NCBI RefSeq assembly: GCF_000447205.1
Contig: NZ_AUWY01000120.1
Coordinates: 62,001 to 126,000, forward strand
Length of the DNA: 64,000 bases
Source: Sphingobium ummariense RL-3
GTDB lineage: Bacteria > Pseudomonadota > Alphaproteobacteria > Sphingomonadales > Sphingomonadaceae
Direction: 5' to 3'
The notes beneath the pieces are model-generated. The model was not told the origin of the DNA. It worked only from the letters and a program-made list of their open reading frames with translations, and did no database searches. Every line of letters starts with the position of its first letter. Within the stretch, counting starts at the first letter, position 1. This document shows positions 1 through 64,000 of the stretch, piece by piece. A program made the position numbers and the translations under genes.

Positions 1-2
1 AG

Positions 3-1496
3 GGGGCGGCGCGCGGCTATGTCACCGCCTATGATGCGGAGACGGGCAGGAAGCTGTGGCGTTTCTACACGGTGCCCGGCGATCCCGCAAAGCCGCAGGA
101 AAATCCCATACTCGACATGGCGGCCAGGACATGGACCGGCGAATGGTGGAAACGCGGCGGGGGCGGCACCGTCTGGGACTCGATCGTCTACGACCCGGAA
201 CTTGATCTCGTCTATCTGGGCGTTGGCAATGGTGGCCCGTGGCCGCAGGCCTATCGCAGTCCGGACGGCGGCGACAATCTGTTCCTCTCCTCCATCGTGG
301 CGCTGAAGGCCGACAGCGGGGATTATGTGTGGCATTACCAGACCACGCCAGGCGAGCAGTGGGACTATACCGCCACCCAGTCGATGATCCTGGCCGACCT
401 CAGCATCGGGGGCAAGCCACGCAAGGTGCTGATGCAGGCGCCCAAGAACGGCTTTTTCTACGTACTGGATCGCGCGACCGGCAAGCTCATCTCCGCCAAG
501 CCCTATGTTGCGATGAACTGGGCCAAAGGGATCGACCCGGCAACCGGCCAGGCCATCGTCAATCCGGAGGCGCGCTATGGCGTCGTGCCGGTGATGCTGA
601 CGCCGGGGCCGGGCGGCGGGCATAATTGGAACCCGATGGCGTTCAGCCCCCAGACCGGCCTTGCCTATTTCCCGGTCACGGAAATGTATGCCGCTTACTC
701 GCTCAATCCCGATTTCAAGCAGACGCTGGGCAATATGAGCCAGCTCGGCATTTCGACCACCGGCTATGAACTGTCGCGCAAGGCGGCGGCGGATTATGCG
801 GCGGCGAACAACAAGGCGTGGCTGACCGCCTGGGACCCGGTGGCGCAACAGGAACGCTGGCGCGTGCCCTATCCGATGCGCGGCAGCGGCGGCATATTGG
901 CGACCGGGGGCAATCTTGTCTTTCAGGGCACCGTTGGCGGCACTTTTGCCGCCTATCGCGCGGACAACGGTAAAAAGCTCTGGGAGATGCCGGTCCAGCA
1001 AGTGCCCATCGCAGCGCCGATCAGCTATAACGTGAAGGGCATCCAATATATCGCGGTGAATGCCGGTTGGGGCGGAGGGCTGAGCCATTCGACCAGCGCC
1101 AAGTCGCTGGGTTTCCCCTTGTCGAAGCCGCGCCTGCTCGTCTTCAAGCTGGGGGGCGATGCCACCTTGCCCGCGCTGGAAGATGCCGGGCCGTCGCTGG
1201 AGCGCCCGGCCGAAACCGGCGCAAGCGCCGAGGTGATCGCGCATGGCGAAGGACTCTATGCACAGCATTGCGCCACCTGCCATGGCGAACGGGCACGGGG
1301 CGGGGTCAAGGATTTGCGGCGGATGACGCCCGCGACCCGCGCCGAATTTTACGACATAGTCCTGCGCGGCAAGCGGCGCGAGACAGGCATGGCGAGCTTT
1401 GGCGACCTGTTGACCCAGGCGGATGCGGAAGCGATCCGCGCCTATCTGATCCGCCGGACGAATGGGGATTGGACCGAGATCGCGGGAGAGAAGTGA
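3..1496 (+). CDS. PQQ-dependent quinohaemoprotein alcohol dehydrogenase, C-terminal part
   Basis: This is the 3' part (about 497 codons) of a periplasmic alcohol dehydrogenase that uses pyrroloquinoline quinone and passes electrons to its own c-type haem. The frame is open at the window edge, so the start, signal peptide and first propeller blades are missing. Visible are PQQ-propeller repeats (AYDAETGRKLW, GTVWDSIVYDP), the GVGNGGPW segment of the cofactor pocket, and GEQWDYTATQ with the Asp expected to act as catalytic base. A C-terminal cytochrome c domain carries CATCH (bases 1269-1283). This layout fits type II quinohaemoprotein dehydrogenases rather than haem-free methanol dehydrogenases. 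The substrate cannot be read from the sequence. An IS-rich patch follows the stop. Confidence 0.93.
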   Translation, partial: GAARGYVTAYDAETGRKLWRFYTVPGDPAKPQENPILDMAARTWTGEWWKRGGGGTVWDSIVYDPELDLVYLGVGNGGPWPQAYRSPDGGDNLFLSSIVALKADSGDYVWHYQTTPGEQWDYTATQSMILADLSIGGKPRKVLMQAPKNGFFYVLDRATGKLISAKPYVAMNWAKGIDPATGQAIVNPEARYGVVPVMLTPGPGGGHNWNPMAFSPQTGLAYFPVTEMYAAYSLNPDFKQTLGNMSQLGISTTGYELSRKAAADYAAANNKAWLTAWDPVAQQERWRVPYPMRGSGGILATGGNLVFQGTVGGTFAAYRADNGKKLWEMPVQQVPIAAPISYNVKGIQYIAVNAGWGGGLSHSTSAKSLGFPLSKPRLLVFKLGGDATLPALEDAGPSLERPAETGASAEVIAHGEGLYAQHCATCHGERARGGVKDLRRMTPATRAEFYDIVLRGKRRETGMASFGDLLTQADAEAIRAYLIRRTNGDWTEIAGEK

Positions 1497-1714
1497 GAGA
1501 TCCCCGTTCGGAGCGTGTCGGCGAGGAAGGAATGCGACTCCTCAAGCTGTAGCTGTTTGAAACGATTGGAATATTAGGCCTGGAAAGCGTGCTCCCGCGG
1601 CAGAAACATCTTGGGGAGCATGACGGTTCTCTCATACGCGCAAAACCGCGGCGGGCGCGGGCGGATCTGGTGGTGGGAGCGGCACTGGCGCCGCTCCACA
1701 AAGGAGCACCATCC

Positions 1715-1912
1715 ATGACCAAGCTGTCTGACCTGCAATCCATCCTGCTGTCTTCCGCCGCCGCGCGGGAGGAGGGGAGTATCTACCCCGTTGCCGGCAA
1801 GCGCATCTCATCGGGCCAGGGCCGCCAACGTGATGGGCGCGATCCTGCGCCGTGCATATGTGAGCGCGAGACCAGCAAGGCCACGATCTCGATGCGGTTT
1901 CGGCCAGTCTAA
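1715..1912 (+). pseudogene. Decayed DUF3489-type gene
   Basis: An ATG at 1715 with a good ribosome site (AAGGAG, 1701-1706) opens a frame starting MTKLSDLQSILLSSAA, which resembles the conserved N-terminus of DUF3489 proteins. After about 30 codons the similarity moves to the next frame (AANVMGAILRRAYV, around 1821-1862) and then back (ERETS), suggesting two small indels. DUF3489 genes are usually found beside recombinase or DUF2924 genes; here the neighbour is an IS remnant. The family assignment comes from memory of the N-terminal pattern and the reading is moderately uncertain. Function is unknown and the copy is probably dead. Confidence 0.45.
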
Positions 1913-2563
1913 CGCGGACTCGTCGCCACTGGATGCACGGGGTTGGGAAGGGCAGGGGCCTAGCTCGCGACCGACCGCCACTCCGCGATGGCGTTCCAGT
2001 GAGAAGTGGTTGTGGAGATTGGCATGAACAGAGGCGAACTTTTGTAGAGCCTTCATCTGCCTGAAGCGGAGCATCGCCCGCTCTCGTCGTCGGAAAGGGA
2101 GGTGGCTGTTCTCCACCCTGTTGTTGGCCCGGCGTCTGACCTCCTGCTTGTCGCGGTTCCCTAGCTCATTCATGGCCGCGCTGTAGGAGCGCAGGCCATC
2201 CGTGGTGATCGCCTCGGGCGAGCCATGGCGCTTGAGCGCCTTCTTCATAAAGGCAAGCGTCGCCTTCTTGTCGCGCGTTCTGGTGACGTAGCTCTCCAGA
2301 ATCTCGCCTTCCTGATCGACAGCGCGCCAGAGGTAGACCATCTCGCCGTTGATCTTGACGTACATTTCATCCAGGTGCCAGCGCCAGTGGCGAAAGCCTC
2401 TCATCCGGCTGATCCGCTGTCGGCGAACGTTGCTGGCGAAAAGCGGATCGAACCTGTTCCACCAGAGCCGCACCGTCTCATGACATATGTCGATACCGCG
2501 CTCGAAAAAACAGACCCTCTACGTTCCGCAGCGACAGCGGGTACCGGACATACATCAGCACCA

Positions 2564-2583
2564 CTAGAGCGGATCGACATTTA
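2564..2583. repeat. Left target duplication and inverted repeat of the IS5-family element
   Basis: CTAG (2564-2567) is the target copy. Bases 2568-2583 (AGCGGATCGACATTTA) are the left terminal inverted repeat and match the right end at 15 of 16 positions. Confidence 0.88.
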
Positions 2584-3415
2584 TTGTAGCCAGATCATGG
2601 CGGCGGCGAGGTGTATGAAGCCGGTGAAGTGGATGGTTCGGCGTTCATATCGGGTGGCGAAGCGGCGGTAGTGCTTGAGCCTGTTGAAGCATCGCTCGAT
2701 CTGGTTGCGATGCTTGTAGATGGCGACATCGTGGGGGATTACGGCCTTGCGGCAGCGGTTCGACGGGATCACCGCGATGGCGTCCATATCGGCGATCAGT
2801 GCGCGTAAGGCATTGCTGTCGTAGGCTTTATCGGCAAGCACGGCCTCGGCCTGCAGGCCGTTGAGCAAGGCCGGTGCAGTGGTAATGTCGCCGACCTGGC
2901 CGGCGGTGACGATAAAGCGCAGCGGCCGGCCGAACGTGTCGGCGAGCATGTGGATCTTGGTGGTCAGCCCGCCTCGGGAACGCCCCAGCGCCTGGTCGCA
3001 GGCCCCCCTTTCCCGCTCGCCGCCTGCTGGTGGGCACGAACGATGGTGCTATCGAGCATCAGATACTGATTGTCGCGGTCGGCCACCAGCGAGGCAAACA
3101 CTCGCTCCCATACCCCGGCATGGCACCAGCGGCTGAACCGCCTGTGCACCGTCTTCCACTTGCCATAGCGTTCCGGAAGATCGCACCAGTGGGCGCCCGA
3201 CCGTAGCACCCACAAACAACCGTTCACGAACAATCGGTTATCCGATCCCGTCCGGCCACGATCCCCCGCCTTGCCAGGCAGCAACGGCTCGATCCGCTGC
3301 CACTGCCCATCGCTCAACTCGTATCGCTTGATGCCCATCACCCGCTCCGTGCCATAACACGGAACCCCATGAATCAGACAGCCTCTCGCTTGGGAATCCT
3401 AAATGTCGATCCGCC
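2568..3415 (-). mobile_element. IS5-family (IS427-like) insertion sequence, complete
   Basis: The element is 848 bp with 16-bp terminal inverted repeats (2568-2583 and 3400-3415, one mismatch) and a 4-bp CTAG duplication on each side (2564-2567, 3416-3419). Removing the element plus one CTAG restores an uninterrupted IS6 transposase reading frame (ATC CGC CTA GTG GTG), which proves the insertion site. It holds one transposase gene read through a -1 frameshift. Clean ends, intact DDE residues and an exact target duplication suggest a fairly recent, possibly still mobile copy. The IS427 subgroup call rests on the two-frame layout and size. Confidence 0.92.
2581..3338 (-). CDS. IS5-family transposase (two frames joined by -1 frameshift)
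   Basis: The first frame starts at ATG 3338 (a GTG lies one codon earlier) with the usual IS5 N-terminus RYELSDGQWQRIEPLLPG and ends at 2964. The second frame runs to TAA at 2581. A -1 slip on the A3G6 run (reverse complement of about 3006-3014) joins SGKGG to DQALGRSRGGLTTK and gives one DDE transposase with LMLDSTIVRAH, VLADKAYDS and RNQIERCFNRLKHYRR. Such slippage is the normal expression mode of IS427-type elements, so the break is read as programmed rather than as damage. The stop falls inside the left terminal repeat. Confidence 0.88.
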
Positions 3416-3419
3416 CTAG
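3400..3419. repeat. Right inverted repeat and target duplication of the IS5-family element
   Basis: Bases 3400-3415 are the right terminal inverted repeat and 3416-3419 (CTAG) the second target copy. Together with the left end they fix the element's limits to the base. Confidence 0.88.
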
Positions 3420-3697
3420 GCGGATCACCTCGGGCGACGAGTTGAAATACCGGAATGGGCTGGCAGGGTGCTTGCTCATGCGTATCGTTACCACAACGTC
3501 GATTGCTTTGACAGCGCAGTCAGCATGGTTCGGTCTCCAAAAAGTACCTCGTTTTTCGACCGCGCGTACCTCGTTTTCGCCCCTCCGATTCGCTGGGTGG
3601 GCATGGATGCCGAGGCCGAACAGGTCTGTTAAGCGTCGGTTTTCAGGAGAAAAAGTTGAGACCAGTGGTCTTTTGCGGACCTCTGTGGAATGGTCCG

Positions 3698-3788
3698 TGG
3701 CGGAGCGGGAGGGATTCGAACCCTCGATACGCTTTTGACGTATACTCACTTTCCAGGCGAGCGCCTTCGACCACTCGGCCACCGCTCC
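3698..3788 (-). tRNA. tRNA-Ser (anticodon GGA)
   Basis: Read on the minus strand, the 91-nt sequence has acceptor arms GGAGCGG/CCGCTCC, discriminator G, an encoded CCA, a T-arm with GGTTCGAATCC, a long variable arm (GTATACGTCAAAAGCGTATC) and the anticodon loop CTGGAAA. The long variable arm and GGA anticodon identify it as tRNA-Ser for UCC/UCU codons. The IS cluster ends about 220 bases away. The 3480-3697 spacer between them holds a short direct repeat (GTACCTCGTTTT, twice near 3545-3585) and no gene that I can support. Confidence 0.97.
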
Positions 3789-3879
3789 GCATGCACTGGA
3801 AGGCGGCTCCCTATCGTGCGGCGGGGCACCACGCAAGGGGATGCTTTACATTCCTGCGCATGCCCTGTTTGATCGCCCG

Positions 3880-4770
3880 ATGACCTCTCGCTTCGCCGCA
3901 GCGCTGCTCGCCTCCGTTCTCGTCACCGCAGCGCCGGCGGCCGATCCGCCGGCCACGCCGGCCGATGCCGTATCGCGGGCGCCCGCGGCAGCATGGCGCG
4001 CGATCCCCGCCGACGAGCTGCTCGTCATGACGATTGAAGGCAAGCGTCGGATCGTGATCCAGCTCGCGCCGCGCTTCGATCCGGGGCATGTCGCCAATAT
4101 CCGCACGCTGGCGAAGGCCGGCTGGTGGGACGGCACCAGCATCAACCGGGTGCAGGACAATTATGTCGTGCAATGGGGCGACGTGACCGAGAGGAAGCCG
4201 CTGCCGCCCGGCATGCCCACGGACCTCAAGCCTGACTATGCCCGCCCGCTCGACGAATTTCGCTCCGGCCTCGTTCGACTGCCCTATCCTGATTCCTACG
4301 CGCCCGCCACCGGCTTCGTCGACGGCTGGCCGGTCGCGATGGACGGGCAGGCGGCCTGGCTGCCCCATTGCTACAGCTTTGTGGGAGTGGGGCGGAACAA
4401 CGCACCCGATGCAGGAACCGGGGCCGAGCTCTATGCCGTCATCGGCCATGCCCCGCGCCAGCTTGACCGAAACATCGCCGTGGTCGGCCGGGTGATCGAG
4501 GGCATGGCCAGCCTCGCCGGCCTGCCGCGCGGTACGGGGGAAATCGGCTTCTACACAGCGCAGGAGCACAAGGTGCCGATCCTTTCCGCCCGCCTCGCCA
4601 GCGACCTGCCGCCTGCCGAGCGCCCGGCCTTTGAAGTGATGGACGTGACCTCGTCCAGCTTCGCGGACTATCTGCGGCTGCGTGCCAACCGGAAGGACGA
4701 TTTCTACATCCGTCCCGCCGGCGGCGTGGACCTGTGCAACGTGCCGGTCCCGGTCAGGCCGGCGCGCTGA
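3880..4770 (+). CDS. Periplasmic cyclophilin-type peptidyl-prolyl isomerase
   Basis: Predicted prolyl cis-trans isomerase that assists folding in the periplasm. The start at 3880 (MTSRFAAALLASVLV) gives a Sec signal peptide with cleavage near AAPAAD; an in-frame ATG 39 bases upstream would place a charged extension before it. The cyclophilin core covers about residues 45-245 and includes ADELLVMTIEG, HVANIRTLAKAGWWDGTSINRVQDNYVVQWGD (several blocks) and ELYAVIGHAPRQLDRNIAVVG. The C-terminal 50 residues lie beyond the domain. The last 17 bases overlap the end of the convergent Lrp-type gene. Sphingomonads carry several such proteins, so no symbol is given. Confidence 0.88.
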   Translation: MTSRFAAALLASVLVTAAPAADPPATPADAVSRAPAAAWRAIPADELLVMTIEGKRRIVIQLAPRFDPGHVANIRTLAKAGWWDGTSINRVQDNYVVQWGDVTERKPLPPGMPTDLKPDYARPLDEFRSGLVRLPYPDSYAPATGFVDGWPVAMDGQAAWLPHCYSFVGVGRNNAPDAGTGAELYAVIGHAPRQLDRNIAVVGRVIEGMASLAGLPRGTGEIGFYTAQEHKVPILSARLASDLPPAERPAFEVMDVTSSSFADYLRLRANRKDDFYIRPAGGVDLCNVPVPVRPAR

Positions 4771-5227
4771 TCCCGCGCAACCGGTAGCCGCGCCAGTCCC
4801 GGATGCAGCGGATGGCGAAGCTGGTGCGGATTGCCGACACCCCCGGCAGCCTTGCCAGGCAGTCGCGATGGATCGCATCGAATCCCTTCAGATCGGTGGC
4901 CGCCACCCGCAGCAGATAGTCGGCCTGTCCTGCCATCAAATGGCATTCCAGTATTTCCGGAAAGTCTGCGACCGCCTGTTCGAAGCGTTCCATCGCCTCG
5001 CGGCTCTGGCTGGTGAGCGAGATCTCGACAAAGGCCTGCAAGGCCAGGCCGAGCACTGCCGGATTGAGCCGCGCCGAATAGCCTTCGACATGACCCGACT
5101 CCTCCAGGGCCCTGATGCGTCGGTGGCAGGCGGAGGAGGAGAGGCCGACCTGTTCTCCCAGTTCCGCCATGGACCGTTGCGAGTCGGTCTGCAGTGCTTC
5201 CAACAGCGCAATATCGAAGCGATCCAT
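4754..5227 (-). CDS. Lrp/AsnC-family transcriptional regulator (probable regulator of ald)
   Basis: A 157-residue regulator. The N-terminal helix-turn-helix contains MDRFDIALLEALQTDSQ and VGLSSSACHRRIRALEESG (residues about 1-50). The C-terminal RAM domain, which binds effectors and builds the octamer, includes FPEILECHLMAGQADYLLRV. The ATG at 5227 fits the usual MDxxDxxIL start; longer frames reaching upstream run into the neighbouring gene. It is divergent from alanine dehydrogenase across 157 bases, the standard arrangement in which an Lrp-type protein senses L-alanine and controls ald. That role is inferred from position. Its 3' end overlaps the convergent isomerase gene. Confidence 0.9.
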   Translation of the reverse strand: MDRFDIALLEALQTDSQRSMAELGEQVGLSSSACHRRIRALEESGHVEGYSARLNPAVLGLALQAFVEISLTSQSREAMERFEQAVADFPEILECHLMAGQADYLLRVAATDLKGFDAIHRDCLARLPGVSAIRTSFAIRCIRDWRGYRLRGISAPA

Positions 5228-5384
5228 GCAAGATGATCCCTTAAAATGACAGTTGTTCGGGATAGCATTCCGCCATGGGCAAGGCGCAAGCAGAAATTGG
5301 GGAACCTGCACCGCTGATTCCGCGATATGCTCGCGCCATATATGGCGTGCCCGGCGGCGCGCCGCCTGGAACATGGAGAGCGCA
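5228..5384. promoter_or_regulatory. Shared intergenic control region of the Lrp-type gene and ald
   Basis: Divergent 157-bp spacer. An AT-rich patch (CTTAAAATGACAGTTGTTC, about 5239-5257) lies directly upstream of the regulator and is the likeliest promoter/operator core. A palindromic GCCATATATGGC lies at 5336-5347, closer to ald, and could be a protein-binding dyad. The ald ribosome site GGAGAG is at 5375-5380. Regulation by the adjacent Lrp-type protein is inferred. Confidence 0.4.
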
Positions 5385-6500
5385 ATGATCGTCGGCACCG
5401 TCAAGGAGATCAAGAACCACGAATATCGCGTCGGCCTGACGCCGGAGAGCGTGCATGAACTGACCGCGCATGGCCATACCGTCCTCGTCGAGACCGGCGC
5501 GGGCGAGGGCATCGGCGCCCATGATGCACTCTACGAGAAGGCGGGGGCGCAGATCGTTGCCACCGCGGAGGAGGTCTTTGCGACAGCGGAGATGGTGGTG
5601 AAGGTGAAGGAACCTCAGCCGACGGAGCGCGCCATGCTGCGCCCCGGCCAGATCCTCTACACCTATCTTCACCTTGCCCCCGATCCGGGCCAGACCCGCG
5701 ACCTGATCGCGTCGGGCGCGGTGTGCATCGCCTATGAAACGGTGACGGATGCGGCGGGCGGTCTGCCGCTGCTGAAGCCGATGAGCCAGGTCGCCGGGCG
5801 CATGGCGATCCAGGCAGGGGCCACCGCGCTCGAAAAGGCGCATGGCGGGCGCGGCGTGCTGCTGGGCGGGGTGCCGGGCGTGCTGCCGGCGAAGGTCGCG
5901 GTGATCGGCGGTGGCGTGGTCGGCTTCAACGCGGCGCAGATGGCGGCAGGCCTGGGCGCCGACGTCACCATTCTGGACCGCAATCCGGAGGTGCTCGAAC
6001 GGCTCGGCATGTATTTCGAGGCGCGGGCGAAGACCCGCTTCTCCAATCGCGCGAACCTGGCCGAATGCGTGGCGGATGCGGATCTGGTGATTGGTGCGGT
6101 GCTCATACCGGGCGCCGCAGCGCCCAAGCTGGTGAGCGCGGACATGCTCAAGACGATGAAGAAGGGCGCGGTGCTGGTCGACGTCGCGATCGACCAGGGC
6201 GGATGTTTCGAGACCAGCCACGCCACGACCCATGCCGATCCTACCTATGTCGTTGACGGGATCGTCCATTATTGCGTCGCCAACATGCCGGGCGCGGTCG
6301 CGCGGACCAGCACCTATGCCCTCAACAACGTCACCCTGCCGCACGCGCTGCGCATTGCGGACCGGGGCTGGCGCGAGGCGCTTCGCCGCGATCCGCACTT
6401 GCGCGCCGGGCTCAACGTGTGGGACGGCAAGGTCACCTATGAAGCCGTCGCCCGCGATCTCGACCTGCCCTGGACGCCGGCGGAGGAAGCGCTCGGCTGA
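5385..6500 (+). CDS. ald: Alanine dehydrogenase
   Basis: NAD-dependent enzyme that deaminates L-alanine to pyruvate and ammonia, or runs in reverse. The 371 residues match the family length. The N-terminus [20 protein letters not shown], the VKVKEPQ lysine region, the YLHLA histidine region, the Rossmann glycine motif [14 protein letters not shown] (about 170-185) and the late [14 protein letters not shown] block are all diagnostic. The ATG at 5385 is preceded by GGAGAG; a longer open frame from 5253 runs into the promoter region and is not used. It is divergent from an Lrp-type regulator, fitting alanine-induced catabolism. Confidence 0.97.
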
Positions 6501-6563
6501 GGCGGGGAGCTAAAAAGCCCTTTCAAAACATATGCGGGTTCGCCTGCCTCGTTCGTCTTGCCA

Positions 6564-6594
6564 GCCGGGGACATTGTATCGCGATGTTTCCGGC
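6564..6594 (+). terminator. Probable terminator of ald
   Basis: GCCGGGGACAT (6564-6574) pairs with ATGTTTCCGGC (6584-6594) as an 11-bp RNA stem with two G-U pairs and a 9-base loop, followed by the T-rich TTGTATTTCC. It lies 64 bases after the ald stop and before the next transcription unit. Confidence 0.55.
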
Positions 6595-6629
6595 TTGTAT
6601 TTCCGCCGAAGAGAGGCACGTTTCACGTC

Positions 6630-6722
6630 ATGGTCGATCGCAAAACATTCGCCGCCTTGACCCGCGAAGGCGAAGGCAGCAGCATGTCCGTCTGGTCCGG
6701 AAAGAACGGGGGGGCACGCTGA
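6630..6722 (+). CDS. 30-residue upstream frame coupled to the TauE-type permease
   Basis: ATG at 6630 opens MVDRKTFAALTREGEGSSMS and ends SVWSGKNGGAR; the stop TGA (6720-6722) overlaps the permease ATG (6722-6724) as TGATG. A purine-rich GAAGAGAGG (6608-6616) could serve as its ribosome site. The permease itself has no clear ribosome site (only a G run), which fits translational coupling. The peptide has no recognised domain, signal or membrane segment. It may be a leader peptide that sets permease translation, or a chance frame. Conservation in relatives would decide. Confidence 0.4.
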   Translation: MVDRKTFAALTREGEGSSMSVWSGKNGGAR

Positions 6723-7552
6723 TGCAGGGCGATGTGGTGACCTGGCTCGTTCCTCTGATCGCGATGCTGGCGGCGGGCCTCTTCGCCGGTTTCGCGGCGG
6801 GCATTTTCGGCATTGGCGGCGGATTCGTCGTCGTACCCGCGCTGTTTGTCGTCCTGCCGCTGCTGGGCGGAACCCATGACGCGATCGCCCACGTCGCGAT
6901 CGGCACGTCAGCCGCGACGATCATAGTCACCTCTATCCGCTCGCTGCTCGCGCATGCGAAGCGTGGGGCGGTGGAATTCGAGATTCTGAAGACCTGGGCG
7001 CCCTGGATCATCGTGGGCGATGGCGTGGGCGTGTTGCTGGCGGGCCATGTCGACGGCCGCGTACTGACGATGATCTTCGCGGTGGGAGTGTTTCTGATGT
7101 CGCTGAACTTCCTGCTGCCCAAGATCGGCGGCAAGGTGATCAGCGAGGAAATGCCTTCGGGTATCGCGCGCGTGGGCATCGCCGGCGGCCTTGGTACCTT
7201 CTCCGCGCTGCTTGGCATCGGCGGTGGCACGATCGCCATCATGGTGATGACCCTGTGCGGCCGCTCGATTCACCGTGCCATCGCTACCGCGTCGGGCGTC
7301 GGCACGCTGATCGCCATCCCCAGTGCCATCGGCTTCGCGCTGATCGGGCTCAAGGAAACCGGCCTGCCCTGGGGCTCGCTCGGCTATGTGAACGTGCCCG
7401 CGACCTTGGCAATCGCGTCCATGTCGATCCTTACCGCGCCGCTCGGCGTTGCGGCTGCGCACAGCCTGCCCGCGCATCTGCTGAAGCGGGTGTTCGGCAT
7501 CTATCTGATCATCATCGCTTACGTGATGTTCCGCAACGCGCTGAAGATGTGA
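6722..7552 (+). CDS. TauE/SafE-family sulfite/organoanion exporter-like permease
   Basis: Inner-membrane protein of 276 residues with about eight hydrophobic segments arranged as two homologous halves. Each half carries the family's glycine signature: GFAAGIFGIGGGFVVVPAL (about 24-42) and LLGIGGGTIAIMVM (about 165-178). Family members export sulfite, sulfoacetate or related organic anions. The substrate here cannot be told because no sulfur-metabolism genes are nearby. The start overlaps the stop of a 30-codon frame, and a strong terminator follows immediately. Confidence 0.87.
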   Translation: MQGDVVTWLVPLIAMLAAGLFAGFAAGIFGIGGGFVVVPALFVVLPLLGGTHDAIAHVAIGTSAATIIVTSIRSLLAHAKRGAVEFEILKTWAPWIIVGDGVGVLLAGHVDGRVLTMIFAVGVFLMSLNFLLPKIGGKVISEEMPSGIARVGIAGGLGTFSALLGIGGGTIAIMVMTLCGRSIHRAIATASGVGTLIAIPSAIGFALIGLKETGLPWGSLGYVNVPATLAIASMSILTAPLGVAAAHSLPAHLLKRVFGIYLIIIAYVMFRNALKM

Positions 7553-7561
7553 CAGAGCAGG

Positions 7562-7585
7562 CCGGGGCCGATGGCCCCGGTTTTT
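7562..7585 (+). terminator. Rho-independent terminator after the TauE-type gene
   Basis: CCGGGGCC (7562-7569) and GGCCCCGG (7573-7580) form a perfect 8-bp stem with a GAT loop, followed by TTTTT (7581-7585). Confidence 0.88.
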
Positions 7586-7743
7586 CGGCAATTTCGCGAT
7601 ATTCTGCCTCCTTCTGACTCCTCCTTCCGGCTCGGTTCGCCGCCGCCCCGTCTCTCTCCGTCCATTCTGCACAGCCGTTCAGGCGAAAGGGTGGGGGGCT
7701 CAGGCGTTGGGCTTGTGTGTGAGACAGCAAAAGAGGAGAGCTC

Positions 7744-8115
7744 ATGCACCGCAATATGCTTGTCCCGGCCCTCGCTATCCTGGGCCTGACATCGATGCCT
7801 GCGCTGGCGCAGCCTCACCCCGAGGGTGCCGTCAGCTATGAGGAACAACTGGCTCGGGTGGAGGACCAGCTGGTCTATCGCGCTCCCATTGCCGGGGTGG
7901 AGAACAACGCCTGGTTCGACTACGAGACGGACCTTGCCGAGGCGCGCAAGGAGTTGAAGAAGGATTTGCGCGGCGCCAGCGACGCTGAAGATAATCGTGA
8001 CGCCTGGGAGGAATATCGCGCGGAACTCGCGGATGCCCGCGGCGACTATGCGAAGGAAATGGCCGAGAAGGGCTATCCGGTCGGAGATGTCCGGCTGGTG
8101 GGCCCGGCGCGCTGA
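7744..8115 (+). CDS. Small secreted charged protein of unknown function
   Basis: A 123-residue protein with a clear ribosome site (AGAGGAGAG, 7731-7740) and a Sec signal peptide ending near PALAQ (residue 23). The mature part is rich in Glu, Asp, Lys and Arg with an alternating helical pattern (LAEARKELKKDLRGASDAED, then EEYRAELADARGDYAKEMAE), suggesting one long amphipathic helix or coiled coil in the periplasm. No Cys, no catalytic motif and no family that I recognise. It is a lone gene between two terminators, so it is probably transcribed alone. Confidence 0.75.
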   Translation: MHRNMLVPALAILGLTSMPALAQPHPEGAVSYEEQLARVEDQLVYRAPIAGVENNAWFDYETDLAEARKELKKDLRGASDAEDNRDAWEEYRAELADARGDYAKEMAEKGYPVGDVRLVGPAR

Positions 8116-8146
8116 GCGTCCGGCAGGCAGTGATTACCAACGCCGA

Positions 8147-8182
8147 CCGATATCATCCCGGAGAAAGGCGGGATGATATCGG
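8147..8182. terminator. Perfect 14-bp hairpin between convergent genes
   Basis: CCGATATCATCCCG (8147-8160) and CGGGATGATATCGG (8169-8182) are exact inverted copies with an 8-base loop. The hairpin sits between the ends of two convergent genes (8115 and 8187) and could stop transcription in both directions, although T tracts are short. Confidence 0.72.
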
Positions 8183-8186
8183 TTGC

Positions 8187-9389
8187 TCAATCCACATTCG
8201 GGTCCCGGAAGTTTAGTCGCCGCGTCACCGTGTAATCCAGTACACCGACCAGCAGATAGCTGATCCATTGCTTCGCCAGCGTCAGGAACGTGCGCCGCGC
8301 CCGATGGGATTCCAGCGAGACGGGCGTGCTGTCCGCCGCCCTGCGGTCGATCAGTCCGCGCATTGCATCGGCAAAGCCCGCATCCTCTATCCGCAGCATG
8401 ATTTCAAGGTTCAGGAACAGGCTGCGCATGTCGAAATTGGCGGATCCGATAAAGACGGCGTTATCGATCACCACCAGCTTCATGTGCAGCATGCATAGCT
8501 GATATTCGAATATCTCAACCCCGCGCTTCAGCAGCGGGCCATAGAGCAGCCGCGCTGCTTCCACCGTGGCGAAATTGTCGGACTTCGACGCCAGGATGAT
8601 GCGTGCGCCCGATTGCCGGGCCGCCAGGGCGATGCGCTTCAGCATCCCGCGCCCCGGCGAGAAATAGGCCGCGACCATGTCCACGCGCCGGCCCCGCTCC
8701 AGGTCGTTCTTCACCACCTGCGCCCAGGGGCTGAGGCGCCGGGTCGGCCCGCCGATCAGCCAGCGAAAGGGAGAATCGGGATCGTGACGGCTGACCGGAT
8801 GCCAGCGCCGCACCATCGCCCGCAAAGTCCGGAAGCGCTGGCCCCGGGTCGATGTCCAGCGCCACAATTGCGCATACCAGCGGGTCATGGCCTCGACCTG
8901 TGAGCCTTCCACCAGCAGGCCCAGGTCGTTCCAGCAATTTGCGGGCGGCGGGCCGAAATAGGCGTCCTCGACATTGAAGCCGCCGATCAGCAGCCGCGTG
9001 TCGTCGGCGATCGCCATCTTCTGGTGGTTGCGGATCAGGTAGCGGGTGGACCGGCGCGTTCCGAACCGGGCGAAGCGGGCTCCCGCCTGCACCAGCGGAT
9101 TGAAGAAGGCGTCCGGGGTACGGGCCGATCCAAAGGCATCGATCATCAGCGTCACCGCCACACCGCGCGCCTGCGCTGCCGTCAGCCGTTCGAGGACAAG
9201 GCGCGCGCTCTCGTCACCGGCAAAGATGTAATAATAGAACTTCAGGCTTTTTCGCGCACCGTCGATCAGCGCGATCAGGGCCGCGCGCAACTCCGGCCCG
9301 GTCTCGATCACGGTCAGCCGGTTGCCCGCCAGGGTAACCTCGATGGCGGCCGGCTCTCGGGGCGCCTGGGTGCGGGCTTCGCTCGCCAT
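8187..9389 (-). CDS. Phospholipase D-superfamily cardiolipin synthase-like protein
   Basis: A 400-residue protein with two HKD active-site motifs: [20 protein letters not shown] (about 150-170) and [19 protein letters not shown] in the C-terminal half. This two-domain arrangement matches bacterial cardiolipin synthases (ClsB-like, without the N-terminal membrane helices of ClsA), which condense phosphatidylglycerol. Other phosphatidyltransferases have the same fold. The ATG at 9389 follows GGAGAG; a longer frame to 9482 overlaps the rpoZ promoter side and lacks a ribosome site. It is divergent from rpoZ and convergent with the small secreted protein. Confidence 0.85.
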
Positions 9390-9506
9390 GTCTCTCCATG
9401 CCCTCCTTTGGTCGGAATGGCTACCGTCTTTCGGGGCTTTCCGTTGACTCCTGCCGCAGCCCTTGCTAGTGCGCCAGTCCAAGTCCTATTTGCCCAGGAG
9501 GCCCTG

Positions 9507-9851
9507 TTGGCCCGCGTTACTGTCGAAGATTGCGTCGACAAGGTTACCAACCGCTTTGATCTCGTCCTCCTCGCGGCACAGCGTGCCCGCGAGATTTCCG
9601 GCGGCGCCGAGCTGACGGTCGACCGCGATCGTGACAAAAATCCCGTCGTTGCCCTACGTGAGATCGCCGAAGAGACAATCCTGCCCGACGACCTGCATGA
9701 TTCGCTCGTCGGATCGCTGCAGAAGGTGCAGATCGACGACGACGATACCCCTGATGAAATTGGCTCGATCGCCCAGTCGGCGGAGGCCTTGCGCCTCACC
9801 GCCGCAGCGCCGCCGCGCAACCAGAATATCGGCGGTGACTACGACGGCTGA
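9507..9851 (+). CDS. rpoZ: RNA polymerase omega subunit (TTG start)
   Basis: The 114-residue omega chain helps assemble the beta' subunit into RNA polymerase. The N-terminus [20 protein letters not shown] is the conserved RpoZ signature, followed by GNRPVALREI-type sequence ([14 protein letters not shown]) and the acidic, variable tail seen in alphaproteobacteria. No ATG precedes the conserved N-terminus; the start is TTG at 9507, seven bases after AGGAG (9496-9500). In many relatives rpoZ is next to rel/spoT; here it is followed by a two-component pair in the opposite direction. Confidence 0.95.
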
Positions 9852-9875
9852 TCGCCTTACGCTTTGGAGAGGGAA

Positions 9876-9910
9876 TGAGGCCCGGACTGTCTCGGCAGGA
9901 CCGGGCCTCA
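9876..9910. terminator. Hairpin shared by rpoZ and the convergent kinase gene
   Basis: TGAGGCCCGG (9876-9885) pairs with CCGGGCCTCA (9901-9910), with an inner CTG/CAG pairing. It lies 25 bases after rpoZ and contains the stop codon of the opposing histidine kinase gene. No T tract follows, so its strength is uncertain. Confidence 0.55.
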
Positions 9911-11248
9911 ATGATTCTGGGGCGAAGCGGGCAGCAGGATGGTAACGCGCAGCCCCCCGGTGGTGGCGCCGCCGTAACGCACCTTGCCTCCCATCGCTTC
10001 CGTCAGCGCCTGCACGATGGCGAGGCCCAGCCCGGCGCCCCCCGTGCGCCGATCGCGGGAGGTGTCGCCCCGGGCAAAGGCCTGTCCCAGCGCCGCCATC
10101 TGCCCGTCTGGCACTCCGGGGCCGTCATCCTCGAATATCCAGGCTATATGGTCCCCCTCCGGCATCGCCGATATGTGCAGCCGCTCGCCATGGCGCAGGC
10201 CGTTATCGGCCAGATTGCCGAAGACGCGGCGCAACGCCGCTTCCTCGCCCTCGACCTCGACACCCTCGGGCAGATCGAGCGTGATCCGTTCCGCGTCGAT
10301 ATGTCCTTCCGCCAGGTCGCGGGTCAGCCGCGACAGGTCCAGCCGTTCGATCGACAGGGGGCGGCGCCCGGCGCTGGCGAAGAGGAGGCTGTCGTCCAGC
10401 AGCGTGCCCATCTGCTCCAGGTCGGTCATCGCGCGTCGCCGCTGGTCCGGATCCACGATGAAGTCGGCCCGCAACTGCAGCCGGGTCAGATAGGTGCGCA
10501 TGTCATGGGCGATGCCCGCCAGGATGAAGGTGCGCTCCTCCACCAGCCGGGTGATCCTGCCCTTCATGGCGTTGAACGCGGTGCCTAGCGCGCGCACCTC
10601 CCGGCTGCCCTCGACCGGCGCATCGGGCGCGTTCAGATATTCGCCCAGCGCATGGACATGGCGCGTCAGCCGTCGCAACGGCCGGGTCGTCTGGCGCAGC
10701 GCCAGGCCCAGCACGAGCAGCAGCACCAGGCCCCCGCCAAAGGCCAGCATCGATCGTCGCAGCAGATAATGGCGCAGCGCCGTGGAGGGCCGCCCGGTCA
10801 GCACCAGCACCCGACCGTCGCGCAGCCAGACGGTCAGCCGGATCGGCACCATGAAGCGCATCGGCCGCACGCTGTTTGCGAGCAGCCTGCGCCGCCGCCC
10901 CGGCCCGCCATCGACCACGATATTATGGTCCGACACCGCGTTGCGATAGGCCCGCGCCAGCGCGGCCATGCTGTCGGGCACCTCGCGAAATTCGGCTGGC
11001 GGGGTGGCCCGGATCTCGACCGTGAACAACGACCCGTCATAGCTGCGCACCAGCCTGTCCGCGCCTGCCGGCCCGGCGCGCTCAACCGCGTCGATCATCT
11101 CCGCGAAGGCCGGGGGAGGGGGCAAGCCATGGCTGCCATTGTCGCTCGCCGGGCCCGGCAGCATCAGCGCCACCAGCAATGCCAGCTGCAGCAGCAGGAA
11201 ACCGCCCAGCAGGATCGCGCCGATGCGGAAGGTCAGCGTGCCGGTCAT
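9908..11248 (-). CDS. EnvZ-type sensor histidine kinase
   Basis: Inner-membrane sensor of 446 residues. Membrane helices lie at about 9-31 and 166-185, with a periplasmic sensor region of roughly 130 residues between them, then a HAMP linker and a dimerisation domain with His248 in GIAHDMRTYLTRLQLR. The ATPase domain has an N box (FGNLADNGLRHG), DDGPGVP and GGAGLGLAIVQ. The proline normally found in the HDxRTPLTR box is Tyr here. The start at 11248 overlaps the response-regulator stop (ATGA), so the two are co-transcribed with the regulator first. The signal sensed is unknown; the nearby secreted EF-hand gene raises calcium as one possibility. Confidence 0.92.
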   Translation of the reverse strand: MTGTLTFRIGAILLGGFLLLQLALLVALMLPGPASDNGSHGLPPPPAFAEMIDAVERAGPAGADRLVRSYDGSLFTVEIRATPPAEFREVPDSMAALARAYRNAVSDHNIVVDGGPGRRRRLLANSVRPMRFMVPIRLTVWLRDGRVLVLTGRPSTALRHYLLRRSMLAFGGGLVLLLVLGLALRQTTRPLRRLTRHVHALGEYLNAPDAPVEGSREVRALGTAFNAMKGRITRLVEERTFILAGIAHDMRTYLTRLQLRADFIVDPDQRRRAMTDLEQMGTLLDDSLLFASAGRRPLSIERLDLSRLTRDLAEGHIDAERITLDLPEGVEVEGEEAALRRVFGNLADNGLRHGERLHISAMPEGDHIAWIFEDDGPGVPDGQMAALGQAFARGDTSRDRRTGGAGLGLAIVQALTEAMGGKVRYGGATTGGLRVTILLPASPQNH

Positions 11249-11970
11249 GCCCGCCGCACCGGCGCGACGAAGACATAACCGCCGCCCCGCACCGTCTTGA
11301 TCAGCGCCTCGCCCCCGGGGTGCGCCGCAAGCTTGCGCCGCAACCGACCCAGTTGCACGTCGATCGTCCGGTCGAAGGGCATGGCTTCGCGCCCGCGCGT
11401 CCAGTCCAGCAACTGATCGCGGGACAGCACGCGCTGCGGCCGCTGGACAAGGCACAGCAGCAGGTCATGCTCGCCCCCGGTGAGCTCCACCGTCTGCCCG
11501 TCCGGCGCTGCCAGCCGCCTGGCGTCGGCATCCCACAGCCAGCCTTCAAAGGCGTAGCGATGCTCGCCGGGCGGCAGGATGGTGGTGTCAGCGCCGCGCG
11601 CGCGGCGCAGCAGAGCCTTGATCCGCGCCGTCAGTTCGCGCGGATTGAACGGCTTGGGCAGATAATCGTCCGCGCCGATCTCCAGCCCCACGATCCGGTC
11701 TACATCGTCGCTCCGCGCCGACACGATCATCAGCGGCAGGTTGCCCATCGCCCGCACCCGCCGGCAGAGCGACAGCCCGTCCTCGCCCGGCAGCATGATA
11801 TCGACCAGCGCCATGTCCACCGGCCGCTCGGCGACCAGCGCGTCGAATTCGGCCGCGGTGCGGCAGGGATGGGCGGCCATGCCCTCCCGCTCCAGCAGCG
11901 AGACGACCAGCTCGCGGATTTCATCGTCGTCCTCGACCAGCGCGATCTGCGGACGTGCATCGGGTTCCAT
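11245..11970 (-). CDS. OmpR-family response regulator
   Basis: DNA-binding partner of the adjacent kinase. The receiver domain has EDDDEIRE, the phospho-acceptor Asp in ALVDIMLPGEDG, the Thr/Ser-type switch position in MIVSARSDD and the Lys in YLPKPFNPREL. The C-terminal winged helix includes RVLSRDQLLDWTRG and FDRTIDVQLGRLRRKL. The start is set at the ATG of MEPDARPQIALVEDD; an ATG four codons upstream is possible and neither has a strong ribosome site. The gene is divergent from a secreted-protein gene at 12111, a plausible target. Confidence 0.92.
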   Translation of the reverse strand: MEPDARPQIALVEDDDEIRELVVSLLEREGMAAHPCRTAAEFDALVAERPVDMALVDIMLPGEDGLSLCRRVRAMGNLPLMIVSARSDDVDRIVGLEIGADDYLPKPFNPRELTARIKALLRRARGADTTILPPGEHRYAFEGWLWDADARRLAAPDGQTVELTGGEHDLLLCLVQRPQRVLSRDQLLDWTRGREAMPFDRTIDVQLGRLRRKLAAHPGGEALIKTVRGGGYVFVAPVRRA

Positions 11971-12110
11971 GAGGCGAACCATGCCATTGCGGGCGGCAAC
12001 CCGGAAGCCGCCGTTACATTTTGTCACTCAATGATCCCGATGCGTCGCACCCGGCTTACTATCGGACGGCAAAAGGACTGCATCGCTCACGACAAGAGGA
12101 GATGACCCCC

Positions 12111-12521
12111 ATGACCAAGTTCCTGACCGCCGCCACGCTGGGCCTCGTCCTTGCCGGCACCATCGCCACCGCCGCCGCGCCCCAGGCTGACGCCCGGACC
12201 CGTGGCCGCTATGTCTCCGTCCAGGGATCGGGCGGCCACGGCTATCGCCACGCCCGGAGCATCTCGCGCCAGCCCGGCGCGGTATCGGCCCATCGCAACA
12301 CCCAGTTCAACAATGGGCGCGGCATGGTGTCCGATCGCAACGGCAGCTGGGGCAATGGCAGCTATCAGGGCGGCGCCACCCACACCACCAATAACGGCAC
12401 GACCTTCGGGCGCTCCACCAGCGTCGTCAACAATGGCGACGGCAGCTATACCGGCTCCGTCACCCGCACCCGTCCGGACGGTTCGACCGGCACCCGCACG
12501 GTGACCCGCAGCCGCAACTGA
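12111..12521 (+). CDS. Secreted Gly/Asn/Thr-rich low-complexity protein
   Basis: A 136-residue protein with a Sec signal peptide (MTKFLTAATLGLVLAGTIA, cleavage near ADA at about 30). The mature chain is Gly, Asn, Ser, Thr and Arg rich, with repeating turns such as NNGRGMVSDRNGSWGNGSY and TTNNGTTFGRSTSVVNNGDG, and ends TRTRPDGSTGTRTVTRSRN. The start at 12111 is chosen because AGGAG (12096-12100) is 10 bases upstream; an ATG at 12102 would sit directly on it. No enzyme motif is present. It may be a surface or matrix protein. It is divergent from the response regulator and next to an EF-hand gene. Confidence 0.7.
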   Translation: MTKFLTAATLGLVLAGTIATAAAPQADARTRGRYVSVQGSGGHGYRHARSISRQPGAVSAHRNTQFNNGRGMVSDRNGSWGNGSYQGGATHTTNNGTTFGRSTSVVNNGDGSYTGSVTRTRPDGSTGTRTVTRSRN

Positions 12522-12529
12522 CGGTGCGT

Positions 12530-12580
12530 GGCGGGTCCGGGCGGCAGCTCCTCCTCAGCCCCCTCCCGGCCGGGCCCGCC
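12530..12580 (+). terminator. Possible terminator or attenuator before the EF-hand gene
   Basis: GGCGGGTCCGG (12530-12540) pairs with CCGGGCCCGCC (12570-12580) including one G-U pair, with a 29-base loop, followed by ATTCTCTCTTCC. It lies between two genes in the same direction, so it could separate them or only reduce read-through. Confidence 0.45.
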
Positions 12581-12606
12581 ATTCTCTCTTCCCTCAGGAT
12601 ATTGCC

Positions 12607-13047
12607 ATGAAACGATCACTTCTTCTCACCTCGTTCCTGCTCGCCCTCCTGCCGGCCGTCCCCGCCGCCGCACAACTCGGCAAGGGCCGTGAACCTTGGT
12701 TCGACAAGGCCGACACCAACCGCGACGGCATCGTCACGCGCGATGAGTTCCTTGCCTATCGCGACCGCAATTTCGGAGAGATGGACCGCAACAAGGACGG
12801 GGTCGTCAGCCCGGCCGATTTCCCGCGTCTCGCGCGCTTCCGCCCGCAGGCGATGGACCGGCTGACGCAGATGCTGGGCCGGGCCGACAGCAATGGTGAC
12901 GGTGCCATCTCACGCCAGGAACTGGCCGCCTCGCCGCCCACCATGTTCGAGCTGGCCGATGCGAATGGCGACGGCCGTGTCACCCGCGCGGAATTTGACG
13001 AGAGCCGCGCCGAGATGCGCGACCGCATGCAGCAGCGGAAGAACTGA
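12607..13047 (+). CDS. Secreted protein with four EF-hand calcium-binding loops
   Basis: A 146-residue exported protein with a signal peptide (cleavage near PAAAQ, about 23). Four canonical 12-residue EF loops are visible: DTNRDGIVTRDE (36-47), DRNKDGVVSPAD (60-71; last position Asp), DSNGDGAISRQE (94-105) and DANGDGRVTRAE (118-129). It should therefore bind calcium in the periplasm. Its role, as buffer, sensor or structural part, is unknown. The neighbouring two-component system and Gly/Asn-rich secreted protein may belong to the same response; this is inference from position only. Confidence 0.88.
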   Translation: MKRSLLLTSFLLALLPAVPAAAQLGKGREPWFDKADTNRDGIVTRDEFLAYRDRNFGEMDRNKDGVVSPADFPRLARFRPQAMDRLTQMLGRADSNGDGAISRQELAASPPTMFELADANGDGRVTRAEFDESRAEMRDRMQQRKN

Positions 13048-13073
13048 GCAGCGTTTCGCCCGCCACTTTCCTC

Positions 13074-13784
13074 TCAAGGGGTCGCGGGTGCCGCCATCGG
13101 ATCGGCCGGGAGCGCCCAGTCTATCGCGCCGCGCCCCTTCGCTTCCAGAAAGGCATTGGCCTGGGAAAAGTGACGGCATCCCAGGAACCCGTTATGCGCC
13201 GACAGGGGGGAAGGGTGGGCCGCCTTGAGCACCAGATGGCGGCTCTGGTCGACGAATCCGGCCTTGCGCTGCGCATGCGAACCCCACAGCAGGAACACCA
13301 CTGGTTCGGCCTGCCGGTTCACCAGCTGCACCACGGCGTCGGTAAACTGTTCCCAACCCCGCCCTTGGTGCGATGCGGCGCGGCCCATTTCCACTGTCAG
13401 CACGCTGTTCAGCAGCAGCACGCCCTGCCGCGCCCAATGCTCCAGGAAGCCGTGGCGCGGAGGTGAGACGCCAAGGTCGGCCTGCAACTCCTTGTAGATG
13501 TTGACCAGCGACGGGGGCGTCCGCACCCCCGGCCTCACGCTGAAGCACAGGCCGTGCGCCTGCCCCTCGCCATGATAGGGGTCCTGCCCCAGGATCACGA
13601 CCTTCACCCTATCGAGCGGTGTCAGGTCCAGCGCGCGGAAATATTCGCTGCCTTTGGGAAAGATGCGCTTGCCCGCCGCCTTTTCACCCAGCAGGAACTG
13701 CTTGAGCGCCTGCATCCGCGCGCTTTCGAACTCGGCTGCCAGGGGCGTGCGCCAGCTCTCATGCAGCTTGACCATGTCGTTCAT
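13074..13784 (-). CDS. ung: Uracil-DNA glycosylase (family 1)
   Basis: Removes uracil from DNA as the first step of base-excision repair. The 236 residues fit the family. The catalytic water-activating motif GQDPYHG (about 66-72) and the minor-groove motif HPSPLSA are intact, together with [10 protein letters not shown] and [10 protein letters not shown]. Either MNDMVKL (13784) or MVKL (13775) could be the start; neither has a clear ribosome site. The C-terminus (DPMAAPATP) extends slightly past the E. coli enzyme. Confidence 0.96.
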
Positions 13785-13872
13785 GAGATCGGGACATGAA
13801 CGGGCGGGCGGTGGTCTGTCAACCGGAAGGGGAGTGAGAATGGCTGGCCTGGGTGGGGGACGGCCATAACCT

Positions 13873-13989
13873 CCGTTCGTCCTGAGTAGCCATTGAGCTT
13901 GTCGAAATGGCGTATCGAAGGACCGATGTCGTGCGCTGCCCCTTCGATACGGGCCTTCGACAAGCTCAGTCCCTACTCAGGGCGAACGG
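13873..13989. repeat. Dispersed long palindrome (copy A)
   Basis: Left arm CCGTTCGTCCTGAGTAGCC with GAGCTTGTCGAAATGGCGTA pairs with the right arm containing CCTTCGACAAGCTCAG and CTACTCAGGGCGAACGG. The middle holds TATCGAAGGACCGATGTC and CTTCGATACGG. Five more copies or partial copies lie in this window, all between genes. It occupies most of the 313-base spacer 13785-14097, where I see nothing else. Confidence 0.85.
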
Positions 13990-14097
13990 TTGCAGGGAAT
14001 GTCTCGCTCTGGGCCATCAGCTGCCATTTACCGAACCAAGCGCCCGATCGCCTTAAACGCGCTTGCCACCGTTCGGCAGATCGGGAAGAGAAGGGCG

Positions 14098-15138
14098 ATG
14101 CTGCCGCTGCGAACCTTTTTCGGCCTTGCCGCCGCTTTCGGCCTGTTCCTTGCGCCTCTGCCGGCTGCCGATGCTTTCGGCCCGCCGGTCAATCCGGTAC
14201 AGCAGGGCGCGCAGCATCGCCTGATCGCTGAATTGGAACGCTTCACGAAGCTGTCCGATGGCACGGTGGGCATCGCCGTTCGGGATCTTTCCTCGGGCGA
14301 GGAGCTGGCGGTCAACGGCGACACACTTTTTCCCATGGCCAGCACCTACAAGGTCGCTGTGGCGGGCAGGATCTTCTCGCTGATCGACGCGGGCCAGATG
14401 ACGCTCGACACCATGCTGCCGCTCGATCCGGCGCTGGTCAGCGAAGGTGGTGTGGCGGACCTGCTGCCGCATCCGGGCGCGGCGCTTTCGGTCCACAATT
14501 TCCTCGAATTGATGCTGACGCGCAGCGACAACAATGCGACCGACGTGCTCGTGGCGCGGGCGGGCGGGCCGCAGGCGGTGAATGCCTGGGTGCACGGGAT
14601 CGGGGTGAAGGGCCTGCGGGTCGACAGCAACACGGCCGGCCTGCTCTACCGCGCCATGGGCATCGCTCCCGGATCCGGCAGCTTCCACCAGAATGTCGAG
14701 GCGGCGATGGAGGCGGACGCATCCCTGCGGGAACGCGATGCGCGCGACCTGCCCAACATGACCTTTGCGCAGGATCCCCGCGACACGGCCACGCCGCGCG
14801 CCATGAACCAGTTGTTGAGCGCGATCCAGCTGGGCAAGGCGCTCAAGCCCGCCAGCACCGCTGCGCTGCTCGCCATCATGGAGCGTTGCCGCACGGGCCA
14901 GGGGCGGCTGCCGGCGATGCTGCCGCCCGGCACGCGGCTCGCGCACAAGACGGGCTCGCTCAACGGCCTGGGCAATGATGTCGGCATCGTCTCGCTGCCC
15001 GATGGCCGGATATTCGCCATTTCCGTCTTCGTCATGAAGGATCATGAGGGCCATGCGATGCGCGACCGCATCATGGCGGAGGCGGCGCGGGCGGCTTATG
15101 ATTATTTCCTGTTCGCCCCCGATCGACGGGCGGCTTGA
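14098..15138 (+). CDS. Secreted class A beta-lactamase-fold serine hydrolase
   Basis: Exported protein (signal peptide about 1-25, LPAADAF). The class A landmarks are the nucleophile Ser in MASTYKVA, SDN in TRSDNNAT, KTG in AHKTGSLNG and DPRDTATPRAM. Aligning NMTFAQDPRDTATP with the classic omega-loop ending, the position of the deacylating Glu166 is Arg here (RDLPN), so efficient beta-lactam hydrolysis is doubtful. A penicillin-binding or other serine-hydrolase role is possible. The start at 14098 gives a clean signal peptide; the open frame upstream runs into repeat copy A. Confidence 0.82.
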   Translation: MLPLRTFFGLAAAFGLFLAPLPAADAFGPPVNPVQQGAQHRLIAELERFTKLSDGTVGIAVRDLSSGEELAVNGDTLFPMASTYKVAVAGRIFSLIDAGQMTLDTMLPLDPALVSEGGVADLLPHPGAALSVHNFLELMLTRSDNNATDVLVARAGGPQAVNAWVHGIGVKGLRVDSNTAGLLYRAMGIAPGSGSFHQNVEAAMEADASLRERDARDLPNMTFAQDPRDTATPRAMNQLLSAIQLGKALKPASTAALLAIMERCRTGQGRLPAMLPPGTRLAHKTGSLNGLGNDVGIVSLPDGRIFAISVFVMKDHEGHAMRDRIMAEAARAAYDYFLFAPDRRAA

Positions 15139-15221
15139 CCGACGGGCCCTGATCTCCCCGCCATACCCCCTTATGCTCCACGTCCTTTTACACTAAGCTC
15201 CGGAAAAAATAGGAGAGAATA

Positions 15222-15587
15222 GTGGCGCAATTCACTCGCTTCCGGGAATTCTGGCCCTTCTATCTGCAGGAACATGCGCGACCCGCCACGCGGGCGCTCC
15301 ATTATGCCGGGACAAGCCTTGTCATGGGATTGTTGGGCGCCATGCCCTTGACCGGGCGTTGGTGGCTTGCCGCGACCCTGCCGGTGGCGGGCTATGGCTT
15401 CGCCTGGGTCGGCCACTATGCGGTGGAACGCAACCGTCCGGCTACGTTCCGCTATCCGCTCTGGTCTCTTGGCGCTGATTTCCTGATGTGGTTCCGCTTT
15501 GTGACCGGCCACATGCGCGCCGACCTGACGCGGGCCGGGGTCAGGCGGGACGGCACGGTCGACCCGCGACGCCGCCTTATCGCCTGA
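15222..15587 (+). CDS. DUF962 (Mpo1-like) membrane protein
   Basis: A 121-residue inner-membrane protein starting at GTG 15222 after AGGAGA (15211-15216). The N-terminus FREFWPFYLQEHARPATRALHYAGTSL is the DUF962/YGL010w signature, followed by two or three hydrophobic segments and GHYAVERNRPATFRYP, which carries the family's conserved His and Asn-Arg-Pro residues. In yeast the homologue Mpo1 is an Fe(II) dioxygenase acting on 2-hydroxy fatty acids from phytosphingosine breakdown. That activity would suit a sphingolipid-bearing bacterium but is not shown here. Confidence 0.82.
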   Translation: MAQFTRFREFWPFYLQEHARPATRALHYAGTSLVMGLLGAMPLTGRWWLAATLPVAGYGFAWVGHYAVERNRPATFRYPLWSLGADFLMWFRFVTGHMRADLTRAGVRRDGTVDPRRRLIA

Positions 15588-15637
15588 CAGCGACCAAGCG
15601 GCTTGACCCTCTTGGCGCCTCTGCCACAAGGGAGGCG

Positions 15638-16708
15638 ATGGCTCTCGTCGCGCACTTTTCCCGCCTTGCCGACATCGCGGCGCTGGGCCACCGCTGGCAG
15701 GCGCTGGAGGCACGGGCCGACGCCTCCTTCTTTCTCGGCTGGACATGGACGGCCTCCTGGCTGGAAAGCTATCGCCCGGACGTAACCCTGCTGGCGGTGA
15801 CGGACAGGCAAGGACAGGACATCGCACTGGCGCTGATGGGTCACAGAATGGTGCCGCGCCTGCTCGGCCCGGCGGCCACGCTCAGCCTTAACCAGAGCGG
15901 CGATCCCGTCTCCGACCGGCCTTTCATCGAATATAACGGCCTGCTCGCTGCGGCGGGCCAGGAAGGGGAGGCCACGCGCGCGGCACTGGCCGCCGCCGCC
16001 ACCCGCCGCGACTGGCGCGTGCTTCGTCTTTCCGGCATCGCGCCGGGTTCCGCGCTGCTGAAGCTGGCCGCCCGGCGCAAGGTCCGCCGCGACGTGTCGC
16101 CGGTCTATCAGGTCGACCTCGAAGCGGTACGCGCGGCGGACGGCGATTATCTCGCCTTGCTGAGCGCCAACACGCGCAGCCAGATCCGCCGTGCGATGAA
16201 GGACCATGGTGGCGGCCTTCCCGCAATCCATCGCGCTACGTCGGATGACATCCTGCCCTGGCTGGAGGAAATGCGCGCCCTCAACAGCGGGCGCCACCAA
16301 GATAATGCCTGGGAAGATGAGGGATTCCGCCGCTTCGTCGCCGCAATCGCGGCACGAGGCGTACCGACCGGAGAGGTTGATCTTCTCCGCTTTACCGATG
16401 CGGGCGGCACGGTCGGCCTGCTGCTGAACTTCCTCCACCGGGAAGCGGCGCTCAACTATCAGTCCGCCTTCGCGGCCCCGCGCTCGGCCAAGGACAAGCC
16501 GGGCCTGCTCTGCCACGCCGCCGCCGTCGCCGACTATGCCGGGCGCGGCTTCGCCCTATATTCTCTCCTCGCAGGCAAGGACCGCTACAAGCAGAGCCTC
16601 GCTACCCGCGAGGAGAGCCTGGAATGGTGGGCTATCGAACGCTTCTCGCCGCGTCTGGAGGCGGAAGCGCTGCTGCGCCGCCTGTTCAGGCGCCCAGCTT
16701 CCGCATGA
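15638..16708 (+). CDS. BioF2-like GNAT-fold acyltransferase (first copy)
   Basis: A 356-residue cytosolic protein of the CelD/BioF2 (Acetyltransf_6) group, which includes FemAB-type amino-acid and acyl transferases. Family marks are FFLGWTWTASWLESY near the N-terminus, LSANTRSQIRRAMKDHG in the centre and FALYSLLAGKDRYKQSLAT at the end of the GNAT fold. The acceptor and donor are unknown. The ATG at 15638 matches the usual start; upstream sequence in the same frame overlaps the DUF962 gene. It is convergent with the cupin gene (23-base overlap), beyond which lies a second member of the same family. Confidence 0.82.
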   Translation: MALVAHFSRLADIAALGHRWQALEARADASFFLGWTWTASWLESYRPDVTLLAVTDRQGQDIALALMGHRMVPRLLGPAATLSLNQSGDPVSDRPFIEYNGLLAAAGQEGEATRAALAAAATRRDWRVLRLSGIAPGSALLKLAARRKVRRDVSPVYQVDLEAVRAADGDYLALLSANTRSQIRRAMKDHGGGLPAIHRATSDDILPWLEEMRALNSGRHQDNAWEDEGFRRFVAAIAARGVPTGEVDLLRFTDAGGTVGLLLNFLHREAALNYQSAFAAPRSAKDKPGLLCHAAAVADYAGRGFALYSLLAGKDRYKQSLATREESLEWWAIERFSPRLEAEALLRRLFRRPASA

Positions 16709-17558
16709 CGCGATAGACGAAGCGGCGCAGGCCCTGCTCCTCGGGCCTATCGCTGACCCTGCCCACCGGCAGGCCACGCCGCCGAAGAAGCGCGTTGAAA
16801 CTGTGCAGTTCGCCCTCCGCCACGCTGCGCTCGGACCGCCAGGTGACGGACAGGCTGACCGAGACGGCGGGGCCGTTCTCGACGAAATGTGGCGCCTTGA
16901 CCGGCATGTGGATCGCGTCCCCAGGCGCCAGCGGCACGGCTATGCCGCGCGCGCGGAAGCTGTCCTTCCATTCCAGGTTGCGATGCCCGCCGCCGTGGAA
17001 ATCCTCGCTCTTCTGCGCGGGCACCATTTCCTCGTCGCGGGCGGGGAAGACCGTCATGGTCTTGCTGCCCCTGATCTGCAGCAGGATATTGTGCTCCGGG
17101 TCCATGTGGAAAGGCGTGATGCTGCCCGGCGAGGTCAGGAAGATGAACGCTTCCCGATGCAGCATCGGTCCGGTGCTGCGCGCCACGATCGGCGCGATCT
17201 CATCCAGCGCCGAATCCAGCAGCGCGGCATAGGCGGGATCGGCCTCGACATTCTTCAGCACCGCCCAGCTGCCGTTGGTTTCGATCGTGCGGATCGTCTC
17301 GCCCAGCGTCAGCCCGTTTTCCGGGGTGTCCTCCGGCCGGACGCCCAACGGCATCCTGCCCAGATTATACTCGACCCGGTCGGCGGGCATGCGCTCCGCC
17401 AGCGCGGCGAGCGCGTCGAGGCTCAGCAGCGGATGATCCATCAGCCTGTGGCTCAGCTTTACCGGCCGGTCGGGATAGGCGGCGGCGAAGGCCGCGCGCG
17501 CGTCCTCCGGGAAGAGCGGCTGCGCCGGTGCCGGCGCAATGGGGCTATGGGCGTTCAT
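16686..17558 (-). CDS. Cupin_8/JmjC-like putative Fe(II) oxygenase
   Basis: A 290-residue protein with a double-stranded beta-helix fold. The probable iron ligands are His and Asp in ITPFHMDPEHN and a distal His in KAPHFVENG, as in JmjC/Cupin_8 hydroxylases that use 2-oxoglutarate. Flanking blocks are LLQIRGSKTMTVFPA and PGDAIHMP. The ATG at 17558 overlaps the stop of the upstream acyltransferase (ATGA), so the two are translated together. The substrate is unknown. Its fixed position between two BioF2-type enzymes suggests that all three act on one molecule, which is inference. Confidence 0.8.
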   Translation of the reverse strand: MNAHSPIAPAPAQPLFPEDARAAFAAAYPDRPVKLSHRLMDHPLLSLDALAALAERMPADRVEYNLGRMPLGVRPEDTPENGLTLGETIRTIETNGSWAVLKNVEADPAYAALLDSALDEIAPIVARSTGPMLHREAFIFLTSPGSITPFHMDPEHNILLQIRGSKTMTVFPARDEEMVPAQKSEDFHGGGHRNLEWKDSFRARGIAVPLAPGDAIHMPVKAPHFVENGPAVSVSLSVTWRSERSVAEGELHSFNALLRRRGLPVGRVSDRPEEQGLRRFVYRVMRKLGA

Positions 17559-18682
17559 CTCTGTCCTTTCACGAAGCTGGCGATGCGCTCGACCCCGTTG
17601 GCGATCGCGAAGGCGGCGGAGCGCCGCACCCGTCGCATGCCGGTGCCGCGCAGGGCGATGCGATATTGCACGATGCTGCGACGTTCTGCCCACAGGCTGT
17701 CGATCATCGGATGGTCGGCGGCGGCGCAGCTGTCCATCCAGGCAATGGCCGGATCACCCTGCACCGCGTGGAGGTTGGCGATCTCGATCAGCACGCCGGG
17801 CGAGAAACGGCCAAGCTCCTCGTCGAAGGCGATCTTGAAGGAGAAGGCGCCTTCGCCATGGCGGAAGTTGGCGAGCATGGCGATGGCACGCCCGTCCAGG
17901 TCGATACGCAGGAAATGCAGCCGCCCCCCGTCGAAGGCGGCGGCGCAGGCCGCGCGGAAGAAGGCAGCATGGGATGGGCGACAGGCGAGCGCGCTTCCTT
18001 CCTGCCCCTTCCATCCCGATGCCTCCAGCGCCAGGAAATCCGCACACCAGCGCGGCAGCTCGGTGCGCGCAGCAAGCTGCCGCGTTTCGACCGTCCCCAA
18101 CTCCGCCAGCCGTTTCTGAAGACGCCGCAGCTCCTTGCGCTTCTTGGCGCGCACATGGGTTTCCCAATAGGCGTCTGCAGCGAGCGTGGACCGCAGCATC
18201 GCGCGGTCATAACGGTGAATCTCGCGCCAGCCGCGCCGATCGGCGACACACAGCGCCTCGATCGCGGCGGCATTGGCCCCCGCTGCGTCCAGTCCCTGCA
18301 GATGGAGGAAGGAGGGCGCCCAGGGAGCCGCGTCGAGCTGTTCCAGAAAGCTCCGCCACGCTTCCATCTCCTGCCCCTTTCGCAGGATCGGTGCGCCGAA
18401 GAAGCAATGGTCATGCATCCAGTTGGCGGTGCAGGCGATCGGCAGCCGGCCATGGCGCGGCGTGACGGCGACCGGCAGCAGCCCGATCAGCACCTCGCCC
18501 TTCAGCGCCTCCACCAGTTTGACGGACCCGCTTTCCAGATGGTCGAGCGCCGCGCCCAGCATGTCGGGGGCATAGAAAGCGTTGGATTCGGCGGCATCCT
18601 GCGCCAGCCCCGCCCAGCGGGCGCGCTGCGCAGGGCCAAAGGGTCGCGCGGCCGGGGGCAGGGGGTGCGATGCCATGTCCAT
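17555..18682 (-). CDS. BioF2-like GNAT-fold acyltransferase (second copy)
   Basis: A 375-residue relative of the enzyme encoded at 15638, with NAFYAPDMLGAALDHLESG, KKRKELRRLQKRLAELG and FKIAFDEELGRFSPGVLIEI as family blocks. Members transfer acyl or aminoacyl groups; the true substrate cannot be inferred. The start at 18682 (MDMASHP) has GGAG three bases upstream; ATG 18676 is an alternative. It is the first gene of a two-gene unit with the cupin gene and is divergent from the epimerase gene at 18872. Confidence 0.8.
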   Translation of the reverse strand: MDMASHPLPPAARPFGPAQRARWAGLAQDAAESNAFYAPDMLGAALDHLESGSVKLVEALKGEVLIGLLPVAVTPRHGRLPIACTANWMHDHCFFGAPILRKGQEMEAWRSFLEQLDAAPWAPSFLHLQGLDAAGANAAAIEALCVADRRGWREIHRYDRAMLRSTLAADAYWETHVRAKKRKELRRLQKRLAELGTVETRQLAARTELPRWCADFLALEASGWKGQEGSALACRPSHAAFFRAACAAAFDGGRLHFLRIDLDGRAIAMLANFRHGEGAFSFKIAFDEELGRFSPGVLIEIANLHAVQGDPAIAWMDSCAAADHPMIDSLWAERRSIVQYRIALRGTGMRRVRRSAAFAIANGVERIASFVKGQR

Positions 18683-18871
18683 CGCTCCGCCTTAGCCGCC
18701 AAAGATTAGGGAAAGCCTAAGTTCGACCGGCAGGGAAGGCCGATCACGGCAAGGCTTCCCATCGAAAGGGCTTTACACGCCCCTCGGCCTTGGCCGACAG
18801 GAAGGCATGCAGGCGCATCAGGGGGAAAGGAACATGGGACTATCGACCGGTCGTTGCGGGAACACCGCCCG

Positions 18872-19870
18872 ATGACCATCCTGGTGACGGGCGCCGCCGG
18901 CTTCATCGGCATGCATGTCGCCGACCGCCTGCTGGCCGCCGGGAGCGCCGTCGTCGGCATCGATAATATGAACGACTATTATGCCGTTTCGCTGAAGCGC
19001 GACCGTATCGCCGCGCTGTCGGAAAGGCATGGCAAGCTCTTCACCTTCCTGGAGCTCGATTTTGCCGACATGGGCGCGCTTCAGGCCGCACTGGCCGACC
19101 AGACGATCGAATCGATCGTGCACCTGGGGGCACAGGCCGGCGTGCGCTACTCCCTGATCAATCCGCATGCCTATGTGCGTTCGAACCTCGCCGGCCATGT
19201 CAACATGCTGGAACTGGCGCGGGAGCGGCGGGTGCGCCATCTGGTCTATGCCTCTTCCTCCTCGGTCTATGGCGGCAATGACAGTCTGCCCTTCCGGGTC
19301 GAGGATCGCGCCGACCATCCGGTTTCGCTCTACGCTGCGACCAAGCGTGCCGACGAGCTGATGAGCGAGACCTACGCCCATCTTTTCCGCATCCCCATGA
19401 CGGGCCTGCGCTTCTTCACCGTCTACGGTCCTTGGGGCCGGCCCGACATGGCCATGTGGATCTTCACGTCGAAGATTCTGCGCGGAGAGCCGATCCCGGT
19501 ATTCAACCATGGCCGCATGCAACGCGACTTCACCTATATCGACGATATCGTCAGCGGCATATTGGGTTGCCTCGCAAGCCCGCCGCCCGACGATGGCTCT
19601 CCCAAGGCGGGCGGCAGCCGTGCGCCTCATCGGCTCTACAATATCGGCAACAACCGACCCGAAGAGCTGATGCACCTGATTGCCGTCCTTGAGGACGCCT
19701 GCGGCCGGAAGGCAGAAGTGGATTTCCAGCCGATGCAGCCGGGAGACGTGCATGCCACATTCGCCGACATCGGGGCGATCGCGGATGATATCGGCTTCGC
19801 CCCCACCATGGGAATCGAACAGGGCGTTCCGCGATTCGTATCCTGGTATCGCGCCTATCACAGCGCCTAG
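18872..19870 (+). CDS. UDP-glucuronate 4-epimerase-like NAD-dependent epimerase
   Basis: Short-chain dehydrogenase of 332 residues that interconverts nucleotide sugars, probably UDP-glucuronate and UDP-galacturonate. It has the Rossmann motif TGAAGFIGMHVA, the IDNMNDYYAVSLKRDR block typical of the GlcA epimerase group, HLGAQAGVRYS, the catalytic Ser-Ser-Ser and YAATKRADE, and RFFTVYGPWGRPDMA. This group commonly supplies uronic acids for capsules or, in sphingomonads, for glycosphingolipids. The start is ATG 18872 (MTILVTGAAG). Lipid or capsule use is inference. Confidence 0.9.
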   Translation: MTILVTGAAGFIGMHVADRLLAAGSAVVGIDNMNDYYAVSLKRDRIAALSERHGKLFTFLELDFADMGALQAALADQTIESIVHLGAQAGVRYSLINPHAYVRSNLAGHVNMLELARERRVRHLVYASSSSVYGGNDSLPFRVEDRADHPVSLYAATKRADELMSETYAHLFRIPMTGLRFFTVYGPWGRPDMAMWIFTSKILRGEPIPVFNHGRMQRDFTYIDDIVSGILGCLASPPPDDGSPKAGGSRAPHRLYNIGNNRPEELMHLIAVLEDACGRKAEVDFQPMQPGDVHATFADIGAIADDIGFAPTMGIEQGVPRFVSWYRAYHSA

Positions 19871-20168
19871 AAAACCGCCATTGCACGCTCCACCGTTGAA
19901 AAAGTTCCTCGACTGATCGCTATCAAGGCTCGTTTCGCCTAGTGACCTTGCTGTAAATTAAGCGGATTTTTTGCTGGAACGCCCTTCGCATCTGCAAAAT
20001 AGATTGCCATAAGTGCCTGAAACGGCGTAGACAGTTGCCGGCTGGTAGGGAAACTGGCTCGGTCGCGGAACAAGGGAACAGGGTGAAACGCCGAACAGCG
20101 GCGGATCCTCGGCCGTCCATCGTCCATGGTTGCGACCTTGGTCGATGTGCGGAAAAAAGGGCAAACGC
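19871..20168. other. Non-coding spacer upstream of kdsD
   Basis: A 298-base spacer with an AT-rich stretch (TGTAAATTAAGCGGATTTTTT, in part, around 19951-19972, and AAAATAGATTGCCATAAG, around 19996-20013) that contrasts with the surrounding GC-rich DNA. It probably holds the promoter of the kdsD operon. No gene, tRNA or hairpin is supported. Confidence 0.4.
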
Positions 20169-21176
20169 GTGTCGACAGCATCGAAGATTGTGCCATTCGG
20201 TTCCGGGGGGCGCATTGTTGAAATGGCCTGCCAGAGCCTTTCGACGGCAGCCGAAGGGTTGGGAGCCTTGGAAGCCCGCTTCTCCAGGCGGGATTTTGCA
20301 GCGACTTTCCTCCGCCTCGTCGGCGTCATCATGAATGTCCGCGGCCGGGTGATCGTCACCGGCATAGGCAAGAGCGGTATCGTCGCGCGCAAGATGACCG
20401 CGACCCTGACGTCCACCGGCACGCCCGCGATCTTTCTTCATCCCGCCGATGCGGGCCATGGCGACCTTGGCATGGTCACGCCGGACGATGTGGTGCTGAT
20501 GCTTTCCCATTCGGGTGAGTCGACGGAACTCGGTCCGATCATCCAATATTGCAAGCGCTTCTCCATTCCGCTGCTCGCCATGACTGCCCGACCGGACAGT
20601 ACCGTTGCGCTCGCGGCGGACATCTGCATCGACATGCCGGAGGTGCGGGAGGCCTGCCCCAACGCACTGACGCCCACCACGTCGACGACGGTGCAGATGG
20701 CGTTCGGTGACGCGCTCGCGGTTTCGCTCATGGAAATGCGCGGTTTTTCTGCCGACGACTTCCACAAATTCCATCCCAATGGCCGGCTGGGCGCGCAGCT
20801 CGTCAAGGTACGCGAACTCATGGTCACCAATGGCGACGTGCCCACGGTGCCGGAAGATGCCTCGCTGCTCGACGCCACTATCGAGATGACGCGGGCGCGG
20901 CTGGGCGGCACGGCGATCGTCGACCGCGCGGGGCGGCTGATCGGCGCCTTTACCGATGGGGATCTGCGGCGCACCGTCACAGGCAAGCAGAACCTCACCG
21001 ATCCGGTCGGCCGTTTCATGACGGTCACCCCGCTATCCATCGGGCCGGATGAGCTCGCATCCGATGCGCTGCGCATCATGCATGAAAAGAATATCACCCT
21101 GCTCTTCGTCTGCGAAAAGGATCGCCTGATCGGCGCGATCCACATGCATGAGCTGCTGCACGCCGGGGTCGCCTGA
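20169..21176 (+). CDS. kdsD: Arabinose-5-phosphate isomerase (SIS plus two CBS domains)
   Basis: Converts ribulose 5-phosphate to arabinose 5-phosphate, the first committed step toward Kdo. The SIS domain (about 35-175) has VIVTGIGKSGIVARKM, HPADAGHGDLGM, LSHSGEST and TPTTSTT; two CBS domains (about 205-330) include MVTNGDVPTVPE and TPLSIGPDELASDAL. The start is GTG 20169, preceded by AAGGG; a TTG 39 bases earlier has no such signal. The gene's TGA overlaps the next gene by four bases. KpsF and GutQ are close paralogues, but the following kdsB favours a Kdo role. Confidence 0.92.
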   Translation: MSTASKIVPFGSGGRIVEMACQSLSTAAEGLGALEARFSRRDFAATFLRLVGVIMNVRGRVIVTGIGKSGIVARKMTATLTSTGTPAIFLHPADAGHGDLGMVTPDDVVLMLSHSGESTELGPIIQYCKRFSIPLLAMTARPDSTVALAADICIDMPEVREACPNALTPTTSTTVQMAFGDALAVSLMEMRGFSADDFHKFHPNGRLGAQLVKVRELMVTNGDVPTVPEDASLLDATIEMTRARLGGTAIVDRAGRLIGAFTDGDLRRTVTGKQNLTDPVGRFMTVTPLSIGPDELASDALRIMHEKNITLLFVCEKDRLIGAIHMHELLHAGVA

Positions 21177-21985
21177 GCCTACTCGTCGTCATCCCCGCGC
21201 GGGCCGGATCGACCCGCTTGCCGCGCAAGCCGCTCCGCCTGATCGCAGGGCGCACCCTGCTGCACCGGACCATCGCCATGGCGCGCGCGGCCACGCATGG
21301 GTTAGCGGATGTCCGCCTGGTCGTCGCCACGGACGACAGGGAAATTGCCGACCATGCCGAAGAGGTGGGGTGCCAGGCCGTTATGACCGACAGCGCCATC
21401 AGCACCGGGTCAGGCCGCGCGCTTGCTGCGGCGCAGGTACAGGCGGAACTACCCGATCTGGTCGTCAATCTTCAGGGCGATTCGCCCTTCCAGCCGGACG
21501 GCGCGCTGGGGGCCGTCATCACGGCGCTGCGGACAGGGGCGCAGGTGGCGACGCCCGTCATCGCCCTCAGCTGGTCGGCGCTGGATGCGCTGCGCGACCA
21601 CAAGGTCCGATCGCCGTTCAGCGGCACGACCTGCGCTCGGGCGGAGGACGGCCGTGCGCTCTGGTTCTCCAAGGCGATCATCCCTGCGATTCGCGACGAA
21701 GCGAAGCGGCGGGAGGCGCAACCGCTCTCGCCTGTATGGCGCCATGTCGGCCTTTACGGCTATGCGCGCGCCGCGCTGGAGCGGTTCGAGGCGACGCCGC
21801 CCACCGCGCTGGAAAGGCTGGAGGGGCTGGAACAGCTCCGCCTGCTGGAGCTGGGCATTCCGGTCACTACCGTTCCCATCGACCCGCCGCTGTTCGACAG
21901 TTCCGGCATCGATACGGAGGCGGACATCACGCGCGTGGAGGCGCTGATCGCTCTCCACGGTGATCCTACGCCGCCTCTGCCGTGA
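21173..21985 (+). CDS. kdsB: CMP-Kdo synthetase-type cytidylyltransferase (apparent CTG start)
   Basis: Activates Kdo (3-deoxy-D-manno-octulosonate) or a close relative with CTP. Recognised by LLVVIPARAGSTRLPRKPL at the N-terminus, LVVATDDREIADHAE, VVNLQGDSPFQPD, WRHVGLYGYARAALERF, LERLEGLEQLRLLE and GIDTEADITRVEAL. Several residues differ from standard KdsB (GDSPF rather than GDEP, STGSGRA rather than SGTER). No ATG, GTG or TTG precedes the nucleotide-binding motif in frame; CTG at 21173 overlaps the kdsD stop as CTGA, the likely coupled start. A TTG at 21218 would delete the motif. Length is then 270 residues. Confidence 0.83.
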   Translation: MSLLVVIPARAGSTRLPRKPLRLIAGRTLLHRTIAMARAATHGLADVRLVVATDDREIADHAEEVGCQAVMTDSAISTGSGRALAAAQVQAELPDLVVNLQGDSPFQPDGALGAVITALRTGAQVATPVIALSWSALDALRDHKVRSPFSGTTCARAEDGRALWFSKAIIPAIRDEAKRREAQPLSPVWRHVGLYGYARAALERFEATPPTALERLEGLEQLRLLELGIPVTTVPIDPPLFDSSGIDTEADITRVEALIALHGDPTPPLP

Positions 21986-22575
21986 CTCGCCGCATCTTCG
22001 TCATCCGCCATGGCAACACCTTCGCGCCGGGTGAAAGCCCGCGCCGCATCGGTGCCCGCACCGACATCCCGCTCGTGGAAAGCGGCGAGGTCCAGGCCGA
22101 TGCGCTGGGTGCCTGGTTCGCTGCGCAGGCGTTTCCCGTCGTCCGCCTCTTCTCCGGCCCGCTGCTCCGCACCCGCCAGACCGCTGCGCGCATCGGTGCC
22201 GCGATCGGCCAAGCGCCTGAGGGCGCCCTGTCCTGGCTGGGCGAGATCGACCATGGACCGGACGAGGGCTTGCCCGAGACGGAGGTCGTCGCCCGCGTCG
22301 GCGCGGATGCTCTCGCCGCCTGGGACGAGCAGGGGATCGCCCCGAAGCACTGGATCGTGGACTCGGACGCGCGCCTGACTGCCTGGCGCGCCTTCTTCGC
22401 GGAAGGAGGGGAGGGGGCTGACCTGCTCGTCACCAGCAACGGCGCGGCTCGCTTCGCGCTTCTGGCTCTCGGCCTCGCGCCCGCCACGCTGAAGCTGCGC
22501 ACCGGCGCCTTCGGCGAACTGGAAATCGCGCCTGAAGGCCCGGCTCACCTCGTTCGCTGGGACGTGCGGCCTTAG
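21982..22575 (+). CDS. Histidine phosphatase-family protein
   Basis: A 197-residue phosphoglycerate-mutase-like phosphatase. The catalytic RHG is in IFVIRHGNTFAPG, the second Arg/Glu region in FSGPLLRTRQTA and GEIDHGPDEG; the family's second His is less obvious in DLLVTSNGAARFAL, where Asn replaces the expected His (usually SHGGxxR). It starts at GTG 21982, overlapping the kdsB stop as GTGA, so it is the third gene of the kdsD-kdsB unit. It might remove phosphate from Kdo 8-phosphate, the job normally done by KdsC, but this is inference. The substituted His weakens the case for strong activity. Confidence 0.78.
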   Translation: MTRRIFVIRHGNTFAPGESPRRIGARTDIPLVESGEVQADALGAWFAAQAFPVVRLFSGPLLRTRQTAARIGAAIGQAPEGALSWLGEIDHGPDEGLPETEVVARVGADALAAWDEQGIAPKHWIVDSDARLTAWRAFFAEGGEGADLLVTSNGAARFALLALGLAPATLKLRTGAFGELEIAPEGPAHLVRWDVRP

Positions 22576-22598
22576 GGCCTGTTCCACTCGGATGAATC

Positions 22599-22664
22599 GT
22601 TCCCCGGCGAAGACCGGGGTCCAGTTCAGAGCGCGGGACCGAGCCCCGTCCTTCGCCGGTGAAC
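22599..22664. repeat. Long imperfect palindrome after the kdsD operon
   Basis: GTTCCCCGGCGAAGACCGGG (from 22599) is repeated inverted as CCCGTCCTTCGCCGGTGAAC (to 22664), 21-base arms with three differences and nested small stems. It lies between the convergent ends of the kdsD operon and lptA and may act as a bidirectional terminator or be an extragenic repeat. Confidence 0.6.
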
Positions 22665-22730
22665 GGCAAGGTTCAAACCGAAGGAAACGCGCTATGAACT
22701 CGATCTGCTTCGATCAGAGCTCGATCGAGT

Positions 22731-23300
22731 CTAGTTCGTCTGGCGCTGCGGCACGGTGAAGGTGCCGGAAACCCGCCCGCCGGCGCTGCCCGCGACGCCG
22801 GGCGCGCCGGAAGAGCGGCCGTCGACCGTGGAGCGACCGCTGGCAAGATCGATCACCAGCCGTCCGCCGGTCAGCCGGTTGGCGCCCTGGGTCAGCGATA
22901 CATTGCCGAGCATCGTAATCAGCCGGCTGTTGAGGTCGTAGATCGCGACATTGCCCCGTGCGACTTCATTGCCCTTCGTTACCACGACATTGCCCGACGC
23001 GTCGATCCGGTCGATCTCCACACCGCTTGTGCCTGAACTGCCGCTGCTTCCGCCGTTTGGCTGCTGGCGGTAGGCAACCGTCATGCGCGCCGCGGTCAGC
23101 GTCATTCCGGCCTGCGTCACTTCGACATTGCCGGACACGACCACGCGATCCGCACGGTCCTGCACCTCGATTCGATCGGCGGAGAAGTTGACCGGCGCAT
23201 TGCTGTCATGATTCCTCAGGACCTGCGCGCTCGCGCCGCCGAACAGCGCACCGGCGCCGCAGAGGGCGCCCAGCGAAAGGAGAAAGAGAGGCCGTCTCAT
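22731..23300 (-). CDS. lptA: LptA/OstA-type periplasmic lipid-transport protein
   Basis: A 189-residue periplasmic protein with a signal peptide (SLGALCGAGALFGGASAQ). The OstA-like beta-jellyroll is shown by FSADRIEVQDRADRVVVSG, NVEVTQAGMTLTAARM, NVVVTKGNEVARGNVAIYDL and NVSLTQGANRLTGGRLVIDL. LptA forms the bridge that carries lipopolysaccharide, or an equivalent glycolipid, across the periplasm. The ATG overlaps the lptC stop (TGATG). The insert GGSSGSSGTSG near residue 85 is low complexity. LptB is not in the window. Confidence 0.85.
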   Translation of the reverse strand: MRRPLFLLSLGALCGAGALFGGASAQVLRNHDSNAPVNFSADRIEVQDRADRVVVSGNVEVTQAGMTLTAARMTVAYRQQPNGGSSGSSGTSGVEIDRIDASGNVVVTKGNEVARGNVAIYDLNSRLITMLGNVSLTQGANRLTGGRLVIDLASGRSTVDGRSSGAPGVAGSAGGRVSGTFTVPQRQTN

Positions 23301-23947
23301 CAGTTCCGCCCTTTGAGGCCATTTTGTTCGATACGCAAGCGCGCCCTGCCATTGAGCGTCACCGTCCGCGCGGTCATGTCCGCTTCCAGGTGATCCCCGC
23401 TGAAGGTTCCGATCGGGATCCGCCCGTCCACTCGCCCTGCGCTGCGCATCCGCCGCGTCTTGAGGTCGACGCCGACGTCGCGCGTGGTGAGCCGATATCC
23501 GTTGGCTGCCTGGAACTGGACCGGTCCGATGATCGCGACCCGCTCGGTATCCATGTCGTAGCGGCCGGTCTGCGCCGTCAGCACCGCCGGCCCTTCGGGC
23601 AGCAGGATTCGCGCCGACATGTCATTGAGGTCGACGATCGGCTCGCGCGAGCTCTTCTGCACGGCCGATCCGGCCCGCAGCGAGAAGGGCTGGCCCTTGC
23701 TGTCCTCGCCGCGATACAGCGCCTCGGTCACGCGCATGCGCTCCTTCGCCACCTCGACCTTGTTCTTGTCCAGGACGAAACTCACCTTGTCCCGCCCGGT
23801 GAAGGGCGCGGTCGCCAGCAGCGCCGCCAGCACGCCGATCGCGACGGGCAGCCAGTTCTTGAGCAGGCGCACCAGCCGGTCGTGGCTGCCGCCCGGCCGC
23901 GCCCAATGCCGGCGCGCGTGGCGTTGCTGTTCGGCCTGGACGGACAT
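23300..23947 (-). CDS. lptC: LptC-type bitopic membrane protein
   Basis: A 215-residue protein with one membrane helix (LPVAIGVLAALLATAPF, about 33-49) and a periplasmic LptC fold (residues about 55-205: VTEALYRGEDSKGQPFSLRA, ARTVTLNGRARLRIE). It docks the LptBFG exporter to LptA. It is located directly before lptA with overlapping stop and start, and 10 bases after the ribonuclease D gene, so rnd, lptC and lptA form one unit, as in other alphaproteobacteria. Confidence 0.84.
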   Translation of the reverse strand: MSVQAEQQRHARRHWARPGGSHDRLVRLLKNWLPVAIGVLAALLATAPFTGRDKVSFVLDKNKVEVAKERMRVTEALYRGEDSKGQPFSLRAGSAVQKSSREPIVDLNDMSARILLPEGPAVLTAQTGRYDMDTERVAIIGPVQFQAANGYRLTTRDVGVDLKTRRMRSAGRVDGRIPIGTFSGDHLEADMTARTVTLNGRARLRIEQNGLKGRN

Positions 23948-23957
23948 CCGTTCCCCC

Positions 23958-24575
23958 TCACATATGCGCGAAGATATCGATCTCCGGCCAGCCTGCCAGA
24001 TCCAGCTCCGCGCGATGCGGCAGGAAATCGAAACAGGCCTGCGCCAGTTCCATTCGCCCTTCGCGGATCAGCCGTTTGTCCAGCTCCGCCTTCAGCAGGT
24101 GCAGGTAGCGCACGTCGGACGCGGCATAATCCTTCTGCGCGTCCGACAGCACCGGGCCGCCCCAGTCGCTGCTCTGCTGCTGCTTGCTGAGCTCCTGCCC
24201 CAGCAGTTCGCGCACCAGCTCCTTCAGGCCGTGGCGGTCGGTATAGGTCCGCACCAGGCGCGAGGCGATCTTGGTGCAATAGCAGGGCGCGGCCACCACG
24301 CCCAGATAATGGCGCAGCGCGGCGATGTCGAAGCGGCCGAAATGGTAGAGTTTCAGGCGCGCCGGGTCGGCCAGCACCGCCTTCAGGTTGGGCGCGGCAT
24401 AGTCGCTGCCGGGGTTGAAGCGGACGAGGTGCTCGTCGCCCTTGCCGTCGCTGATCTGGACGACGCACAGCCGGTCGCGCGGTGTGATGAGGCCCATCGT
24501 CTCGGTGTCGATGGCGACGGGGCCGGGGGCGAGCACGCCCTCGGGCAGATCCTCTTCATGAAAGTGTACGGTCAT
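23958..24575 (-). CDS. Ribonuclease D-type 3'-5' exonuclease
   Basis: A 205-residue DEDDy exonuclease domain without the HRDC tail of E. coli RNase D. Metal-binding and catalytic motifs are AIDTETMGL (Exo I), HFGRFDIAAL (Exo II) and DYAASDVRYLHLL (Exo III, with the Tyr). It probably trims structured RNA 3' ends. The short form, single domain, is common in alphaproteobacteria beside lptC. It is divergent from the cold-shock gene. Confidence 0.88.
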   Translation of the reverse strand: MTVHFHEEDLPEGVLAPGPVAIDTETMGLITPRDRLCVVQISDGKGDEHLVRFNPGSDYAAPNLKAVLADPARLKLYHFGRFDIAALRHYLGVVAAPCYCTKIASRLVRTYTDRHGLKELVRELLGQELSKQQQSSDWGGPVLSDAQKDYAASDVRYLHLLKAELDKRLIREGRMELAQACFDFLPHRAELDLAGWPEIDIFAHM

Positions 24576-24680
24576 CCTACCCCCTTATGGCGAAAGCGGT
24601 CCTGCCGCAATCGGCGCTTTTCGCCCGCTCGCCCCGAAAACAGGCCGTTCAGGAATGTGGCGGCAATCGGGCTAAAATCA

Positions 24681-24807
24681 TTCGCGCTGCCCTGAAAACT
24701 TGATATAGTGATTCCCAAACCGCGTCTTTGCGGTGGATTCTGCATGTCATTCGCCCGACATGTTTGTCCGATTTGTCTTGGGGCGAAGCGAAAGTGACTA
24801 ACAGGGC
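24681..24807 (+). promoter_or_regulatory. Promoter and structured 5' leader of the double cold-shock gene
   Basis: A TATAGT box (24704-24709) is preceded by TTCGCG 17 bases upstream. The leader that follows (about 90 bases) can form two small hairpins: ACCGC/GCGGT (24719-24723 with 24730-24734) and CATGTC/GACATG (24743-24748 with 24757-24762). Long folded leaders are typical of cold-shock mRNAs. Box assignments are by eye. Confidence 0.4.
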
Positions 24808-25638
24808 ATGAGTTTTGACAGAGGGCGCCGCGGCGGGCGCGGCAAGGACAAGCGCGACGGTTTCGGCGAGGACAGTTTCTACGAAGGTAGTCGTGGCGGC
24901 TTCGGCGGCGGGTTCGATCGAGGTGGCTTCGGTGATCGCGGCGGCTTTGGCGGCGGCGACCGTGGTGGTTTCGGCGGCGGTGATCGCGGCGGCTTCGGCG
25001 GCGGCGACCGTGGCAGTGGTTTCGGCGGCGGCGGCGGCGGCTTCCGCAGCGGCGGCGGTGGCTTTGGCGGCGGCGGCGGCGGTGGTCGCGGCATGCCCGC
25101 GCAGGTCGTCGGCGAAGGCAAGGGCGTCGTCAAATTCTTCAACGGACAGAAGGGCTTCGGCTTCATCGTCCGTGACGATGGCGGCGAGGACGTGTTCGTC
25201 CACATCAGTGCGGTCGAGCAGGCTGGCCTCACCGGCCTTGCCGAGGGCCAGCCGCTCGGCTTCACGCTCGTCGATCGCGGCGGCAAGGTCTCGGCGACCG
25301 ACCTCAAGATCGAGGGCGAGCCGCTTCCCGTCACCGACCGCGCTCCGCGCGAGCCCCGTGCTCCTGGTGGCGCCGGCGGCTTCGGCGGCGGCGATCGCGG
25401 CCCGCAGCGCCAGCTGACCGGTGAGCGTGCCAGCGGCACGGTTAAGTTCTTCAACGCGATGAAGGGCTTCGGCTTCATTCAGCGCGACGATGGCCAGCCG
25501 GACGCTTTCGTCCACATCAGCGCCGTGGAGCGGGCGGGCATGTCCGCCCTCAACGAGGGTGATCGCCTCGACTTCGAGCTGGAAGTCGACCGCCGCGGCA
25601 AATATGCGGCCGTCAACCTTCAGGCGAAGGCGGACTGA
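24808..25638 (+). CDS. RGG-rich protein with two cold-shock domains
   Basis: A 276-residue RNA-binding protein. Residues 1-95 are a low-complexity Arg/Gly/Phe/Asp segment built on GGFGGGDRG repeats. Two cold-shock domains follow: GVVKFFNGQKGFGFIVRDDG with DVFVHISAVE (about 106-170) and GTVKFFNAMKGFGFIQRDDG with DAFVHISAVERAG (about 210-274), each with the RNP1 and RNP2 aromatic residues. Double cold-shock proteins are usual in alphaproteobacteria; the RGG-like N-terminus is less so. It acts on nucleic acid in the cytoplasm, probably melting RNA structure. The glycine codon run (GGC-rich) explains the local base repeats. Confidence 0.92.
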   Translation: MSFDRGRRGGRGKDKRDGFGEDSFYEGSRGGFGGGFDRGGFGDRGGFGGGDRGGFGGGDRGGFGGGDRGSGFGGGGGGFRSGGGGFGGGGGGGRGMPAQVVGEGKGVVKFFNGQKGFGFIVRDDGGEDVFVHISAVEQAGLTGLAEGQPLGFTLVDRGGKVSATDLKIEGEPLPVTDRAPREPRAPGGAGGFGGGDRGPQRQLTGERASGTVKFFNAMKGFGFIQRDDGQPDAFVHISAVERAGMSALNEGDRLDFELEVDRRGKYAAVNLQAKAD

Positions 25639-25673
25639 TCGTTCCTCATCCTCCCGCCGGGATGAAAGAATAG

Positions 25674-25706
25674 AAAAGGGGTCGCCTGCCCGGCGGCCCC
25701 TTTTTT
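25674..25706 (+). terminator. Rho-independent terminator of the cold-shock gene
   Basis: AAAAGGGG (25674-25681) with CGCC pairs with GGCGG and CCCCTTTT, ending in TTTTTT (25701-25706), 36 bases after the stop codon. Confidence 0.88.
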
Positions 25707-25753
25707 GCGCTTGAACGCGCCATCCGTGGATCATTGCGTGACAGCGGGGGAAG

Positions 25754-26404
25754 TTAGCCCTGTCCCGCCATCGCCTGCGAAAGAGCTTGCGATGCCAGCG
25801 CATCCGGCAGCATGTCCACCGCCGCCGCCAGCCTTTCGTCCAGCAGCGCGAGCAATTGCGTCCAGTCCGCTATGCCGGTGAGTTCGCCCGGACCGTCCGA
25901 AATCCCGCGCAGGCCCATCATCGGCACGCCGAACCGCTGGCAGGCGCGCGCGACGGCGAAGCTTTCCATGTCCACCATGTCCGCGTCGATCGCCGCATAG
26001 GCATCCCCACCCACGATGTTCGCGCCGGTCGACAGGCGCGCGGTGGGCAGCGGGAGCGGCGTTTCCAGCGGCAGGTCGACGGGATGATCCAGGAATGGCG
26101 TCACCCCTTTGGCGAAGCCCAGCAGCGAGGCGTCCATGTCGCGCCACGAGACGCTCGACACCTGATAGACCTCGCCCAGCGTACATTGGCGCGATCCGGC
26201 GGAGCCCAGGCAGATGACGAGATCGGGCAGCGCATCCCCGCGCTTCAGTTCTGCGAGCGCGATACCGGCCACCATCGCGGCCTCGACCGGCCCCACCCCG
26301 GTCATCAGCGGCGTGAAACGGCGTCGCAGATGCGTGCCATATTCCGCTTCCAGCGCCATGACGAACAGCAGGCGGCGGCCCGCGACGATTTCGCATTCTG
26401 CCAT
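25754..26404 (-). CDS. MTA/SAH nucleosidase-like phosphorylase-superfamily protein
   Basis: A 216-residue member of the PNP/UDP phosphorylase superfamily. [12 protein letters not shown] at the N-terminus, [28 protein letters not shown] and the late [16 protein letters not shown] (catalytic purine-contact MExE-type motif), then [12 protein letters not shown], match 5'-methylthioadenosine/S-adenosylhomocysteine nucleosidase or the related futalosine hydrolases. The likely reaction is removal of adenine from MTA/SAH. It is shorter and more divergent than E. coli MtnN, so no symbol is given. Start: ATG 26404. Confidence 0.72.
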
Positions 26405-26509
26405 GCATGGTTCCTATGTTGATCCCGCCGCTGATAGCGCAGGGTGATCTGGGCCCCAAGCCTTCCGATTCGAAAACACCAGCCGGGGCTCGATTGCAGG
26501 AGAATTCCC

Positions 26510-26689
26510 ATGCCCGACGACATCGCCGCTGCCTTGGGCCGCTTTCAGGCCTTTCTGGATCGCTACGATCCGGTGAGCACCATCGACGAGGCTTCGGGCT
26601 TTACCGCCGCGGACGGGCTGTTGCTGGCCGCGGAACTGGAACTGGCAGAAAGGGCGCGCAGCACGCCCGACGAGTTCACCGAGGAATAG
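26510..26689 (+). CDS. Small acidic protein of unknown function
   Basis: A 59-residue cytosolic protein beginning [20 protein letters not shown] after a good ribosome site (AGGAG, about 26500-26504). It is acidic, predicted helical and has no Cys or known domain. It sits alone between a nucleosidase gene in the other direction and a terminator. The exonuclease VII small subunit is superficially similar in size, but the conserved pattern is not apparent. Confidence 0.6.
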
Positions 26690-26722
26690 CCGGAACCCAC
26701 GACCTTCTCTGGTGCAAAAGAG

Positions 26723-26754
26723 AAAGCCCGCCGGTCCGGAGACTGGCGGGCTTT
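26723..26754. terminator. Terminator serving tRNA-Val and the small-protein gene
   Basis: AAAGCCCGCC (26723-26732) and GGCGGGCTTT (26745-26754) are exact inverted copies with a 12-base loop. Read on the minus strand it follows the tRNA-Val 3' end by 4 bases and is followed by TTTCTCTTTT; on the plus strand it follows the small-protein gene. Confidence 0.85.
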
Positions 26755-26758
26755 GTAA

Positions 26759-26833
26759 TGGTGGGCGTGGCAAGGATTGAACTTGCGACCCCTGCGATGT
26801 CAACACAGTGCTCTACCACTGAGCTACACGCCC
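26759..26833 (-). tRNA. tRNA-Val (anticodon GAC)
   Basis: A 75-nt tRNA on the minus strand with acceptor arms GGGCGTG/CACGCCC, discriminator A and encoded CCA, D-arm TAGCTCAGTGGTAGAGCA, anticodon stem CTGTG/CGCAG around TTGACAT, and T-loop GTTCAATCC. The GAC anticodon reads valine GUC/GUU codons. Confidence 0.97.
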
Positions 26834-26961
26834 ACGGGAGTTGGGCCAATAGCGTTGGCCTGTTGCTTGCGCAAGCGGGAATTTGCGGGCTTGTGCCTTA
26901 TCGGCTGGACAGGGTCGATGGAGGCCATATGTTGCGGTGCAAACAGGGGGACGCCACACTC

Positions 26962-28293
26962 ATGATGCCATCGACCACGTCGCCAGTTCAGACGGCGCAG
27001 CGCCTGCCCCTTTATCGCCAGCTCTATGTCCAGGTTCTCGTGGCGATCGCGCTGGGCGTGCTGATCGGCCACTTCTTCCCCTCGGCCGGAGTGCAGCTCA
27101 AGCCGCTCGGTGAAGCCTTCATCAAGCTGGTCAAGATGATCATCGCGCCGGTCATCTTCCTCACCATCGTCACCGGTATCGCGGGGATGAAGGAACTGGG
27201 CGCGATCGGCCGGGTCGCGGCCAAGGCCTTCGCCTATTTCCTGACCTTCTCCACCCTTGCGCTGGTCGTCGGCCTGATCGTCGCCAATGTCGTGCAGCCC
27301 GGGCACGGCCTCAACATCGACCCCGCCACGCTGGATGGCGGCAAGGTGGCGGAATATGCGCACCAGGCGCACGAGCGTACGCTCACCGGCTTCCTGCTCA
27401 GCGTGATCCCTTCCACCCTCGTGTCGGCCGTGGCGGACGGCAATATCCTGCAGGTGCTGTTCGTCGCGATCCTGTTCGGCATCGCGCTCACCATGATCGG
27501 GGAGAAGGCGCAGCCCCTGATGACAGTGCTTGAATCGGCCAGCCATGCGGTCTTCAAGCTCGTCGCCTTCCTGATGAAGGCGGCGCCGATCGGCGCCTTC
27601 GGGGCGATGGCGTTCACCATCGGCGAATATGGCGTCGGGACGCTGGCCAATCTGGCGGGGCTGGTGGCGACCTTCTACCTGACGTCGATCCTGTTCGTCG
27701 TCCTGGTACTCGGCGCCGTGGCGCGCCTCGTCGGCTTCAACATCCTGCACCTCATCCGCTATCTGAAGGCGGAACTGCTGCTGGTGCTCGGCACGTCCTC
27801 GTCCGAAGCCGCGCTGCCCAGCCTGATCGAGAAGATGGAGCGGGCGGGGTGCCGCAAGTCGGTGGTCGGCCTGGTCGTCCCCACCGGATACAGCTTCAAT
27901 CTCGACGGCACGAACATCTACATGACACTGGCGGCGCTGTTCATCGCGCAGGCGACCAACGTCCACCTCGGCCTGGAGGAGCAGATCCTGCTGCTGCTGG
28001 TCGCGATGATCTCCAGCAAGGGCGCGGCGGGCGTAACGGGAGCGGGCTTCATCACCCTGGCGGCCACGCTCTCGATCGTACCGTCGGTGCCGGTCGCGGG
28101 CATGACGCTGATCCTGGGGGTCGATCGCTTCATGAGCGAATGCCGCAGCCTCACCAACTTCATCGGCAACGCCGTGGCGACGGTCGTGGTGTCGGTCTGG
28201 GAAAAGGGGCTGGATCGCGAGCGGTTCAACGCGGCGATGGCGGGCCTGCCGCTGGAACCCACCCCGGATACGGAGGAAGTGATCCCCGACTGA
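26962..28293 (+). CDS. Dicarboxylate/amino acid:cation symporter (DctA/GltP family)
   Basis: Inner-membrane transporter of 443 residues with the DAACS fold: eight membrane helices plus two re-entrant hairpins. It has the conserved [24 protein letters not shown] block, the serine-rich hairpin [36 protein letters not shown] (cation and substrate site), [14 protein letters not shown] and [17 protein letters not shown]. It imports C4-dicarboxylates or acidic amino acids with sodium or protons. The first ATG at 26962 is used; AGGGGG lies 11 bases upstream. The upstream frame overlaps the tRNA and is not used. Confidence 0.93.
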
Positions 28294-28300
28294 CCCGGCT

Positions 28301-28678
28301 TCAGCTGAGGCCGGTCACGCTCTCGCTGCCGAACATGCGTTCGACCTCCAGCACCAGGTCGCGCAGGTGGAAGGGCTTGGAAAGCACCTTCGCCTGCGGC
28401 ACGGCCTTGCCTGCGCGCAGCGTCACGGCGGCAAAGCCAGTGATAAACATGACCCGCATGTCCGGCGCGACCGACGCGGCATGCTGGGCAAGTTCGATTC
28501 CGTCCATCTCCGGCATGACGATATCGGTCAGCAGCAGGTCGAAGCGGTCGGATTCGATGTGCGGCAGCGCCTGCGTGCCGGTGGCCACGGCGATCACCTC
28601 ATAGCCCGACCGTTCCAGCGCGCGCGCCAGATAGGCGCGCATGCTCTCGTCATCTTCCGCCAGAAGGATCCGAACCAT
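28301..28678 (-). CDS. cpdR: Single-domain response regulator, CpdR-like
   Basis: A 125-residue receiver with no output domain. MVRILLAEDDESMRAYLARAL, the phospho-acceptor Asp in DLLLTDIVMPEMDGIELA and Lys in VLSKPFHLRDLV are intact. In Caulobacter, unphosphorylated CpdR primes ClpXP for degradation of cell-cycle proteins such as CtrA-pathway factors, and it is itself controlled through CckA-ChpT. The N-terminal sequence and the divergent N-formylglutamate amidohydrolase neighbour, common in alphaproteobacteria, support this over a generic CheY-like protein. Confidence 0.82.
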   Translation of the reverse strand: MVRILLAEDDESMRAYLARALERSGYEVIAVATGTQALPHIESDRFDLLLTDIVMPEMDGIELAQHAASVAPDMRVMFITGFAAVTLRAGKAVPQAKVLSKPFHLRDLVLEVERMFGSESVTGLS

Positions 28679-28808
28679 CCCAACTCATCCCCGAACGGGC
28701 CACTCCCCAGTGCCCTTGCATTCCGCCGTCCCACGCGGGTGGCGCGAAGCCGTGATATATGCGACAAGCGTTTAATATTATCCAGCCGGGTAACCATTTT
28801 TGGAGCCG

Positions 28809-29720
28809 ATGAGCATAGCGCCGGACATCGACCACGCCGCTCCGGCCGAGCCTGCCGAGCGCATGCTGGCCTATGACCGCTTTGGCCCCGACATTCCCGA
28901 CATGCCGATCATCCTGTCGGTTCCCCATGCCGGCCGCCTCTACGATCCGGCGCTGCTGGCACAGGCACGCGTCCGGCCCGAAATGTTGCGGCGGCTGGAG
29001 GATCGCTGGTCCGACCTGCTGGTCCACCCGCTGATCGCCGCGGGCTTTTCCGTCCTCGTCGCGCGTGCGCCACGCGCCTGCATCGACCTCAACCGGCATG
29101 AGCGGGAGATCGACCCTGCGATGGTGACCGGTGTGCCGCACGCGATCGCATTGCAGAGCAGCCAGAAGCTGCGCGGCGGCCTTGGTCTTCTTCCCCGCCG
29201 CATCGTGGGGGCGCCCGAACTCTGGCGCGGCCCCATCCCGTGGGACGAGGTGCAGCGGCGTGTCGAAGGGCTCCATCGCCCCTATCATGCCGCCGTCGCG
29301 CGGCTGATGACGGCGGCGCGGCAAGTGCACGGCCATGCGATCCTGATCGACCTGCACTCGATGCCGCCCCTGCCGCCGCCCGGCGCGGGGCAGCGGGCGC
29401 CGGGGCTGGTCCTTGGCGACCGATTCGGCCGGTCGGCTTCGCCGCGCCTGCTGGCGCTGGCGGCGGACGTCGCGGCGGGGCATGGAGTGCTCGCGGCGCA
29501 GAATCATCCCTATGCCGGCGATCACCTCATCGAACGGCACGGCCGGCCCGAAAGGGACATGCATGCCGTGCAGCTGGAGATCGACCGCGCGCTGTACCTC
29601 GATGCCGCGCTCGACCAGCCGGGGCCGGGGCTGGCGCGGACGCGTGTGCTGGTGGCCGGCATCGTCCAGGCGCTGGCGAACGAACTGCCGCGCACGGGCT
29701 ACGCCCAGGCGGCGGAGTAA
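28809..29720 (+). CDS. N-formylglutamate amidohydrolase-family protein
   Basis: A 303-residue metal-dependent hydrolase. IILSVPHAGRLY, the ACIDLNRHEREIDPAM block and HAILIDLHSMPPLP are family motifs with metal-binding His and Asp/Glu residues; QNHPYAGDHLIERHG and VQLEIDRALYLD complete it. The classic member HutG releases formate from N-formylglutamate in histidine breakdown, but no hut genes are present, so the true substrate is open. ATG 28809 is preceded by GGAG. Confidence 0.85.
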   Translation: MSIAPDIDHAAPAEPAERMLAYDRFGPDIPDMPIILSVPHAGRLYDPALLAQARVRPEMLRRLEDRWSDLLVHPLIAAGFSVLVARAPRACIDLNRHEREIDPAMVTGVPHAIALQSSQKLRGGLGLLPRRIVGAPELWRGPIPWDEVQRRVEGLHRPYHAAVARLMTAARQVHGHAILIDLHSMPPLPPPGAGQRAPGLVLGDRFGRSASPRLLALAADVAAGHGVLAAQNHPYAGDHLIERHGRPERDMHAVQLEIDRALYLDAALDQPGPGLARTRVLVAGIVQALANELPRTGYAQAAE

Positions 29721-29727
29721 GGCCGCC

Positions 29728-31632
29728 TCAACGCAGGCGCGACTGATTCACCACCAGCCGAGCACCGGCGACGCTCAGGTGATGCGAATCGAAATAAAGC
29801 GGCCGTCCGTCCCGCATCAGGGCGCAATGCCCATCGGTGCACAGTGCGGCCATCGGCTCGACGACCTGCACGCCGTTGCGACGCAGCCGGGCGAACAGGG
29901 CACGCAGATGAACCGTGCGCCCTTCGATCGCTGAACGCGCTGCGCCTGTCGCCCGTCCCGGATCGCCCGAAAGGGCCAGATGCGCCAGCCGTCGCGGCAC
30001 GTCGAAGGGTTGCGGCGGGACCGGGCCGATCAGCACGACTTCCCGTCCCTGTGCGCGGATCGCGCCGATCGTGCGGTCCAGCGCAGCGACGAAGGCGGGA
30101 TCGTCGAACTGGCCATTGGCCCAGAAGGCTACGAGATAGACCTGCCGGATGCCCGGATCGGCCCGTATCGCGTCGAAGGCGGCGCGGTTGGCGCGGGCGC
30201 AGCGGGGATCCTTGGGCGGGTCATAACCCAGCACCGGCGGGCAGCTGGAGGTCGTGCGTTCGACCAGGGAACGGCCCCCGGCCGCTGCGCGCAGCGACAG
30301 GGCATAGGCGAGTTCTACGCCATGGCTGTCGCCCCAGAGCATAGCGTCGGGCTTCACCGGCGCTCCGAGGATGCAGGGCGCGGCGCTCCGCGCGAATGTG
30401 TCGTGGCAGCGGCCGCGCTCCGGGCTGATATCGGCGCGGCTTTCGGCGAGGCGCAGCGCGTGGGGCGGGAAACGCTGCGGCCAGCCGCCCGCCGCCATCA
30501 GTGCAGTCGAGAGGAGGCACAGCAGCGCCATTGCCGCCGCCGTGAAACGGAAAATAGCGCGGGAGGAGAAACGGCGGTGATCGCGGAAAGGTCGCTCGAC
30601 ATAGCGCCAGGACAGGAAGGCGGCGAGGAAGGCCGCCGCGATCACCGCCAGCCGCGTCCAGCCGGACAAGGGGGCGTCGGTCGCATATTCTGTGAAGACG
30701 ATCAGCGGCCAGTGCCAGAGATAGAGCGAGTAGGAGAGCAGGCCGGTGGCGGTGAGCGGCGGCAGCGTCAGCACGCGCCCGGCGGTGGTGCCGGGCGCAC
30801 AATGCAGCAGGGCGGCGGCTCCCAGCACCGGCGCCATGGCGGCGATGCCGGGAAAGACCGTGTCGCGGTCGTAGCAGAAGACGGCCAGCGAGACGGCCAT
30901 AAGACCGGCCCAGGCGATCGCTTCCCGCAGAGCGCGGTTGCGCGGCATTGGCACCGCGCCGAGCGCCAGCAGCGATCCCGCCAGCAACTCCCAGGCGCGG
31001 GCGGGAAGGAGATAGAAGGTGAAGCCGCTGGTGTCGCGCTGGAACGCGATCGCCAGGCCGAGGGAGAGCAGGGCGACGATCCCGATGACGATGCTGCGCC
31101 GACGGGGTGCGAAGCGGGCAAGGAGCAGCAGCAGGATGGGCAGGCCGATATAGAATTGTTCTTCGACACCCAGCGACCATGTGTGCAGCAGCGGCTTCAC
31201 GTCGGCGCCGCCCGCGAAATAGCCGGTGTCGGTGAAGAACCAGAGATTGGCGGCGAAGAGCGTCGCTGCCAGCGCGGATCGCGGCACGCCCTCCAAGTCG
31301 CCGGGAAGATAGAGCCAGGCGGCAGCCGCCAGCACCGCCAGGATCATGAGGCTGAGCGCAGGGATGATCCGGCGGAAGCGCCGCTCGTAGAACCGGACCA
31401 GCGAAAAAGTCCCGCCGTCCACTTCCCGCGCGATGATGCCGGTGATCAGATAGCCGGAAATGACGAAGAAGATGTCGACGCCGACATAACCACCTGAAAA
31501 ACCAGGAATATGTGCATGAAATAGGAGCACCGGCAGGATCGCGAGCGCCCGCAGGCCATCGATGTCGGAGCGATAACAAGTGACCGCCTCGCTCTCCGCC
31601 TTGCTCTGTCCTGGGGGTGCCGCGCCGTGCAT
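29728..31632 (-). CDS. OafB-like O-acyltransferase (membrane acyltransferase 3 plus SGNH domain)
   Basis: A membrane enzyme of about 634 residues that O-acetylates surface glycans. Residues about 15-350 form the acyltransferase-3 domain with ten or so helices: YRSDIDGLRALAILPVLLFH, GYVGVDIFFVISGYLI, FYERRFRRIIPAL and HTWSLGVEEQFY. The C-terminal periplasmic SGNH domain has WGDSHGVELAYAL (nucleophile Ser) and DSHHLSVAGARLV (catalytic Asp-His). ATG 31632 is chosen, but ATG 31662 or GTG 31587, just before the first conserved block, are possible. Target polymer unknown. Confidence 0.88.
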   Translation of the reverse strand: MHGAAPPGQSKAESEAVTCYRSDIDGLRALAILPVLLFHAHIPGFSGGYVGVDIFFVISGYLITGIIAREVDGGTFSLVRFYERRFRRIIPALSLMILAVLAAAAWLYLPGDLEGVPRSALAATLFAANLWFFTDTGYFAGGADVKPLLHTWSLGVEEQFYIGLPILLLLLARFAPRRRSIVIGIVALLSLGLAIAFQRDTSGFTFYLLPARAWELLAGSLLALGAVPMPRNRALREAIAWAGLMAVSLAVFCYDRDTVFPGIAAMAPVLGAAALLHCAPGTTAGRVLTLPPLTATGLLSYSLYLWHWPLIVFTEYATDAPLSGWTRLAVIAAAFLAAFLSWRYVERPFRDHRRFSSRAIFRFTAAAMALLCLLSTALMAAGGWPQRFPPHALRLAESRADISPERGRCHDTFARSAAPCILGAPVKPDAMLWGDSHGVELAYALSLRAAAGGRSLVERTTSSCPPVLGYDPPKDPRCARANRAAFDAIRADPGIRQVYLVAFWANGQFDDPAFVAALDRTIGAIRAQGREVVLIGPVPPQPFDVPRRLAHLALSGDPGRATGAARSAIEGRTVHLRALFARLRRNGVQVVEPMAALCTDGHCALMRDGRPLYFDSHHLSVAGARLVVNQSRLR

Positions 31633-31753
31633 CGGGCGGGTGTATCCCCAAAGCCCTGACATTTGCTTTACCGCGGCTCGACATCTCTCGGTTGCAGCCC
31701 CTTTCCCATTTTCCCTGGCTTCGCTAACCTCTTCGCAAACAAGGGGTCCTTCC

Positions 31754-33271
31754 ATGCGCTTTCCGCTCTGCCCGGCCGCCGTCGCGCTGGCCTTCGCCGT
31801 CCAACCCGTGCTCGCCGCCGACGAAAAGAAGTCCGACGCGGCCGAAAGTGCGCCCGAAAAGGACGTGCCCCCGCCCGTTGTGTCGGTGACGAAGCACAAG
31901 GGCATGTTCGGTGGACAGGCGGTCAGCTACACCGCCACAACCGGCGAAACCTATCTCAAGGACAAGGACGGCAAGCCGCTCGCCGCGATCTTTGCGACCA
32001 GCTATGTGAAGGACGGCGGCGATCCGAAGACGCGGCCGATCACCTTCCTCTACAATGGCGGGCCCGGATCGGGGTCACTGTGGCTGCACATGGGTGCCTT
32101 CGGTCCCAAGCGGGTGGTGCTGCCCGATGCGAAGGACGATGGCGCGCCGCCCTATCCGATCGTCGACAACCCCGAATCGCTGCTGGACGTCACCGACATC
32201 GTCTTCATAGATCCGGTCGGCACTGGCTTCGCCCATGCGCTCGGCAAGAAGGATCCCAAGGATTATTGGGGCGTGTCGGCCGACGCCAAGTCGATCGCGG
32301 AATTCATCCGCATCTGGCTGAACGAGAACGGCCGCTGGAATTCGCCCAAATATATCGGCGGCGAAAGCTATGGCACGACGCGCTCCGTCGCGCTCATCAA
32401 CGAGTTGGAGTCCAGCTACAACGACGTCGCCGTCAACGGCATCATCCTCATCTCGACGATCCTCGACTTCGCCGCGCCCGCGGAAGTGCAGGGCAACGAA
32501 ATGCCCTATGTGCTGAACCTGCCTTCGATGGCGACGACTGCCTTGTATCACCACAAGATCGCCAACCCGCCCGCGACGCCGGCGGAGATCGCCCAGCAGG
32601 CGCGCGATTTCGCGATCGGCCCCTATGCCGCCGCGCTGCTGAAGGGCAACGCGCTGGCCGGCGAGGAGCGGGCGCGGGTTCGGGCGGAGCTGGCGCGGCT
32701 GACGGGCCTTTCCGAACAGTTCGTGGATAACGCCAACCTGCGCGTGACGCCGGGGCGTTTCTACAAGGAGTTGCTGCGCGACCGGGGGCTTACCATCGGC
32801 CGGCTCGACACCCGCTATACCGGCGTCGATTATGACCGGGCGGGCGAGGAGCCCGACAACGACCCCAGCTTCTATGCCATCGACGGCGCCTATACGGCAG
32901 CGATCAACAGCTACCTGCGCGATGACCTGAAGCTGAAGATGGAACGCGACTATGTGACCATCGGCGGGGTGCGCGGCTGGGACTGGAAGCTCCAGGGGCA
33001 GGGCGGCCGCGACGGCGAGGTCTATGTGAACGTCGCCCCCTATCTCAGCCGCGCGATGCGGGAGAATAGCGGGCTGCGCGTTTTCGTCGGGCAGGGCTGG
33101 TATGATTTCGCCACGCCCTTCTTCGGCGCGGAATATGCGATGAACCGGCCGGGCTTCGACCCGGCGCGCATCCAGTTCCATTATTATGATGCGGGCCACA
33201 TGATGTACGTGCGGCCCGAGGATCTGGCGAAGCTGAGCAGTGATATCCGCTCATTCATCCGGGGGCGGTAA
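31754..33271 (+). CDS. Secreted S10-family serine carboxypeptidase
   Basis: A 505-residue exported peptidase with a signal peptide (cleavage near VLAAD, about 22). The S10 fold is shown by ITFLYNGGPGSGSLW (oxyanion region), catalytic Ser205 in YIGGESYGTTR, VFVGQGWYDFATPFF (catalytic Asp) and HYYDAGHMMYVR (catalytic His). It removes C-terminal residues from peptides in the periplasm. ATG 31754 follows an AAGGGGTCC ribosome site. It is divergent from the acyltransferase gene. Confidence 0.92.
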   Translation: MRFPLCPAAVALAFAVQPVLAADEKKSDAAESAPEKDVPPPVVSVTKHKGMFGGQAVSYTATTGETYLKDKDGKPLAAIFATSYVKDGGDPKTRPITFLYNGGPGSGSLWLHMGAFGPKRVVLPDAKDDGAPPYPIVDNPESLLDVTDIVFIDPVGTGFAHALGKKDPKDYWGVSADAKSIAEFIRIWLNENGRWNSPKYIGGESYGTTRSVALINELESSYNDVAVNGIILISTILDFAAPAEVQGNEMPYVLNLPSMATTALYHHKIANPPATPAEIAQQARDFAIGPYAAALLKGNALAGEERARVRAELARLTGLSEQFVDNANLRVTPGRFYKELLRDRGLTIGRLDTRYTGVDYDRAGEEPDNDPSFYAIDGAYTAAINSYLRDDLKLKMERDYVTIGGVRGWDWKLQGQGGRDGEVYVNVAPYLSRAMRENSGLRVFVGQGWYDFATPFFGAEYAMNRPGFDPARIQFHYYDAGHMMYVRPEDLAKLSSDIRSFIRGR

Positions 33272-33292
33272 GGCCTGCGTCCTAAATTGGTC

Positions 33293-33371
33293 CATTCGTC
33301 CCGAGCTTGTCGAAGGACCTTTCTTCCTCTGAAGAAGAGAAGAAGGCTTCGACAAGCTCAGCCCGAACGGG
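33293..33371. repeat. Dispersed palindrome (copy B, short form)
   Basis: ATTCGTCCCGAGCTTGTCGAAG and its inverted partner CTTCGACAAGCTCAGCCCGAACGG (both in part) flank an AG-rich loop. It lies between the convergent peptidase and DAHP synthase genes. It lacks the TATCGAAGGACCGATGTC middle of copy A. Confidence 0.82.
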
Positions 33372-33393
33372 CGGAGAAAGTAAGCGAACGCTT

Positions 33394-34764
33394 CTACGCC
33401 GCCGCGCGGCGTTCCTTCAGTTCCTCGTTCAGCATCTCGGCGAGGAGGAAAGCGAGTTCCAGGCTCTGCGCCGCGTTAAGGCGCGGATCGCAGTGGGTGT
33501 GATAGCGGTCCGCCAGGCCTTCGTCGGTGATCGCCACGGCGCCACCGGTGCATTCGGTGACGTTCTGCCCGGTCATTTCCGCATGGATGCCGCCGCCGAA
33601 GCTGCCCTCGGCCCGGTGAACGGCGAAGAAGCCGCGCACTTCGGCCAGGATGCGATCGAAGGGGCGGGTCTTGTAGCCGTTCGCCGCCTTGATGACATTG
33701 CCGTGCATCGGGTCGCAGGACCACACCACCGGATGCCCTTCGCGCAGCACGGCGCGGACAAGCTTCGGTAGGCCTGCCTCGATCTTGTCGTGGCCATAGC
33801 GGGTGATGAGCGTAATGCGCCCGGCCTCGCGCGACGGGTTCAGCACGTCGAGCAGGCGGATGAGCGCATCCGGCTCCAGGCTAGGCCCGCACTTCATACC
33901 GATCGGATTGCCGATGCCGCGCAGATATTCGACATGGGCACTTCCCTCGAACCGGGTCCGGTCCCCGATCCAGAGCATGTGCGCCGACGTATCGTACCAG
34001 TCGCCGGTCAGCGAATCCTGCCGGGTCAGCGCCTGCTCGAAGGGCAGCAGCAGCGCTTCGTGACTGGTGTAGAAGCTGGTGCCCCCGAGTTGCGGCACGG
34101 TATCGGCGTCCAGACCGCAGGCCCGCATGAAGTCGAGCGCCTGGCCGATCTGGTCGGCCATTGCCTCGAACTTGGCGGCCCAGGGCGAGCGGCCCATGAA
34201 ATCGAGCATCCAGCCATGCACCCGGTCGAGCGACGCATAGCCGCCGGTCGAAAAGGCGCGCAGCAGGTTCAAGGTCGCGGCCGACTGGTTGTAGGCGCGG
34301 ACCATCCGCGACGGATCCGGCTCGCGGGCCTCGGCCGTGAAGGCGATGTCGTTGACATTGTCGCCGCGATAGCTGGGCAGCTCGACGCCGCCGATCGTCT
34401 CGGTGTCGGCCGAGCGGGGCTTGGCGAACTGGCCTGCCATGCGACCGACCTTCACGACCGGCAGCTTCGACGCGAAGGTCAGCACTACCGCCATCTGGAG
34501 CAGTACGCGGAAGGTGTCGCGAATGTTGTTCGGGTGGAACTCGGCGAAGCTTTCGGCGCAGTCTCCGCCCTGAAGCAGGAAGGCTTCGCCGGCCGAGACC
34601 TTCGCAAGGTCGGCCTTCAGGTGCCGAGCCTCGCCCGCAAAGACGAGCGGCGGAAACTGGCTGAGCTGGCTTTCGACCGAGGCGAGCGCTTCCGCGTCCC
34701 GATAGAAGGGCATCTGGATGCCCTTATGGCTGCGCCAGCTTTCCGGCGTCCACTTCGCCGCCAC
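33394..34764 (-). CDS. Class II DAHP synthase
   Basis: 3-deoxy-7-phosphoheptulonate synthase, which joins phosphoenolpyruvate and erythrose 4-phosphate at the entry to the shikimate pathway. The 456 residues fit the plant-type (AroA-II) class: [16 protein letters not shown] at the N-terminus, [12 protein letters not shown] (metal Cys), [31 protein letters not shown] and [15 protein letters not shown]. The start is GTG 34764 after AAGGAG. No regulatory domain is attached. Confidence 0.95.
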
Positions 34765-34890
34765 GTCGAGTCTCCTTCACAGATAAAAATAGGCGCCGCA
34801 CCTACGCCGATGCGACGATCAAGGCAAGTTTATAGCGGTCAAGGCCCCTGAACACGCAAGGATTTGTCCGATCAGTCTGATCGGACGCGG

Positions 34891-35253
34891 CTATTTCTGG
34901 CAGGGCCAGCGCTCGTTCAGCGCAACGCTGACCAGCACGGAGGCAGGCGCCGATCGCTGGTCGGGCCAGCGTTCGAGATAGGCGACGGTCAGACGGCGCG
35001 CTTCGACAGCGGACATACTGTCGGGCCAGCAGACGGGGCGGGCGCGGCCGATGAATACGTCCTTGCGGATGCCGTCCACGACTCCCACGACATAGGCGGT
35101 GCAGGCCAGAGCATATTCGGGCGCCTTGTTGCGGCACTTGGCAAGCAGGGTGGCGCCGGTTTCGAACATGACGGCGCGTCCTCCCGAGGAAGGCTCAGCA
35201 GGCTGGGGCTGACCAGCAACGACAGCCAGCAACGCAAGCAGAAGCGCAGACAT
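34891..35253 (-). CDS. Rap1a/Tai-like small exported protein
   Basis: A 120-residue protein with a signal peptide (MSALLLALLAVVAGQ). Its mature part contains LAKCRNKAPEYALACTAYVVGVVDG, then RARPVCWPD and ERWPCQK, the four-Cys helical pattern of the Rap1a/Tai immunity family. Characterised members neutralise type VI secretion amidase effectors. No effector or secretion gene is nearby, so this may be an orphan or serve another role. The start at 35253 gives the signal peptide; the longer frame to 35310 has none. Confidence 0.72.
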   Translation of the reverse strand: MSALLLALLAVVAGQPQPAEPSSGGRAVMFETGATLLAKCRNKAPEYALACTAYVVGVVDGIRKDVFIGRARPVCWPDSMSAVEARRLTVAYLERWPDQRSAPASVLVSVALNERWPCQK

Positions 35254-35463
35254 GATGAAGGATTTCCCGCCCAAACCATTTGGGATCGCGGCGGAATGTG
35301 CAGCGATCATGGCAGCCTGTCCATGCCGGTCCGGCGCTGAGACGACACGGATGGGCGCAGAAAACCGCGGTTTTATCCTATCTTCCCGCTTAACCTTGGA
35401 GATTATCGGGGTGGTAAGCCAATAGGAGGAAAGTCCTTACCCAGGGGGCACTTGGAGAGTGCC

Positions 35464-35829
35464 ATGGGATTGACGAGAACTGAGTTGATGCAGGAGCGAC
35501 GCAAGGAACGCCGCTACCTGGCGGATCTTGAAGGACGGCTGGTGTGGGATAGCGTGAGCCAGCCCGTGCGGATACGCAACATCTCCATCTACGGCGCCAT
35601 GCTGGTGGGTGCCCTTCTGCCCCCGGTCGGTACGCGAATCGTGCTGATCACGGACGGGCTGGAGGTGTGCGGTTCGATCATCTGGTTGCGCGGCGAGCAA
35701 TGCGGCCTGCTGCTCGAGCAGGGCGTCGAGCCACTGGCGGTGCTGCGCGATCGGCCGGTGCGAACCGCCGAACCGCCGCGTCCCTCGCTCGTGACCTTAA
35801 AGCGCGTTGGCCCTGGCTGCTATGCCTGA
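35464..35829 (+). CDS. PilZ-domain protein
   Basis: A 121-residue cytosolic protein with a single PilZ domain: RRKERRYLADLEGRLVW supplies the RxxxR cyclic-di-GMP motif and RIRNISIYGAML the (D/N)xSxxG motif, here NISIYG, with Tyr in the variable position. It probably binds cyclic di-GMP or is a degenerate adaptor. ATG 35464 follows GGAGAG (35454-35459). It is convergent with cysS. Confidence 0.82.
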   Translation: MGLTRTELMQERRKERRYLADLEGRLVWDSVSQPVRIRNISIYGAMLVGALLPPVGTRIVLITDGLEVCGSIIWLRGEQCGLLLEQGVEPLAVLRDRPVRTAEPPRPSLVTLKRVGPGCYA

Positions 35830-35839
35830 GCCCCGCCGA

Positions 35840-37357
35840 TCAGCCCAGAGCGAGGCGCCAGTCCCAGCGTAGCGGGTCGCCGTCCATCACCTCCACACCG
35901 CGCGCGATGAGGGTGTCGCGGATCTCATCGGACAGCGCGAAATCCTTGTCCGCCCGTGCCGTCTGGCGCCGATCGAGTTCAGTTTCGATCTCTTCGGGCG
36001 TGATCTGCGCATCCTTGGGTTGCAGCCGCAGCTCGGCCCGGGTCAGATTCAGCAGGTTGAGACCCAGCGCCCGGTCGAAGGCGGCCAGCAGGCAGAGCTT
36101 CTCATCCGCCGGCACTTTCTTCAGCCCGATCGTCTCCTCCAGCAGCGGCAAGGCGCGCGGAGTCATCAGGTCGTCGCTGATCGCGGCGTCGAACTGCTCC
36201 AGCAGCGGCACCAGCTTCGGGTGCAGGTTCGCCCGGAGATAGTCGAGCCGGGGCGATTGCCAGGTGATCCCCTCCGCTCGCGCCTTTAGGTTCTCCACGC
36301 CCATGACCAGGCGCTTGAGGCGGGTAAGGGCCGCGCCGACGCTTTCGGCGCTGAATTCCAGCTCGCTCCGATAATGGGCCCCCAGGCACAGCAGGCGGTA
36401 GGCAAGGGGGTGCACGCCGGCGTCGATCAGCGAGAACAGGGTGGTGAAGCCGCCCTTGGACTTCGACATTTTCCCCTGCCTGTCGACCAGGAAATTATTG
36501 TGCATCCACCAGCGCGCGCCCGTGAAGCCCGCCGTCGCCGCATCGGGCACGCCGCAGCAGACGGCATGGAAGGCCTGGTTCTGGGCGATCTCGTTGGGAT
36601 GGTGGATTTCGCGATGGTCGATGCCGCCGGTGTGGATGTCGAACGGATGGCCTAGGCGCGCCTCGCTCATCACCGAGCATTCGAGGTGCCAGCCCGGCGC
36701 GCCCTTGCCCCAGGGGCTGTCCCATTCCATCTGCCGCTGCTCGCCGGGAGGCGATTTACGCCAGATGGCGAAGTCGCTGGGGTTGCGCTTGCCGGCCACA
36801 GGATCGATCCGGCCATGGGCCGCATCGTCCCGGCCTCCGGCCAGCGCGCCATAATCGGGCACGCTGCCGCTGTCGAAATAGAGGCCGCTTTCCAGCTCGT
36901 AGCAATGGGCGGGTGCGATCTTCTCCGCAAAAGCAATCATCTGCGGCACATAGTCCGTGGCGACCGTCCACTCGCTGGGCGCGATGATGTTGAGATCGGC
37001 GATGTTCCGCTTGAACGCGTCGGTATAATGGGCAGCAATGTCCCAGATGGACCTGGCCTGCGCGCGGGCCGCAGCCTCCATCTTGTCGTCGCCTGCATCC
37101 GCGTCCGACGTCAGGTGGCCGACATCGGTGATGTTGATGATGTGGGTGACGTCCAGCCCCTTCCACAGCAGGGTGCGGCGGAGCGTGTCGGTGAAGACAT
37201 AGGCACGCAGGTTGCCTAGATGGGCATAGTTATAGACCGTCGGTCCGCAGCTGTAGACGCGGGCATGGCCGGCTTCGATCGGCACGAAGGGCTCGACCGT
37301 GCGGGTCAGGCTGTTGAACAGGCGCAGCGGGGCGGCGTTGTGCTGGTCTTCGGACAT
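35840..37357 (-). CDS. cysS: Cysteinyl-tRNA synthetase
   Basis: Charges tRNA-Cys in the cytoplasm. About 505 residues. The zinc-binding Cys in VYSCGPTVYNYAHLGN, which also holds the HIGH-type motif, WHLECSVM and IHTGGIDHREIHHPNE (other zinc ligands), and KMSKSKG (about 288-294) are intact. The C-terminal DALR helical domain includes DKDFALSDEIRDTLIARGV. ATG 37357 (MSEDQHN) is used; ATG 37369 is four codons upstream. The spacer 37358-37653 shows no supported feature. Confidence 0.97.
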   Translation of the reverse strand: MSEDQHNAAPLRLFNSLTRTVEPFVPIEAGHARVYSCGPTVYNYAHLGNLRAYVFTDTLRRTLLWKGLDVTHIINITDVGHLTSDADAGDDKMEAAARAQARSIWDIAAHYTDAFKRNIADLNIIAPSEWTVATDYVPQMIAFAEKIAPAHCYELESGLYFDSGSVPDYGALAGGRDDAAHGRIDPVAGKRNPSDFAIWRKSPPGEQRQMEWDSPWGKGAPGWHLECSVMSEARLGHPFDIHTGGIDHREIHHPNEIAQNQAFHAVCCGVPDAATAGFTGARWWMHNNFLVDRQGKMSKSKGGFTTLFSLIDAGVHPLAYRLLCLGAHYRSELEFSAESVGAALTRLKRLVMGVENLKARAEGITWQSPRLDYLRANLHPKLVPLLEQFDAAISDDLMTPRALPLLEETIGLKKVPADEKLCLLAAFDRALGLNLLNLTRAELRLQPKDAQITPEEIETELDRRQTARADKDFALSDEIRDTLIARGVEVMDGDPLRWDWRLALG

Positions 37358-37653
37358 GGCCCGAGCCATGCGGCGAGACGGGGCAGTGGTCAACAGTCCT
37401 TCGCCGCTGTTGTGCCGATGGCGCAGCGCTTTGTAACAAAAGATTTCCAACGGTCCCATCCCTTGCGCGACGGCGTTCCCTTCACGATATTGCCGATGCG
37501 GGCCGGGCCCCTCTGGCGGTGGATGCAAATCCGCCGCGATGTCGGACCGCATCGAGTGTGCTCGGTGCAGGTTCGGGGGATCACGCCCCCCTATGATCCT
37601 CCGAAGACCGCGCCGGGCCACTCGATCCACGCTTTGTTGGATGGAGTTTTGAC

Positions 37654-38364
37654 GTGAACAATCCCGTACGCATGCCGGGCTATGGTGCGAGCCGGACGGT
37701 CGATACCGACGCCGGGCTGCGCGCGCATATGCTGGGCGTTTTCCGCAACATGGGCATCGGCCTGGTCATCACCGGCTTGGTCGCTGCCTTCATTGGCAAT
37801 ACGCCGGTGCTGGCCGCCGCGATCTTCGGCACGCCGCTCAAGTGGGTCGCGATCTTCGCGCCGCTGGCCTTCGTGTTTTTCTTCAGCTTCCGCATCGAGA
37901 AGATGACGACCGCCGGCGCGCGTATGGCTTTCTGGGCCTTCTCTGCCGTGATGGGCGTATCGCTGGCGAGCATCTTCCTGGTGTTCACCGGCGGCAGCAT
38001 CGCGCAGGCCTTCTTCTCGGCGGCCGTCATGTTCCTTGCGATGGCGCTGTGGGGCTATACGACGAAGCGCGACCTGACGAAGGTCGGCAGCTTCCTAATC
38101 ATGGGCCTGATCGGCATCCTGGTGGCGAGCCTCATCAACCTCTTCATCGGCTCTTCGGCGATGGCGATGGTGATCTCGATCCTGGGCGTGGTGATCTTCA
38201 CCGGCCTCACCGCCTGGGATGTGCAGCGCATCAAGTCGGAATATTTTGCCTATGCCGGCCATGAAGTGGCGGAGAAGATGCAGGTGATGGGCGCGCTGTC
38301 GCTGTACCTGAACTTCGTCAACCTGTTCCAGATGCTGCTCAGCCTGACCGGCGAGCGGGAGTAA
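37654..38364 (+). CDS. BAX inhibitor-1 (YccA/YbhL)-family membrane protein
   Basis: A 236-residue inner-membrane protein with seven hydrophobic segments. Family features are an N-terminal soluble tail, FFFSFRIEKMTTAGAR, the central GYTTKRDLTKVGSFLIMGLIG block and ITAWD-type sequence (GLTAWDVQRIKSEY) with the conserved Asp. Family members form pH-sensitive calcium leak channels or modulate FtsH; which applies here is unknown. The start is GTG 37654 with GGAG nine bases upstream. It is followed by the zinc-ribbon gene 5 bases later. Confidence 0.9.
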   Translation: MNNPVRMPGYGASRTVDTDAGLRAHMLGVFRNMGIGLVITGLVAAFIGNTPVLAAAIFGTPLKWVAIFAPLAFVFFFSFRIEKMTTAGARMAFWAFSAVMGVSLASIFLVFTGGSIAQAFFSAAVMFLAMALWGYTTKRDLTKVGSFLIMGLIGILVASLINLFIGSSAMAMVISILGVVIFTGLTAWDVQRIKSEYFAYAGHEVAEKMQVMGALSLYLNFVNLFQMLLSLTGERE

Positions 38365-38369
38365 CCCGG

Positions 38370-38642
38370 ATGCGCGATCAGGCTGCGGTATCGGCGATGC
38401 TCTGCCCCGTCTGTCATGTGGGTCTCCAGATGACGGACCGGCAGGGGGTCGAGATCGACTATTGCCCGCAATGTCGCGGCGTTTGGCTTGACCGGGGCGA
38501 GCTCGACAAGATCATCGAGCGGTCGGCGGGACAGGCGCCGCCCCCGCCCTCGGCGAGCTATCGGCCGGACCGGGACTATCGTGACGACGGGCACTATCAC
38601 AGGAAACGGAAGAAGAGCTTCCTGGAAGAACTGTTCGATTGA
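38370..38642 (+). CDS. TFIIB-type zinc-ribbon protein
   Basis: A 90-residue protein with CPVCHVGL and CPQCRGVWLDRGELDKII, the zf-TFIIB ribbon (four Cys) common in bacteria. The tail is Pro- and Arg/Lys-rich (APPPPSASYRPDRDYRDDG) and ends KKSFLEELFD. It may bind nucleic acid or act as a small chaperone-like factor; function is unknown. It is co-transcribed with the BAX inhibitor-type gene. ATG 38397 is an alternative start closer to the first Cys pair. Confidence 0.82.
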   Translation: MRDQAAVSAMLCPVCHVGLQMTDRQGVEIDYCPQCRGVWLDRGELDKIIERSAGQAPPPPSASYRPDRDYRDDGHYHRKRKKSFLEELFD

Positions 38643-38657
38643 AGGAAGGCCGGTCTA

Positions 38658-39704
38658 GAGTCTGTCCTGTTTATATTGAAGCATAGCCGCTGTTCCTGAG
38701 GTAGTTTGCGCACTCATGGGGCGGGAAGGCGTCGAGCAGTTGGCCGATGCGTTGCCACGTTGCCTCGACGGTTCGTTCGGCGGCCTTGCGCAGGAGCAGC
38801 TTGAGCTTGGCAAAGACCTGCTCGATCGGATTGAGGTCGGGGCTGTAGGGCGGCAGGAACAGGAGCTTGGCACCTGCCGCCCGGATCGCCTTTCGCACGG
38901 CTTGACCCTTGTGGTTGCCCAGATTGTCCATGATCACGATGTCGCCGGGCGACAGGGTCGGCACGAGGAACTGCTCGACGTAAGCGGTGAAGAGTTGGCC
39001 ATTGATCGGGCCGTCGAGCACGCATGGTGCGTCGATCCGGTCACAACGCAGCGCCGCCACGAAGGTCAGCGTCTTCCACTTGCCGAACGGGGCCTTGGCG
39101 ACGAGCTTGCTGCCGCGTTTTGACCAGCCCCTGAGCGGGGTCATGTTGGTCTTGACCCAGGTCTCGTCGATGAAGACCAGCTTGCGGGGATCAAGCCGAC
39201 CCTGATACTTCTTCCACTGCGTCCGCCGCCGCGCCACCTTCGGGCGATCCTGCTCGCTGGCGAACAGGCTTTTTTTTGAAGCTGTGACCGGCCTTGCGCA
39301 GCAACGACCACACCGTGTTCGGGCTGACCTGGTAACCGCGCTCGGCCAGTTCCACTGCAAGCCCCCGAACCGTCAGATGCGGGCATTCCTCAAGCCGCAG
39401 CAGCATCCATTGCTGCTCGCCCGCCAGAACCCGCCGCTTGTGACCGCCCATCGGCCGGGAACCGGCACTGCCGGTATCGCGCAACCGCTGCGACCACTTC
39501 ACCGCGCTCGCCACGCTTACCCCAAAAGTCGCTGCAACCTCGCGGCTTGATCGGCCTGACAAAACCGCCACCGCCACCCGTTCCCGAAGATCGTCAGAAT
39601 AGGCTCGTGCCATCCCTGCTGGCCTCCTGCCCAGCCAGCAGCTTGAATCACAATCCAACCGCCTTGAGAATCCCCAATCGATTCAGCTTCATCAGGACAG
39701 ACTC
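38658..39704 (-). mobile_element. IS630-family insertion sequence, complete
   Basis: The element is 1,047 bp with perfect 12-bp ends GAGTCTGTCCTG (38658-38669; inverse at 39693-39704), flanked by TA on both sides (38656-38657, 39705-39706), the TA target duplication typical of IS630/Tc1-mariner elements. Similarity of the ends continues further in (TGAAGC). It contains a two-frame transposase gene. Clean ends and an intact DDE set suggest recent arrival. Confidence 0.93.
38671..39613 (-). CDS. IS630-family transposase (two overlapping frames)
   Basis: The first frame starts at ATG 39613 (MARAYSDDLRERVAVAVLSG) with the helix-turn-helix SSREVAATFGVSVASAVKW. The second carries the DDE core: FIDETWVKTNMTPL, IVIMDNLGNHKG and PDLNPIEQVFAKLK, and ends at 38671. 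The frames meet at an A8 run (39270-39277, minus strand), after KAGHSFKKK; a +1 or -2 slip there joins them into one protein of about 314 residues. Whether this is programmed slippage or a mutation cannot be told from one copy. The product cuts at TA. Confidence 0.88.
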
Positions 39705-39770
39705 TAAAGGGACCGGCCTTTTCCGTGGAGCGAGTGCGGCCTGCCCATTTTCTTGGGCGATATGCTCGTA

Positions 39771-42557
39771 TCAGTGCGCTGCCCCCCAACTCGCGCCAAA
39801 CCCGATCTCCACGCCCAACGGCACGCTCAGCTTGACCAGCGGCTCGGCGGCGCTTTCCATCACATGGCGGATGACCGTGCTGGCGGCGTCCACATCGGCC
39901 TCGGGAAGCTCGAACACCAGTTCGTCATGGACCTGGAGCAGCATCTTCACATTCTCCAGCCCCTCGCGCTCCAGCGCTGGGCCCATCCGGGCCATTGCGC
40001 GCTTGATGATGTCGGCGCTGGTGCCCTGGATCGGTGCGTTGATCGCCGCGCGCTCGGCGCCCTGGCGCTCGTGCTGGACCGGCGCCTTGATGCGCGGGAA
40101 CCAGGTCTTCCGGCCGAACAGTGTCTCCGTATAGCCGCGTGAGCGCGCCTTCTCGATCGTTTCGGTGATATAGAGACTGATGCCGGGGAAGCGCTCATAG
40201 TAACGGCTGATCATGTCCTGCGCCTCGTCGGCGCCGATCTCCAGCCGGGCGGCGAGCCCCCAACGGGAAATGCCGTAGAGAATGGCAAAGTTGATCGTCT
40301 TGGCGCGGCCGCGCGTGTCGCGGTTGACCTCGCCGAAGAGCTGCTGGGCGGTCGCTGCGTGAATGTCCTCGCCGTTGGCGAACGCTTCCTTCAGCGCCGG
40401 AACGTCGGCCATGTGGGCGGCGAGCCGCAGCTCGATCTGGCTATAGTCCGCGGCCAGGATGACGTTGCCCGGCTCTGCGACGAAGGCGTGGCGGATCTGG
40501 CGGCCGACTTCGGTGCGGATCGGGATGTTCTGGAGATTGGGGTCGGTCGAGGACAGGCGCCCGGTCTGTGCCCCGGACAGCGAATAGCTGGTATGGACGC
40601 GCCCCGAATCCTTGTTGATCTGCGCCTGTAGCGCGTCGGTATAGGTGGACTTGAGCTTCGAAAGCTGGCGCCAATCGAGCACCTTGCCCGCGATCTCCGC
40701 GCCCTGTGCCTTCAACTGCTCCAGCATATTGACGTCAGTAGAGTAAGCGCCCGACTTGCCCTTCCGGCCGCCCTTATAGCCCAGCTTGTCGAACAGGATC
40801 GCGCCCAGCTGCTGGGTCGATCCGATCGCGAAGGGCTGGCCAGCGAGCGCATGGATTTCCGTCTCCAGCGCAGCGATGCCCGCGGTGAATTCGGCCGACA
40901 GGCGCGAGAGAGCTTCGCGGTCCACCTTGATGCCTTCATGCTCCATCCGGGCGATGACCGACACGAGCGGGCGGTCGACCAACTCGTAGATACGGGTTGC
41001 GCCTTCGTTCGCGACGCGGTTCTTGAACAGCTTCCACAGGCGCAGCGTGACGTCCGCATCCTCGGCCGCATATTCGGTGGCCTTGTCGAGCGGGACTTCG
41101 GCGAAGCTGATCTGGCTCTTGCCGGTGCCTGTCACGTCCTTGAAGCTGATGCAGACATGGTCGAGATGAACCTTCGCCGCCTCGTCCATGCCGTGGCCAG
41201 CCAGGCTCTGCCCGGCGTCCAGGTCGAAGCTCATGACGATGGTGTCGTCATAGGGCGCGATATCGATCCCGTGGCGACGCAGGACGGTGAGGTCGTATTT
41301 GAGGTTCTGGCCAACCTTGAGGACGCTGTCGTCCTCCAGCAGCGGCTTGAGCTTCGCCAGCACCAGCTCCTTGGGAAGCTGCGCCGGCCGCTCGGCGAAC
41401 ATGTCCCTGCCGCCATGGCCCACCGGAATGTAGCAGGCGGCGTTGGGCCCGACCGCGAAGCTGATCCCCACCAGCGCGCAGGACACGCAGTCGAGCATGT
41501 CGGTTTCGGTATCGACCGCTACCACGCCCTCCGCATGGGCGGCAGCGATCCAGCGATCGAGCGCGTCCTCCGTCACCACCGTCTCGTAGAGGCTGCGGTC
41601 GATCGGCGGCTCCGGCGCGACCTGTGGCTTGGGCGGCGGGGTCGCCTCGGTCATGGCCGCGGCGGCGGTCGCGACCGCCACGGCGGCGGCGGGCGCACCA
41701 AGGCGGGTCAGCAGCGAACGGAAGCCGTGATGCTCCAGAAAGGCCTGGAGCGGCTCCGTCGGAATGCCCTTGAGGCTGAAATCCTCCAGCGGTTCCGGGA
41801 GATCCATGGCATCGTGCAGCGTTACCAGCCGGCGCGAAAGGCGCGCCATGTCGGCATGGGCGATCAGGTTTTCCTGCATCTTCGATTTCTTCATCGAAGG
41901 CGCGGCTTCCAGCGCCGCTTCCAGGCTGCCATAGTCGGTGATGAGCTTGGCTGCGGTCTTGGGGCCGATGCCGGGGACGCCCGGCACATTGTCGACACTG
42001 TCACCCATGAGCGCGAGGACATCGCCCAGCTTGTCGGGAGTGACACCGAACTTGCCCACGACATAGTCAGGCCCGCGCCGCTCGTTCTTCATGGTGTCGT
42101 ACATGTCGACGCCAGGCTGGATCAGTTGCATCAGATCCTTGTCGGAGCTGACGATGGTGACATGCCAGCCCTGGGCAACCGCAGCCTTGGTATAGCTGGC
42201 GATGATATCGTCCGCCTCAAAGCCTTCCTCCTCGATGCAGGGCAGGGAGAAGGCGCGAGTCGCGTCGCGGATCATAGGGAACTGGGGAACCAGATCCTCC
42301 GGCGGCGGCGGGCGGTTCGCCTTGTACTGGTCGTACATGTCGTTGCGGAAGGTATGGCTGCCCTTGTCGAGCACGACGGCAAGATGGGTCGGCCCCTCCG
42401 CCTTGCCCAGCTCCTCCGCCAGCTTCCAGAGCATGGTGGTATAGCCATAGACCGCGCCGACGGGCTGGCCATGCTTATTGGTGAGGGGCGGGAGCTGGTG
42501 ATAGGCGCGGAAGATGTAGCCCGAGCCGTCCACCAGATAGAGATGATTCTGGGACAT
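39771..42557 (-). CDS. polA: DNA polymerase I
   Basis: A 928-residue repair and Okazaki-fragment polymerase with three domains: 5'-3' exonuclease (about 1-300: LYLVDGSGYIFRAYH, GDSVDNVPGVPGIGPKTA), 3'-5' proofreading exonuclease (about 340-520) with an intact VAVDTETDML Exo I motif, and family A polymerase (about 540-928) with LAADYSQIELRLAAHM (motif A), RGRAKTINFAILYGIS (motif B) and LQVHDELVFE (motif C). ATG 42557 is the natural start; the open frame continues upstream through the neighbouring hydrolase but is not coding there. No strong ribosome site is visible. Confidence 0.97.
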   Translation of the reverse strand: MSQNHLYLVDGSGYIFRAYHQLPPLTNKHGQPVGAVYGYTTMLWKLAEELGKAEGPTHLAVVLDKGSHTFRNDMYDQYKANRPPPPEDLVPQFPMIRDATRAFSLPCIEEEGFEADDIIASYTKAAVAQGWHVTIVSSDKDLMQLIQPGVDMYDTMKNERRGPDYVVGKFGVTPDKLGDVLALMGDSVDNVPGVPGIGPKTAAKLITDYGSLEAALEAAPSMKKSKMQENLIAHADMARLSRRLVTLHDAMDLPEPLEDFSLKGIPTEPLQAFLEHHGFRSLLTRLGAPAAAVAVATAAAAMTEATPPPKPQVAPEPPIDRSLYETVVTEDALDRWIAAAHAEGVVAVDTETDMLDCVSCALVGISFAVGPNAACYIPVGHGGRDMFAERPAQLPKELVLAKLKPLLEDDSVLKVGQNLKYDLTVLRRHGIDIAPYDDTIVMSFDLDAGQSLAGHGMDEAAKVHLDHVCISFKDVTGTGKSQISFAEVPLDKATEYAAEDADVTLRLWKLFKNRVANEGATRIYELVDRPLVSVIARMEHEGIKVDREALSRLSAEFTAGIAALETEIHALAGQPFAIGSTQQLGAILFDKLGYKGGRKGKSGAYSTDVNMLEQLKAQGAEIAGKVLDWRQLSKLKSTYTDALQAQINKDSGRVHTSYSLSGAQTGRLSSTDPNLQNIPIRTEVGRQIRHAFVAEPGNVILAADYSQIELRLAAHMADVPALKEAFANGEDIHAATAQQLFGEVNRDTRGRAKTINFAILYGISRWGLAARLEIGADEAQDMISRYYERFPGISLYITETIEKARSRGYTETLFGRKTWFPRIKAPVQHERQGAERAAINAPIQGTSADIIKRAMARMGPALEREGLENVKMLLQVHDELVFELPEADVDAASTVIRHVMESAAEPLVKLSVPLGVEIGFGASWGAAH

Positions 42558-42658
42558 GGAGAGGGAGATAGCGGCTTGGGCGCGCAGGCTCCAGTGCGCC
42601 GGGCTCGAATCCTGGCTCAATTGCTGTGCTGCCCCTCCCCAGGGGGAGGGGCCGAGGC

Positions 42659-43795
42659 CTACCGCTTCTCGTGGTTCGCTGCGACCGCCTTCGCGACGGC
42701 CTGCATCAATTGCCAGCGCACGGGGATCGGCTCGGTGGTGCTGCCGATCATCACCGCGACCGCATAGCTGGTGCCGTCCGGCGCGGTCATGATGCCGACA
42801 TCGTTGAAGCCGGTCGAGCGCGGCGGCAGATCCTGCCCCGTGCCGGTCTTGTGCAGATAATGCCATCCGGCCGGGACGCCGCCCTTGATCCGCTGCGGCC
42901 CGGTCTTGGCCTCTTCCATCAGGGAAAGGAGCAGCCGGCTGGAACCGGCGGAAAGCATGTCTCCCTCCTTGAGCTTCGCGAGCGCGGCAACGATCGAGCT
43001 GGGTGCCGCGCCGTCCGGCGGATTGGCGAGATAATTGTCCAGCGCCTTGACCCGCACTGCCATAGGCAGCTTCGCGCGGGCCGCGTAGAAATTCCGGCCG
43101 AGCGAATAATCCTGCCGCCAGTCGAGTCCGGCGGTGGTCGCCTGGAGCAGCCGTTCGCCCGGTCCGAAGCGGATATCCTTGATAAGCCGCCGTGCGAGGA
43201 AGCCGCGCACCACGTCGGGGCCACCCACGGCGCGCAGCAGCGTGTCGTTGGCAGTGTTGTCGCTCTGCGTCATCGCCCGCTTCATCAAGTCGGCATAGGT
43301 GGTCGTCCAACCCGTGTTGCCGACCAGCGCGGCAGTCGGCTGGTGAAAGAGAGTCAGATCCTTCTTCGTGATGGTCGTCGTGTCGGCAAGGCGCAACTTG
43401 CCCCGGTCCACCGCGTCGAGGAAGGCCATGGATACCCAAAGCTTCGACACGCTCTGCTGCGGGAAAAGCTGGTTGCCGTTCCAGGCAACGGTCCAGTCCG
43501 AGCCGATCCGCCGGACGGCGATGCCGACTTTACCGTTGAAGCTCTGCCCCAGGTTCCGCACCACGCTGACCAGCGCGGGTGAAGGCGTTTCGCGCTGGTC
43601 GATTTCTTGAAAGGGGCGCGGCGGGTTGGCGACCGGCTTGATCGGCCATGTATTGGTCGTGGGCTGGACCCGTTGCGCCGGCCGCGCTGCAGCAGCCTGC
43701 GCGCGAGGGGGCGGCGGCGCGCTGACGCAGGCCGACAGTGCAGCGATCAACAGGACGAGGCGTGCGGAACCGCCCCGGGCATCATGAGAACTCAT
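42659..43795 (-). CDS. Class A beta-lactamase-fold serine hydrolase, probable lipoprotein
   Basis: A 378-residue exported protein. The N-terminus ends in a lipobox-like LIAALSAC (Cys at about 23), then a Pro/Ala-rich linker. The active-site signatures are SxxK in FPQQSVSKLW, SDN in TQSDNTAN and KTG in YLHKTGTGQ. The omega-loop Glu of true class A beta-lactamases is not evident in the LGRNFYAARA-LPM region, so the role may be in peptidoglycan or another ester/amide rather than resistance. It is located 101 bases upstream of polA in the same direction. Confidence 0.8.
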   Translation of the reverse strand: MSSHDARGGSARLVLLIAALSACVSAPPPPRAQAAAARPAQRVQPTTNTWPIKPVANPPRPFQEIDQRETPSPALVSVVRNLGQSFNGKVGIAVRRIGSDWTVAWNGNQLFPQQSVSKLWVSMAFLDAVDRGKLRLADTTTITKKDLTLFHQPTAALVGNTGWTTTYADLMKRAMTQSDNTANDTLLRAVGGPDVVRGFLARRLIKDIRFGPGERLLQATTAGLDWRQDYSLGRNFYAARAKLPMAVRVKALDNYLANPPDGAAPSSIVAALAKLKEGDMLSAGSSRLLLSLMEEAKTGPQRIKGGVPAGWHYLHKTGTGQDLPPRSTGFNDVGIMTAPDGTSYAVAVMIGSTTEPIPVRWQLMQAVAKAVAANHEKR

Positions 43796-43952
43796 CTATT
43801 TCCCCGCTCTCCGAGGGCATAGTAACGGCCTGTTGCCGGGACGCTGGCAAGATTCATGCGACGAATGATTCCCCATTTGCGATGTAAGGAGTCTGAATGG
43901 AGGAAAGTGGCCGCTCAGAAGGGGTTAAGCCGCAGTCCTGCAGGGGAATGGT

Positions 43953-44804
43953 ATGAACGATATCATGATGGACAGGCGGCAGTGGCTGCTTGGAGCGGGC
44001 GCCGGGATGCTGGTGCTGCACAGCACCGGAGCCGTGGCTGCGGAGCCGGCCTTTGCGTCCCAGCGCATTGCCGTGACGGTGCGGGGGCAGGGAAAGGATG
44101 TGCTGTTGATCCCGGGTCTCGCCAGCGGGCCCGGGGTGTGGAACGGTGTCGTCGGATCGCTGCCGGGCCGCCGCCTGCACCTGATCCAGGTCCGGGGCTT
44201 TGCCGGCCTGCCGCCCGGAATCAACCGCAGCGGACCTTTGCTCCAGCCGGTGGCCGACGAAATCGCGCGCTATGCGGCGTTGTCCGGGCTGAAGCTCCCG
44301 GCGGTGGTAGGGCACTCTATGGGCGGCATGCTGGCGATGATATTGGGCCTGAAGGGCGGCGTTGGCAGGGTGATGGTGGTAGACATGTTGCCCGCCGGCG
44401 CGGCGATGCTGGGCGGCACGGCGGGGGGCATGGGCTATCTTGCCGACCAGCTCAGCCTGTATTTCACGCAGACAAGTGCCGGGCGGCGCTATCTGGCCGA
44501 TATCGTAGCGCGCACGCCGGGCGCGCAGGGAAGCGATCCCGACGTCATCGCCAATGCGTTGCGCGACCTTGCCAATACGGATCTGGGCCCGCAGCTGCCG
44601 CGGATGACGGTGCCGCTGGAGGTGGTCTATGCCGTCGGCGCGGACCAGGGCCAGGCGGTGGAGATCACCCGCCGCTTCCGCGCTGCCTATGCGGGCAAGA
44701 AGGGCGCGACGCTGTTGCCGCTGGGGCCGAGCGGGCATCTGGTGATGGCGGACCAGCGGGATCGTTTCAACGCCGCGCTGCGGAAATTTCTCGAGCCGAT
44801 TTGA
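43953..44804 (+). CDS. Exported alpha/beta hydrolase
   Basis: A 283-residue protein of the alpha/beta-hydrolase fold with nucleophile elbow VVGHSMGGMLA (Ser about 120), oxyanion-side VLLIPGLASGPGVWN, an Asp in VYAVGADQGQA and His in GPSGHLVMADQ. The N-terminus MMDRRQWLLGAGAGMLVL carries Arg-Arg before a hydrophobic stretch, resembling a Tat signal. The substrate is unknown. A ribosome site (GGGGAA) precedes ATG 43953. Confidence 0.84.
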   Translation: MNDIMMDRRQWLLGAGAGMLVLHSTGAVAAEPAFASQRIAVTVRGQGKDVLLIPGLASGPGVWNGVVGSLPGRRLHLIQVRGFAGLPPGINRSGPLLQPVADEIARYAALSGLKLPAVVGHSMGGMLAMILGLKGGVGRVMVVDMLPAGAAMLGGTAGGMGYLADQLSLYFTQTSAGRRYLADIVARTPGAQGSDPDVIANALRDLANTDLGPQLPRMTVPLEVVYAVGADQGQAVEITRRFRAAYAGKKGATLLPLGPSGHLVMADQRDRFNAALRKFLEPI

Positions 44805-44884
44805 TCGGGGTCAATGCGGCGCGTTCGGTTGCGGGAGAGAAGGAAGGCCCCGATGCGCTTCCCGCGTGTCAACCCCTCCCTCTC

Positions 44885-44921
44885 GGCGCGGACGCCTTCC
44901 TTGGCGCCGCGCCATTTTTTT
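44885..44921. terminator. Terminator between the hydrolase gene and nadB
   Basis: GGCGCGG (44885-44891) pairs with CCGCGCC (44907-44913), with an inner GCC/GGC pair, followed by ATTTTTTT to 44921, where the opposing nadB stop begins. Confidence 0.82.
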
Positions 44922-46525
44922 CAGGGCGCCAGCACCGTGTCCACCGCCTGCGGCAGGGTGTCGGGATAATCGAGCGTATAGTGCAGGCCCCGGCTTTCCT
45001 TGCGGTGCAGGGCGGACCGGACGACCAGGCGCGCCACCTCCAGCAGGTTGCGCAGCTCGATGAGGTCCGGCGTGACGCGGAAATTGCCGTAATAATCGTC
45101 CACTTCCTGCGCCAGCAGCGCGACCCGATGCTGGGCGCGCTCCAGCCGCTTGGTGGTGCGGACGATGCCGACATAGTCCCACATGAAGCGGCGGATTTCC
45201 TTCCAGTTGTGCTGAACGATGACTTCCTCGTCGCTGTTGGTGACTCGGCTTTCATCCCACGGCCGGATCGGCGGCGGGGCGGGGAGGTCGTTCCAGTTGG
45301 CGCGGATGTGCTTCGCCGCCGCCTCACCGAAGACGAAGCATTCGAGCAGCGAATTGGAGGCGAGGCGGTTAGCGCCATGCAGGCCGCTCTCGCTGACTTC
45401 CCCGGCGGCGTAGAGGCCTGGCAGGTCGGTGCGGCCGTCCAGGTCGATGATGACGCCGCCGCAGGTGTAGTGCTGGGCCGGGACCACCGGAATCGGCTCC
45501 TTGGTGATGTCGATGTCGAGGTCGAGCAGCCGGGAATAGATGGTCGGGAAGTGGTGCTTCACGAACTCGGGATCCTTGTGACTGATGTCCAGATGGACAT
45601 AGTCGAGGCCGAGCCGCTTGATCTCATGGTCGATGGCGCGCGCCACCACGTCGCGCGGCGCGAGTTCGGCGCGCGGGTCGAAGCGGGGCATGAAGCGCTC
45701 GCCGCCACCGGGGACGCCGGGGGGGAGCTTGAGGTGGCCGCCCTCGCCGCGCACCGCTTCGGTGATGAGGAAATTCTTGACCTCCAGATTGTAGAGGCAG
45801 GTCGGGTGGAACTGGTTCATCTCCATGTTCGACACGCGGCAGCCCGCGCGCCAGGCCATGGCGATGCCGTCCCCGGTCGCCCCGCGCGGCGCGGTGGAGA
45901 AGAGATAGGTGCGGCCAGCACCGCCCGTGCACAGGATCGTCGCCTTGCCCAGCAGCGCGTCGACATGGTTGGTCCGCTTGTTGAAGGCGTAGACGCCCCA
46001 GACATGGCCGTCGCCCGAATAACGCTCGCCATGGCGGGAGGTGATGAGGTCGATGGCGACCATGTCCTCCAGCAGCGTGATGTTGGGATTGGCGCGTGCC
46101 GCCTTGAGCAATGCGACCTGCACCGCCTGGCCGGTGGCGTCGTCGACATGGACGATGCGGCGATGGCTGTGCCCGCCCTCGCGAGTCAGGTGCCAGCGCT
46201 CGCCGAATTCCTCGCCGCCGTTGAAGGGAACGCCGAGCTGCGCCAGCCGGTCGATTGCCGCCGGGGCCTCGGACACGACGAACTCGACGGTTTCCCGATT
46301 GTTGAGGCCGGCGCCGGCGACCATGGTGTCGTGGACATGTGCCTCGAAGCTGTCGCCCGCGTCCAGCACCGCGGCGATGCCGCCCTGCGCCCAGTTGGTC
46401 GAGCCGCCGTCGAGTGCGCCCTTTGCCAGCACCACGACCTTGCGGTCTTGCGCCAGGTTGATAGCGGCGGTGAGGCCGGCGGCACCGGAACCGATGATGA
46501 CGACGTCGTGGGTGGTGGTGGTCAT
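44921..46525 (-). CDS. nadB: L-aspartate oxidase
   Basis: FAD enzyme (534 residues) that oxidises L-aspartate to iminoaspartate for NAD synthesis with NadA. The FAD-binding glycine motif VVIIGSGAAGLTAAINLA, GGSTNWAQGGIAA, the active-site regions REGGHSHRRIVH and HPTCLYN, PVVPAQHYTCGGV and GLHGANRLASNSLLE, and the helical C-terminus are all present. It is not in an operon with nadA or nadC here. ATG 46525 follows copy C of the dispersed palindrome. Confidence 0.95.
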   Translation of the reverse strand: MTTTTHDVVIIGSGAAGLTAAINLAQDRKVVVLAKGALDGGSTNWAQGGIAAVLDAGDSFEAHVHDTMVAGAGLNNRETVEFVVSEAPAAIDRLAQLGVPFNGGEEFGERWHLTREGGHSHRRIVHVDDATGQAVQVALLKAARANPNITLLEDMVAIDLITSRHGERYSGDGHVWGVYAFNKRTNHVDALLGKATILCTGGAGRTYLFSTAPRGATGDGIAMAWRAGCRVSNMEMNQFHPTCLYNLEVKNFLITEAVRGEGGHLKLPPGVPGGGERFMPRFDPRAELAPRDVVARAIDHEIKRLGLDYVHLDISHKDPEFVKHHFPTIYSRLLDLDIDITKEPIPVVPAQHYTCGGVIIDLDGRTDLPGLYAAGEVSESGLHGANRLASNSLLECFVFGEAAAKHIRANWNDLPAPPPIRPWDESRVTNSDEEVIVQHNWKEIRRFMWDYVGIVRTTKRLERAQHRVALLAQEVDDYYGNFRVTPDLIELRNLLEVARLVVRSALHRKESRGLHYTLDYPDTLPQAVDTVLAP

Positions 46526-46545
46526 TTTTGTTCTGGTTTCTTGAT

Positions 46546-46622
46546 CCGTTCGGGCTGAGCCTGTCGAAGCCCCACCCTGTCTTGAAGAAAAGGAGGCCCT
46601 TCGACAAGCTCAGGGCGAACGG
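46546..46622. repeat. Dispersed palindrome (copy C, short form)
   Basis: CCGTTCGGGCTGAGCCTGTC and GAAG pair with CTTCGACAAGCTCAGGGCGAACGG (in part). It lies upstream of nadB and downstream of the ABC ATPase gene, both minus strand, and could end transcription of the ABC gene. Confidence 0.82.
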
Positions 46623-46640
46623 TGCAGAAGGATCAGCTTG

Positions 46641-47573
46641 TCACGCCGCCGCCGTCAGGTTGAGGAACACGTCCTCCAGGTCCGGATCGCGGGTCACCAC
46701 GTCGACGATCGAGAGGCCGCTCGCCTGCACGGCGTTCAGCACCTGGCCGGCATTGGCGCGGTTCTTGAGATAGGTGATGGTAAGCGTGCGCTCGTCAGCC
46801 AGCTCGACTTTCTCGAAGCTGGGATCGGCGGGGAGGACGGCGACGTCGCGGTCGACGGTGACCTGCACGACCTTCTCCTGCGCCATGGCGATCAACTCGC
46901 GGGTGGGCTTGTCGGTGATGACGCGGCCGTGGTTGATGATACCGATGCGGTCGCACAGCTCCTCGGCCTCTTCCAGATAGTGGGTGGTGAGGACGATGGT
47001 GACGCCTTGGTGGTTGAGTTCACGGACATAGGCCCAGAGTTGTTGGCGCAGCTGCACGTCGACGCCGGCTGTGGGTTCGTCCAGCACCAGGATCGGTGGG
47101 GAATGCACCATCGCCTTGGCGACCAGCAGGCGGCGCTTCATGCCGCCGGACAGGGTGCGGGCATAGGCGTTCGCCTTGTCCTCCAGATGCACCGCGCGCA
47201 GCAATTCCATCGAGCGGCGGCGCTCCTTGGGCACGGCATAATAGCCGGCCTGGTTCTCCAGCGTCTCGAACGGGGTGAAGAAGGGGTCGAAGACGATTTC
47301 CTGCGGCACGATGCCGATCGAGTTCTTCGCGTTGCGCGGGTTCTGGTCGATGTCGAAGCCCCAGATGCGCGCGGTGCCCGACGTTTTGTTGACCAGCCCG
47401 GCGAGGATGTTGATCGTCGTCGACTTGCCCGCGCCGTTGGGACCGAGCAGGCCGTAGATCTGCCCGCGGGGGATGGTGAGGTTGATGCCGTCGAGCGCGC
47501 GCTTGCCGCCGGCATAGACCTTGGTGAGGTCGGTGATCTCGATAGCGGGGACTGGGGCGGGGCTGTCGGTCAT
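46641..47573 (-). CDS. ABC transporter ATP-binding protein (DrrA/NatA-like exporter type)
   Basis: A 310-residue ATPase subunit with Walker A GLLGPNGAGKST, Q-loop GIVPQEIVFDPFF, signature TLSGGMKRRLLVAKAM, Walker B ILVLDEPTAGVD and switch His in VLTTHYLEEAEEL. After about residue 220 a C-terminal domain typical of DrrA/CcmA-type exporters follows and ends in DLEDVFLNLTAAA. No permease gene adjoins in the window. The substrate is unknown. The start at 47573 is followed upstream by an unusual motif array. Confidence 0.9.
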   Translation of the reverse strand: MTDSPAPVPAIEITDLTKVYAGGKRALDGINLTIPRGQIYGLLGPNGAGKSTTINILAGLVNKTSGTARIWGFDIDQNPRNAKNSIGIVPQEIVFDPFFTPFETLENQAGYYAVPKERRRSMELLRAVHLEDKANAYARTLSGGMKRRLLVAKAMVHSPPILVLDEPTAGVDVQLRQQLWAYVRELNHQGVTIVLTTHYLEEAEELCDRIGIINHGRVITDKPTRELIAMAQEKVVQVTVDRDVAVLPADPSFEKVELADERTLTITYLKNRANAGQVLNAVQASGLSIVDVVTRDPDLEDVFLNLTAAA

Positions 47574-47710
47574 GGCTGATCTCTATGGGGATCGAAGGCG
47601 GCGAAAGGAAGGGCTCTCATTGCATTGCCGGCATGATCGGCGACGCGCCAGTTCGAAGTTCACAGTGTTGTCGGGCTGTTCGGGCCGGATACGGGGCAAA
47701 AGTACCGGCA

Positions 47711-47816
47711 AAGTCACGCCGACGCGACAGTTGGGTCACGCTGACGCCACAGTGAAGCGACAGTGACGCGACAGGTTCGCGCCACCGACGCGACACATAG
47801 GCGACAGGGTGCAGGG
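47711..47816. repeat. Array of degenerate GCGACA/GTCACG motifs upstream of the ABC ATPase gene
   Basis: About 105 bases contain at least six close copies of (A)CGCGACAG or GCGACAG-type words (around 47722, 47756, 47766, 47789, 47801) interleaved with GTCACG and GTGACG. On the minus strand they read TGTCGC(GTCACTGTCGC). They start 138 bases upstream of the ABC gene ATG. The rest of the 441-base spacer (47574-48014) holds a short palindrome at 47917-47937 and no gene. Confidence 0.6.
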
Positions 47817-47916
47817 CGGATTGGGCTGGTTCATTGCCGAGGGTAGATCAGGGGAAATCCTATTTTGGAAGGGGTCTCGCTTCCTTTCCAACGGCGCGTA
47901 GAGGAAGAAAGCGGGA

Positions 47917-47937
47917 TCCCGGGTCAAGCCCGGGATG
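47917..47937. repeat. Short extragenic palindrome ATCCCGGG/CCCGGGAT
   Basis: ATCCCGGG (47917-47924), loop TCAAG, CCCGGGAT (47930-47937), then GACG. This resembles the widespread CGTCATCCCGGG-type palindrome of alphaproteobacteria and shares its CGTCAT edge with the palindromes around the GIY-YIG gene. Confidence 0.7.
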
Positions 47938-48014
47938 ACGGGGGTAATGGCGGCTAACCACCCAAAAGCGGCCGATCCAGTCGGTTTTCCGCCAAGGCCG
48001 GCGTTTCGGCAGGT

Positions 48015-48965
48015 TCAGAACTGATCCGCGATGTCCATCAGGCCGAGAAGCTTCTTCGGCGCGACCGTGCGCCAGCTGCGGTGGAGGCGGTCGGTGACAT
48101 GATCCCAGTCGGTGTCGCCCCGGTCCAGCCGGATGCCGATCCAGCCGTCGCCGAAATAGGCGGGGCGGTAATAGCGTTCGGGGTCGGCCTCGATCAGGGT
48201 TGCCTGCTCCTCGGGCGCGGTGGTCTTGACGATCAGCGCGACGACGCCGTCGCCATGATGGTCCTGGGTGAACCAGGCGAATTTCTTGCCCTTGACGATG
48301 CCGAAGCAGGGCATGCCATGCGAGGTGACCTCATCGGCCTGGGGCAGGGCGAGGGCGCGTTCGCGCACCTGGTTGAGGATATAGGCGGGCTGGCGCTCGC
48401 GGGTGACGAAGTCGGCGAGGACGCGGCTGTAGAGCTGGTGCTCGGCGATGAGGATGCGCGCGGCGAGCGTGTCGGCGGTGTCGCCCGGCAGGATCGCTAC
48501 CGGCGTCTGGCCGAGGACAGGGCCGTCGTCCAGCTCCGCCGTGACGATATGGACCGAGCAGCCGGCATGGCTGTCGCCCGCGTCGATCGCCTTCTGATGG
48601 GTGTCGAGGCCCTTATATTTCGGCAGCAGGCTGGGGTGGATGTTCAGCATCCGGTTTTCCCAGCCGGCGACAAATTCCGGCGAGAGCAGGCGCATATAGC
48701 CGGCGAGGGCGACATAATGCGCGCCCGCTTTCCTCAGTTCCGCGTCGATGATCGCGTCGAATTCGGCGCGCTTCAGGCCCTTGTGGCTGTGGCCGAAGGT
48801 CGCGATCCCCTCCGCCGCGGCCAATGCGAGACCGGGGGCATCGGGATCGTTGGCGGCGACCAGCACGATTTCATAGGGGCAGCTTTCCGCCTTGGCGGCG
48901 TAGAGCAGCGCGGCCATGTTGGACCCGCGGCCGGAAATCAGGACGGCGACTTTTGCTTTGGTCAT
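48015..48965 (-). CDS. purN: Phosphoribosylglycinamide formyltransferase fused to an MmcQ/YjbR-like domain
   Basis: Residues about 1-185 are PurN, which transfers formyl from 10-formyl-THF to GAR in purine synthesis: VAVLISGRGSNMAALL, LAGYMRLLSPEFV, NIHPSLLPKYKGLDTHQ with catalytic Asn-His, and HIVTAELDDGPVLGQ with the Asp. Residues about 200-316 form an extra domain like MmcQ/YjbR: HGMPCFGIVKGKKFAWF, VALIVKTTAPEEQATLIE and GDGWIGIRLDRGDTDWDHV. Plain PurN ends near 200-220. The fused domain's role is unknown. purM lies upstream on the same strand, separated by repeat copy D. ATG 48965 is the start. Confidence 0.93.
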   Translation of the reverse strand: MTKAKVAVLISGRGSNMAALLYAAKAESCPYEIVLVAANDPDAPGLALAAAEGIATFGHSHKGLKRAEFDAIIDAELRKAGAHYVALAGYMRLLSPEFVAGWENRMLNIHPSLLPKYKGLDTHQKAIDAGDSHAGCSVHIVTAELDDGPVLGQTPVAILPGDTADTLAARILIAEHQLYSRVLADFVTRERQPAYILNQVRERALALPQADEVTSHGMPCFGIVKGKKFAWFTQDHHGDGVVALIVKTTAPEEQATLIEADPERYYRPAYFGDGWIGIRLDRGDTDWDHVTDRLHRSWRTVAPKKLLGLMDIADQF

Positions 48966-48974
48966 CACAACCTC

Positions 48975-49107
48975 CTTTCGCCCTGAGTAGCCGCTGAGCC
49001 CTTCGACTGACTGCTTGCAGCAGTCGCTCAAGTATCGAAGGGTAGGTTCCGCGCGATGCTTCGATACGGGCCTTCGACTTCGCTCAGTCCCTACGCAGCA
49101 CGAACGG
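48975..49107. repeat. Dispersed long palindrome (copy D) between purM and purN
   Basis: CTTTCGCCCTGAGTAGCCGC at the left and CTTCGACTTCGCTCAGTCCC to CGAACGG at the right, with TATCGAAGG and CTTCGATACGG inside. It carries the variant GACTTCGCTCAG in place of GACAAGCTCAG. It fills the purM-purN spacer. Confidence 0.8.
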
Positions 49108-49116
49108 TTCTTATAA

Positions 49117-50211
49117 TCAGCCCAGATGCGTCGCCGACCAGTCGGCCTTTGCGCTCCAAGTCTCGGTGCTGCCCTTGACCGTGCAGCCCTTGTCACCGTC
49201 CTCTACCTTGCCGATGGTGAAGACGGTTTCGCCCGCATCCTCCAGCGCCTTGGCGACGGCTGCGACATGGACTTCGTCCACGGCCAGCACCATGCCGACG
49301 CCGCAGTTGAAGGTACGCGCCATCTCTTCCGGCTCGATATGGCCCTGCGCCTGGAGGAAGGCCATCAGGCGCGGTTGCGGCCAGGCGTCGGCATTCACGA
49401 CGGCGTGGGCGCCGTCCGGCAGGACGCGCGGGATGTTTTCGAGGAGGCCGCCGCCGGTGATATGGGCGAGCGCGTTGATCATGCCCGCACGCACCAGCGG
49501 CAGCAGGCTCTTCACATAGATGCGCGTCGGGGCCATCAGCGCGTCGATCAGCAGCACCTCATTGTCGAACAGGGCCGGGCGATCGAGCTTCCAGCCCTTG
49601 TCGGCGGCGAGGCGGCGGACCAGCGAATAGCCGTTGGAGTGGACGCCCGAGGAGGCGAGGCCCAGCAATATGTCGCCGGGCTTCACGCGATTGCCGGTCA
49701 GCGCCTTGGAGCGCTCCACCGCGCCGACGCAGAAGCCGGCGAGGTCATAGTCGCCATCGGCGTACATGCCCGGCATTTCGGCGGTCTCCCCGCCAATGAG
49801 GGCGCAGCCGGCCTGGCGGCATCCTTCGGCGATGCCGGCGATGACCCGTTCCGCGACGCCGCTTTCCAGCCGGCCGGTGGCATAATAGTCGAGGAAGAAG
49901 AGCGGCTCCGCTCCCTGGACGATGAGGTCGTTGGCACACATCGCGACCAGGTCGATGCCGACGCCGTCATGGCGGTCATGGTCGATGGCAAGCTTGAGCT
50001 TGGTGCCGACGCCGTCATTGGCGGCGACGAGCAGCGGATCGTCATAGCCGGCGGCCTTCAGGTCGAAGAAACCGCCAAAGCCGCCCAGTTCCGCATCAGC
50101 GCCGGGGCGGCGGGTGGCCTTCGCCAGCGGGGCGATGGCGCGGACCAGCGCGTTGCCGGCGGCGATGTCGACGCCAGCCTTGGCGTAGCTGTAGGATTCG
50201 GTGTCGCTCAT
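49117..50211 (-). CDS. purM: Phosphoribosylformylglycinamidine cyclo-ligase
   Basis: AIR synthetase (364 residues), which closes the imidazole ring in purine synthesis. The characteristic blocks [80 protein letters not shown] and [17 protein letters not shown] are intact. It is the first gene of the purM-purN pair and is separated from purN by a dispersed palindrome, so both may still be co-transcribed. Confidence 0.97.
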
Positions 50212-50266
50212 GGGGATGCGCCTAGAGCAATGTGCCGAAAAGGGGAAGGGTCGGGGGGGCTCCCAT

Positions 50267-50384
50267 CCGTTCGTCCTGAGGTGCCGCTGAGCTTGTCGAA
50301 GCAGCGTATCGAAGGACCGATGTCGCGCGCAAACCCTTCGATACGGGCCTTCGACTTCGCTCAGTCCCTACCCAGGGCGAACGG
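50267..50384. repeat. Dispersed long palindrome (copy E)
   Basis: CCGTTCGTCCTGAGGTGCCG with GAGCTTGTCGAAGCAGCG at the left; CCTTCGACTTCGCTCAGTCC and CCCAGGGCGAACGG at the right; TATCGAAGGACCGATGTC in the middle as in copy A. It lies in the divergent spacer between purM and the DUF2066 gene. Confidence 0.84.
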
Positions 50385-50448
50385 ACGATCGCCTGATGAC
50401 GTGCCTTCCCGCTTGGCAGGCGGGGTGTTTCCCGCCAAAAGGGCGCGC

Positions 50449-51750
50449 GTGAACTCCATCCTGCCCCTCCGCCGCCTTTCCGTCCGGCCGATCACCCTGT
50501 TGCGCGCCCTTTCCCGCCCGGTACAGGTCGCGGGTGCGATCCTGCTGGGCCTCGCCGCCGCGGCGCTGCTGGCGCAGATGGAGGGAGAGCGCGGCGTGCC
50601 GCCGATCGCGAGCGGCGGCGATTTCGAGGTGCAGGGCGTCAAGGTGGACGTCTATGCCAAGGATGCCGATACGGCGCGCCATGCCGGCTGGCGGCTGGCG
50701 CAGCGGCAGGCGTGGCGGATGCTGTGGACCCGCACCCATGGCGCATCCGGCGTGCCATCCCTGTCCGATTCGCAGCTGGAGGCGATGATTTCCGGTATCG
50801 AGATCGAGCAGGAGCAGGCGGGGCCGAACCGCTATGTCGCGACGCTGGGCGTGATGTTCGATCGCGCGCGGACCGGGCAGTTGCTGGGCGTATCCGGCAA
50901 TGTCATGCGATCGCCCCCGCTGCTGGTGATCCCGGTGCTGTGGGACGGCGGCTCCGCCGTATCCTACGAGCGGGTCAATGAATGGCAGAAGGCCTGGGCG
51001 CGTTATCGCACCGGCGACAGCGCCATCGACTATGTGCGGGTGGCCGGCTCCATCGCCGACCCGATCCTGCTGAACGCCGGACAGACCGGGCGGCGCGGGC
51101 GGCTGTGGTGGCGCGTGCTGCTGGACCAATATGGCGCCGCCGACGTGGTGATTCCGATCGCGCGGATCGAACGGCAATGGCCGGGCGGGCCGGTGACCGG
51201 CACCTTCACCGCGCGCTATGGCCCCGACAACATGCTGATCGGCAGCTTTTCGCTGCGGGCGTCGAACGAGGCGGCGCTGCCGCAGATGATGGACGAGGGC
51301 GCGCGGCGCATCGACGAGCTGTATATCCGGGCGCTGAACGACGGCCGGCTGCGGCCCGACCCGTCGCTGATCATCGAGGAGCCGGTCGATCCCGACGCGC
51401 TGGCGATCGAGAATGCCGTCGAACTGCCGATCGAGGCGGTCGACGTTTCCGCCCTGCCGGGCGGCACGGCGACGAGCTTCTCCATCCAGTTCGAAACCCC
51501 CGACGTCGCGTCGGTGAGTGCCGGCGAGGCGGCGGTGCGGGCGATCCCCGGTGTCCGGTCCGCGGCGACGCGCAGCCTGGCGCTGGGCGGTACCTCGGTC
51601 ATGCAGGTGAATTTCGAGGGCACGGTGGACATGCTGCGCGCCGGATTGCAGGCGCGCGGCTATACCGTGGCGGCGAACGGCACGACGCTGCGCATCACGC
51701 GGCGGGCGGCGCAGGCGGCCCCGGCGGGAGCGGCCGCCCCCAACCCATGA
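50449..51750 (+). CDS. DUF2066-domain membrane-anchored protein
   Basis: A 433-residue protein with one N-terminal hydrophobic helix (VAGAILLGLAAAALLAQM, about 24-41) and a large periplasmic part. FEVQGVKVDVYAKDADTARHAGWRLAQRQAW matches the DUF2066 family, which is fixed upstream of hdaA in alphaproteobacteria. Function is unknown. GTG 50449 has AAAAGGG nearby upstream; an earlier GTG at 50401 has none. The stop overlaps the hdaA start (ATGA). Confidence 0.82.
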   Translation: MNSILPLRRLSVRPITLLRALSRPVQVAGAILLGLAAAALLAQMEGERGVPPIASGGDFEVQGVKVDVYAKDADTARHAGWRLAQRQAWRMLWTRTHGASGVPSLSDSQLEAMISGIEIEQEQAGPNRYVATLGVMFDRARTGQLLGVSGNVMRSPPLLVIPVLWDGGSAVSYERVNEWQKAWARYRTGDSAIDYVRVAGSIADPILLNAGQTGRRGRLWWRVLLDQYGAADVVIPIARIERQWPGGPVTGTFTARYGPDNMLIGSFSLRASNEAALPQMMDEGARRIDELYIRALNDGRLRPDPSLIIEEPVDPDALAIENAVELPIEAVDVSALPGGTATSFSIQFETPDVASVSAGEAAVRAIPGVRSAATRSLALGGTSVMQVNFEGTVDMLRAGLQARGYTVAANGTTLRITRRAAQAAPAGAAAPNP

Positions 51751-52376
51751 CGGGCCAGATCAGCCTGCCCTTCGATTCGCCAGGCGGCGGGGGCGACGGG
51801 GACTTTCTGGTGAGCGAGGCCAACCGGATGGCGGTGACCCATCTGGAGGGCTGGCGCGACTGGCCGCTGTCGGTCGGCGTGCTGACAGGGCCGCCGCTGT
51901 CGGGCCGCTCCACCCTGGGACGGCAGTTCGTCGCGATGAGCGGCGGCACCGTCATCGACGATGCGGAGGGGCGCGACGACCGGCTGCTGTTCAACGCATG
52001 GAACGAGGCGCAGACCCAGCATCGCCCGCTGCTGATGATCGGACGAGCGCCGCCGACGCATTGGCCGGTGGCGCTGCCGGACCTGCGGTCCCGGCTGGCG
52101 TCGGTGCCGCATGTCGCCCTGGCGGAGCCGGACGAGGCGCTGGCCCGGGCGCTGATCGAGCGCGCGCTGGGGCAGGGCGGGGCGCGCTACGCGGCCGACC
52201 TGCCCGACTGGCTGCTGCGCCGGATCGAACGCAGCTATGGCGCGATCGCGGCGGCGACGCGGGCGCTCGACCGGGCCGCACTGTCATCCGGTCGCAAGAT
52301 TTCCGTCGCATTGGCGAAAGAAGCCCTGCAACAGGCCGGGCTTTTGCCTATACTCCCGCCCGATCCTTCCCACTGA
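51747..52376 (+). CDS. hdaA: DnaA-related regulatory protein HdaA
   Basis: A 209-residue truncated DnaA-type ATPase that, with the sliding clamp, promotes hydrolysis of DnaA-ATP to prevent over-initiation. QISLPFD at residues 4-10 is the clamp-binding QL(S/P)LPF motif. The P-loop reads GPPLSGRSTLGRQF, with Arg where the Walker A Lys is expected. FNAWNEAQTQHRPLLMIGR and LPDLRSRLASVP follow as sensor and box VII-like parts. Start ATG 51747 overlaps the DUF2066 stop. ppk1 begins 13 bases later. Confidence 0.87.
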   Translation: MTGQISLPFDSPGGGGDGDFLVSEANRMAVTHLEGWRDWPLSVGVLTGPPLSGRSTLGRQFVAMSGGTVIDDAEGRDDRLLFNAWNEAQTQHRPLLMIGRAPPTHWPVALPDLRSRLASVPHVALAEPDEALARALIERALGQGGARYAADLPDWLLRRIERSYGAIAAATRALDRAALSSGRKISVALAKEALQQAGLLPILPPDPSH

Positions 52377-52389
52377 CCCAGAGAGACAT

Positions 52390-54528
52390 GTGGCCGAAGC
52401 AGACCCCTCCGCCAGCCTGACCCTGCCGAGCGACCGCTATTTCAACCGGGAGCTGTCCTGGCTGGCGTTCAACCAGCGCGTGCTGGAAGAAGCGATGAAC
52501 CGCGCTCATCCCCTGCTGGAGCGGCTGCGTTTCCTGTCGATTTCCGGCGCGAACCTGGACGAGTTCTTTTCGGTACGGGTGGCGGGCCTGAAGGGGCAGC
52601 AGTTGCAGGACGTCGACATGCGTTCGGCCGACGGGCTGACCGCCGGGCAGCAACTGGCCGCCATTGCGGACGAAAGCGCGCGGCTGATGATGGCGCAGCA
52701 GAAGGTCTGGGCCGTGCTGCACGGCGAACTGGCGCAGGTGGGGATCGAGGTGATCGGCCCGTCGAGCGCGTTGGAGGAAGGCTGCGCGACCTGGCTGCGC
52801 GAGCATTTCATGACGCAGATTTTCCCGATCCTCACCCCCCAGGCGCTCGACCCGGCGCATCCCTTTCCCTTCATCCCCAACCAGGGGCTGTCGATCGTGT
52901 TCGACCTGGAGCGGCTGTCGGACAAGGAGTCGATCCGCGAACTGGTGATGATCCCGGCGTCGCTGGCCCGATTCGTGCGGCTGCCGGGCGATCCGGCGCG
53001 CTATATGGCGCTGGAGGCGGTGATCCGGCGCTTTTCCGCCGATCTTTTCCCCGGATACCGGGTGCGCAACAGCGGCGTGTTCCGCATCATCCGCGACAGC
53101 GACATCGAGATCGAGGAAGAGGCGGAGGATCTGGTCCGCTATTTCCGCAGCGCCATCAAGCGGCGGCGGCGCGGGCGCGTGATCCGCATGGAGATAGAGG
53201 CGCGCATCCCTGAACCGGTCGAGGAGATGCTGCAGGACATGCTTCAGGGCCATGACGCGATCGTCGCCGAGGTGGAGGGCTTCGTCGGGATCGGCGACCT
53301 TTCCGGCGTGGTTGACGAGGACCGGCCCGACCTGAAGTTCGAACCCTATGCGCCCCGCTTCCCCGAGCGCATCCGTGAATATGGCGGCGACTGCTTCGCC
53401 GCGATCCGGGCCAAGGACATTGTCGTCCACCACCCCTATGAGGCGTTCGACGTCGTCGTTTCCTTCCTGAAGCAGGCCGCGTCCGACCCGGATGTGGTCG
53501 CGATCAAGCAGACGCTGTATCGCGCGGGCAAGCAGTCGGCCATCATCCGCGCGCTGATCGACGCGGCGGAGGCGGGCAAGTCCGTGACCGCCGTGGTGGA
53601 GCTGAAGGCCCGATTCGACGAGGAGCAGAACCTGATGTGGGCCGACGCGCTGGAGCGCGCGGGCGTGCAGGTGGTGTATGGCTTCATCGACTGGAAGACC
53701 CATGCCAAGGTGTCGATGGTCGTCCGGCGCGAGGGCGAGCAGTTCCGCACCTACTGCCATTTCGGCACGGGCAATTATCATCCGGTGACGGCGCGCATCT
53801 ATACCGACCTCAGCTTCTTCACCGCCGACCCGGCCTATGGCCGCGATGCGGCGGCGCTGTTCAACTATATCACCGGCTATGTGGAGCCGCGGCACCTGGA
53901 GAAGCTGGTGATATCGCCGCGCGACCTGCGCGATACGCTGTGCCGCAATATCGACGCGGAGATCGAGCATGCCCGCGCCGGTCGGCCGGGCACGATCTGG
54001 GCGAAGATGAACTCGCTGGTCGACCCCGCCATCATCGAGAAGCTCTATGCCGCGAGCAATGCCGGCGTGCAGATCGACCTGATCGTGCGCGGCATCTGCT
54101 GTTTGAGGCCCGGGGTGCCGGGCATGTCGGAGAATATCCGCGTGAAATCGGTCGTCGGGCGCTTCCTGGAGCACAGCCGCATCACCGCGTTCGGCAACGG
54201 CAAGGCGCTACCCAACAACGGGGCGAGAGTCTTCATCAGCTCGGCCGACTGGATGCCCCGCAATTTCGACCGGCGGGTCGAGTTCCTGGCGCCGGTCGAG
54301 AATCCGACGGTGCACGACCAGATTCTGGACCAGGTGATGGTGGCCAACCTGATCGACACCGAGCAGAGCTGGGTTCTGGACAGCGAGGGCCATTACCGGC
54401 GGCTCGATCCGGGTGACAAGCCGTTCAACCTGCACCGCTATTTCATGACCAATCCGTCGCTGTCGGGCCGCGGCGCTGCGCTCGACAACGGCGCGGTGCC
54501 GACGCTGCGGCTGCGTGGCCGGGCCTGA
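52390..54528 (+). CDS. ppk1: Polyphosphate kinase
   Basis: Synthesises polyphosphate from ATP. 712 residues with the PPK1 N-terminal domain (RYFNRELSWLAFNQRVLEEA), head domain, and two C-terminal phospholipase D-like domains: HHPYEAFDVVVSFLKQAA with DPDVVAIKQTLYR, the autophosphorylated His region THAKVSMVVR, and VDLIVRGICCLRPGVPG-type sequence. GTG 52390 is the start (VAEADPSAS) after AGAGAG. It lies between hdaA and ppx in one transcription unit. Confidence 0.97.
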   Translation: MAEADPSASLTLPSDRYFNRELSWLAFNQRVLEEAMNRAHPLLERLRFLSISGANLDEFFSVRVAGLKGQQLQDVDMRSADGLTAGQQLAAIADESARLMMAQQKVWAVLHGELAQVGIEVIGPSSALEEGCATWLREHFMTQIFPILTPQALDPAHPFPFIPNQGLSIVFDLERLSDKESIRELVMIPASLARFVRLPGDPARYMALEAVIRRFSADLFPGYRVRNSGVFRIIRDSDIEIEEEAEDLVRYFRSAIKRRRRGRVIRMEIEARIPEPVEEMLQDMLQGHDAIVAEVEGFVGIGDLSGVVDEDRPDLKFEPYAPRFPERIREYGGDCFAAIRAKDIVVHHPYEAFDVVVSFLKQAASDPDVVAIKQTLYRAGKQSAIIRALIDAAEAGKSVTAVVELKARFDEEQNLMWADALERAGVQVVYGFIDWKTHAKVSMVVRREGEQFRTYCHFGTGNYHPVTARIYTDLSFFTADPAYGRDAAALFNYITGYVEPRHLEKLVISPRDLRDTLCRNIDAEIEHARAGRPGTIWAKMNSLVDPAIIEKLYAASNAGVQIDLIVRGICCLRPGVPGMSENIRVKSVVGRFLEHSRITAFGNGKALPNNGARVFISSADWMPRNFDRRVEFLAPVENPTVHDQILDQVMVANLIDTEQSWVLDSEGHYRRLDPGDKPFNLHRYFMTNPSLSGRGAALDNGAVPTLRLRGRA

Positions 54529-54534
54529 GACGCG

Positions 54535-56049
54535 ATGAACTCGATGCTCAGCCGGGTGCGCGCCGTCGCCGAAACGATGGCGCCGACGTCGCAGGCCGAC
54601 CATGGGCGGATGGCGATCATCGACATCGGGTCGAACAGCATCCGCCTGGTCGTCTATGACGGGCCACGCCGCATCCCCTTCATCCTCTTCAACGAGAAGG
54701 TGATGGCGGGATTGGGCGGATCGCTGGCGCGCACGGGGCGGATAGAGGCCGAGCCGATGGAGCGCGGCCTGAAGGCAGTGGCGCGCTTTGCCCATCTGTG
54801 CGGCGACATGGGTGTGGCGGACGTGCGCTGCGTCGCCACCGCGGCCGTGCGCGATGCCGCCAACGGGGCCGATTTCATCGCCCGCACCGAGGCGATGGGC
54901 GTGAAGGTCGACCTGTTGTCCGGTTCGCAGGAGGCGATCGGCGCGGGCTATGGCGTGCTGTCGGGCATTCCGGGCGCGGACGGCGTGGTCGGCGACCTGG
55001 GCGGCGGCAGCCTGGAGCTGGCGCGCATCCGGGACGGCGGCGTGCACGAGACGGTGTCGCTGCCGCTGGGCGTGCTGCGCCTGCCGCAGATCCGGGCGAA
55101 GGGGCCCAAGGCGCTGGAGCGGCAGGTCGGCCGGATGCTGGAAAAGGCGGGATGGGCGGTGAAGCCGGGCCTGCCCTTCTACCTTGTCGGCGGGTCGTGG
55201 CGGGCGCTGGCGCGCTTCGACATGCAACTCACCCATTTTCCGCTGCCGGTGGTGCACCAATATGAGATGCCGGCGAGCCGGGCGGAGCGGTTGACCCGCA
55301 TCGTGTCGCATGTCGGCCGGGCGCGGCTGAAGGACATACCGGCGATCACCGGGTCGCGCGTGCCGACGCTGCCCGACGCGGCAGCGCTGCTGTCGGTCAT
55401 GGTGCGGCAGCTGCGGTCGAGCCGGCTGGTGGTGTCGGCCTATGGCCTGCGCGAGGGGCTGCTGTTCGAGGACCTGCCGCCGGACATCCGGGAGCAGGAC
55501 CCGCTGCTGGTGGCGGCCGAGGCGGAGGGCGAGGCGCAGGCCCGCTTTCCCGGCCATGGCGATGTCATCGAGCGCTGGATCGCCCCGCTGTTCCTGGAGG
55601 ACGGCAGCGGCTGGCGGCGAATCCGGCGCGCAGCCTGCCTGCTGGCCGATGTGGGCTGGCGCGCCAATCCGGATTTCCGGGCGGAACGCGGCGTGGAGAT
55701 CGCGCTGCACAGCAACTGGGTGGGCATCACCGCGCCCGAGCGGGCCATGCTGGCGCAGGCGCTGTGCAGCAATTTCGGCGGCGGAGCGGTGCCGCTGCCC
55801 GCGCTGGAACGGCTGGCGTCGCCCGAGGCGCTGCGCCGCGCCGTGCTGTGGGGCTTGGCGATCCGCCTGGGACAGCGACTGTCGGCTGGTGTCGAGGGGC
55901 CGCTGGTGATGTCGGCGCTGGAGCTGGAGGGCGGCCTGCTGACGCTCACCCTGCGCCACAGGGACGGGGCGCTGCTGGGCGAAGCGGTCGAACGGCGGCT
56001 GCGCCAGCTCGCCCAGGCGATGGGGGTGGAGTATCGGCTGGTGGTGTAG
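54535..56049 (+). CDS. ppx: Ppx/GppA-type exopolyphosphatase
   Basis: A 504-residue phosphatase of the actin-like fold, degrading polyphosphate or pppGpp. MAIIDIGSNSIRLVVYDG and VVGDLGGGSLELARI are the phosphate-binding loops; TAAVRDAANG and LLSGSQEAIGAGYGVL are family motifs. The C-terminal half is the HD-like region seen in long Ppx proteins (REGLLFEDLPPDIREQDPL). It starts 6 bases after ppk1, so synthesis and breakdown of polyphosphate are encoded together. Confidence 0.94.
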   Translation: MNSMLSRVRAVAETMAPTSQADHGRMAIIDIGSNSIRLVVYDGPRRIPFILFNEKVMAGLGGSLARTGRIEAEPMERGLKAVARFAHLCGDMGVADVRCVATAAVRDAANGADFIARTEAMGVKVDLLSGSQEAIGAGYGVLSGIPGADGVVGDLGGGSLELARIRDGGVHETVSLPLGVLRLPQIRAKGPKALERQVGRMLEKAGWAVKPGLPFYLVGGSWRALARFDMQLTHFPLPVVHQYEMPASRAERLTRIVSHVGRARLKDIPAITGSRVPTLPDAAALLSVMVRQLRSSRLVVSAYGLREGLLFEDLPPDIREQDPLLVAAEAEGEAQARFPGHGDVIERWIAPLFLEDGSGWRRIRRAACLLADVGWRANPDFRAERGVEIALHSNWVGITAPERAMLAQALCSNFGGGAVPLPALERLASPEALRRAVLWGLAIRLGQRLSAGVEGPLVMSALELEGGLLTLTLRHRDGALLGEAVERRLRQLAQAMGVEYRLVV

Positions 56050-56063
56050 AGCCACCTCAACAT

Positions 56064-56090
56064 CGTCGTCCCAGCGCAAGCTGGGATCTC
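56064..56090. repeat. 27-bp palindromic repeat downstream of the GIY-YIG gene (also ppx terminator)
   Basis: CGTCGTCCCAGC, loop GCAA, GCTGGGATCTC, with stem TCCCAGC/GCTGGGA (56069-56075, 56080-56086), followed by TCTTTCTT. It acts as a likely terminator for ppx. It matches the copy at 56432-56458 in inverted orientation at 23 of 27 bases, and two of the differences are a compensating C-G to G-C swap in the stem. Confidence 0.82.
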
Positions 56091-56110
56091 TCTTTCTTCG
56101 TTTCAGCCCT

Positions 56111-56404
56111 TCATTCCAGGTGCAGTGTATCGAACAGGTCTTGCCATTGCGGATTGATGGTTTCGATCAGTTCGATCTTCCATTGCCGTTTCCAGGCTTT
56201 CATTGCCTTTTCTCGCGCGATCGCTTCGATGATTGTTTCATGCCGTTCGGCATAGACGAGCCTGATCAGATTGTAGCGACGGCAAAATTCCGAACCCGTC
56301 TCATCGCGATGTTGCATGGTGCGATGGGGCAGGCTGGTCGTGACGCCGATGTAGAGCACGCCATAGGCACGGTTCGTCATGATATAGACCCAGCCGCCTC
56401 TCAT
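56111..56404 (-). CDS. Small GIY-YIG nuclease-superfamily protein
   Basis: A 97-residue single-domain nuclease. GGWVYIMTNRAYGVLYIGVT holds the GIY-YIG pair (WVYIM and LYIGV), followed by RTMQHRDETGSEF (catalytic Arg and His region), NLIRLVYAERHET and AIAREKAMKAWKRQWKIELIE with the metal-binding Glu, ending NPQWQDL. This is the UPF0213/YhbQ-like group, small proteins that cut branched or structured DNA in some cases. It is bracketed by inverted copies of one 27-bp palindrome, 21 and 28 bases from its ends. ATG 56404 is the first supported start. Confidence 0.88.
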   Translation of the reverse strand: MRGGWVYIMTNRAYGVLYIGVTTSLPHRTMQHRDETGSEFCRRYNLIRLVYAERHETIIEAIAREKAMKAWKRQWKIELIETINPQWQDLFDTLHLE

Positions 56405-56431
56405 GGCGGCGAGGATGTACTGGAAGGAAGT

Positions 56432-56458
56432 GAGATGCCAGCTTTCGCTGGCATGACG
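56432..56458. repeat. 27-bp palindromic repeat upstream of the GIY-YIG gene
   Basis: GAGATGCCAGC, loop TTTC, GCTGGCATGACG. It is the inverted partner of the copy at 56064-56090. Stem ATGCCAGC/GCTGGCAT is perfect. It lies 28 bases upstream of the nuclease ATG. Confidence 0.82.
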
Positions 56459-56524
56459 GAAGAGGGTGGGCCTCTTCCCAGCCCCCATCTTCCTTCGCGC
56501 CGAAAATCCCGGTAAGGCCCGGCG

Positions 56525-57160
56525 ATGACGACTCCCGCCGCCGCGCCGCTTTCCCGCTCGCTCTTCGTCTTTTCGATCCTCTATGGCGGCATGGTCTGCA
56601 TGGCGGGCGTGTTGGGGGTGAAGCAGGTGGTGCTGGGGCCGCTGGCGGTGGAGGCGGGCATCTTCGCCTTCCTGATGCTGGTCATCCTGTCGAGTGCGGT
56701 GTCCGAGCTGCATGGGGAGAAGGTCGCGACCGGGCTGGTGCGGCTGGGCTTCGTGCCGCTGCTGGTGTCGGCGGCGCTGATCCAGATCGTCATCGCTCTG
56801 CCGCACGACCCCGGCATGTATCCGCCAGCGATCGAGGCGTTTCCGATCGTCGTCGGGCAGGGCGCGCGGATGATGATCGCCGGGCTGATTTCCTACGGCA
56901 CGTCGCAGACGCTCAACGTCTTCATCTTTTCGAAGCTGTCGCGGGGCGAGGGCAAGCTGGTCTGGCTGCGCGGCATGATCGCCAGCGTCGTGTCCCAGAT
57001 CGTCGACACGGTGCTGTTCATCACCATATCCTTCCTGGGCGAGCGGCCGATCCTGGACCTGATGGTCGGACAGATGATCGCCAAGGTCGTGCTGTCGATC
57101 GTGCTGGTGCCGCCGTTGATCTCCGCAGTGGTGGCCCTGGGGCGGCGGTTGGATCGCTGA
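56525..57160 (+). CDS. Queuosine precursor transporter (YhhQ/VUT family)
   Basis: A 211-residue inner-membrane protein with six hydrophobic segments. LAVEAGIFAFLMLVILSSAVSELHGEKVA carries the family's SE(L/V)xG block, and SYGTSQTLNVFIFSKLSRGEGK with RGMIASVVSQIVDTVLFI is diagnostic of the VUT/ECF-like vitamin uptake family, whose YhhQ member imports 7-cyano-7-deazaguanine. Substrate assignment follows the family. ATG 56525 starts 67 bases after the palindrome. Confidence 0.88.
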   Translation: MTTPAAAPLSRSLFVFSILYGGMVCMAGVLGVKQVVLGPLAVEAGIFAFLMLVILSSAVSELHGEKVATGLVRLGFVPLLVSAALIQIVIALPHDPGMYPPAIEAFPIVVGQGARMMIAGLISYGTSQTLNVFIFSKLSRGEGKLVWLRGMIASVVSQIVDTVLFITISFLGERPILDLMVGQMIAKVVLSIVLVPPLISAVVALGRRLDR

Positions 57161-57226
57161 CGATCCGTTGTCGTGCGCGGCCGATACGGCGCTTCGACAA
57201 GCTCAGCCCCTACTCAGGGCGAACGG
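57160..57226. repeat. Dispersed palindrome (copy F, right half only)
   Basis: GACGATCCGTTGTCGTGCGC and CGATACGGCGCTTCGACAAG to CTACTCAGGGCGAACGG match the right half of copy A; the left half is missing. It starts directly after the transporter stop codon. Confidence 0.72.
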
Positions 57227-57281
57227 GTTTGGAGGCGCTAGGGGGCAGGGCAATGACTTGCCGTAACCCCCATATGGCCCT

Positions 57282-58199
57282 ATGCGCGCGCGCATGACCA
57301 GCAAGCACGCCCCCGATCCCGCGCTCCTCGCCAAGGCCGAAACCCTGGTGGAGGCGCTGCCCTATATGCAGCGCTACGCGGGCAAGACCTTCGTCGTCAA
57401 ATATGGCGGCCATGCGATGGGCGACCCGGAAGCGGCGCGCGACTTCGCCGAGGACGTGGTGCTGATGAAGGCGGTCGGTATCAACGTCGTCGTCGTCCAT
57501 GGCGGTGGACCGCAGATCGGCGCGATGCTGAAGAAGCTGGGCGTCGAATCGAAGTTCGTCGGCGGCCTGCGCGTCACCGACGCGGAGACGGCGCAGGTCG
57601 CCGAAATGGTCCTGGCCGGTTCGATCAACAAGGAGATCGTCGGCTGGATTTCCGCCGCGGGCGGCCGGGCAGTCGGCATTTCGGGCAAGGATTGCGGCCT
57701 GGTGCTGTGTGAAAAGGTGTTGGGCAAACGGGAGGCCGATCCCAATTCGGGCATCGAGCGCAATGTCGACCTGGGCTTCGTCGGCGATCCCGTCTCTGTC
57801 GACCGGCGCATCCTCGACACCTTGGCGCAGGACGGCATCATTCCCGTCGTGGCGCCGGTGGGCATCGGCACGGACGGCCACACCTATAACGTCAACGCCG
57901 ACACCATGGCGGGCGCGATCGCGGCGGAGCTCAAGGCGTCGCGCTTCTTCCTGCTGACCGACGTGCCGGGGGTGCTGGACAAGCAGGGCCAGTTGCTGAC
58001 CGATCTCGACCCCGCCGCCATTCATGGGCTGGAATCGGACGGCACGATCAGCGGCGGCATGATCCCCAAGCTGGAAACCTGCGTCCGCGCGGTCGAGAGC
58101 GGGGTGGACGCCGCCGTCATCCTGGACGGGCGGGTGCCGCACGCGATGCTGCTGGAAGTCTTCACCGATCGTGGCGCGGGCACGCTGGTCCGCAAATAG
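57282..58199 (+). CDS. argB: Acetylglutamate kinase
   Basis: Phosphorylates N-acetylglutamate, the second step of arginine synthesis. About 305 residues with [28 protein letters not shown], the catalytic Asp region LTDVPGVLD and [14 protein letters not shown]. The N-terminal helix ([21 protein letters not shown]) is the extension typical of arginine-sensitive hexameric enzymes. ATG 57282 or 57294 are both possible starts. It stands alone, convergent with the porin gene. Confidence 0.97.
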
Positions 58200-58205
58200 C
58201 GCCGG

Positions 58206-59639
58206 TCAGTAGTTCCACTGGAGCTGGGTGCGGATGAGGTCGCCCTCCGCCCGGCCGGTGCGGCGTTCGTCCGCCTCCGCCCGCTTCATCCGCGCATAGG
58301 CCACGGTCAGTTCCAGCGCCTTCCACGGCTGCCATTCCAACCCCAGTTCCAGCTCGTCGGTTTCCAGGCGCGGCGCGTTGGTCGATGCCTTCCACCCGCC
58401 GCGATAATGCTGCCAGCGGGCATAGGGCATCAAGGCGCCGAAATCGTCGCTGGGCAGGCGAACCATCATCTGCACATAGCCGCCCGACAGCGGCTTGGTG
58501 CGGATCGACTGGGTGGCGACGTCGAATTGCGGCCCCTTGCCCCAGTTCCATTCGGCCTGGATGCCGATCGGCTGGGGATAGAGGATGGCGTGCAGCCCGG
58601 CGCGATTGTCCTTGTAGGCGATGGTGCTGACCGATCCATTGCGCGTTTCGGGCTGGACCTCATTCAGCATGGCCGACCCGCCGACCTCCAGCACCTGCCC
58701 TTCGAACGCATCGCCCAGACCGTCGAGGCGGAAGGGCCAGGTGGCGAAGGCGACTTTCATCAGGCCGCTATTCTGTTCGGTGCGGTTGATGCCCTGGCCG
58801 TTGAAGACGCCAAGGCCGAAGGCGCCGTAATTGCCGAACAGCTTCTGTCCGTCATGGCCGAGATCGTCCCAGATCTTCTGGACCGAAGGCGGCGTGTAAT
58901 AGGCGACAAGGCCAAGGTCGCGCTCGCCCGGGACCGCGCTGTTGATCGCGTCGCTGCGGTCGAGCGTCAGGCGATTGGACGAGGACTGCATATTCTCCCA
59001 GCCATAGGGCACCTTGGACTGGCCGGCGCGCAGGCGGAGCGTCTTGCGCTTGTCGAGGGAGATGTCGGCATAGGCGTCACGCAGCTGAGCGAAATGTTCG
59101 CGCCGCTCGCTGCCGGCCTGGTTGGTGACGGCCGAACCGAAGTCCGATTGCAGATAGAGCGAGACGCGGTCGGATATGTCGCCCTGGAAGGCGAGGCGGA
59201 CCCGGCGCAGGGAGAAGCCGCTGCGGTCGTTGATCGAACTGTCGTGCACCGAGCGCAGGCGCGAGACGCCGGCGGGTGCGGTATCGTCCCCCGACAGGAA
59301 GGCGTTGTAGCGCATCTGGGTATAGCCGCGCAGCGACAGCTTGCGCGACTGGGGTGTCGTCAGGATCGACGTGGGCGCGGACGGCGTGGCCTGTGCGGGC
59401 TGGGCCGGCGCGGCGGCAAGGGGCGTGGGCGCGGACTGCGGTGCAGCGCCCGATGCTGCCGCGGCAGGCGCAGACGCGCTGCGGCTGGCGGCGAGGGCGG
59501 CGGTCAGTGCCTGGACCTGTGCCTTGAGGTCGTCGATCTGCGCCTGCAATTCGGCATTGCTCTGCGCCTGCGCCGTACCCGGCACCAGGGCGAGCATCGT
59601 CGCTGCCAGCAATTCTGTCCGTATCGTGAGGTAGCGCAT
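58206..59639 (-). CDS. OprP/OprO-type outer-membrane porin
   Basis: A 477-residue outer-membrane channel. The signal peptide ends at TAQAQ (about 26), then a coiled-coil segment (NAELQAQIDDLKAQVQALTAAL) and an Ala/Pro-rich linker. The 16-strand barrel of the phosphate-selective porin O/P family starts near LSLRGYTQMRYNAF and includes RAFQGDISDRVSLYLQSDFG-like and AGQSKVPYGWENMQSS strands, ending in the C-terminal aromatic LQWNY. Family members take up phosphate or polyphosphate, but many in sphingomonads serve other anions. Confidence 0.88.
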   Translation of the reverse strand: MRYLTIRTELLAATMLALVPGTAQAQSNAELQAQIDDLKAQVQALTAALAASRSASAPAAAASGAAPQSAPTPLAAAPAQPAQATPSAPTSILTTPQSRKLSLRGYTQMRYNAFLSGDDTAPAGVSRLRSVHDSSINDRSGFSLRRVRLAFQGDISDRVSLYLQSDFGSAVTNQAGSERREHFAQLRDAYADISLDKRKTLRLRAGQSKVPYGWENMQSSSNRLTLDRSDAINSAVPGERDLGLVAYYTPPSVQKIWDDLGHDGQKLFGNYGAFGLGVFNGQGINRTEQNSGLMKVAFATWPFRLDGLGDAFEGQVLEVGGSAMLNEVQPETRNGSVSTIAYKDNRAGLHAILYPQPIGIQAEWNWGKGPQFDVATQSIRTKPLSGGYVQMMVRLPSDDFGALMPYARWQHYRGGWKASTNAPRLETDELELGLEWQPWKALELTVAYARMKRAEADERRTGRAEGDLIRTQLQWNY

Positions 59640-59740
59640 TCCCGCCCTTTCGTTGCGGGGCAGCGACTATGTCGTTTCTGTTACAAACAGGAGACGATTA
59701 TATGTCGTTTTTATTTCAACGCGGGAGGTTCGGAGCGAGG
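59640..59740 (-). promoter_or_regulatory. Upstream region of the porin gene with a direct repeat
   Basis: On the minus strand ACGACATA occurs twice, about 30 bases apart (near 59702-59709 and 59668-59675), the first merging with a TATAAT-like box; CTGTTACAAACAG between them (59677-59689 on the plus strand) is palindromic. These could be an activator site and promoter. There is only partial likeness to a PhoB box. Low confidence. Confidence 0.3.
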
Positions 59741-59845
59741 TGCGATCGCCCGGCAGGGTGGGCATTGCAGAATAGTGCCATGCCATCCCTTGTCCCGGCC
59801 CCGCCCCCTCGGCTAGAGCGGCGCGACGCATCAACGGAGTCCCCT

Positions 59846-60139
59846 GTGGCCTACGCGCTTTATCAGATCATCGTCATCCTTCTGGACGTGCTGTGGTGGA
59901 TCATCATCATCCAGGCGATCCTGAGCTGGCTGATCGCCTTCAACGTCATCAACCTGTCGAACGATTTCGTGCGCCAGATCCTGATGGCGCTAGATCGGAT
60001 GACGGCGCCGATCTACAATCCGATCCGCCGGGTGATGCCGGACCTGGGCGCGCTCGACCTGTCGCCCATGGTCGTGCTGCTGGCGATATTGATCATCCGG
60101 CAGGCCATTCTGCCGCCGCTCTTCCTGGGAGTCAGGTGA
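59846..60139 (+). CDS. YggT-family membrane protein
   Basis: A 97-residue inner-membrane protein with two YggT halves: [18 protein letters not shown] and [21 protein letters not shown] separated by the conserved [19 protein letters not shown]. Members influence osmotic stress response or division; function here is not established. GTG 59846 follows GGAG. It is the first of five genes joined by 4-base overlaps. Confidence 0.88.
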
Positions 60140-60465
60140 CCGCCTGGAGCGCCGAGGGCGACGACCTGCTGTTGCGGGTCCGGCTGACGCCCGGATCGGC
60201 GCGCGAGGAGATCGGCGGGTGCTGGACGGACGAGAAGGGCGCGCAATGGCTTTCAGCCCGCGTCCGCGCCGTGCCGGAGAAGGGGAGAGCCAATGCGGCG
60301 CTGGCGGCGCTGCTGGCGGACCGGCTGGATTGGCCCAAGGGGGCGATTTCGCTGGAATCGGGCGACACCAACCGGCTAAAAAGGCTGCGGATCGCGGGCG
60401 GCGGAAAAGAGGATGCCCTGGCGCGACTTTCCGCCATCATCGAGGAACGGGTAGAAGCTGCATGA
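60136..60465 (+). CDS. DUF167 (YggU) family protein
   Basis: A 109-residue cytosolic protein, with [36 protein letters not shown] and the [15 protein letters not shown] block that are family signatures. Function is unknown. GTG 60136 overlaps the yggT stop (GTGA). The pairing yggT-DUF167 is conserved across proteobacteria. Confidence 0.9.
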
Positions 60466-61355
60466 CCATCGGCAAGATCATCGACGGCAAGGCGTTCGCG
60501 GCGGGGCTGCGCGACAAGGTCGCGCTGGGCGTCGCCGCCTTCGCGGCGTCGCAGGGGCGCAAGCCGGGCCTGGCCGTCGTGCTGGTGGGCGAAGATCCGG
60601 CGAGCGCCGTCTATGTCCGCAACAAAGGCAAGATGACGGTGGCGGCCGGCATGGAAAGCTTCGAGTTCAGGCGCCCCGCGCACATCGAGGAAGAGGAGCT
60701 GCTCGACCTGATCGAGGAGCTGAACGCCGATGACCGGGTGGACGGCATCCTGGTGCAGCTGCCGCTGCCCGCGCACATCAACGAGGCGTCCGTGATCGCC
60801 GCGATCGATCCGGCGAAGGACGTGGACGGATTCCATGTCGTCAATGCCGGGCGGCTGGCGACGGGGCAGGACGCGCTGGTGCCCTGTACGCCGCTGGGCT
60901 GCATCATGCTGCTGAAGGACGAGCTGGGCGACCTTTCCGGGCTGGAGGCCGTGGTGGTCGGCCGCTCCAATATCGTGGGCAAGCCGATGGCGCAGCTGCT
61001 GCTGGCCGAAAACTGCACCGTCACCATCGCGCACAGCCGCACGAGGGATATCGCCAGCGTGGTCCATCGCGCCGATATCGTCGTCGCCGCCGTGGGCCGG
61101 GCGGAGATGGTGAAGGGCGAATGGATCAAGCCCGGCGCGACCGTGATCGACGTCGGCATCAACCGCGTCACCGATACCGAGGACGGCAAGGGCCGGATCG
61201 TCGGCGATGTCGCGACGGCCGAGGCGCTGGCCCATGTCCGCGCGATCACTCCGGTGCCCGGCGGCGTCGGGCCGATGACGATCGCGGTGCTGCTGCGCAA
61301 CACGCTGGTTGCCGCCCATGCGCGTGCCGGCCTGCCGGCGCCCGAGGGGCTGTGA
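60462..61355 (+). CDS. folD: Bifunctional methylenetetrahydrofolate dehydrogenase/cyclohydrolase
   Basis: A 297-residue enzyme linking 5,10-methylene-THF to 10-formyl-THF, the formyl donor used by the purine enzyme encoded at 48 kb. The catalytic Lys block [39 protein letters not shown], the NADP site [17 protein letters not shown] and [15 protein letters not shown] are complete. ATG 60462 overlaps the DUF167 stop (ATGA). Confidence 0.97.
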
Positions 61356-62032
61356 AGGCGCGCGCGGCGCTGCTGGCGCTGGGCCTCGTCGCGCTGACGG
61401 CGGCCCCGTCCTTCTCGGCCAGGCCGCCGATGCGCTATCAGCCCGATCCCAGTTCCGTGATCGCCGCCGAAATCGCGTTCAACCGGCTGGCGCAGGAAAA
61501 GGGCCAGTGGACCGCCTTCCGCGAGACGGCGGCCGAAGATGCCGTGATGTTCGTGCCGCAGAAGGTTCTGGCGCGCGACTGGCTGAAGAAGCAGGTCGAT
61601 CCGCCCGCATCGGTCAGCTGGAGCCCGTCCGTCGTCTATGTGTCCTGCGACGGCAATCTGGCCGCCAGCACCGGCAACTGGAAGCGGCCGGACGGATCGG
61701 TCGGCTATTTCACGACCATCTGGCGGCGCGGCAAGAAGGGCGTGTGGAAATGGGTGCTGGACCATGGCGACCAGCTGGCCAGCCCGCGCGAGGCGCCGGA
61801 TTTCCTGAGCGGAAAGGTGGCGACCTGCAAGCGCGGCGGACGGCCCGAGGGGCCGCCGCCGCCGATGGAGCGCCGGCCGGCCAAGGGCGCGCCAGCGCCC
61901 GAGATGCCCAAGGACGAGAGCCTGGTCTGGACAGCGGATGTCGGACCGGACAACAGCCGCCGCGTCACCGTGCGGATGTGGACCGGCAGCGACTATGAAA
62001 CCGTGATCGACGACAGGGTGGCGGCGCCGTGA
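61352..62032 (+). CDS. Exported DUF4440/SnoaL-like protein of unknown function
   Basis: A 226-residue protein with a signal peptide ([16 protein letters not shown]). Residues about 35-140 look like an NTF2/SnoaL-type fold: [42 protein letters not shown] and [22 protein letters not shown]. The rest is Pro/Arg-rich, then a beta-rich tail. The GTG start at 61352 overlaps the folD stop (GTGA). Function is unknown. Confidence 0.75.
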
Positions 62033-62646
62033 TCGCGCTTTTCCTTTCTGCCTTCGTGACGCTGTTCGTCGTCATCGACCCGCCGGGCTGCGCGCCCATC
62101 TACGCCAGCCTGACCACCGGCGCGAGCCAGGCGCAGCGGCGCGCCATGGCGATCCGCGCGACGGGCATTGCGGCGGCGATCCTGCTGGTCTTTGCGCTCT
62201 GGGGCAAGCAGCTGCTGGGCGTGCTGGGCATCCAGCTCGACAGCTTCCGCATCGCCGGCGGCATCATGCTGTTCATCATCGCGATGGACATGGTGTTCGA
62301 AAAGCGCACCCAGCGGCGCGAGGACCGGGCGCAGAAGATCGCGGACACGCCCGAGATCGAGGATGTGTCGGTCTTTCCCATGGCGATGCCGATGATCGCG
62401 GGGCCGGGCTCCATCGCGACGGTCATGCTGCTGATGTCGCGTGCCGACGGCCTTGCGGAACGGGGCGTAGTGCTGGGCGCCGTGGTGCTGACGCTGGCGC
62501 TGATGCTGGGTTCGCTGCTCGCCGCCGGGCCGATCATGGCGCTTCTGGGCGCGAAGATCGAGGCGGTCATCACGCGTCTCCTGGGCGTCCTGCTCGCGGC
62601 GCTGGCCGCCCAGTTCGTGATCGACGGGCTGAAGGCGAGCTTCTAG
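62029..62646 (+). CDS. MarC-family membrane protein
   Basis: A 205-residue inner-membrane protein with six hydrophobic segments. FVTLFVVIDPPGCAPIYASLT at the start and PMAMPMIAGPGSIATVMLL after the loop are MarC/UPF0056 signatures. Despite the name the family has no proven role in antibiotic resistance. GTG 62029 overlaps the preceding stop (GTGA). It ends overlapping the convergent DUF4188 gene by four bases. Confidence 0.87.
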   Translation: MIALFLSAFVTLFVVIDPPGCAPIYASLTTGASQAQRRAMAIRATGIAAAILLVFALWGKQLLGVLGIQLDSFRIAGGIMLFIIAMDMVFEKRTQRREDRAQKIADTPEIEDVSVFPMAMPMIAGPGSIATVMLLMSRADGLAERGVVLGAVVLTLALMLGSLLAAGPIMALLGAKIEAVITRLLGVLLAALAAQFVIDGLKASF

Positions 62647-63113
62647 GCGGCAGCGCGCCGCTCCATCCGGGCGCGGGCTGTCAGGAACGGGCCGGTCGGA
62701 TCGAGCGGCGGGGCGAAGCGGCCGAAGCCGATCGGGCCTGGCATGTTGGTGTAAAGCGCCTCCATCGCGCCCGATCGCGCATAGGTTTCATGCCAGAAGC
62801 CGGCGCCCTTGCTGAGCTTTGCAAAGTCGCGCCACCAGTGCGAATGCGGGGCAGACCGGGTGAAGCGCTCCAGGCTGTCCAGATCGCGCCAATATTGGCG
62901 GATACCGACATGGTTGAGCGCGAACAGGCATTGTTCATGAGCGAGCAGCCCGTCCGGCGGCGCATCCTGAATGCCACGCAGCCCCTTGCCGATGCCGAGC
63001 AGAGACAGAAAGCCGCGCCAACTCGACACGCGAAAGCCGAGCATGACGACGATGAGGTGGGGATAGGCGGCAAGGTCAACGGACTGGCGGGACTGGAACT
63101 GGCGGGCTTGCAT
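62643..63113 (-). CDS. DUF4188 (monooxygenase-like) protein
   Basis: A 156-residue protein resembling the DUF4188/haem-containing aldoxime-dehydratase-related group: HLIVVMLGFRVSSWRGF, ALNHVGIRQYWRDLDSLERF, HSHWWRDFAKLSKGAGFWHETY and ALYTNMPGPIGFGRF. Some annotations call the family monooxygenase; activity is unproven. It is divergent from a TetR-type regulator across 58 bases containing two operator-like palindromes, so it is probably repressed by it. Confidence 0.72.
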   Translation of the reverse strand: MQARQFQSRQSVDLAAYPHLIVVMLGFRVSSWRGFLSLLGIGKGLRGIQDAPPDGLLAHEQCLFALNHVGIRQYWRDLDSLERFTRSAPHSHWWRDFAKLSKGAGFWHETYARSGAMEALYTNMPGPIGFGRFAPPLDPTGPFLTARARMERRAAA

Positions 63114-63129
63114 CGACTGGCTCCTTCCG

Positions 63130-63171
63130 GTTTATACTGTAAACATAGAGCCTGATGATTACGGTGTAAAC
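63130..63171. promoter_or_regulatory. Two operator-like palindromes between the DUF4188 and TetR genes
   Basis: GTTTATACTGTAAAC (63130-63144) and GATTACGGTGTAAAC (63157-63171) share the half-site GTGTAAAC/CTGTAAAC and are centred 27 bases apart. The first overlaps a TATACT box (63133-63138) of the regulator; the second abuts the regulator ATG. Binding by the TetR protein to both is inferred. Confidence 0.55.
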
Positions 63172-63744
63172 ATGCCCCGAACAGACGCCGCTATTCCGCC
63201 CGAAGCCCCGCTACACGACCGGCTGGTCGATTGCGCGCTGGCGCTGCTGGAACGCGGGGAAGCGGAGGTCAGCTTGCGCGCGGTGGCGCGGGCGGCGGGC
63301 GTCTCCGCCATGGCGCCCTATCGGCATTTCCACGACAAGAGCGCGCTGATGGCGGCGGTCGCGCTACGCGGTTTCGCGATGATGGAAGCGAACGCGCGCG
63401 CCGCGGACGAGAAAGATGACGCCGCTGCCGCGCTGGCGGCGCAGGGCGAAGCCTATATCGCCTTTGCCCGTGCCCATCCCGCGCTGTTCCGGCTGATGTT
63501 CGCCGATGGGGCGGGGATGACCCTGCCGCCCGATCAATGCAAGGGCGGTTATGCGTTGATGGCCCGGCGCGTCGCGCACCTGGCGCCTGACAGGGCCGAA
63601 GCCGGGGCGCTTGCCTGCTGGGGACTGGTGCATGGTTTGGCGACGCTGGCGCTCGACGGCAGGCTGCCGCCCGATCCGGCAGCGGAACGGGCGGCACTGG
63701 AGTTGATGGCGCGGGCGCTCACCACCCGCGCCCGAGAGCGCTGA
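63172..63744 (+). CDS. TetR/AcrR-family regulator
   Basis: A 190-residue repressor. The N-terminal helix-turn-helix (about 15-60) reads LVDCALALLERGEAEVSLRAVARAAG (in parts) with VSAMAPYRHFHDKSALMAAV, and a TetR_C-type ligand domain follows (AHPALFRLMFADG). The ATG is not preceded by a ribosome site; an operator-like palindrome fills that position. It probably represses itself and the divergent DUF4188 gene. Inducer unknown. Confidence 0.88.
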   Translation: MPRTDAAIPPEAPLHDRLVDCALALLERGEAEVSLRAVARAAGVSAMAPYRHFHDKSALMAAVALRGFAMMEANARAADEKDDAAAALAAQGEAYIAFARAHPALFRLMFADGAGMTLPPDQCKGGYALMARRVAHLAPDRAEAGALACWGLVHGLATLALDGRLPPDPAAERAALELMARALTTRARER

Positions 63745-64000
63745 TCAGCCGCGCACGTCGCCTTCGGTCACGGGCGCGACCTTGATTTCGACGCGGCGGT
63801 TGGCGGCCTTTCCTTCCTCGGTCGCGTTGGATGCGATCGGCTGGGTCTCGCCGAAGCCGCGGGTGGCGATGCGGGCCGACTGCACGCCGTGGCCGACCAG
63901 ATAATTGGCGACGGACTGGGCGCGACGTTCCGAAAGGGTCTGGTTGTAGGCGTCGGAGCCGTCGCTGTCGGTATGGCCGTACACGTCGATATAGGTCTTG
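63745..64000 (-). CDS. OmpA-family protein, C-terminal end
   Basis: The last 84 codons of a gene on the minus strand that continues past the window edge. [32 protein letters not shown] and [29 protein letters not shown] (each in part) form the peptidoglycan-binding OmpA domain, with the meso-DAP contacts Asp and Arg in TLSERRA and NRRVE. The N-terminal part is not visible, so it could be OmpA-, Pal- or MotB-like; the gene is convergent with tetR. Confidence 0.88.

What the first reader, a model, noticed from the sequence alone, without database searches (positions are those of the whole stretch)
56064..56458. Small GIY-YIG nuclease gene bracketed by inverted copies of one palindromic repeat: a possible REP-type mobile unit
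Seen: the 97-residue GIY-YIG gene (56111-56404) has a 27-bp palindrome 20 bases after its stop and an inverted copy 27 bases before its start. The copies agree at 23 of 27 bases, and two differences are a paired C-G to G-C change that keeps the stem. Known: REP palindromes are spread by RAYT Y1 transposases, whose genes sit between inverted REPs. Inference: a GIY-YIG nuclease, able to cut structured DNA, could act as the partner of this palindrome family. I know of no description of such a pair.
Basis: partly seen in the sequence, partly recalled or inferred. Interest (0 to 1): 0.72.

Follow-up and report, generated by a model that had tools for sequence, protein, structure and literature searches.

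The report
Nuclease gene paired with palindromic repeats
A very small gene for a likely DNA-cutting enzyme is bracketed by mirror-image copies of a short hairpin repeat, and the same pairing recurs across many bacteria with matching enzyme and repeat types, which suggests that this enzyme may be the missing spreader of a common repeat family.

Summary
The window holds a 395-bp unit (56064-56458): CGTC-tagged palindrome, 97-aa GIY-YIG gene, inverted palindrome. The palindromes fit the CGTC-1 REPs of Di Nocera et al. [quoted passage not shown]

Gene-first: 55 of 60 small GIY-YIG genes in the genus have inverted flanking repeats, against 0 of 411 displaced windows. Repeat-first: two REPs of this family about 300-355 bp apart occur at 20 places in 94 genomes; all 18 fetched hold the GIY-YIG gene. 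Across phyla, 69 of 80 genes of the "GTLYIGVT" subtype have an outward CGTC REP (displaced windows 38 of 640); other GIY-YIG subtypes 0 of 38.

Enzyme and repeat co-vary (Mantel 0 of 2000 permutations). Sequence shared between unrelated sites ends at the tags. Empty sites, scattered copies, deletion derivatives and double-tagged single REPs at occupied sites indicate mobility. Y1 transposases do not explain the repeats.

Not shown: cleavage of the REP, or movement. Best reading: a REP-bounded mobile unit in which a GIY-YIG nuclease takes RAYT's place.

The parts
56064..56458 (.). whole REP-bounded unit, tag to tag (395 bp), between ppx and a queuosine-precursor-transporter gene
   Evidence: termini inferred from the identity profile of unrelated copies; no unit and no CCAGC REP at the same junction in L155 and L158
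56111..56404 (-). GIY-YIG nuclease gene, 97 aa; Y7, G15, G20, R28, E65, N84 conserved
   Evidence: dN/dS 0.05-0.15 among it and six close relatives
56064..56090 (+). CGTC-tagged REP at the 3' side of the gene: tag 56064-56067, stem 56068-56075/56080-56087, loop GCAA 56076-56079
56432..56458 (-). inverted CGTC-tagged REP at the 5' side of the gene: tag 56455-56458, stem 56447-56454/56435-56442
56088..56101 (+). right subterminal sequence (CTCTCTTTCTTCGT), resembling one end of the short REP dimers of the same genome
   Evidence: by eye
56421..56434 (-). left subterminal sequence (CTCACTTCCTTCCA on the gene strand), resembling the other end of the short REP dimers
   Evidence: by eye
54535..56049 (+). 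ppx/gppA-type exopolyphosphatase gene, left neighbour of the insertion site
56525..57160 (+). queuosine precursor transporter (YhhQ-like), right neighbour of the insertion site

Best explanation
The unit is a minimal mobile element made of one GIY-YIG nuclease gene between two outward-facing CGTC REPs. It is the GIY-YIG counterpart of a REP-RAYT "REPtron".

SHOWN by comparison: the CGTC tags are the ends of the sequence shared between unrelated sites; each nuclease clade tends to go with its own REP stem; units occur at non-homologous sites and are missing at orthologous ones; partly deleted units exist; the protein is intact and under purifying selection.

INFERRED: the short REP dimers are further deleted units. 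The nuclease recognises its cognate REP as a hairpin (single strand or cruciform) and nicks or cuts at or near it. Repair of the break then copies the unit, or a nuclease-less dimer, into another place, preferably one that already holds a REP. This would be homing-like rather than strand transfer, because GIY-YIG enzymes hydrolyse DNA (recalled). Loss by the reverse route, or by slippage between the two palindromes, leaves a single double-tagged REP (CGTC-stem-loop-stem-GACG).
For: ASSOCIATION. Gene-first: inverted flanking repeat (score >=15) in 55/60 loci, against 0/411 displaced windows, 123/600 swapped flanks and 22/60 in direct orientation. Further sets: 23/29, 27/30, 15/28 and 6/27, with controls 1/116, 0/120, 0/107 and 0/106. 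Named GTDB loci of many phyla (best 80 of 590): 45/75 testable, against 3/494. Outward CGTC REP on either side in 69/80, on both sides in 41/80; displaced windows 38/640 and 1/640.

REPEAT-FIRST: 94 whole genomes, 20 places; 18/18 fetched hold the gene.

SPECIFICITY: "GTLYIGVT" subtype, outward REP upstream in 14/18, both sides 9/18; other subtypes 0/38 on either side.

COGNATE PAIRING: upstream and downstream stems differ by at most 1 of 8 bases in 71/90 loci; 2000 shuffles gave mean 14, maximum 24. Mantel r = -0.33, 0/2000 permutations as extreme, 58 syntenic pairs excluded.

TERMINI: for proteins 65-75% identical, DNA identity is 0.24-0.30 outside the tags and 0.57-0.84 in the 30 bp inside (662 upstream and 693 downstream comparisons from 1257 non-syntenic pairs). 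The tag bases match by construction.

MOBILITY. Azospirillum sufB-sufC: unit in A. lipoferum, absent in three relatives.

DERIVATIVES: dimers resemble the unit's ends (by eye); deletion derivatives in G027 and S. meliloti; double-tagged REPs at occupied sites.

COPY NUMBER: REP median 20.5 in 22 genomes with the verified cognate unit, 3.5 in 22 without the clade, p = 0.0004; the other 17 genomes were left out.
Against: No biochemical or real-time evidence. No clean target duplication was found. In G021 and G036 the near-identical copies extend about 50-60 bp beyond the tags, so some copies moved as part of a larger repeat; for proteins >=75% identical, identity outside the tags is 0.24-0.41, above random close to the tag.

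Copy number does not track enzyme number simply: the count of P0001-type matches against CCAGC REPs over 61 genomes gives rho 0.15, p 0.24; against a second REP family rho 0.57, p 2e-6. Four genomes without the clade have 29-43 REPs (G037, G008, G049, G010). Phylogeny was not corrected for.

In the named set, direct-orientation matches are also common (42/75), and 99/800 swapped flanks pass, because taxa share REP types. Of 40 gene-sized outward REP pairs in the named loci, 3 hold other DNA. Other GIY-YIG subtypes lack CGTC REPs, yet 7 of 37 testable have some inverted flank >=15; one of them, L250, has a TGTC-tagged palindrome that the hairpin detector misses. The polA site collects other insertions too. 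Some genes of the right subtype have no good flanking pair (for example L251 and L257; Planktothrix).
Confidence: 0.74

Rival explanations
1. Domesticated host nuclease. The GIY-YIG protein is a host enzyme that processes REP cruciforms or transcripts; the flanking REPs are its regulatory or terminator sites, and the unit is spread by recombination rather than by its own action.
For: Strong purifying selection (dN/dS 0.05-0.15); double-tagged REPs could arise by slippage without any enzyme.
Against: Several scattered copies in one genome (G021, G033, G060); presence or absence at orthologous sites; partly deleted units; REP type follows nuclease clade across phyla.
Confidence: 0.16
2. A RAYT/IS200-type Y1 transposase mobilises these REPs in trans and the GIY-YIG gene is cargo.
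For: REP-RAYT pairs are the known precedent; G000 itself carries three Y1_Tnp matches of equal score.
Against: Only 17 of 61 genus genomes have any Y1_Tnp match; 35 of 44 genomes without one have at least 2 CCAGC REP hits; REP counts do not differ (median 14 vs 11, p 0.87). Of 22 Y1 loci, 3 have an inverted flank >=15 and none of those arms is a CGTC REP; 3 of the 22 have a CGTC-REP-like string somewhere in the flanks. Di Nocera et al. also report no tyrosine transposase gene flanked by CGTC REPs.
Confidence: 0.04
3. Chance or intergenic bias: REPs gather in intergenic gaps and the gene happens to lie in one.
For: REPs are intergenic and prefer 3' ends of genes (PMC3733652, abstract and passages). 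My displaced windows were not restricted to gaps, so they are a lenient control.
Against: Repeat-first search: 18 of 18 fetched gene-sized pairs hold this one gene family; other GIY-YIG subtypes 0 of 38; matching stems on both sides.
Confidence: 0.02
4. Free-standing homing endonuclease gene that uses REPs only as landing sites: the gene interrupts a double-tagged palindrome, cuts uninterrupted palindromes, and the REPs themselves spread by another route. (Overlaps with the best explanation in its cutting step.)
For: At two named sites the full unit or its remnant in one strain corresponds to a single double-tagged palindrome in relatives (Sphingobium fnrL; Sinorhizobium gltA-lpxB). At the polA site a diverged copy (dS 0.44 against G016) sits in opposite orientation within 96-97.5% identical flanks. 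G000 has three perfect double-tagged palindromes.
Against: Double-tagged palindromes are few (3 of 22 outward pairs in G000); short dimers resemble the unit's ends, so they look like derivatives, not merely targets; direction (insertion or excision) cannot be read from two states.
Confidence: 0.3

Closest known systems
REPtron: REP-associated tyrosine (Y1/HUH) transposase RAYT with GTAG REPs
   Same: One small enzyme gene between inverted REPs; cognate enzyme-repeat pairs; dispersed nuclease-less monomers and dimers.
   Different: Enzyme is GIY-YIG (PF01541), not HUH/Y1; tag is CGTC, not GTAG; the chemistry cannot be the same.
CGTC-1 REP superfamily (Di Nocera et al. 2013, PMC3733652), including dRS3 of Neisseria
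   Same: CGTC tag, 8-bp stem, 4-nt loop, tag-outward dimers; this repeat fits it. A type-A GIY-YIG gene in one N. gonorrhoeae record also lies between inverted CGTC REPs.
   Different: That paper reports no associated enzyme; its tails mostly fit CCA, here CTC.
Free-standing GIY-YIG homing endonuclease genes (I-TevI-like; recalled)
   Same: Solitary nuclease gene whose spread would rest on cutting a target.
   Different: No further domain in 97 aa; bounded by the palindromes themselves; found at many unrelated loci.
IS200/IS605 elements and palindrome-ended relatives (recalled)
   Same: Subterminal hairpins as ends, small enzyme.
   Different: No Y1 transposase; inverted rather than asymmetric ends.
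UPF0213 / YhbQ GIY-YIG proteins (PDB 1zg2, 1ywl)
   Same: Related by profile.
   Different: The LYTGITTDV-type genes that I equate with YhbQ/UPF0213 (recalled) carry no flanking REPs.
Penelope-like retroelements with GIY-YIG endonuclease (recalled)
   Same: GIY-YIG nuclease as target cutter of a mobile element.
   Different: No reverse transcriptase here; size 0.4 kb.

Membership tests
REPtron (RAYT + GTAG REP) | Encodes a Y1/HUH tyrosine transposase | tested here: not met
   Only PF01541 found
REPtron (RAYT + GTAG REP) | Gene flanked by inverted REPs of a family dispersed in the genome | tested here: met
REPtron (RAYT + GTAG REP) | REPs tagged GTAG | tested here: not met
   Tag is CGTC
CGTC-1 REP | CGTC tag at one end | tested here: met
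   56064-56067 and 56455-56458 reversed
CGTC-1 REP | 8-bp stem beginning with complementary AT, 4-nt loop | tested here: met
   56432-56458 exactly; 56064-56090 has a G-T outer pair; definition from PMC3733652 section 6
CGTC-1 REP | Short unpaired tail, mostly CCA | tested here: not met
   Tail here is CTC; the paper says most, not all
CGTC-1 REP | Mostly HH dimers | tested here: met
   18 short tag-outward dimers among 22 outward pairs in G000; I take HH to mean tag-outward, not checked in the paper's figure
GIY-YIG nuclease superfamily | PF01541 above cut-off, GIY/YIG motifs, catalytic Arg and Glu | tested here: met
   45.1 bits vs 22.6; Y7, G15, G20, R28, E65, N84 invariant in A2; the roles of R and E are recalled
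GIY-YIG nuclease superfamily | Nuclease activity | not testable with these tools
   needs protein
Transposable element | Defined inverted ends | tested here: met
   identity profile; exceptions in G021 and G036
Transposable element | Copies at unrelated sites and empty orthologous sites | tested here: met
Transposable element | Target-site duplication or fixed target motif | tested here: inconclusive
   flanks of available empty sites too diverged
Homing endonuclease gene | Gene interrupts its own target and cuts the uninterrupted form | tested here: inconclusive
   double-tagged palindrome at the same site in relatives; cutting not testable

The most novel reading that the evidence does not exclude
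CGTC REPs, spread through Alphaproteobacteria, Neisseria and other phyla, are the footprints of a class of mobile element driven by a stand-alone GIY-YIG nuclease. The enzyme cuts its cognate hairpin and re-lands the 0.4-kb unit, or its nuclease-less dimers, at REPs by break repair, without transposase chemistry. A second GIY-YIG subtype ("YYTGHTDN") does the same for an unrelated CCGTTCG...GTCGAA palindrome family.
Probability: 0.5. Interest if true: 0.93.

Novelty: new variant of a known kind. Interest (0 to 1): 0.85.

Why it matters
Di Nocera et al. (2013) left open what mobilises CGTC REPs and suggested that the enzyme may be extinct or replaced. Here a specific, testable candidate accompanies those repeats across phyla, with enzyme clade and repeat stem co-varying. 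If right, it names the mobiliser of one of the two REP superfamilies, gives a function to genes that the annotated records seen here call only "GIY-YIG nuclease family protein" or similar, and adds a mobile-element type of about 400 bp that works with a hydrolytic nuclease. Even if the mechanism is wrong, the enzyme-repeat co-variation needs an explanation.

Tried and rejected
RAYT in trans: tested and not supported. Defence gene: no PADLOC match for P0001 or L239. Simple inversion of the unit at the polA site: the inverted copy is about 10% diverged (dS 0.44) while its flanks are 96-97.5% identical, so replacement or a new insertion fits better. The four contig-end copies of G036, read as two genomic copies, looked like clean recent transposition, but similarity runs on outside the tags; the same holds for G021. 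A CCGTTCG-tag hairpin detector for the second repeat class found nothing, probably because that stem is interrupted; for that class only the inverted-repeat test counts. Target duplications: none readable. Rfam: only sub-threshold matches, BjrC68 17.7 vs 39 bits. Phages: 11 records, 34.7-39% identity.

Errors and dropped rows. The 60 loci were taken from the (capped) list in listing order, leaving out rows with open frame >=330 aa, rows already fetched, and three rows at contig ends. One edge locus was dropped in the class set, and five. In one search the match end of most named loci was set to a fixed coordinate. In one search the "without the clade" group was set by eye, G036 was added to the positive group by hand, and 17 genomes were left out; G044 (121 REP hits) is among those. 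At the polA site I read 15 of 30 fetched loci. Of 34 plasmid-collection records I read seven. At fnrL eight records were compared: three with the unit, one frameshifted, two double-tagged (one imperfect), two with other sequence.

Literature: searches over open PMC papers only (no bioRxiv, most subscription journals missing; several lists capped). The one paper holding both GIY-YIG and "extragenic palindrom" is a Moraxella gene list that does not link them (PMC9465073, passages). Read: PMC3733652 outline with abstract, passages, sections 6 and 16; PMC1564403 passages; PMC12306157 passages.

Full report
THE THING. Between a ppx-type gene (54535-56049) and a YhhQ-like transporter gene (56525-57160) lies a 395-bp unit, 56064-56458. 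Read on the minus strand it is: CGTC + ATGCCAGC-GAAA-GCTGGCAT + CTCACTTC..., a 97-aa GIY-YIG ORF...GAAGAAAGAGAG + ATCCCAGC-TTGC-GCTGGGAC + GACG. The protein passes Pfam PF01541 (45.1 vs 22.6 bits), has no NCBIfam match and no PADLOC match. In an alignment of 32 relatives Y7, G15, G20, R28, H32, E65, K69, R73, N84, W87 and D89 are invariant. Among it and six close relatives dN/dS is 0.05-0.15; one of 21 pairs was not computable. So the gene is maintained.

THE REPEAT. The stem/loop/tag plan (CGTC, 8-bp stem, 4-nt loop) is that of the CGTC-1 REPs of Di Nocera et al. 2013 (PMC3733652, abstract and sections 6 and 16 read), except for the tail. The paper says CGTC repeats are not associated with transposase genes and "apparently lack a dedicated transposase". 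The genome of the window holds 55 strand-hits at up to one mismatch, control 0. They form 22 tag-outward pairs: 18 short dimers, 3 double-tagged single palindromes, and one gene-sized pair, this one. Among the 30 fetched hits there are 14 distinct dimers. Most show next to one hairpin a form of ATC(T/C)CACTT and next to the other an AAG-rich ...GAGAGAT, resembling the two ends of the GIY-YIG unit (by eye, no control). The dimers therefore look like internally deleted units.

IS THE PAIRING GENERAL? Gene first. From 61 genomes of the genus I took 60 small GIY-YIG loci (selection told under Tried and rejected). The best ungapped inverted repeat between the 300 bp upstream and the 450 bp downstream scores >=15 in 55 of 60, against 0 of 411 windows displaced by 0.9-2.6 kb, 123 of 600 flanks swapped between loci, and 22 of 60 in direct orientation. 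Other sets: 23/29 best hits (mostly the YYTGHTDN type), 27/30 P0001 homologues, 15/28 class-wide, 6/27 phylum-wide; controls 1/116, 0/120, 0/107, 0/106. Of the 21 phylum-wide misses about 12 are another subtype (LYTGITTDV and like, by eye). With a detector for CGTC-tagged hairpins, the GTLYIGVT subtype of the class and phylum sets has an outward REP upstream in 14 of 18 and on both sides in 9 of 18, the other subtypes in 0 of 38. Seven of 37 testable others do have some inverted flank >=15, among them L250, whose TGTC-tagged palindrome the detector misses. In 80 named GTDB loci from many phyla (the best 80 of 590 matches): upstream 53, downstream 57, both 41, either 69 of 80; displaced windows 12, 27, 1 and 38 of 640. 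With the alignment test 45 of 75 pass against 3 of 494; here direct orientation (42/75) and swapped flanks (99/800) are also frequent, because REP types are shared.

Repeat first. A pattern of two CCAGC REPs about 300-355 bp apart, run on all 94 held genomes of the genus, gave 20 places in 18 genomes (reversed-pattern control 0). All 18 fetched places contain the GIY-YIG gene, one (L421) with an in-frame stop; the other two, both in G004, show the same gene text in the listing. In the fetched type-A loci, gene-sized outward pairs (250-900 bp) held GIY-YIG in 39 of 39 (genus; two are further copies in the L188/L148 tandem array), 37 of 40 (named; two are second copies) and 6 of 6 (class and phylum); three named pairs held other DNA. 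These loci had been chosen for containing the gene, so only one search is free of that bias.

COGNATE PAIRS. In 90 of 155 type-A loci both REPs were detected. Their two 8-nt stems differ by at most one base in 71; shuffled pairings give mean 14, maximum 24 of 2000. Protein identity predicts stem similarity (Mantel r = -0.33, 0 of 2000 permutations, 58 syntenic pairs left out). Above 70% protein identity, 87-96% of non-syntenic pairs share the stem to within one base. A second GIY-YIG subtype (YYTGHTDN) goes with a different palindrome, CCGTTCG...GTCGAAGG (also L001 of the same genome).

ENDS AND MOVEMENT. For non-syntenic pairs with 65-75% identical proteins (1257 pairs; 662 anchored upstream, 693 downstream), DNA identity in 10-bp steps is 0.24-0.30 outside the tag and 0.84, 0.63-0.67, 0.57 inside, on both sides alike. 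The tag bases match by construction. For more similar proteins (216 pairs) the outside is 0.24-0.41. The closest relatives of P0001 (78-84%) lie beside polA (Pfam DNA_pol_A in the window copy). Of the 15 orthologous sites that I read (30 were fetched), three are empty (G036, G014, G056), one holds REP dimers (G015), four the unit, in either orientation, and seven other DNA. In G030 the copy is about 10% diverged (dS 0.44) within flanks of 96-97.5% identity, so it is not a mere inversion. In the window's own genome that site holds an IS630-like insertion (DDE_3 and HTH_Tnp_IS630), about 17 kb from the unit. ppx was found beside yhhQ in two relatives, G002 and G036; neither has the unit or a CCAGC REP there, G036 having another palindromic insert. 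G021 has three copies 92-93% identical at different places; G060 has three in tandem. Named empty sites: A. lipoferum 4B has the gene between sufB and sufC; three relatives with 95-97% identical sufB have 87-129 bp there. Inverted REPs also bracket the gene in one record each of N. gonorrhoeae, S. meliloti and N. aromaticivorans and in two Sphingobium records, but not by this test in Planktothrix.

INTERMEDIATES. G027 has a 181-bp outward pair whose inside is a GIY-YIG gene with its middle missing; a second long pair of G027 holds other repeats. S. meliloti pSymB has a full unit beside a deleted one, and Sinorhizobium K101 has at the place of the deleted one a single palindrome with tag variants on both sides (CCTC...GACA). 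At Sphingobium fnrL the unit of TomMM7A, TomTYG46 and TomMM15 corresponds to a double-tagged palindrome in TomTYG64 and, imperfectly, TomTYG74; two further strains have other sequence there. Such a palindrome is the outer half of the left REP plus the outer half of the right REP. It folds at -16 kcal/mol against -8 to -9 for single REPs. It may be an excision scar or the landing site; the data do not say which.

RIVALS. Y1 transposases are present in 17 of 61 genomes. REPs are as frequent without them (at least 2 hits in 35 of 44 genomes; medians 11 and 14, p 0.87), and no Y1 gene has a CGTC REP pair as its inverted flank (22 loci). REP number is higher where the cognate unit was verified (median 20.5 vs 3.5, p 0.0004, 44 of 61 genomes used), but it does not follow the raw number of matches for this family (rho 0.15, p 0.24; for a second family rho 0.57, p 2e-6), and four genomes without the clade hold 29-43 REPs. 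These results weaken, but do not remove, the claim that the enzyme drives spread.

NOVELTY. By anatomy this works like a REPtron, but it is not one: the defining Y1 enzyme and the GTAG tag were tested and are absent. No paper found in the held library links GIY-YIG to REPs. Preprints and most subscription journals are not in it.

Noticed in passing
window 38656-39760: The polA-side intergenic site, where relatives of P0001's unit sit, holds in this genome an IS630-like insertion (PF13358 DDE_3 and PF01710 HTH_Tnp_IS630 on two overlapping ORFs).
   Followed up: partly
window 13873/13976, 46546/46609, 50267/50371, 57213: A second palindrome family (CCGTTCG.CCTGAG...) is common in the window: 9 matches at up to 1 mismatch against 0.2 expected, several as inverted pairs; elsewhere this family brackets the YYTGHTDN-type GIY-YIG genes.
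   Followed up: partly
L001 (G000:C124) and many best hits: The YYTGHTDN-type GIY-YIG gene often lies in a long open frame (360-400 codons) that continues into what looks like a TrmJ-like gene (recalled, not tested); several of these proteins have C-termini that seem to read through the palindrome.
   Followed up: no
L188 (G060:C1:659972-661184): Three GIY-YIG units in tandem with a 467-bp period, about 96% identical.
   Followed up: partly
L189-L191, L184-L187: GIY-YIG units of G021 and G036 lie inside a larger dispersed repeat that extends 50-60 bp beyond the REPs.
   Followed up: partly
window 56055-56095 and 56425-56494: Both REPs give sub-threshold matches to Rfam BjrC68, a Bradyrhizobiaceae sRNA (17.7 vs 39 bits); BjrC68 may itself be a REP dimer (guess).
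   Followed up: no
L372 (Azospirillum lipoferum 4B plasmid AZO_p3): The unit sits inside the suf gene cluster between sufB and sufC, flanked by extra REPs; an effect on sufC expression would be easy to test.
   Followed up: no
L330 682-1549, L344 1703-2356, L349 4364-5188: Three gene-sized outward REP pairs that hold other DNA, not GIY-YIG.
   Followed up: no
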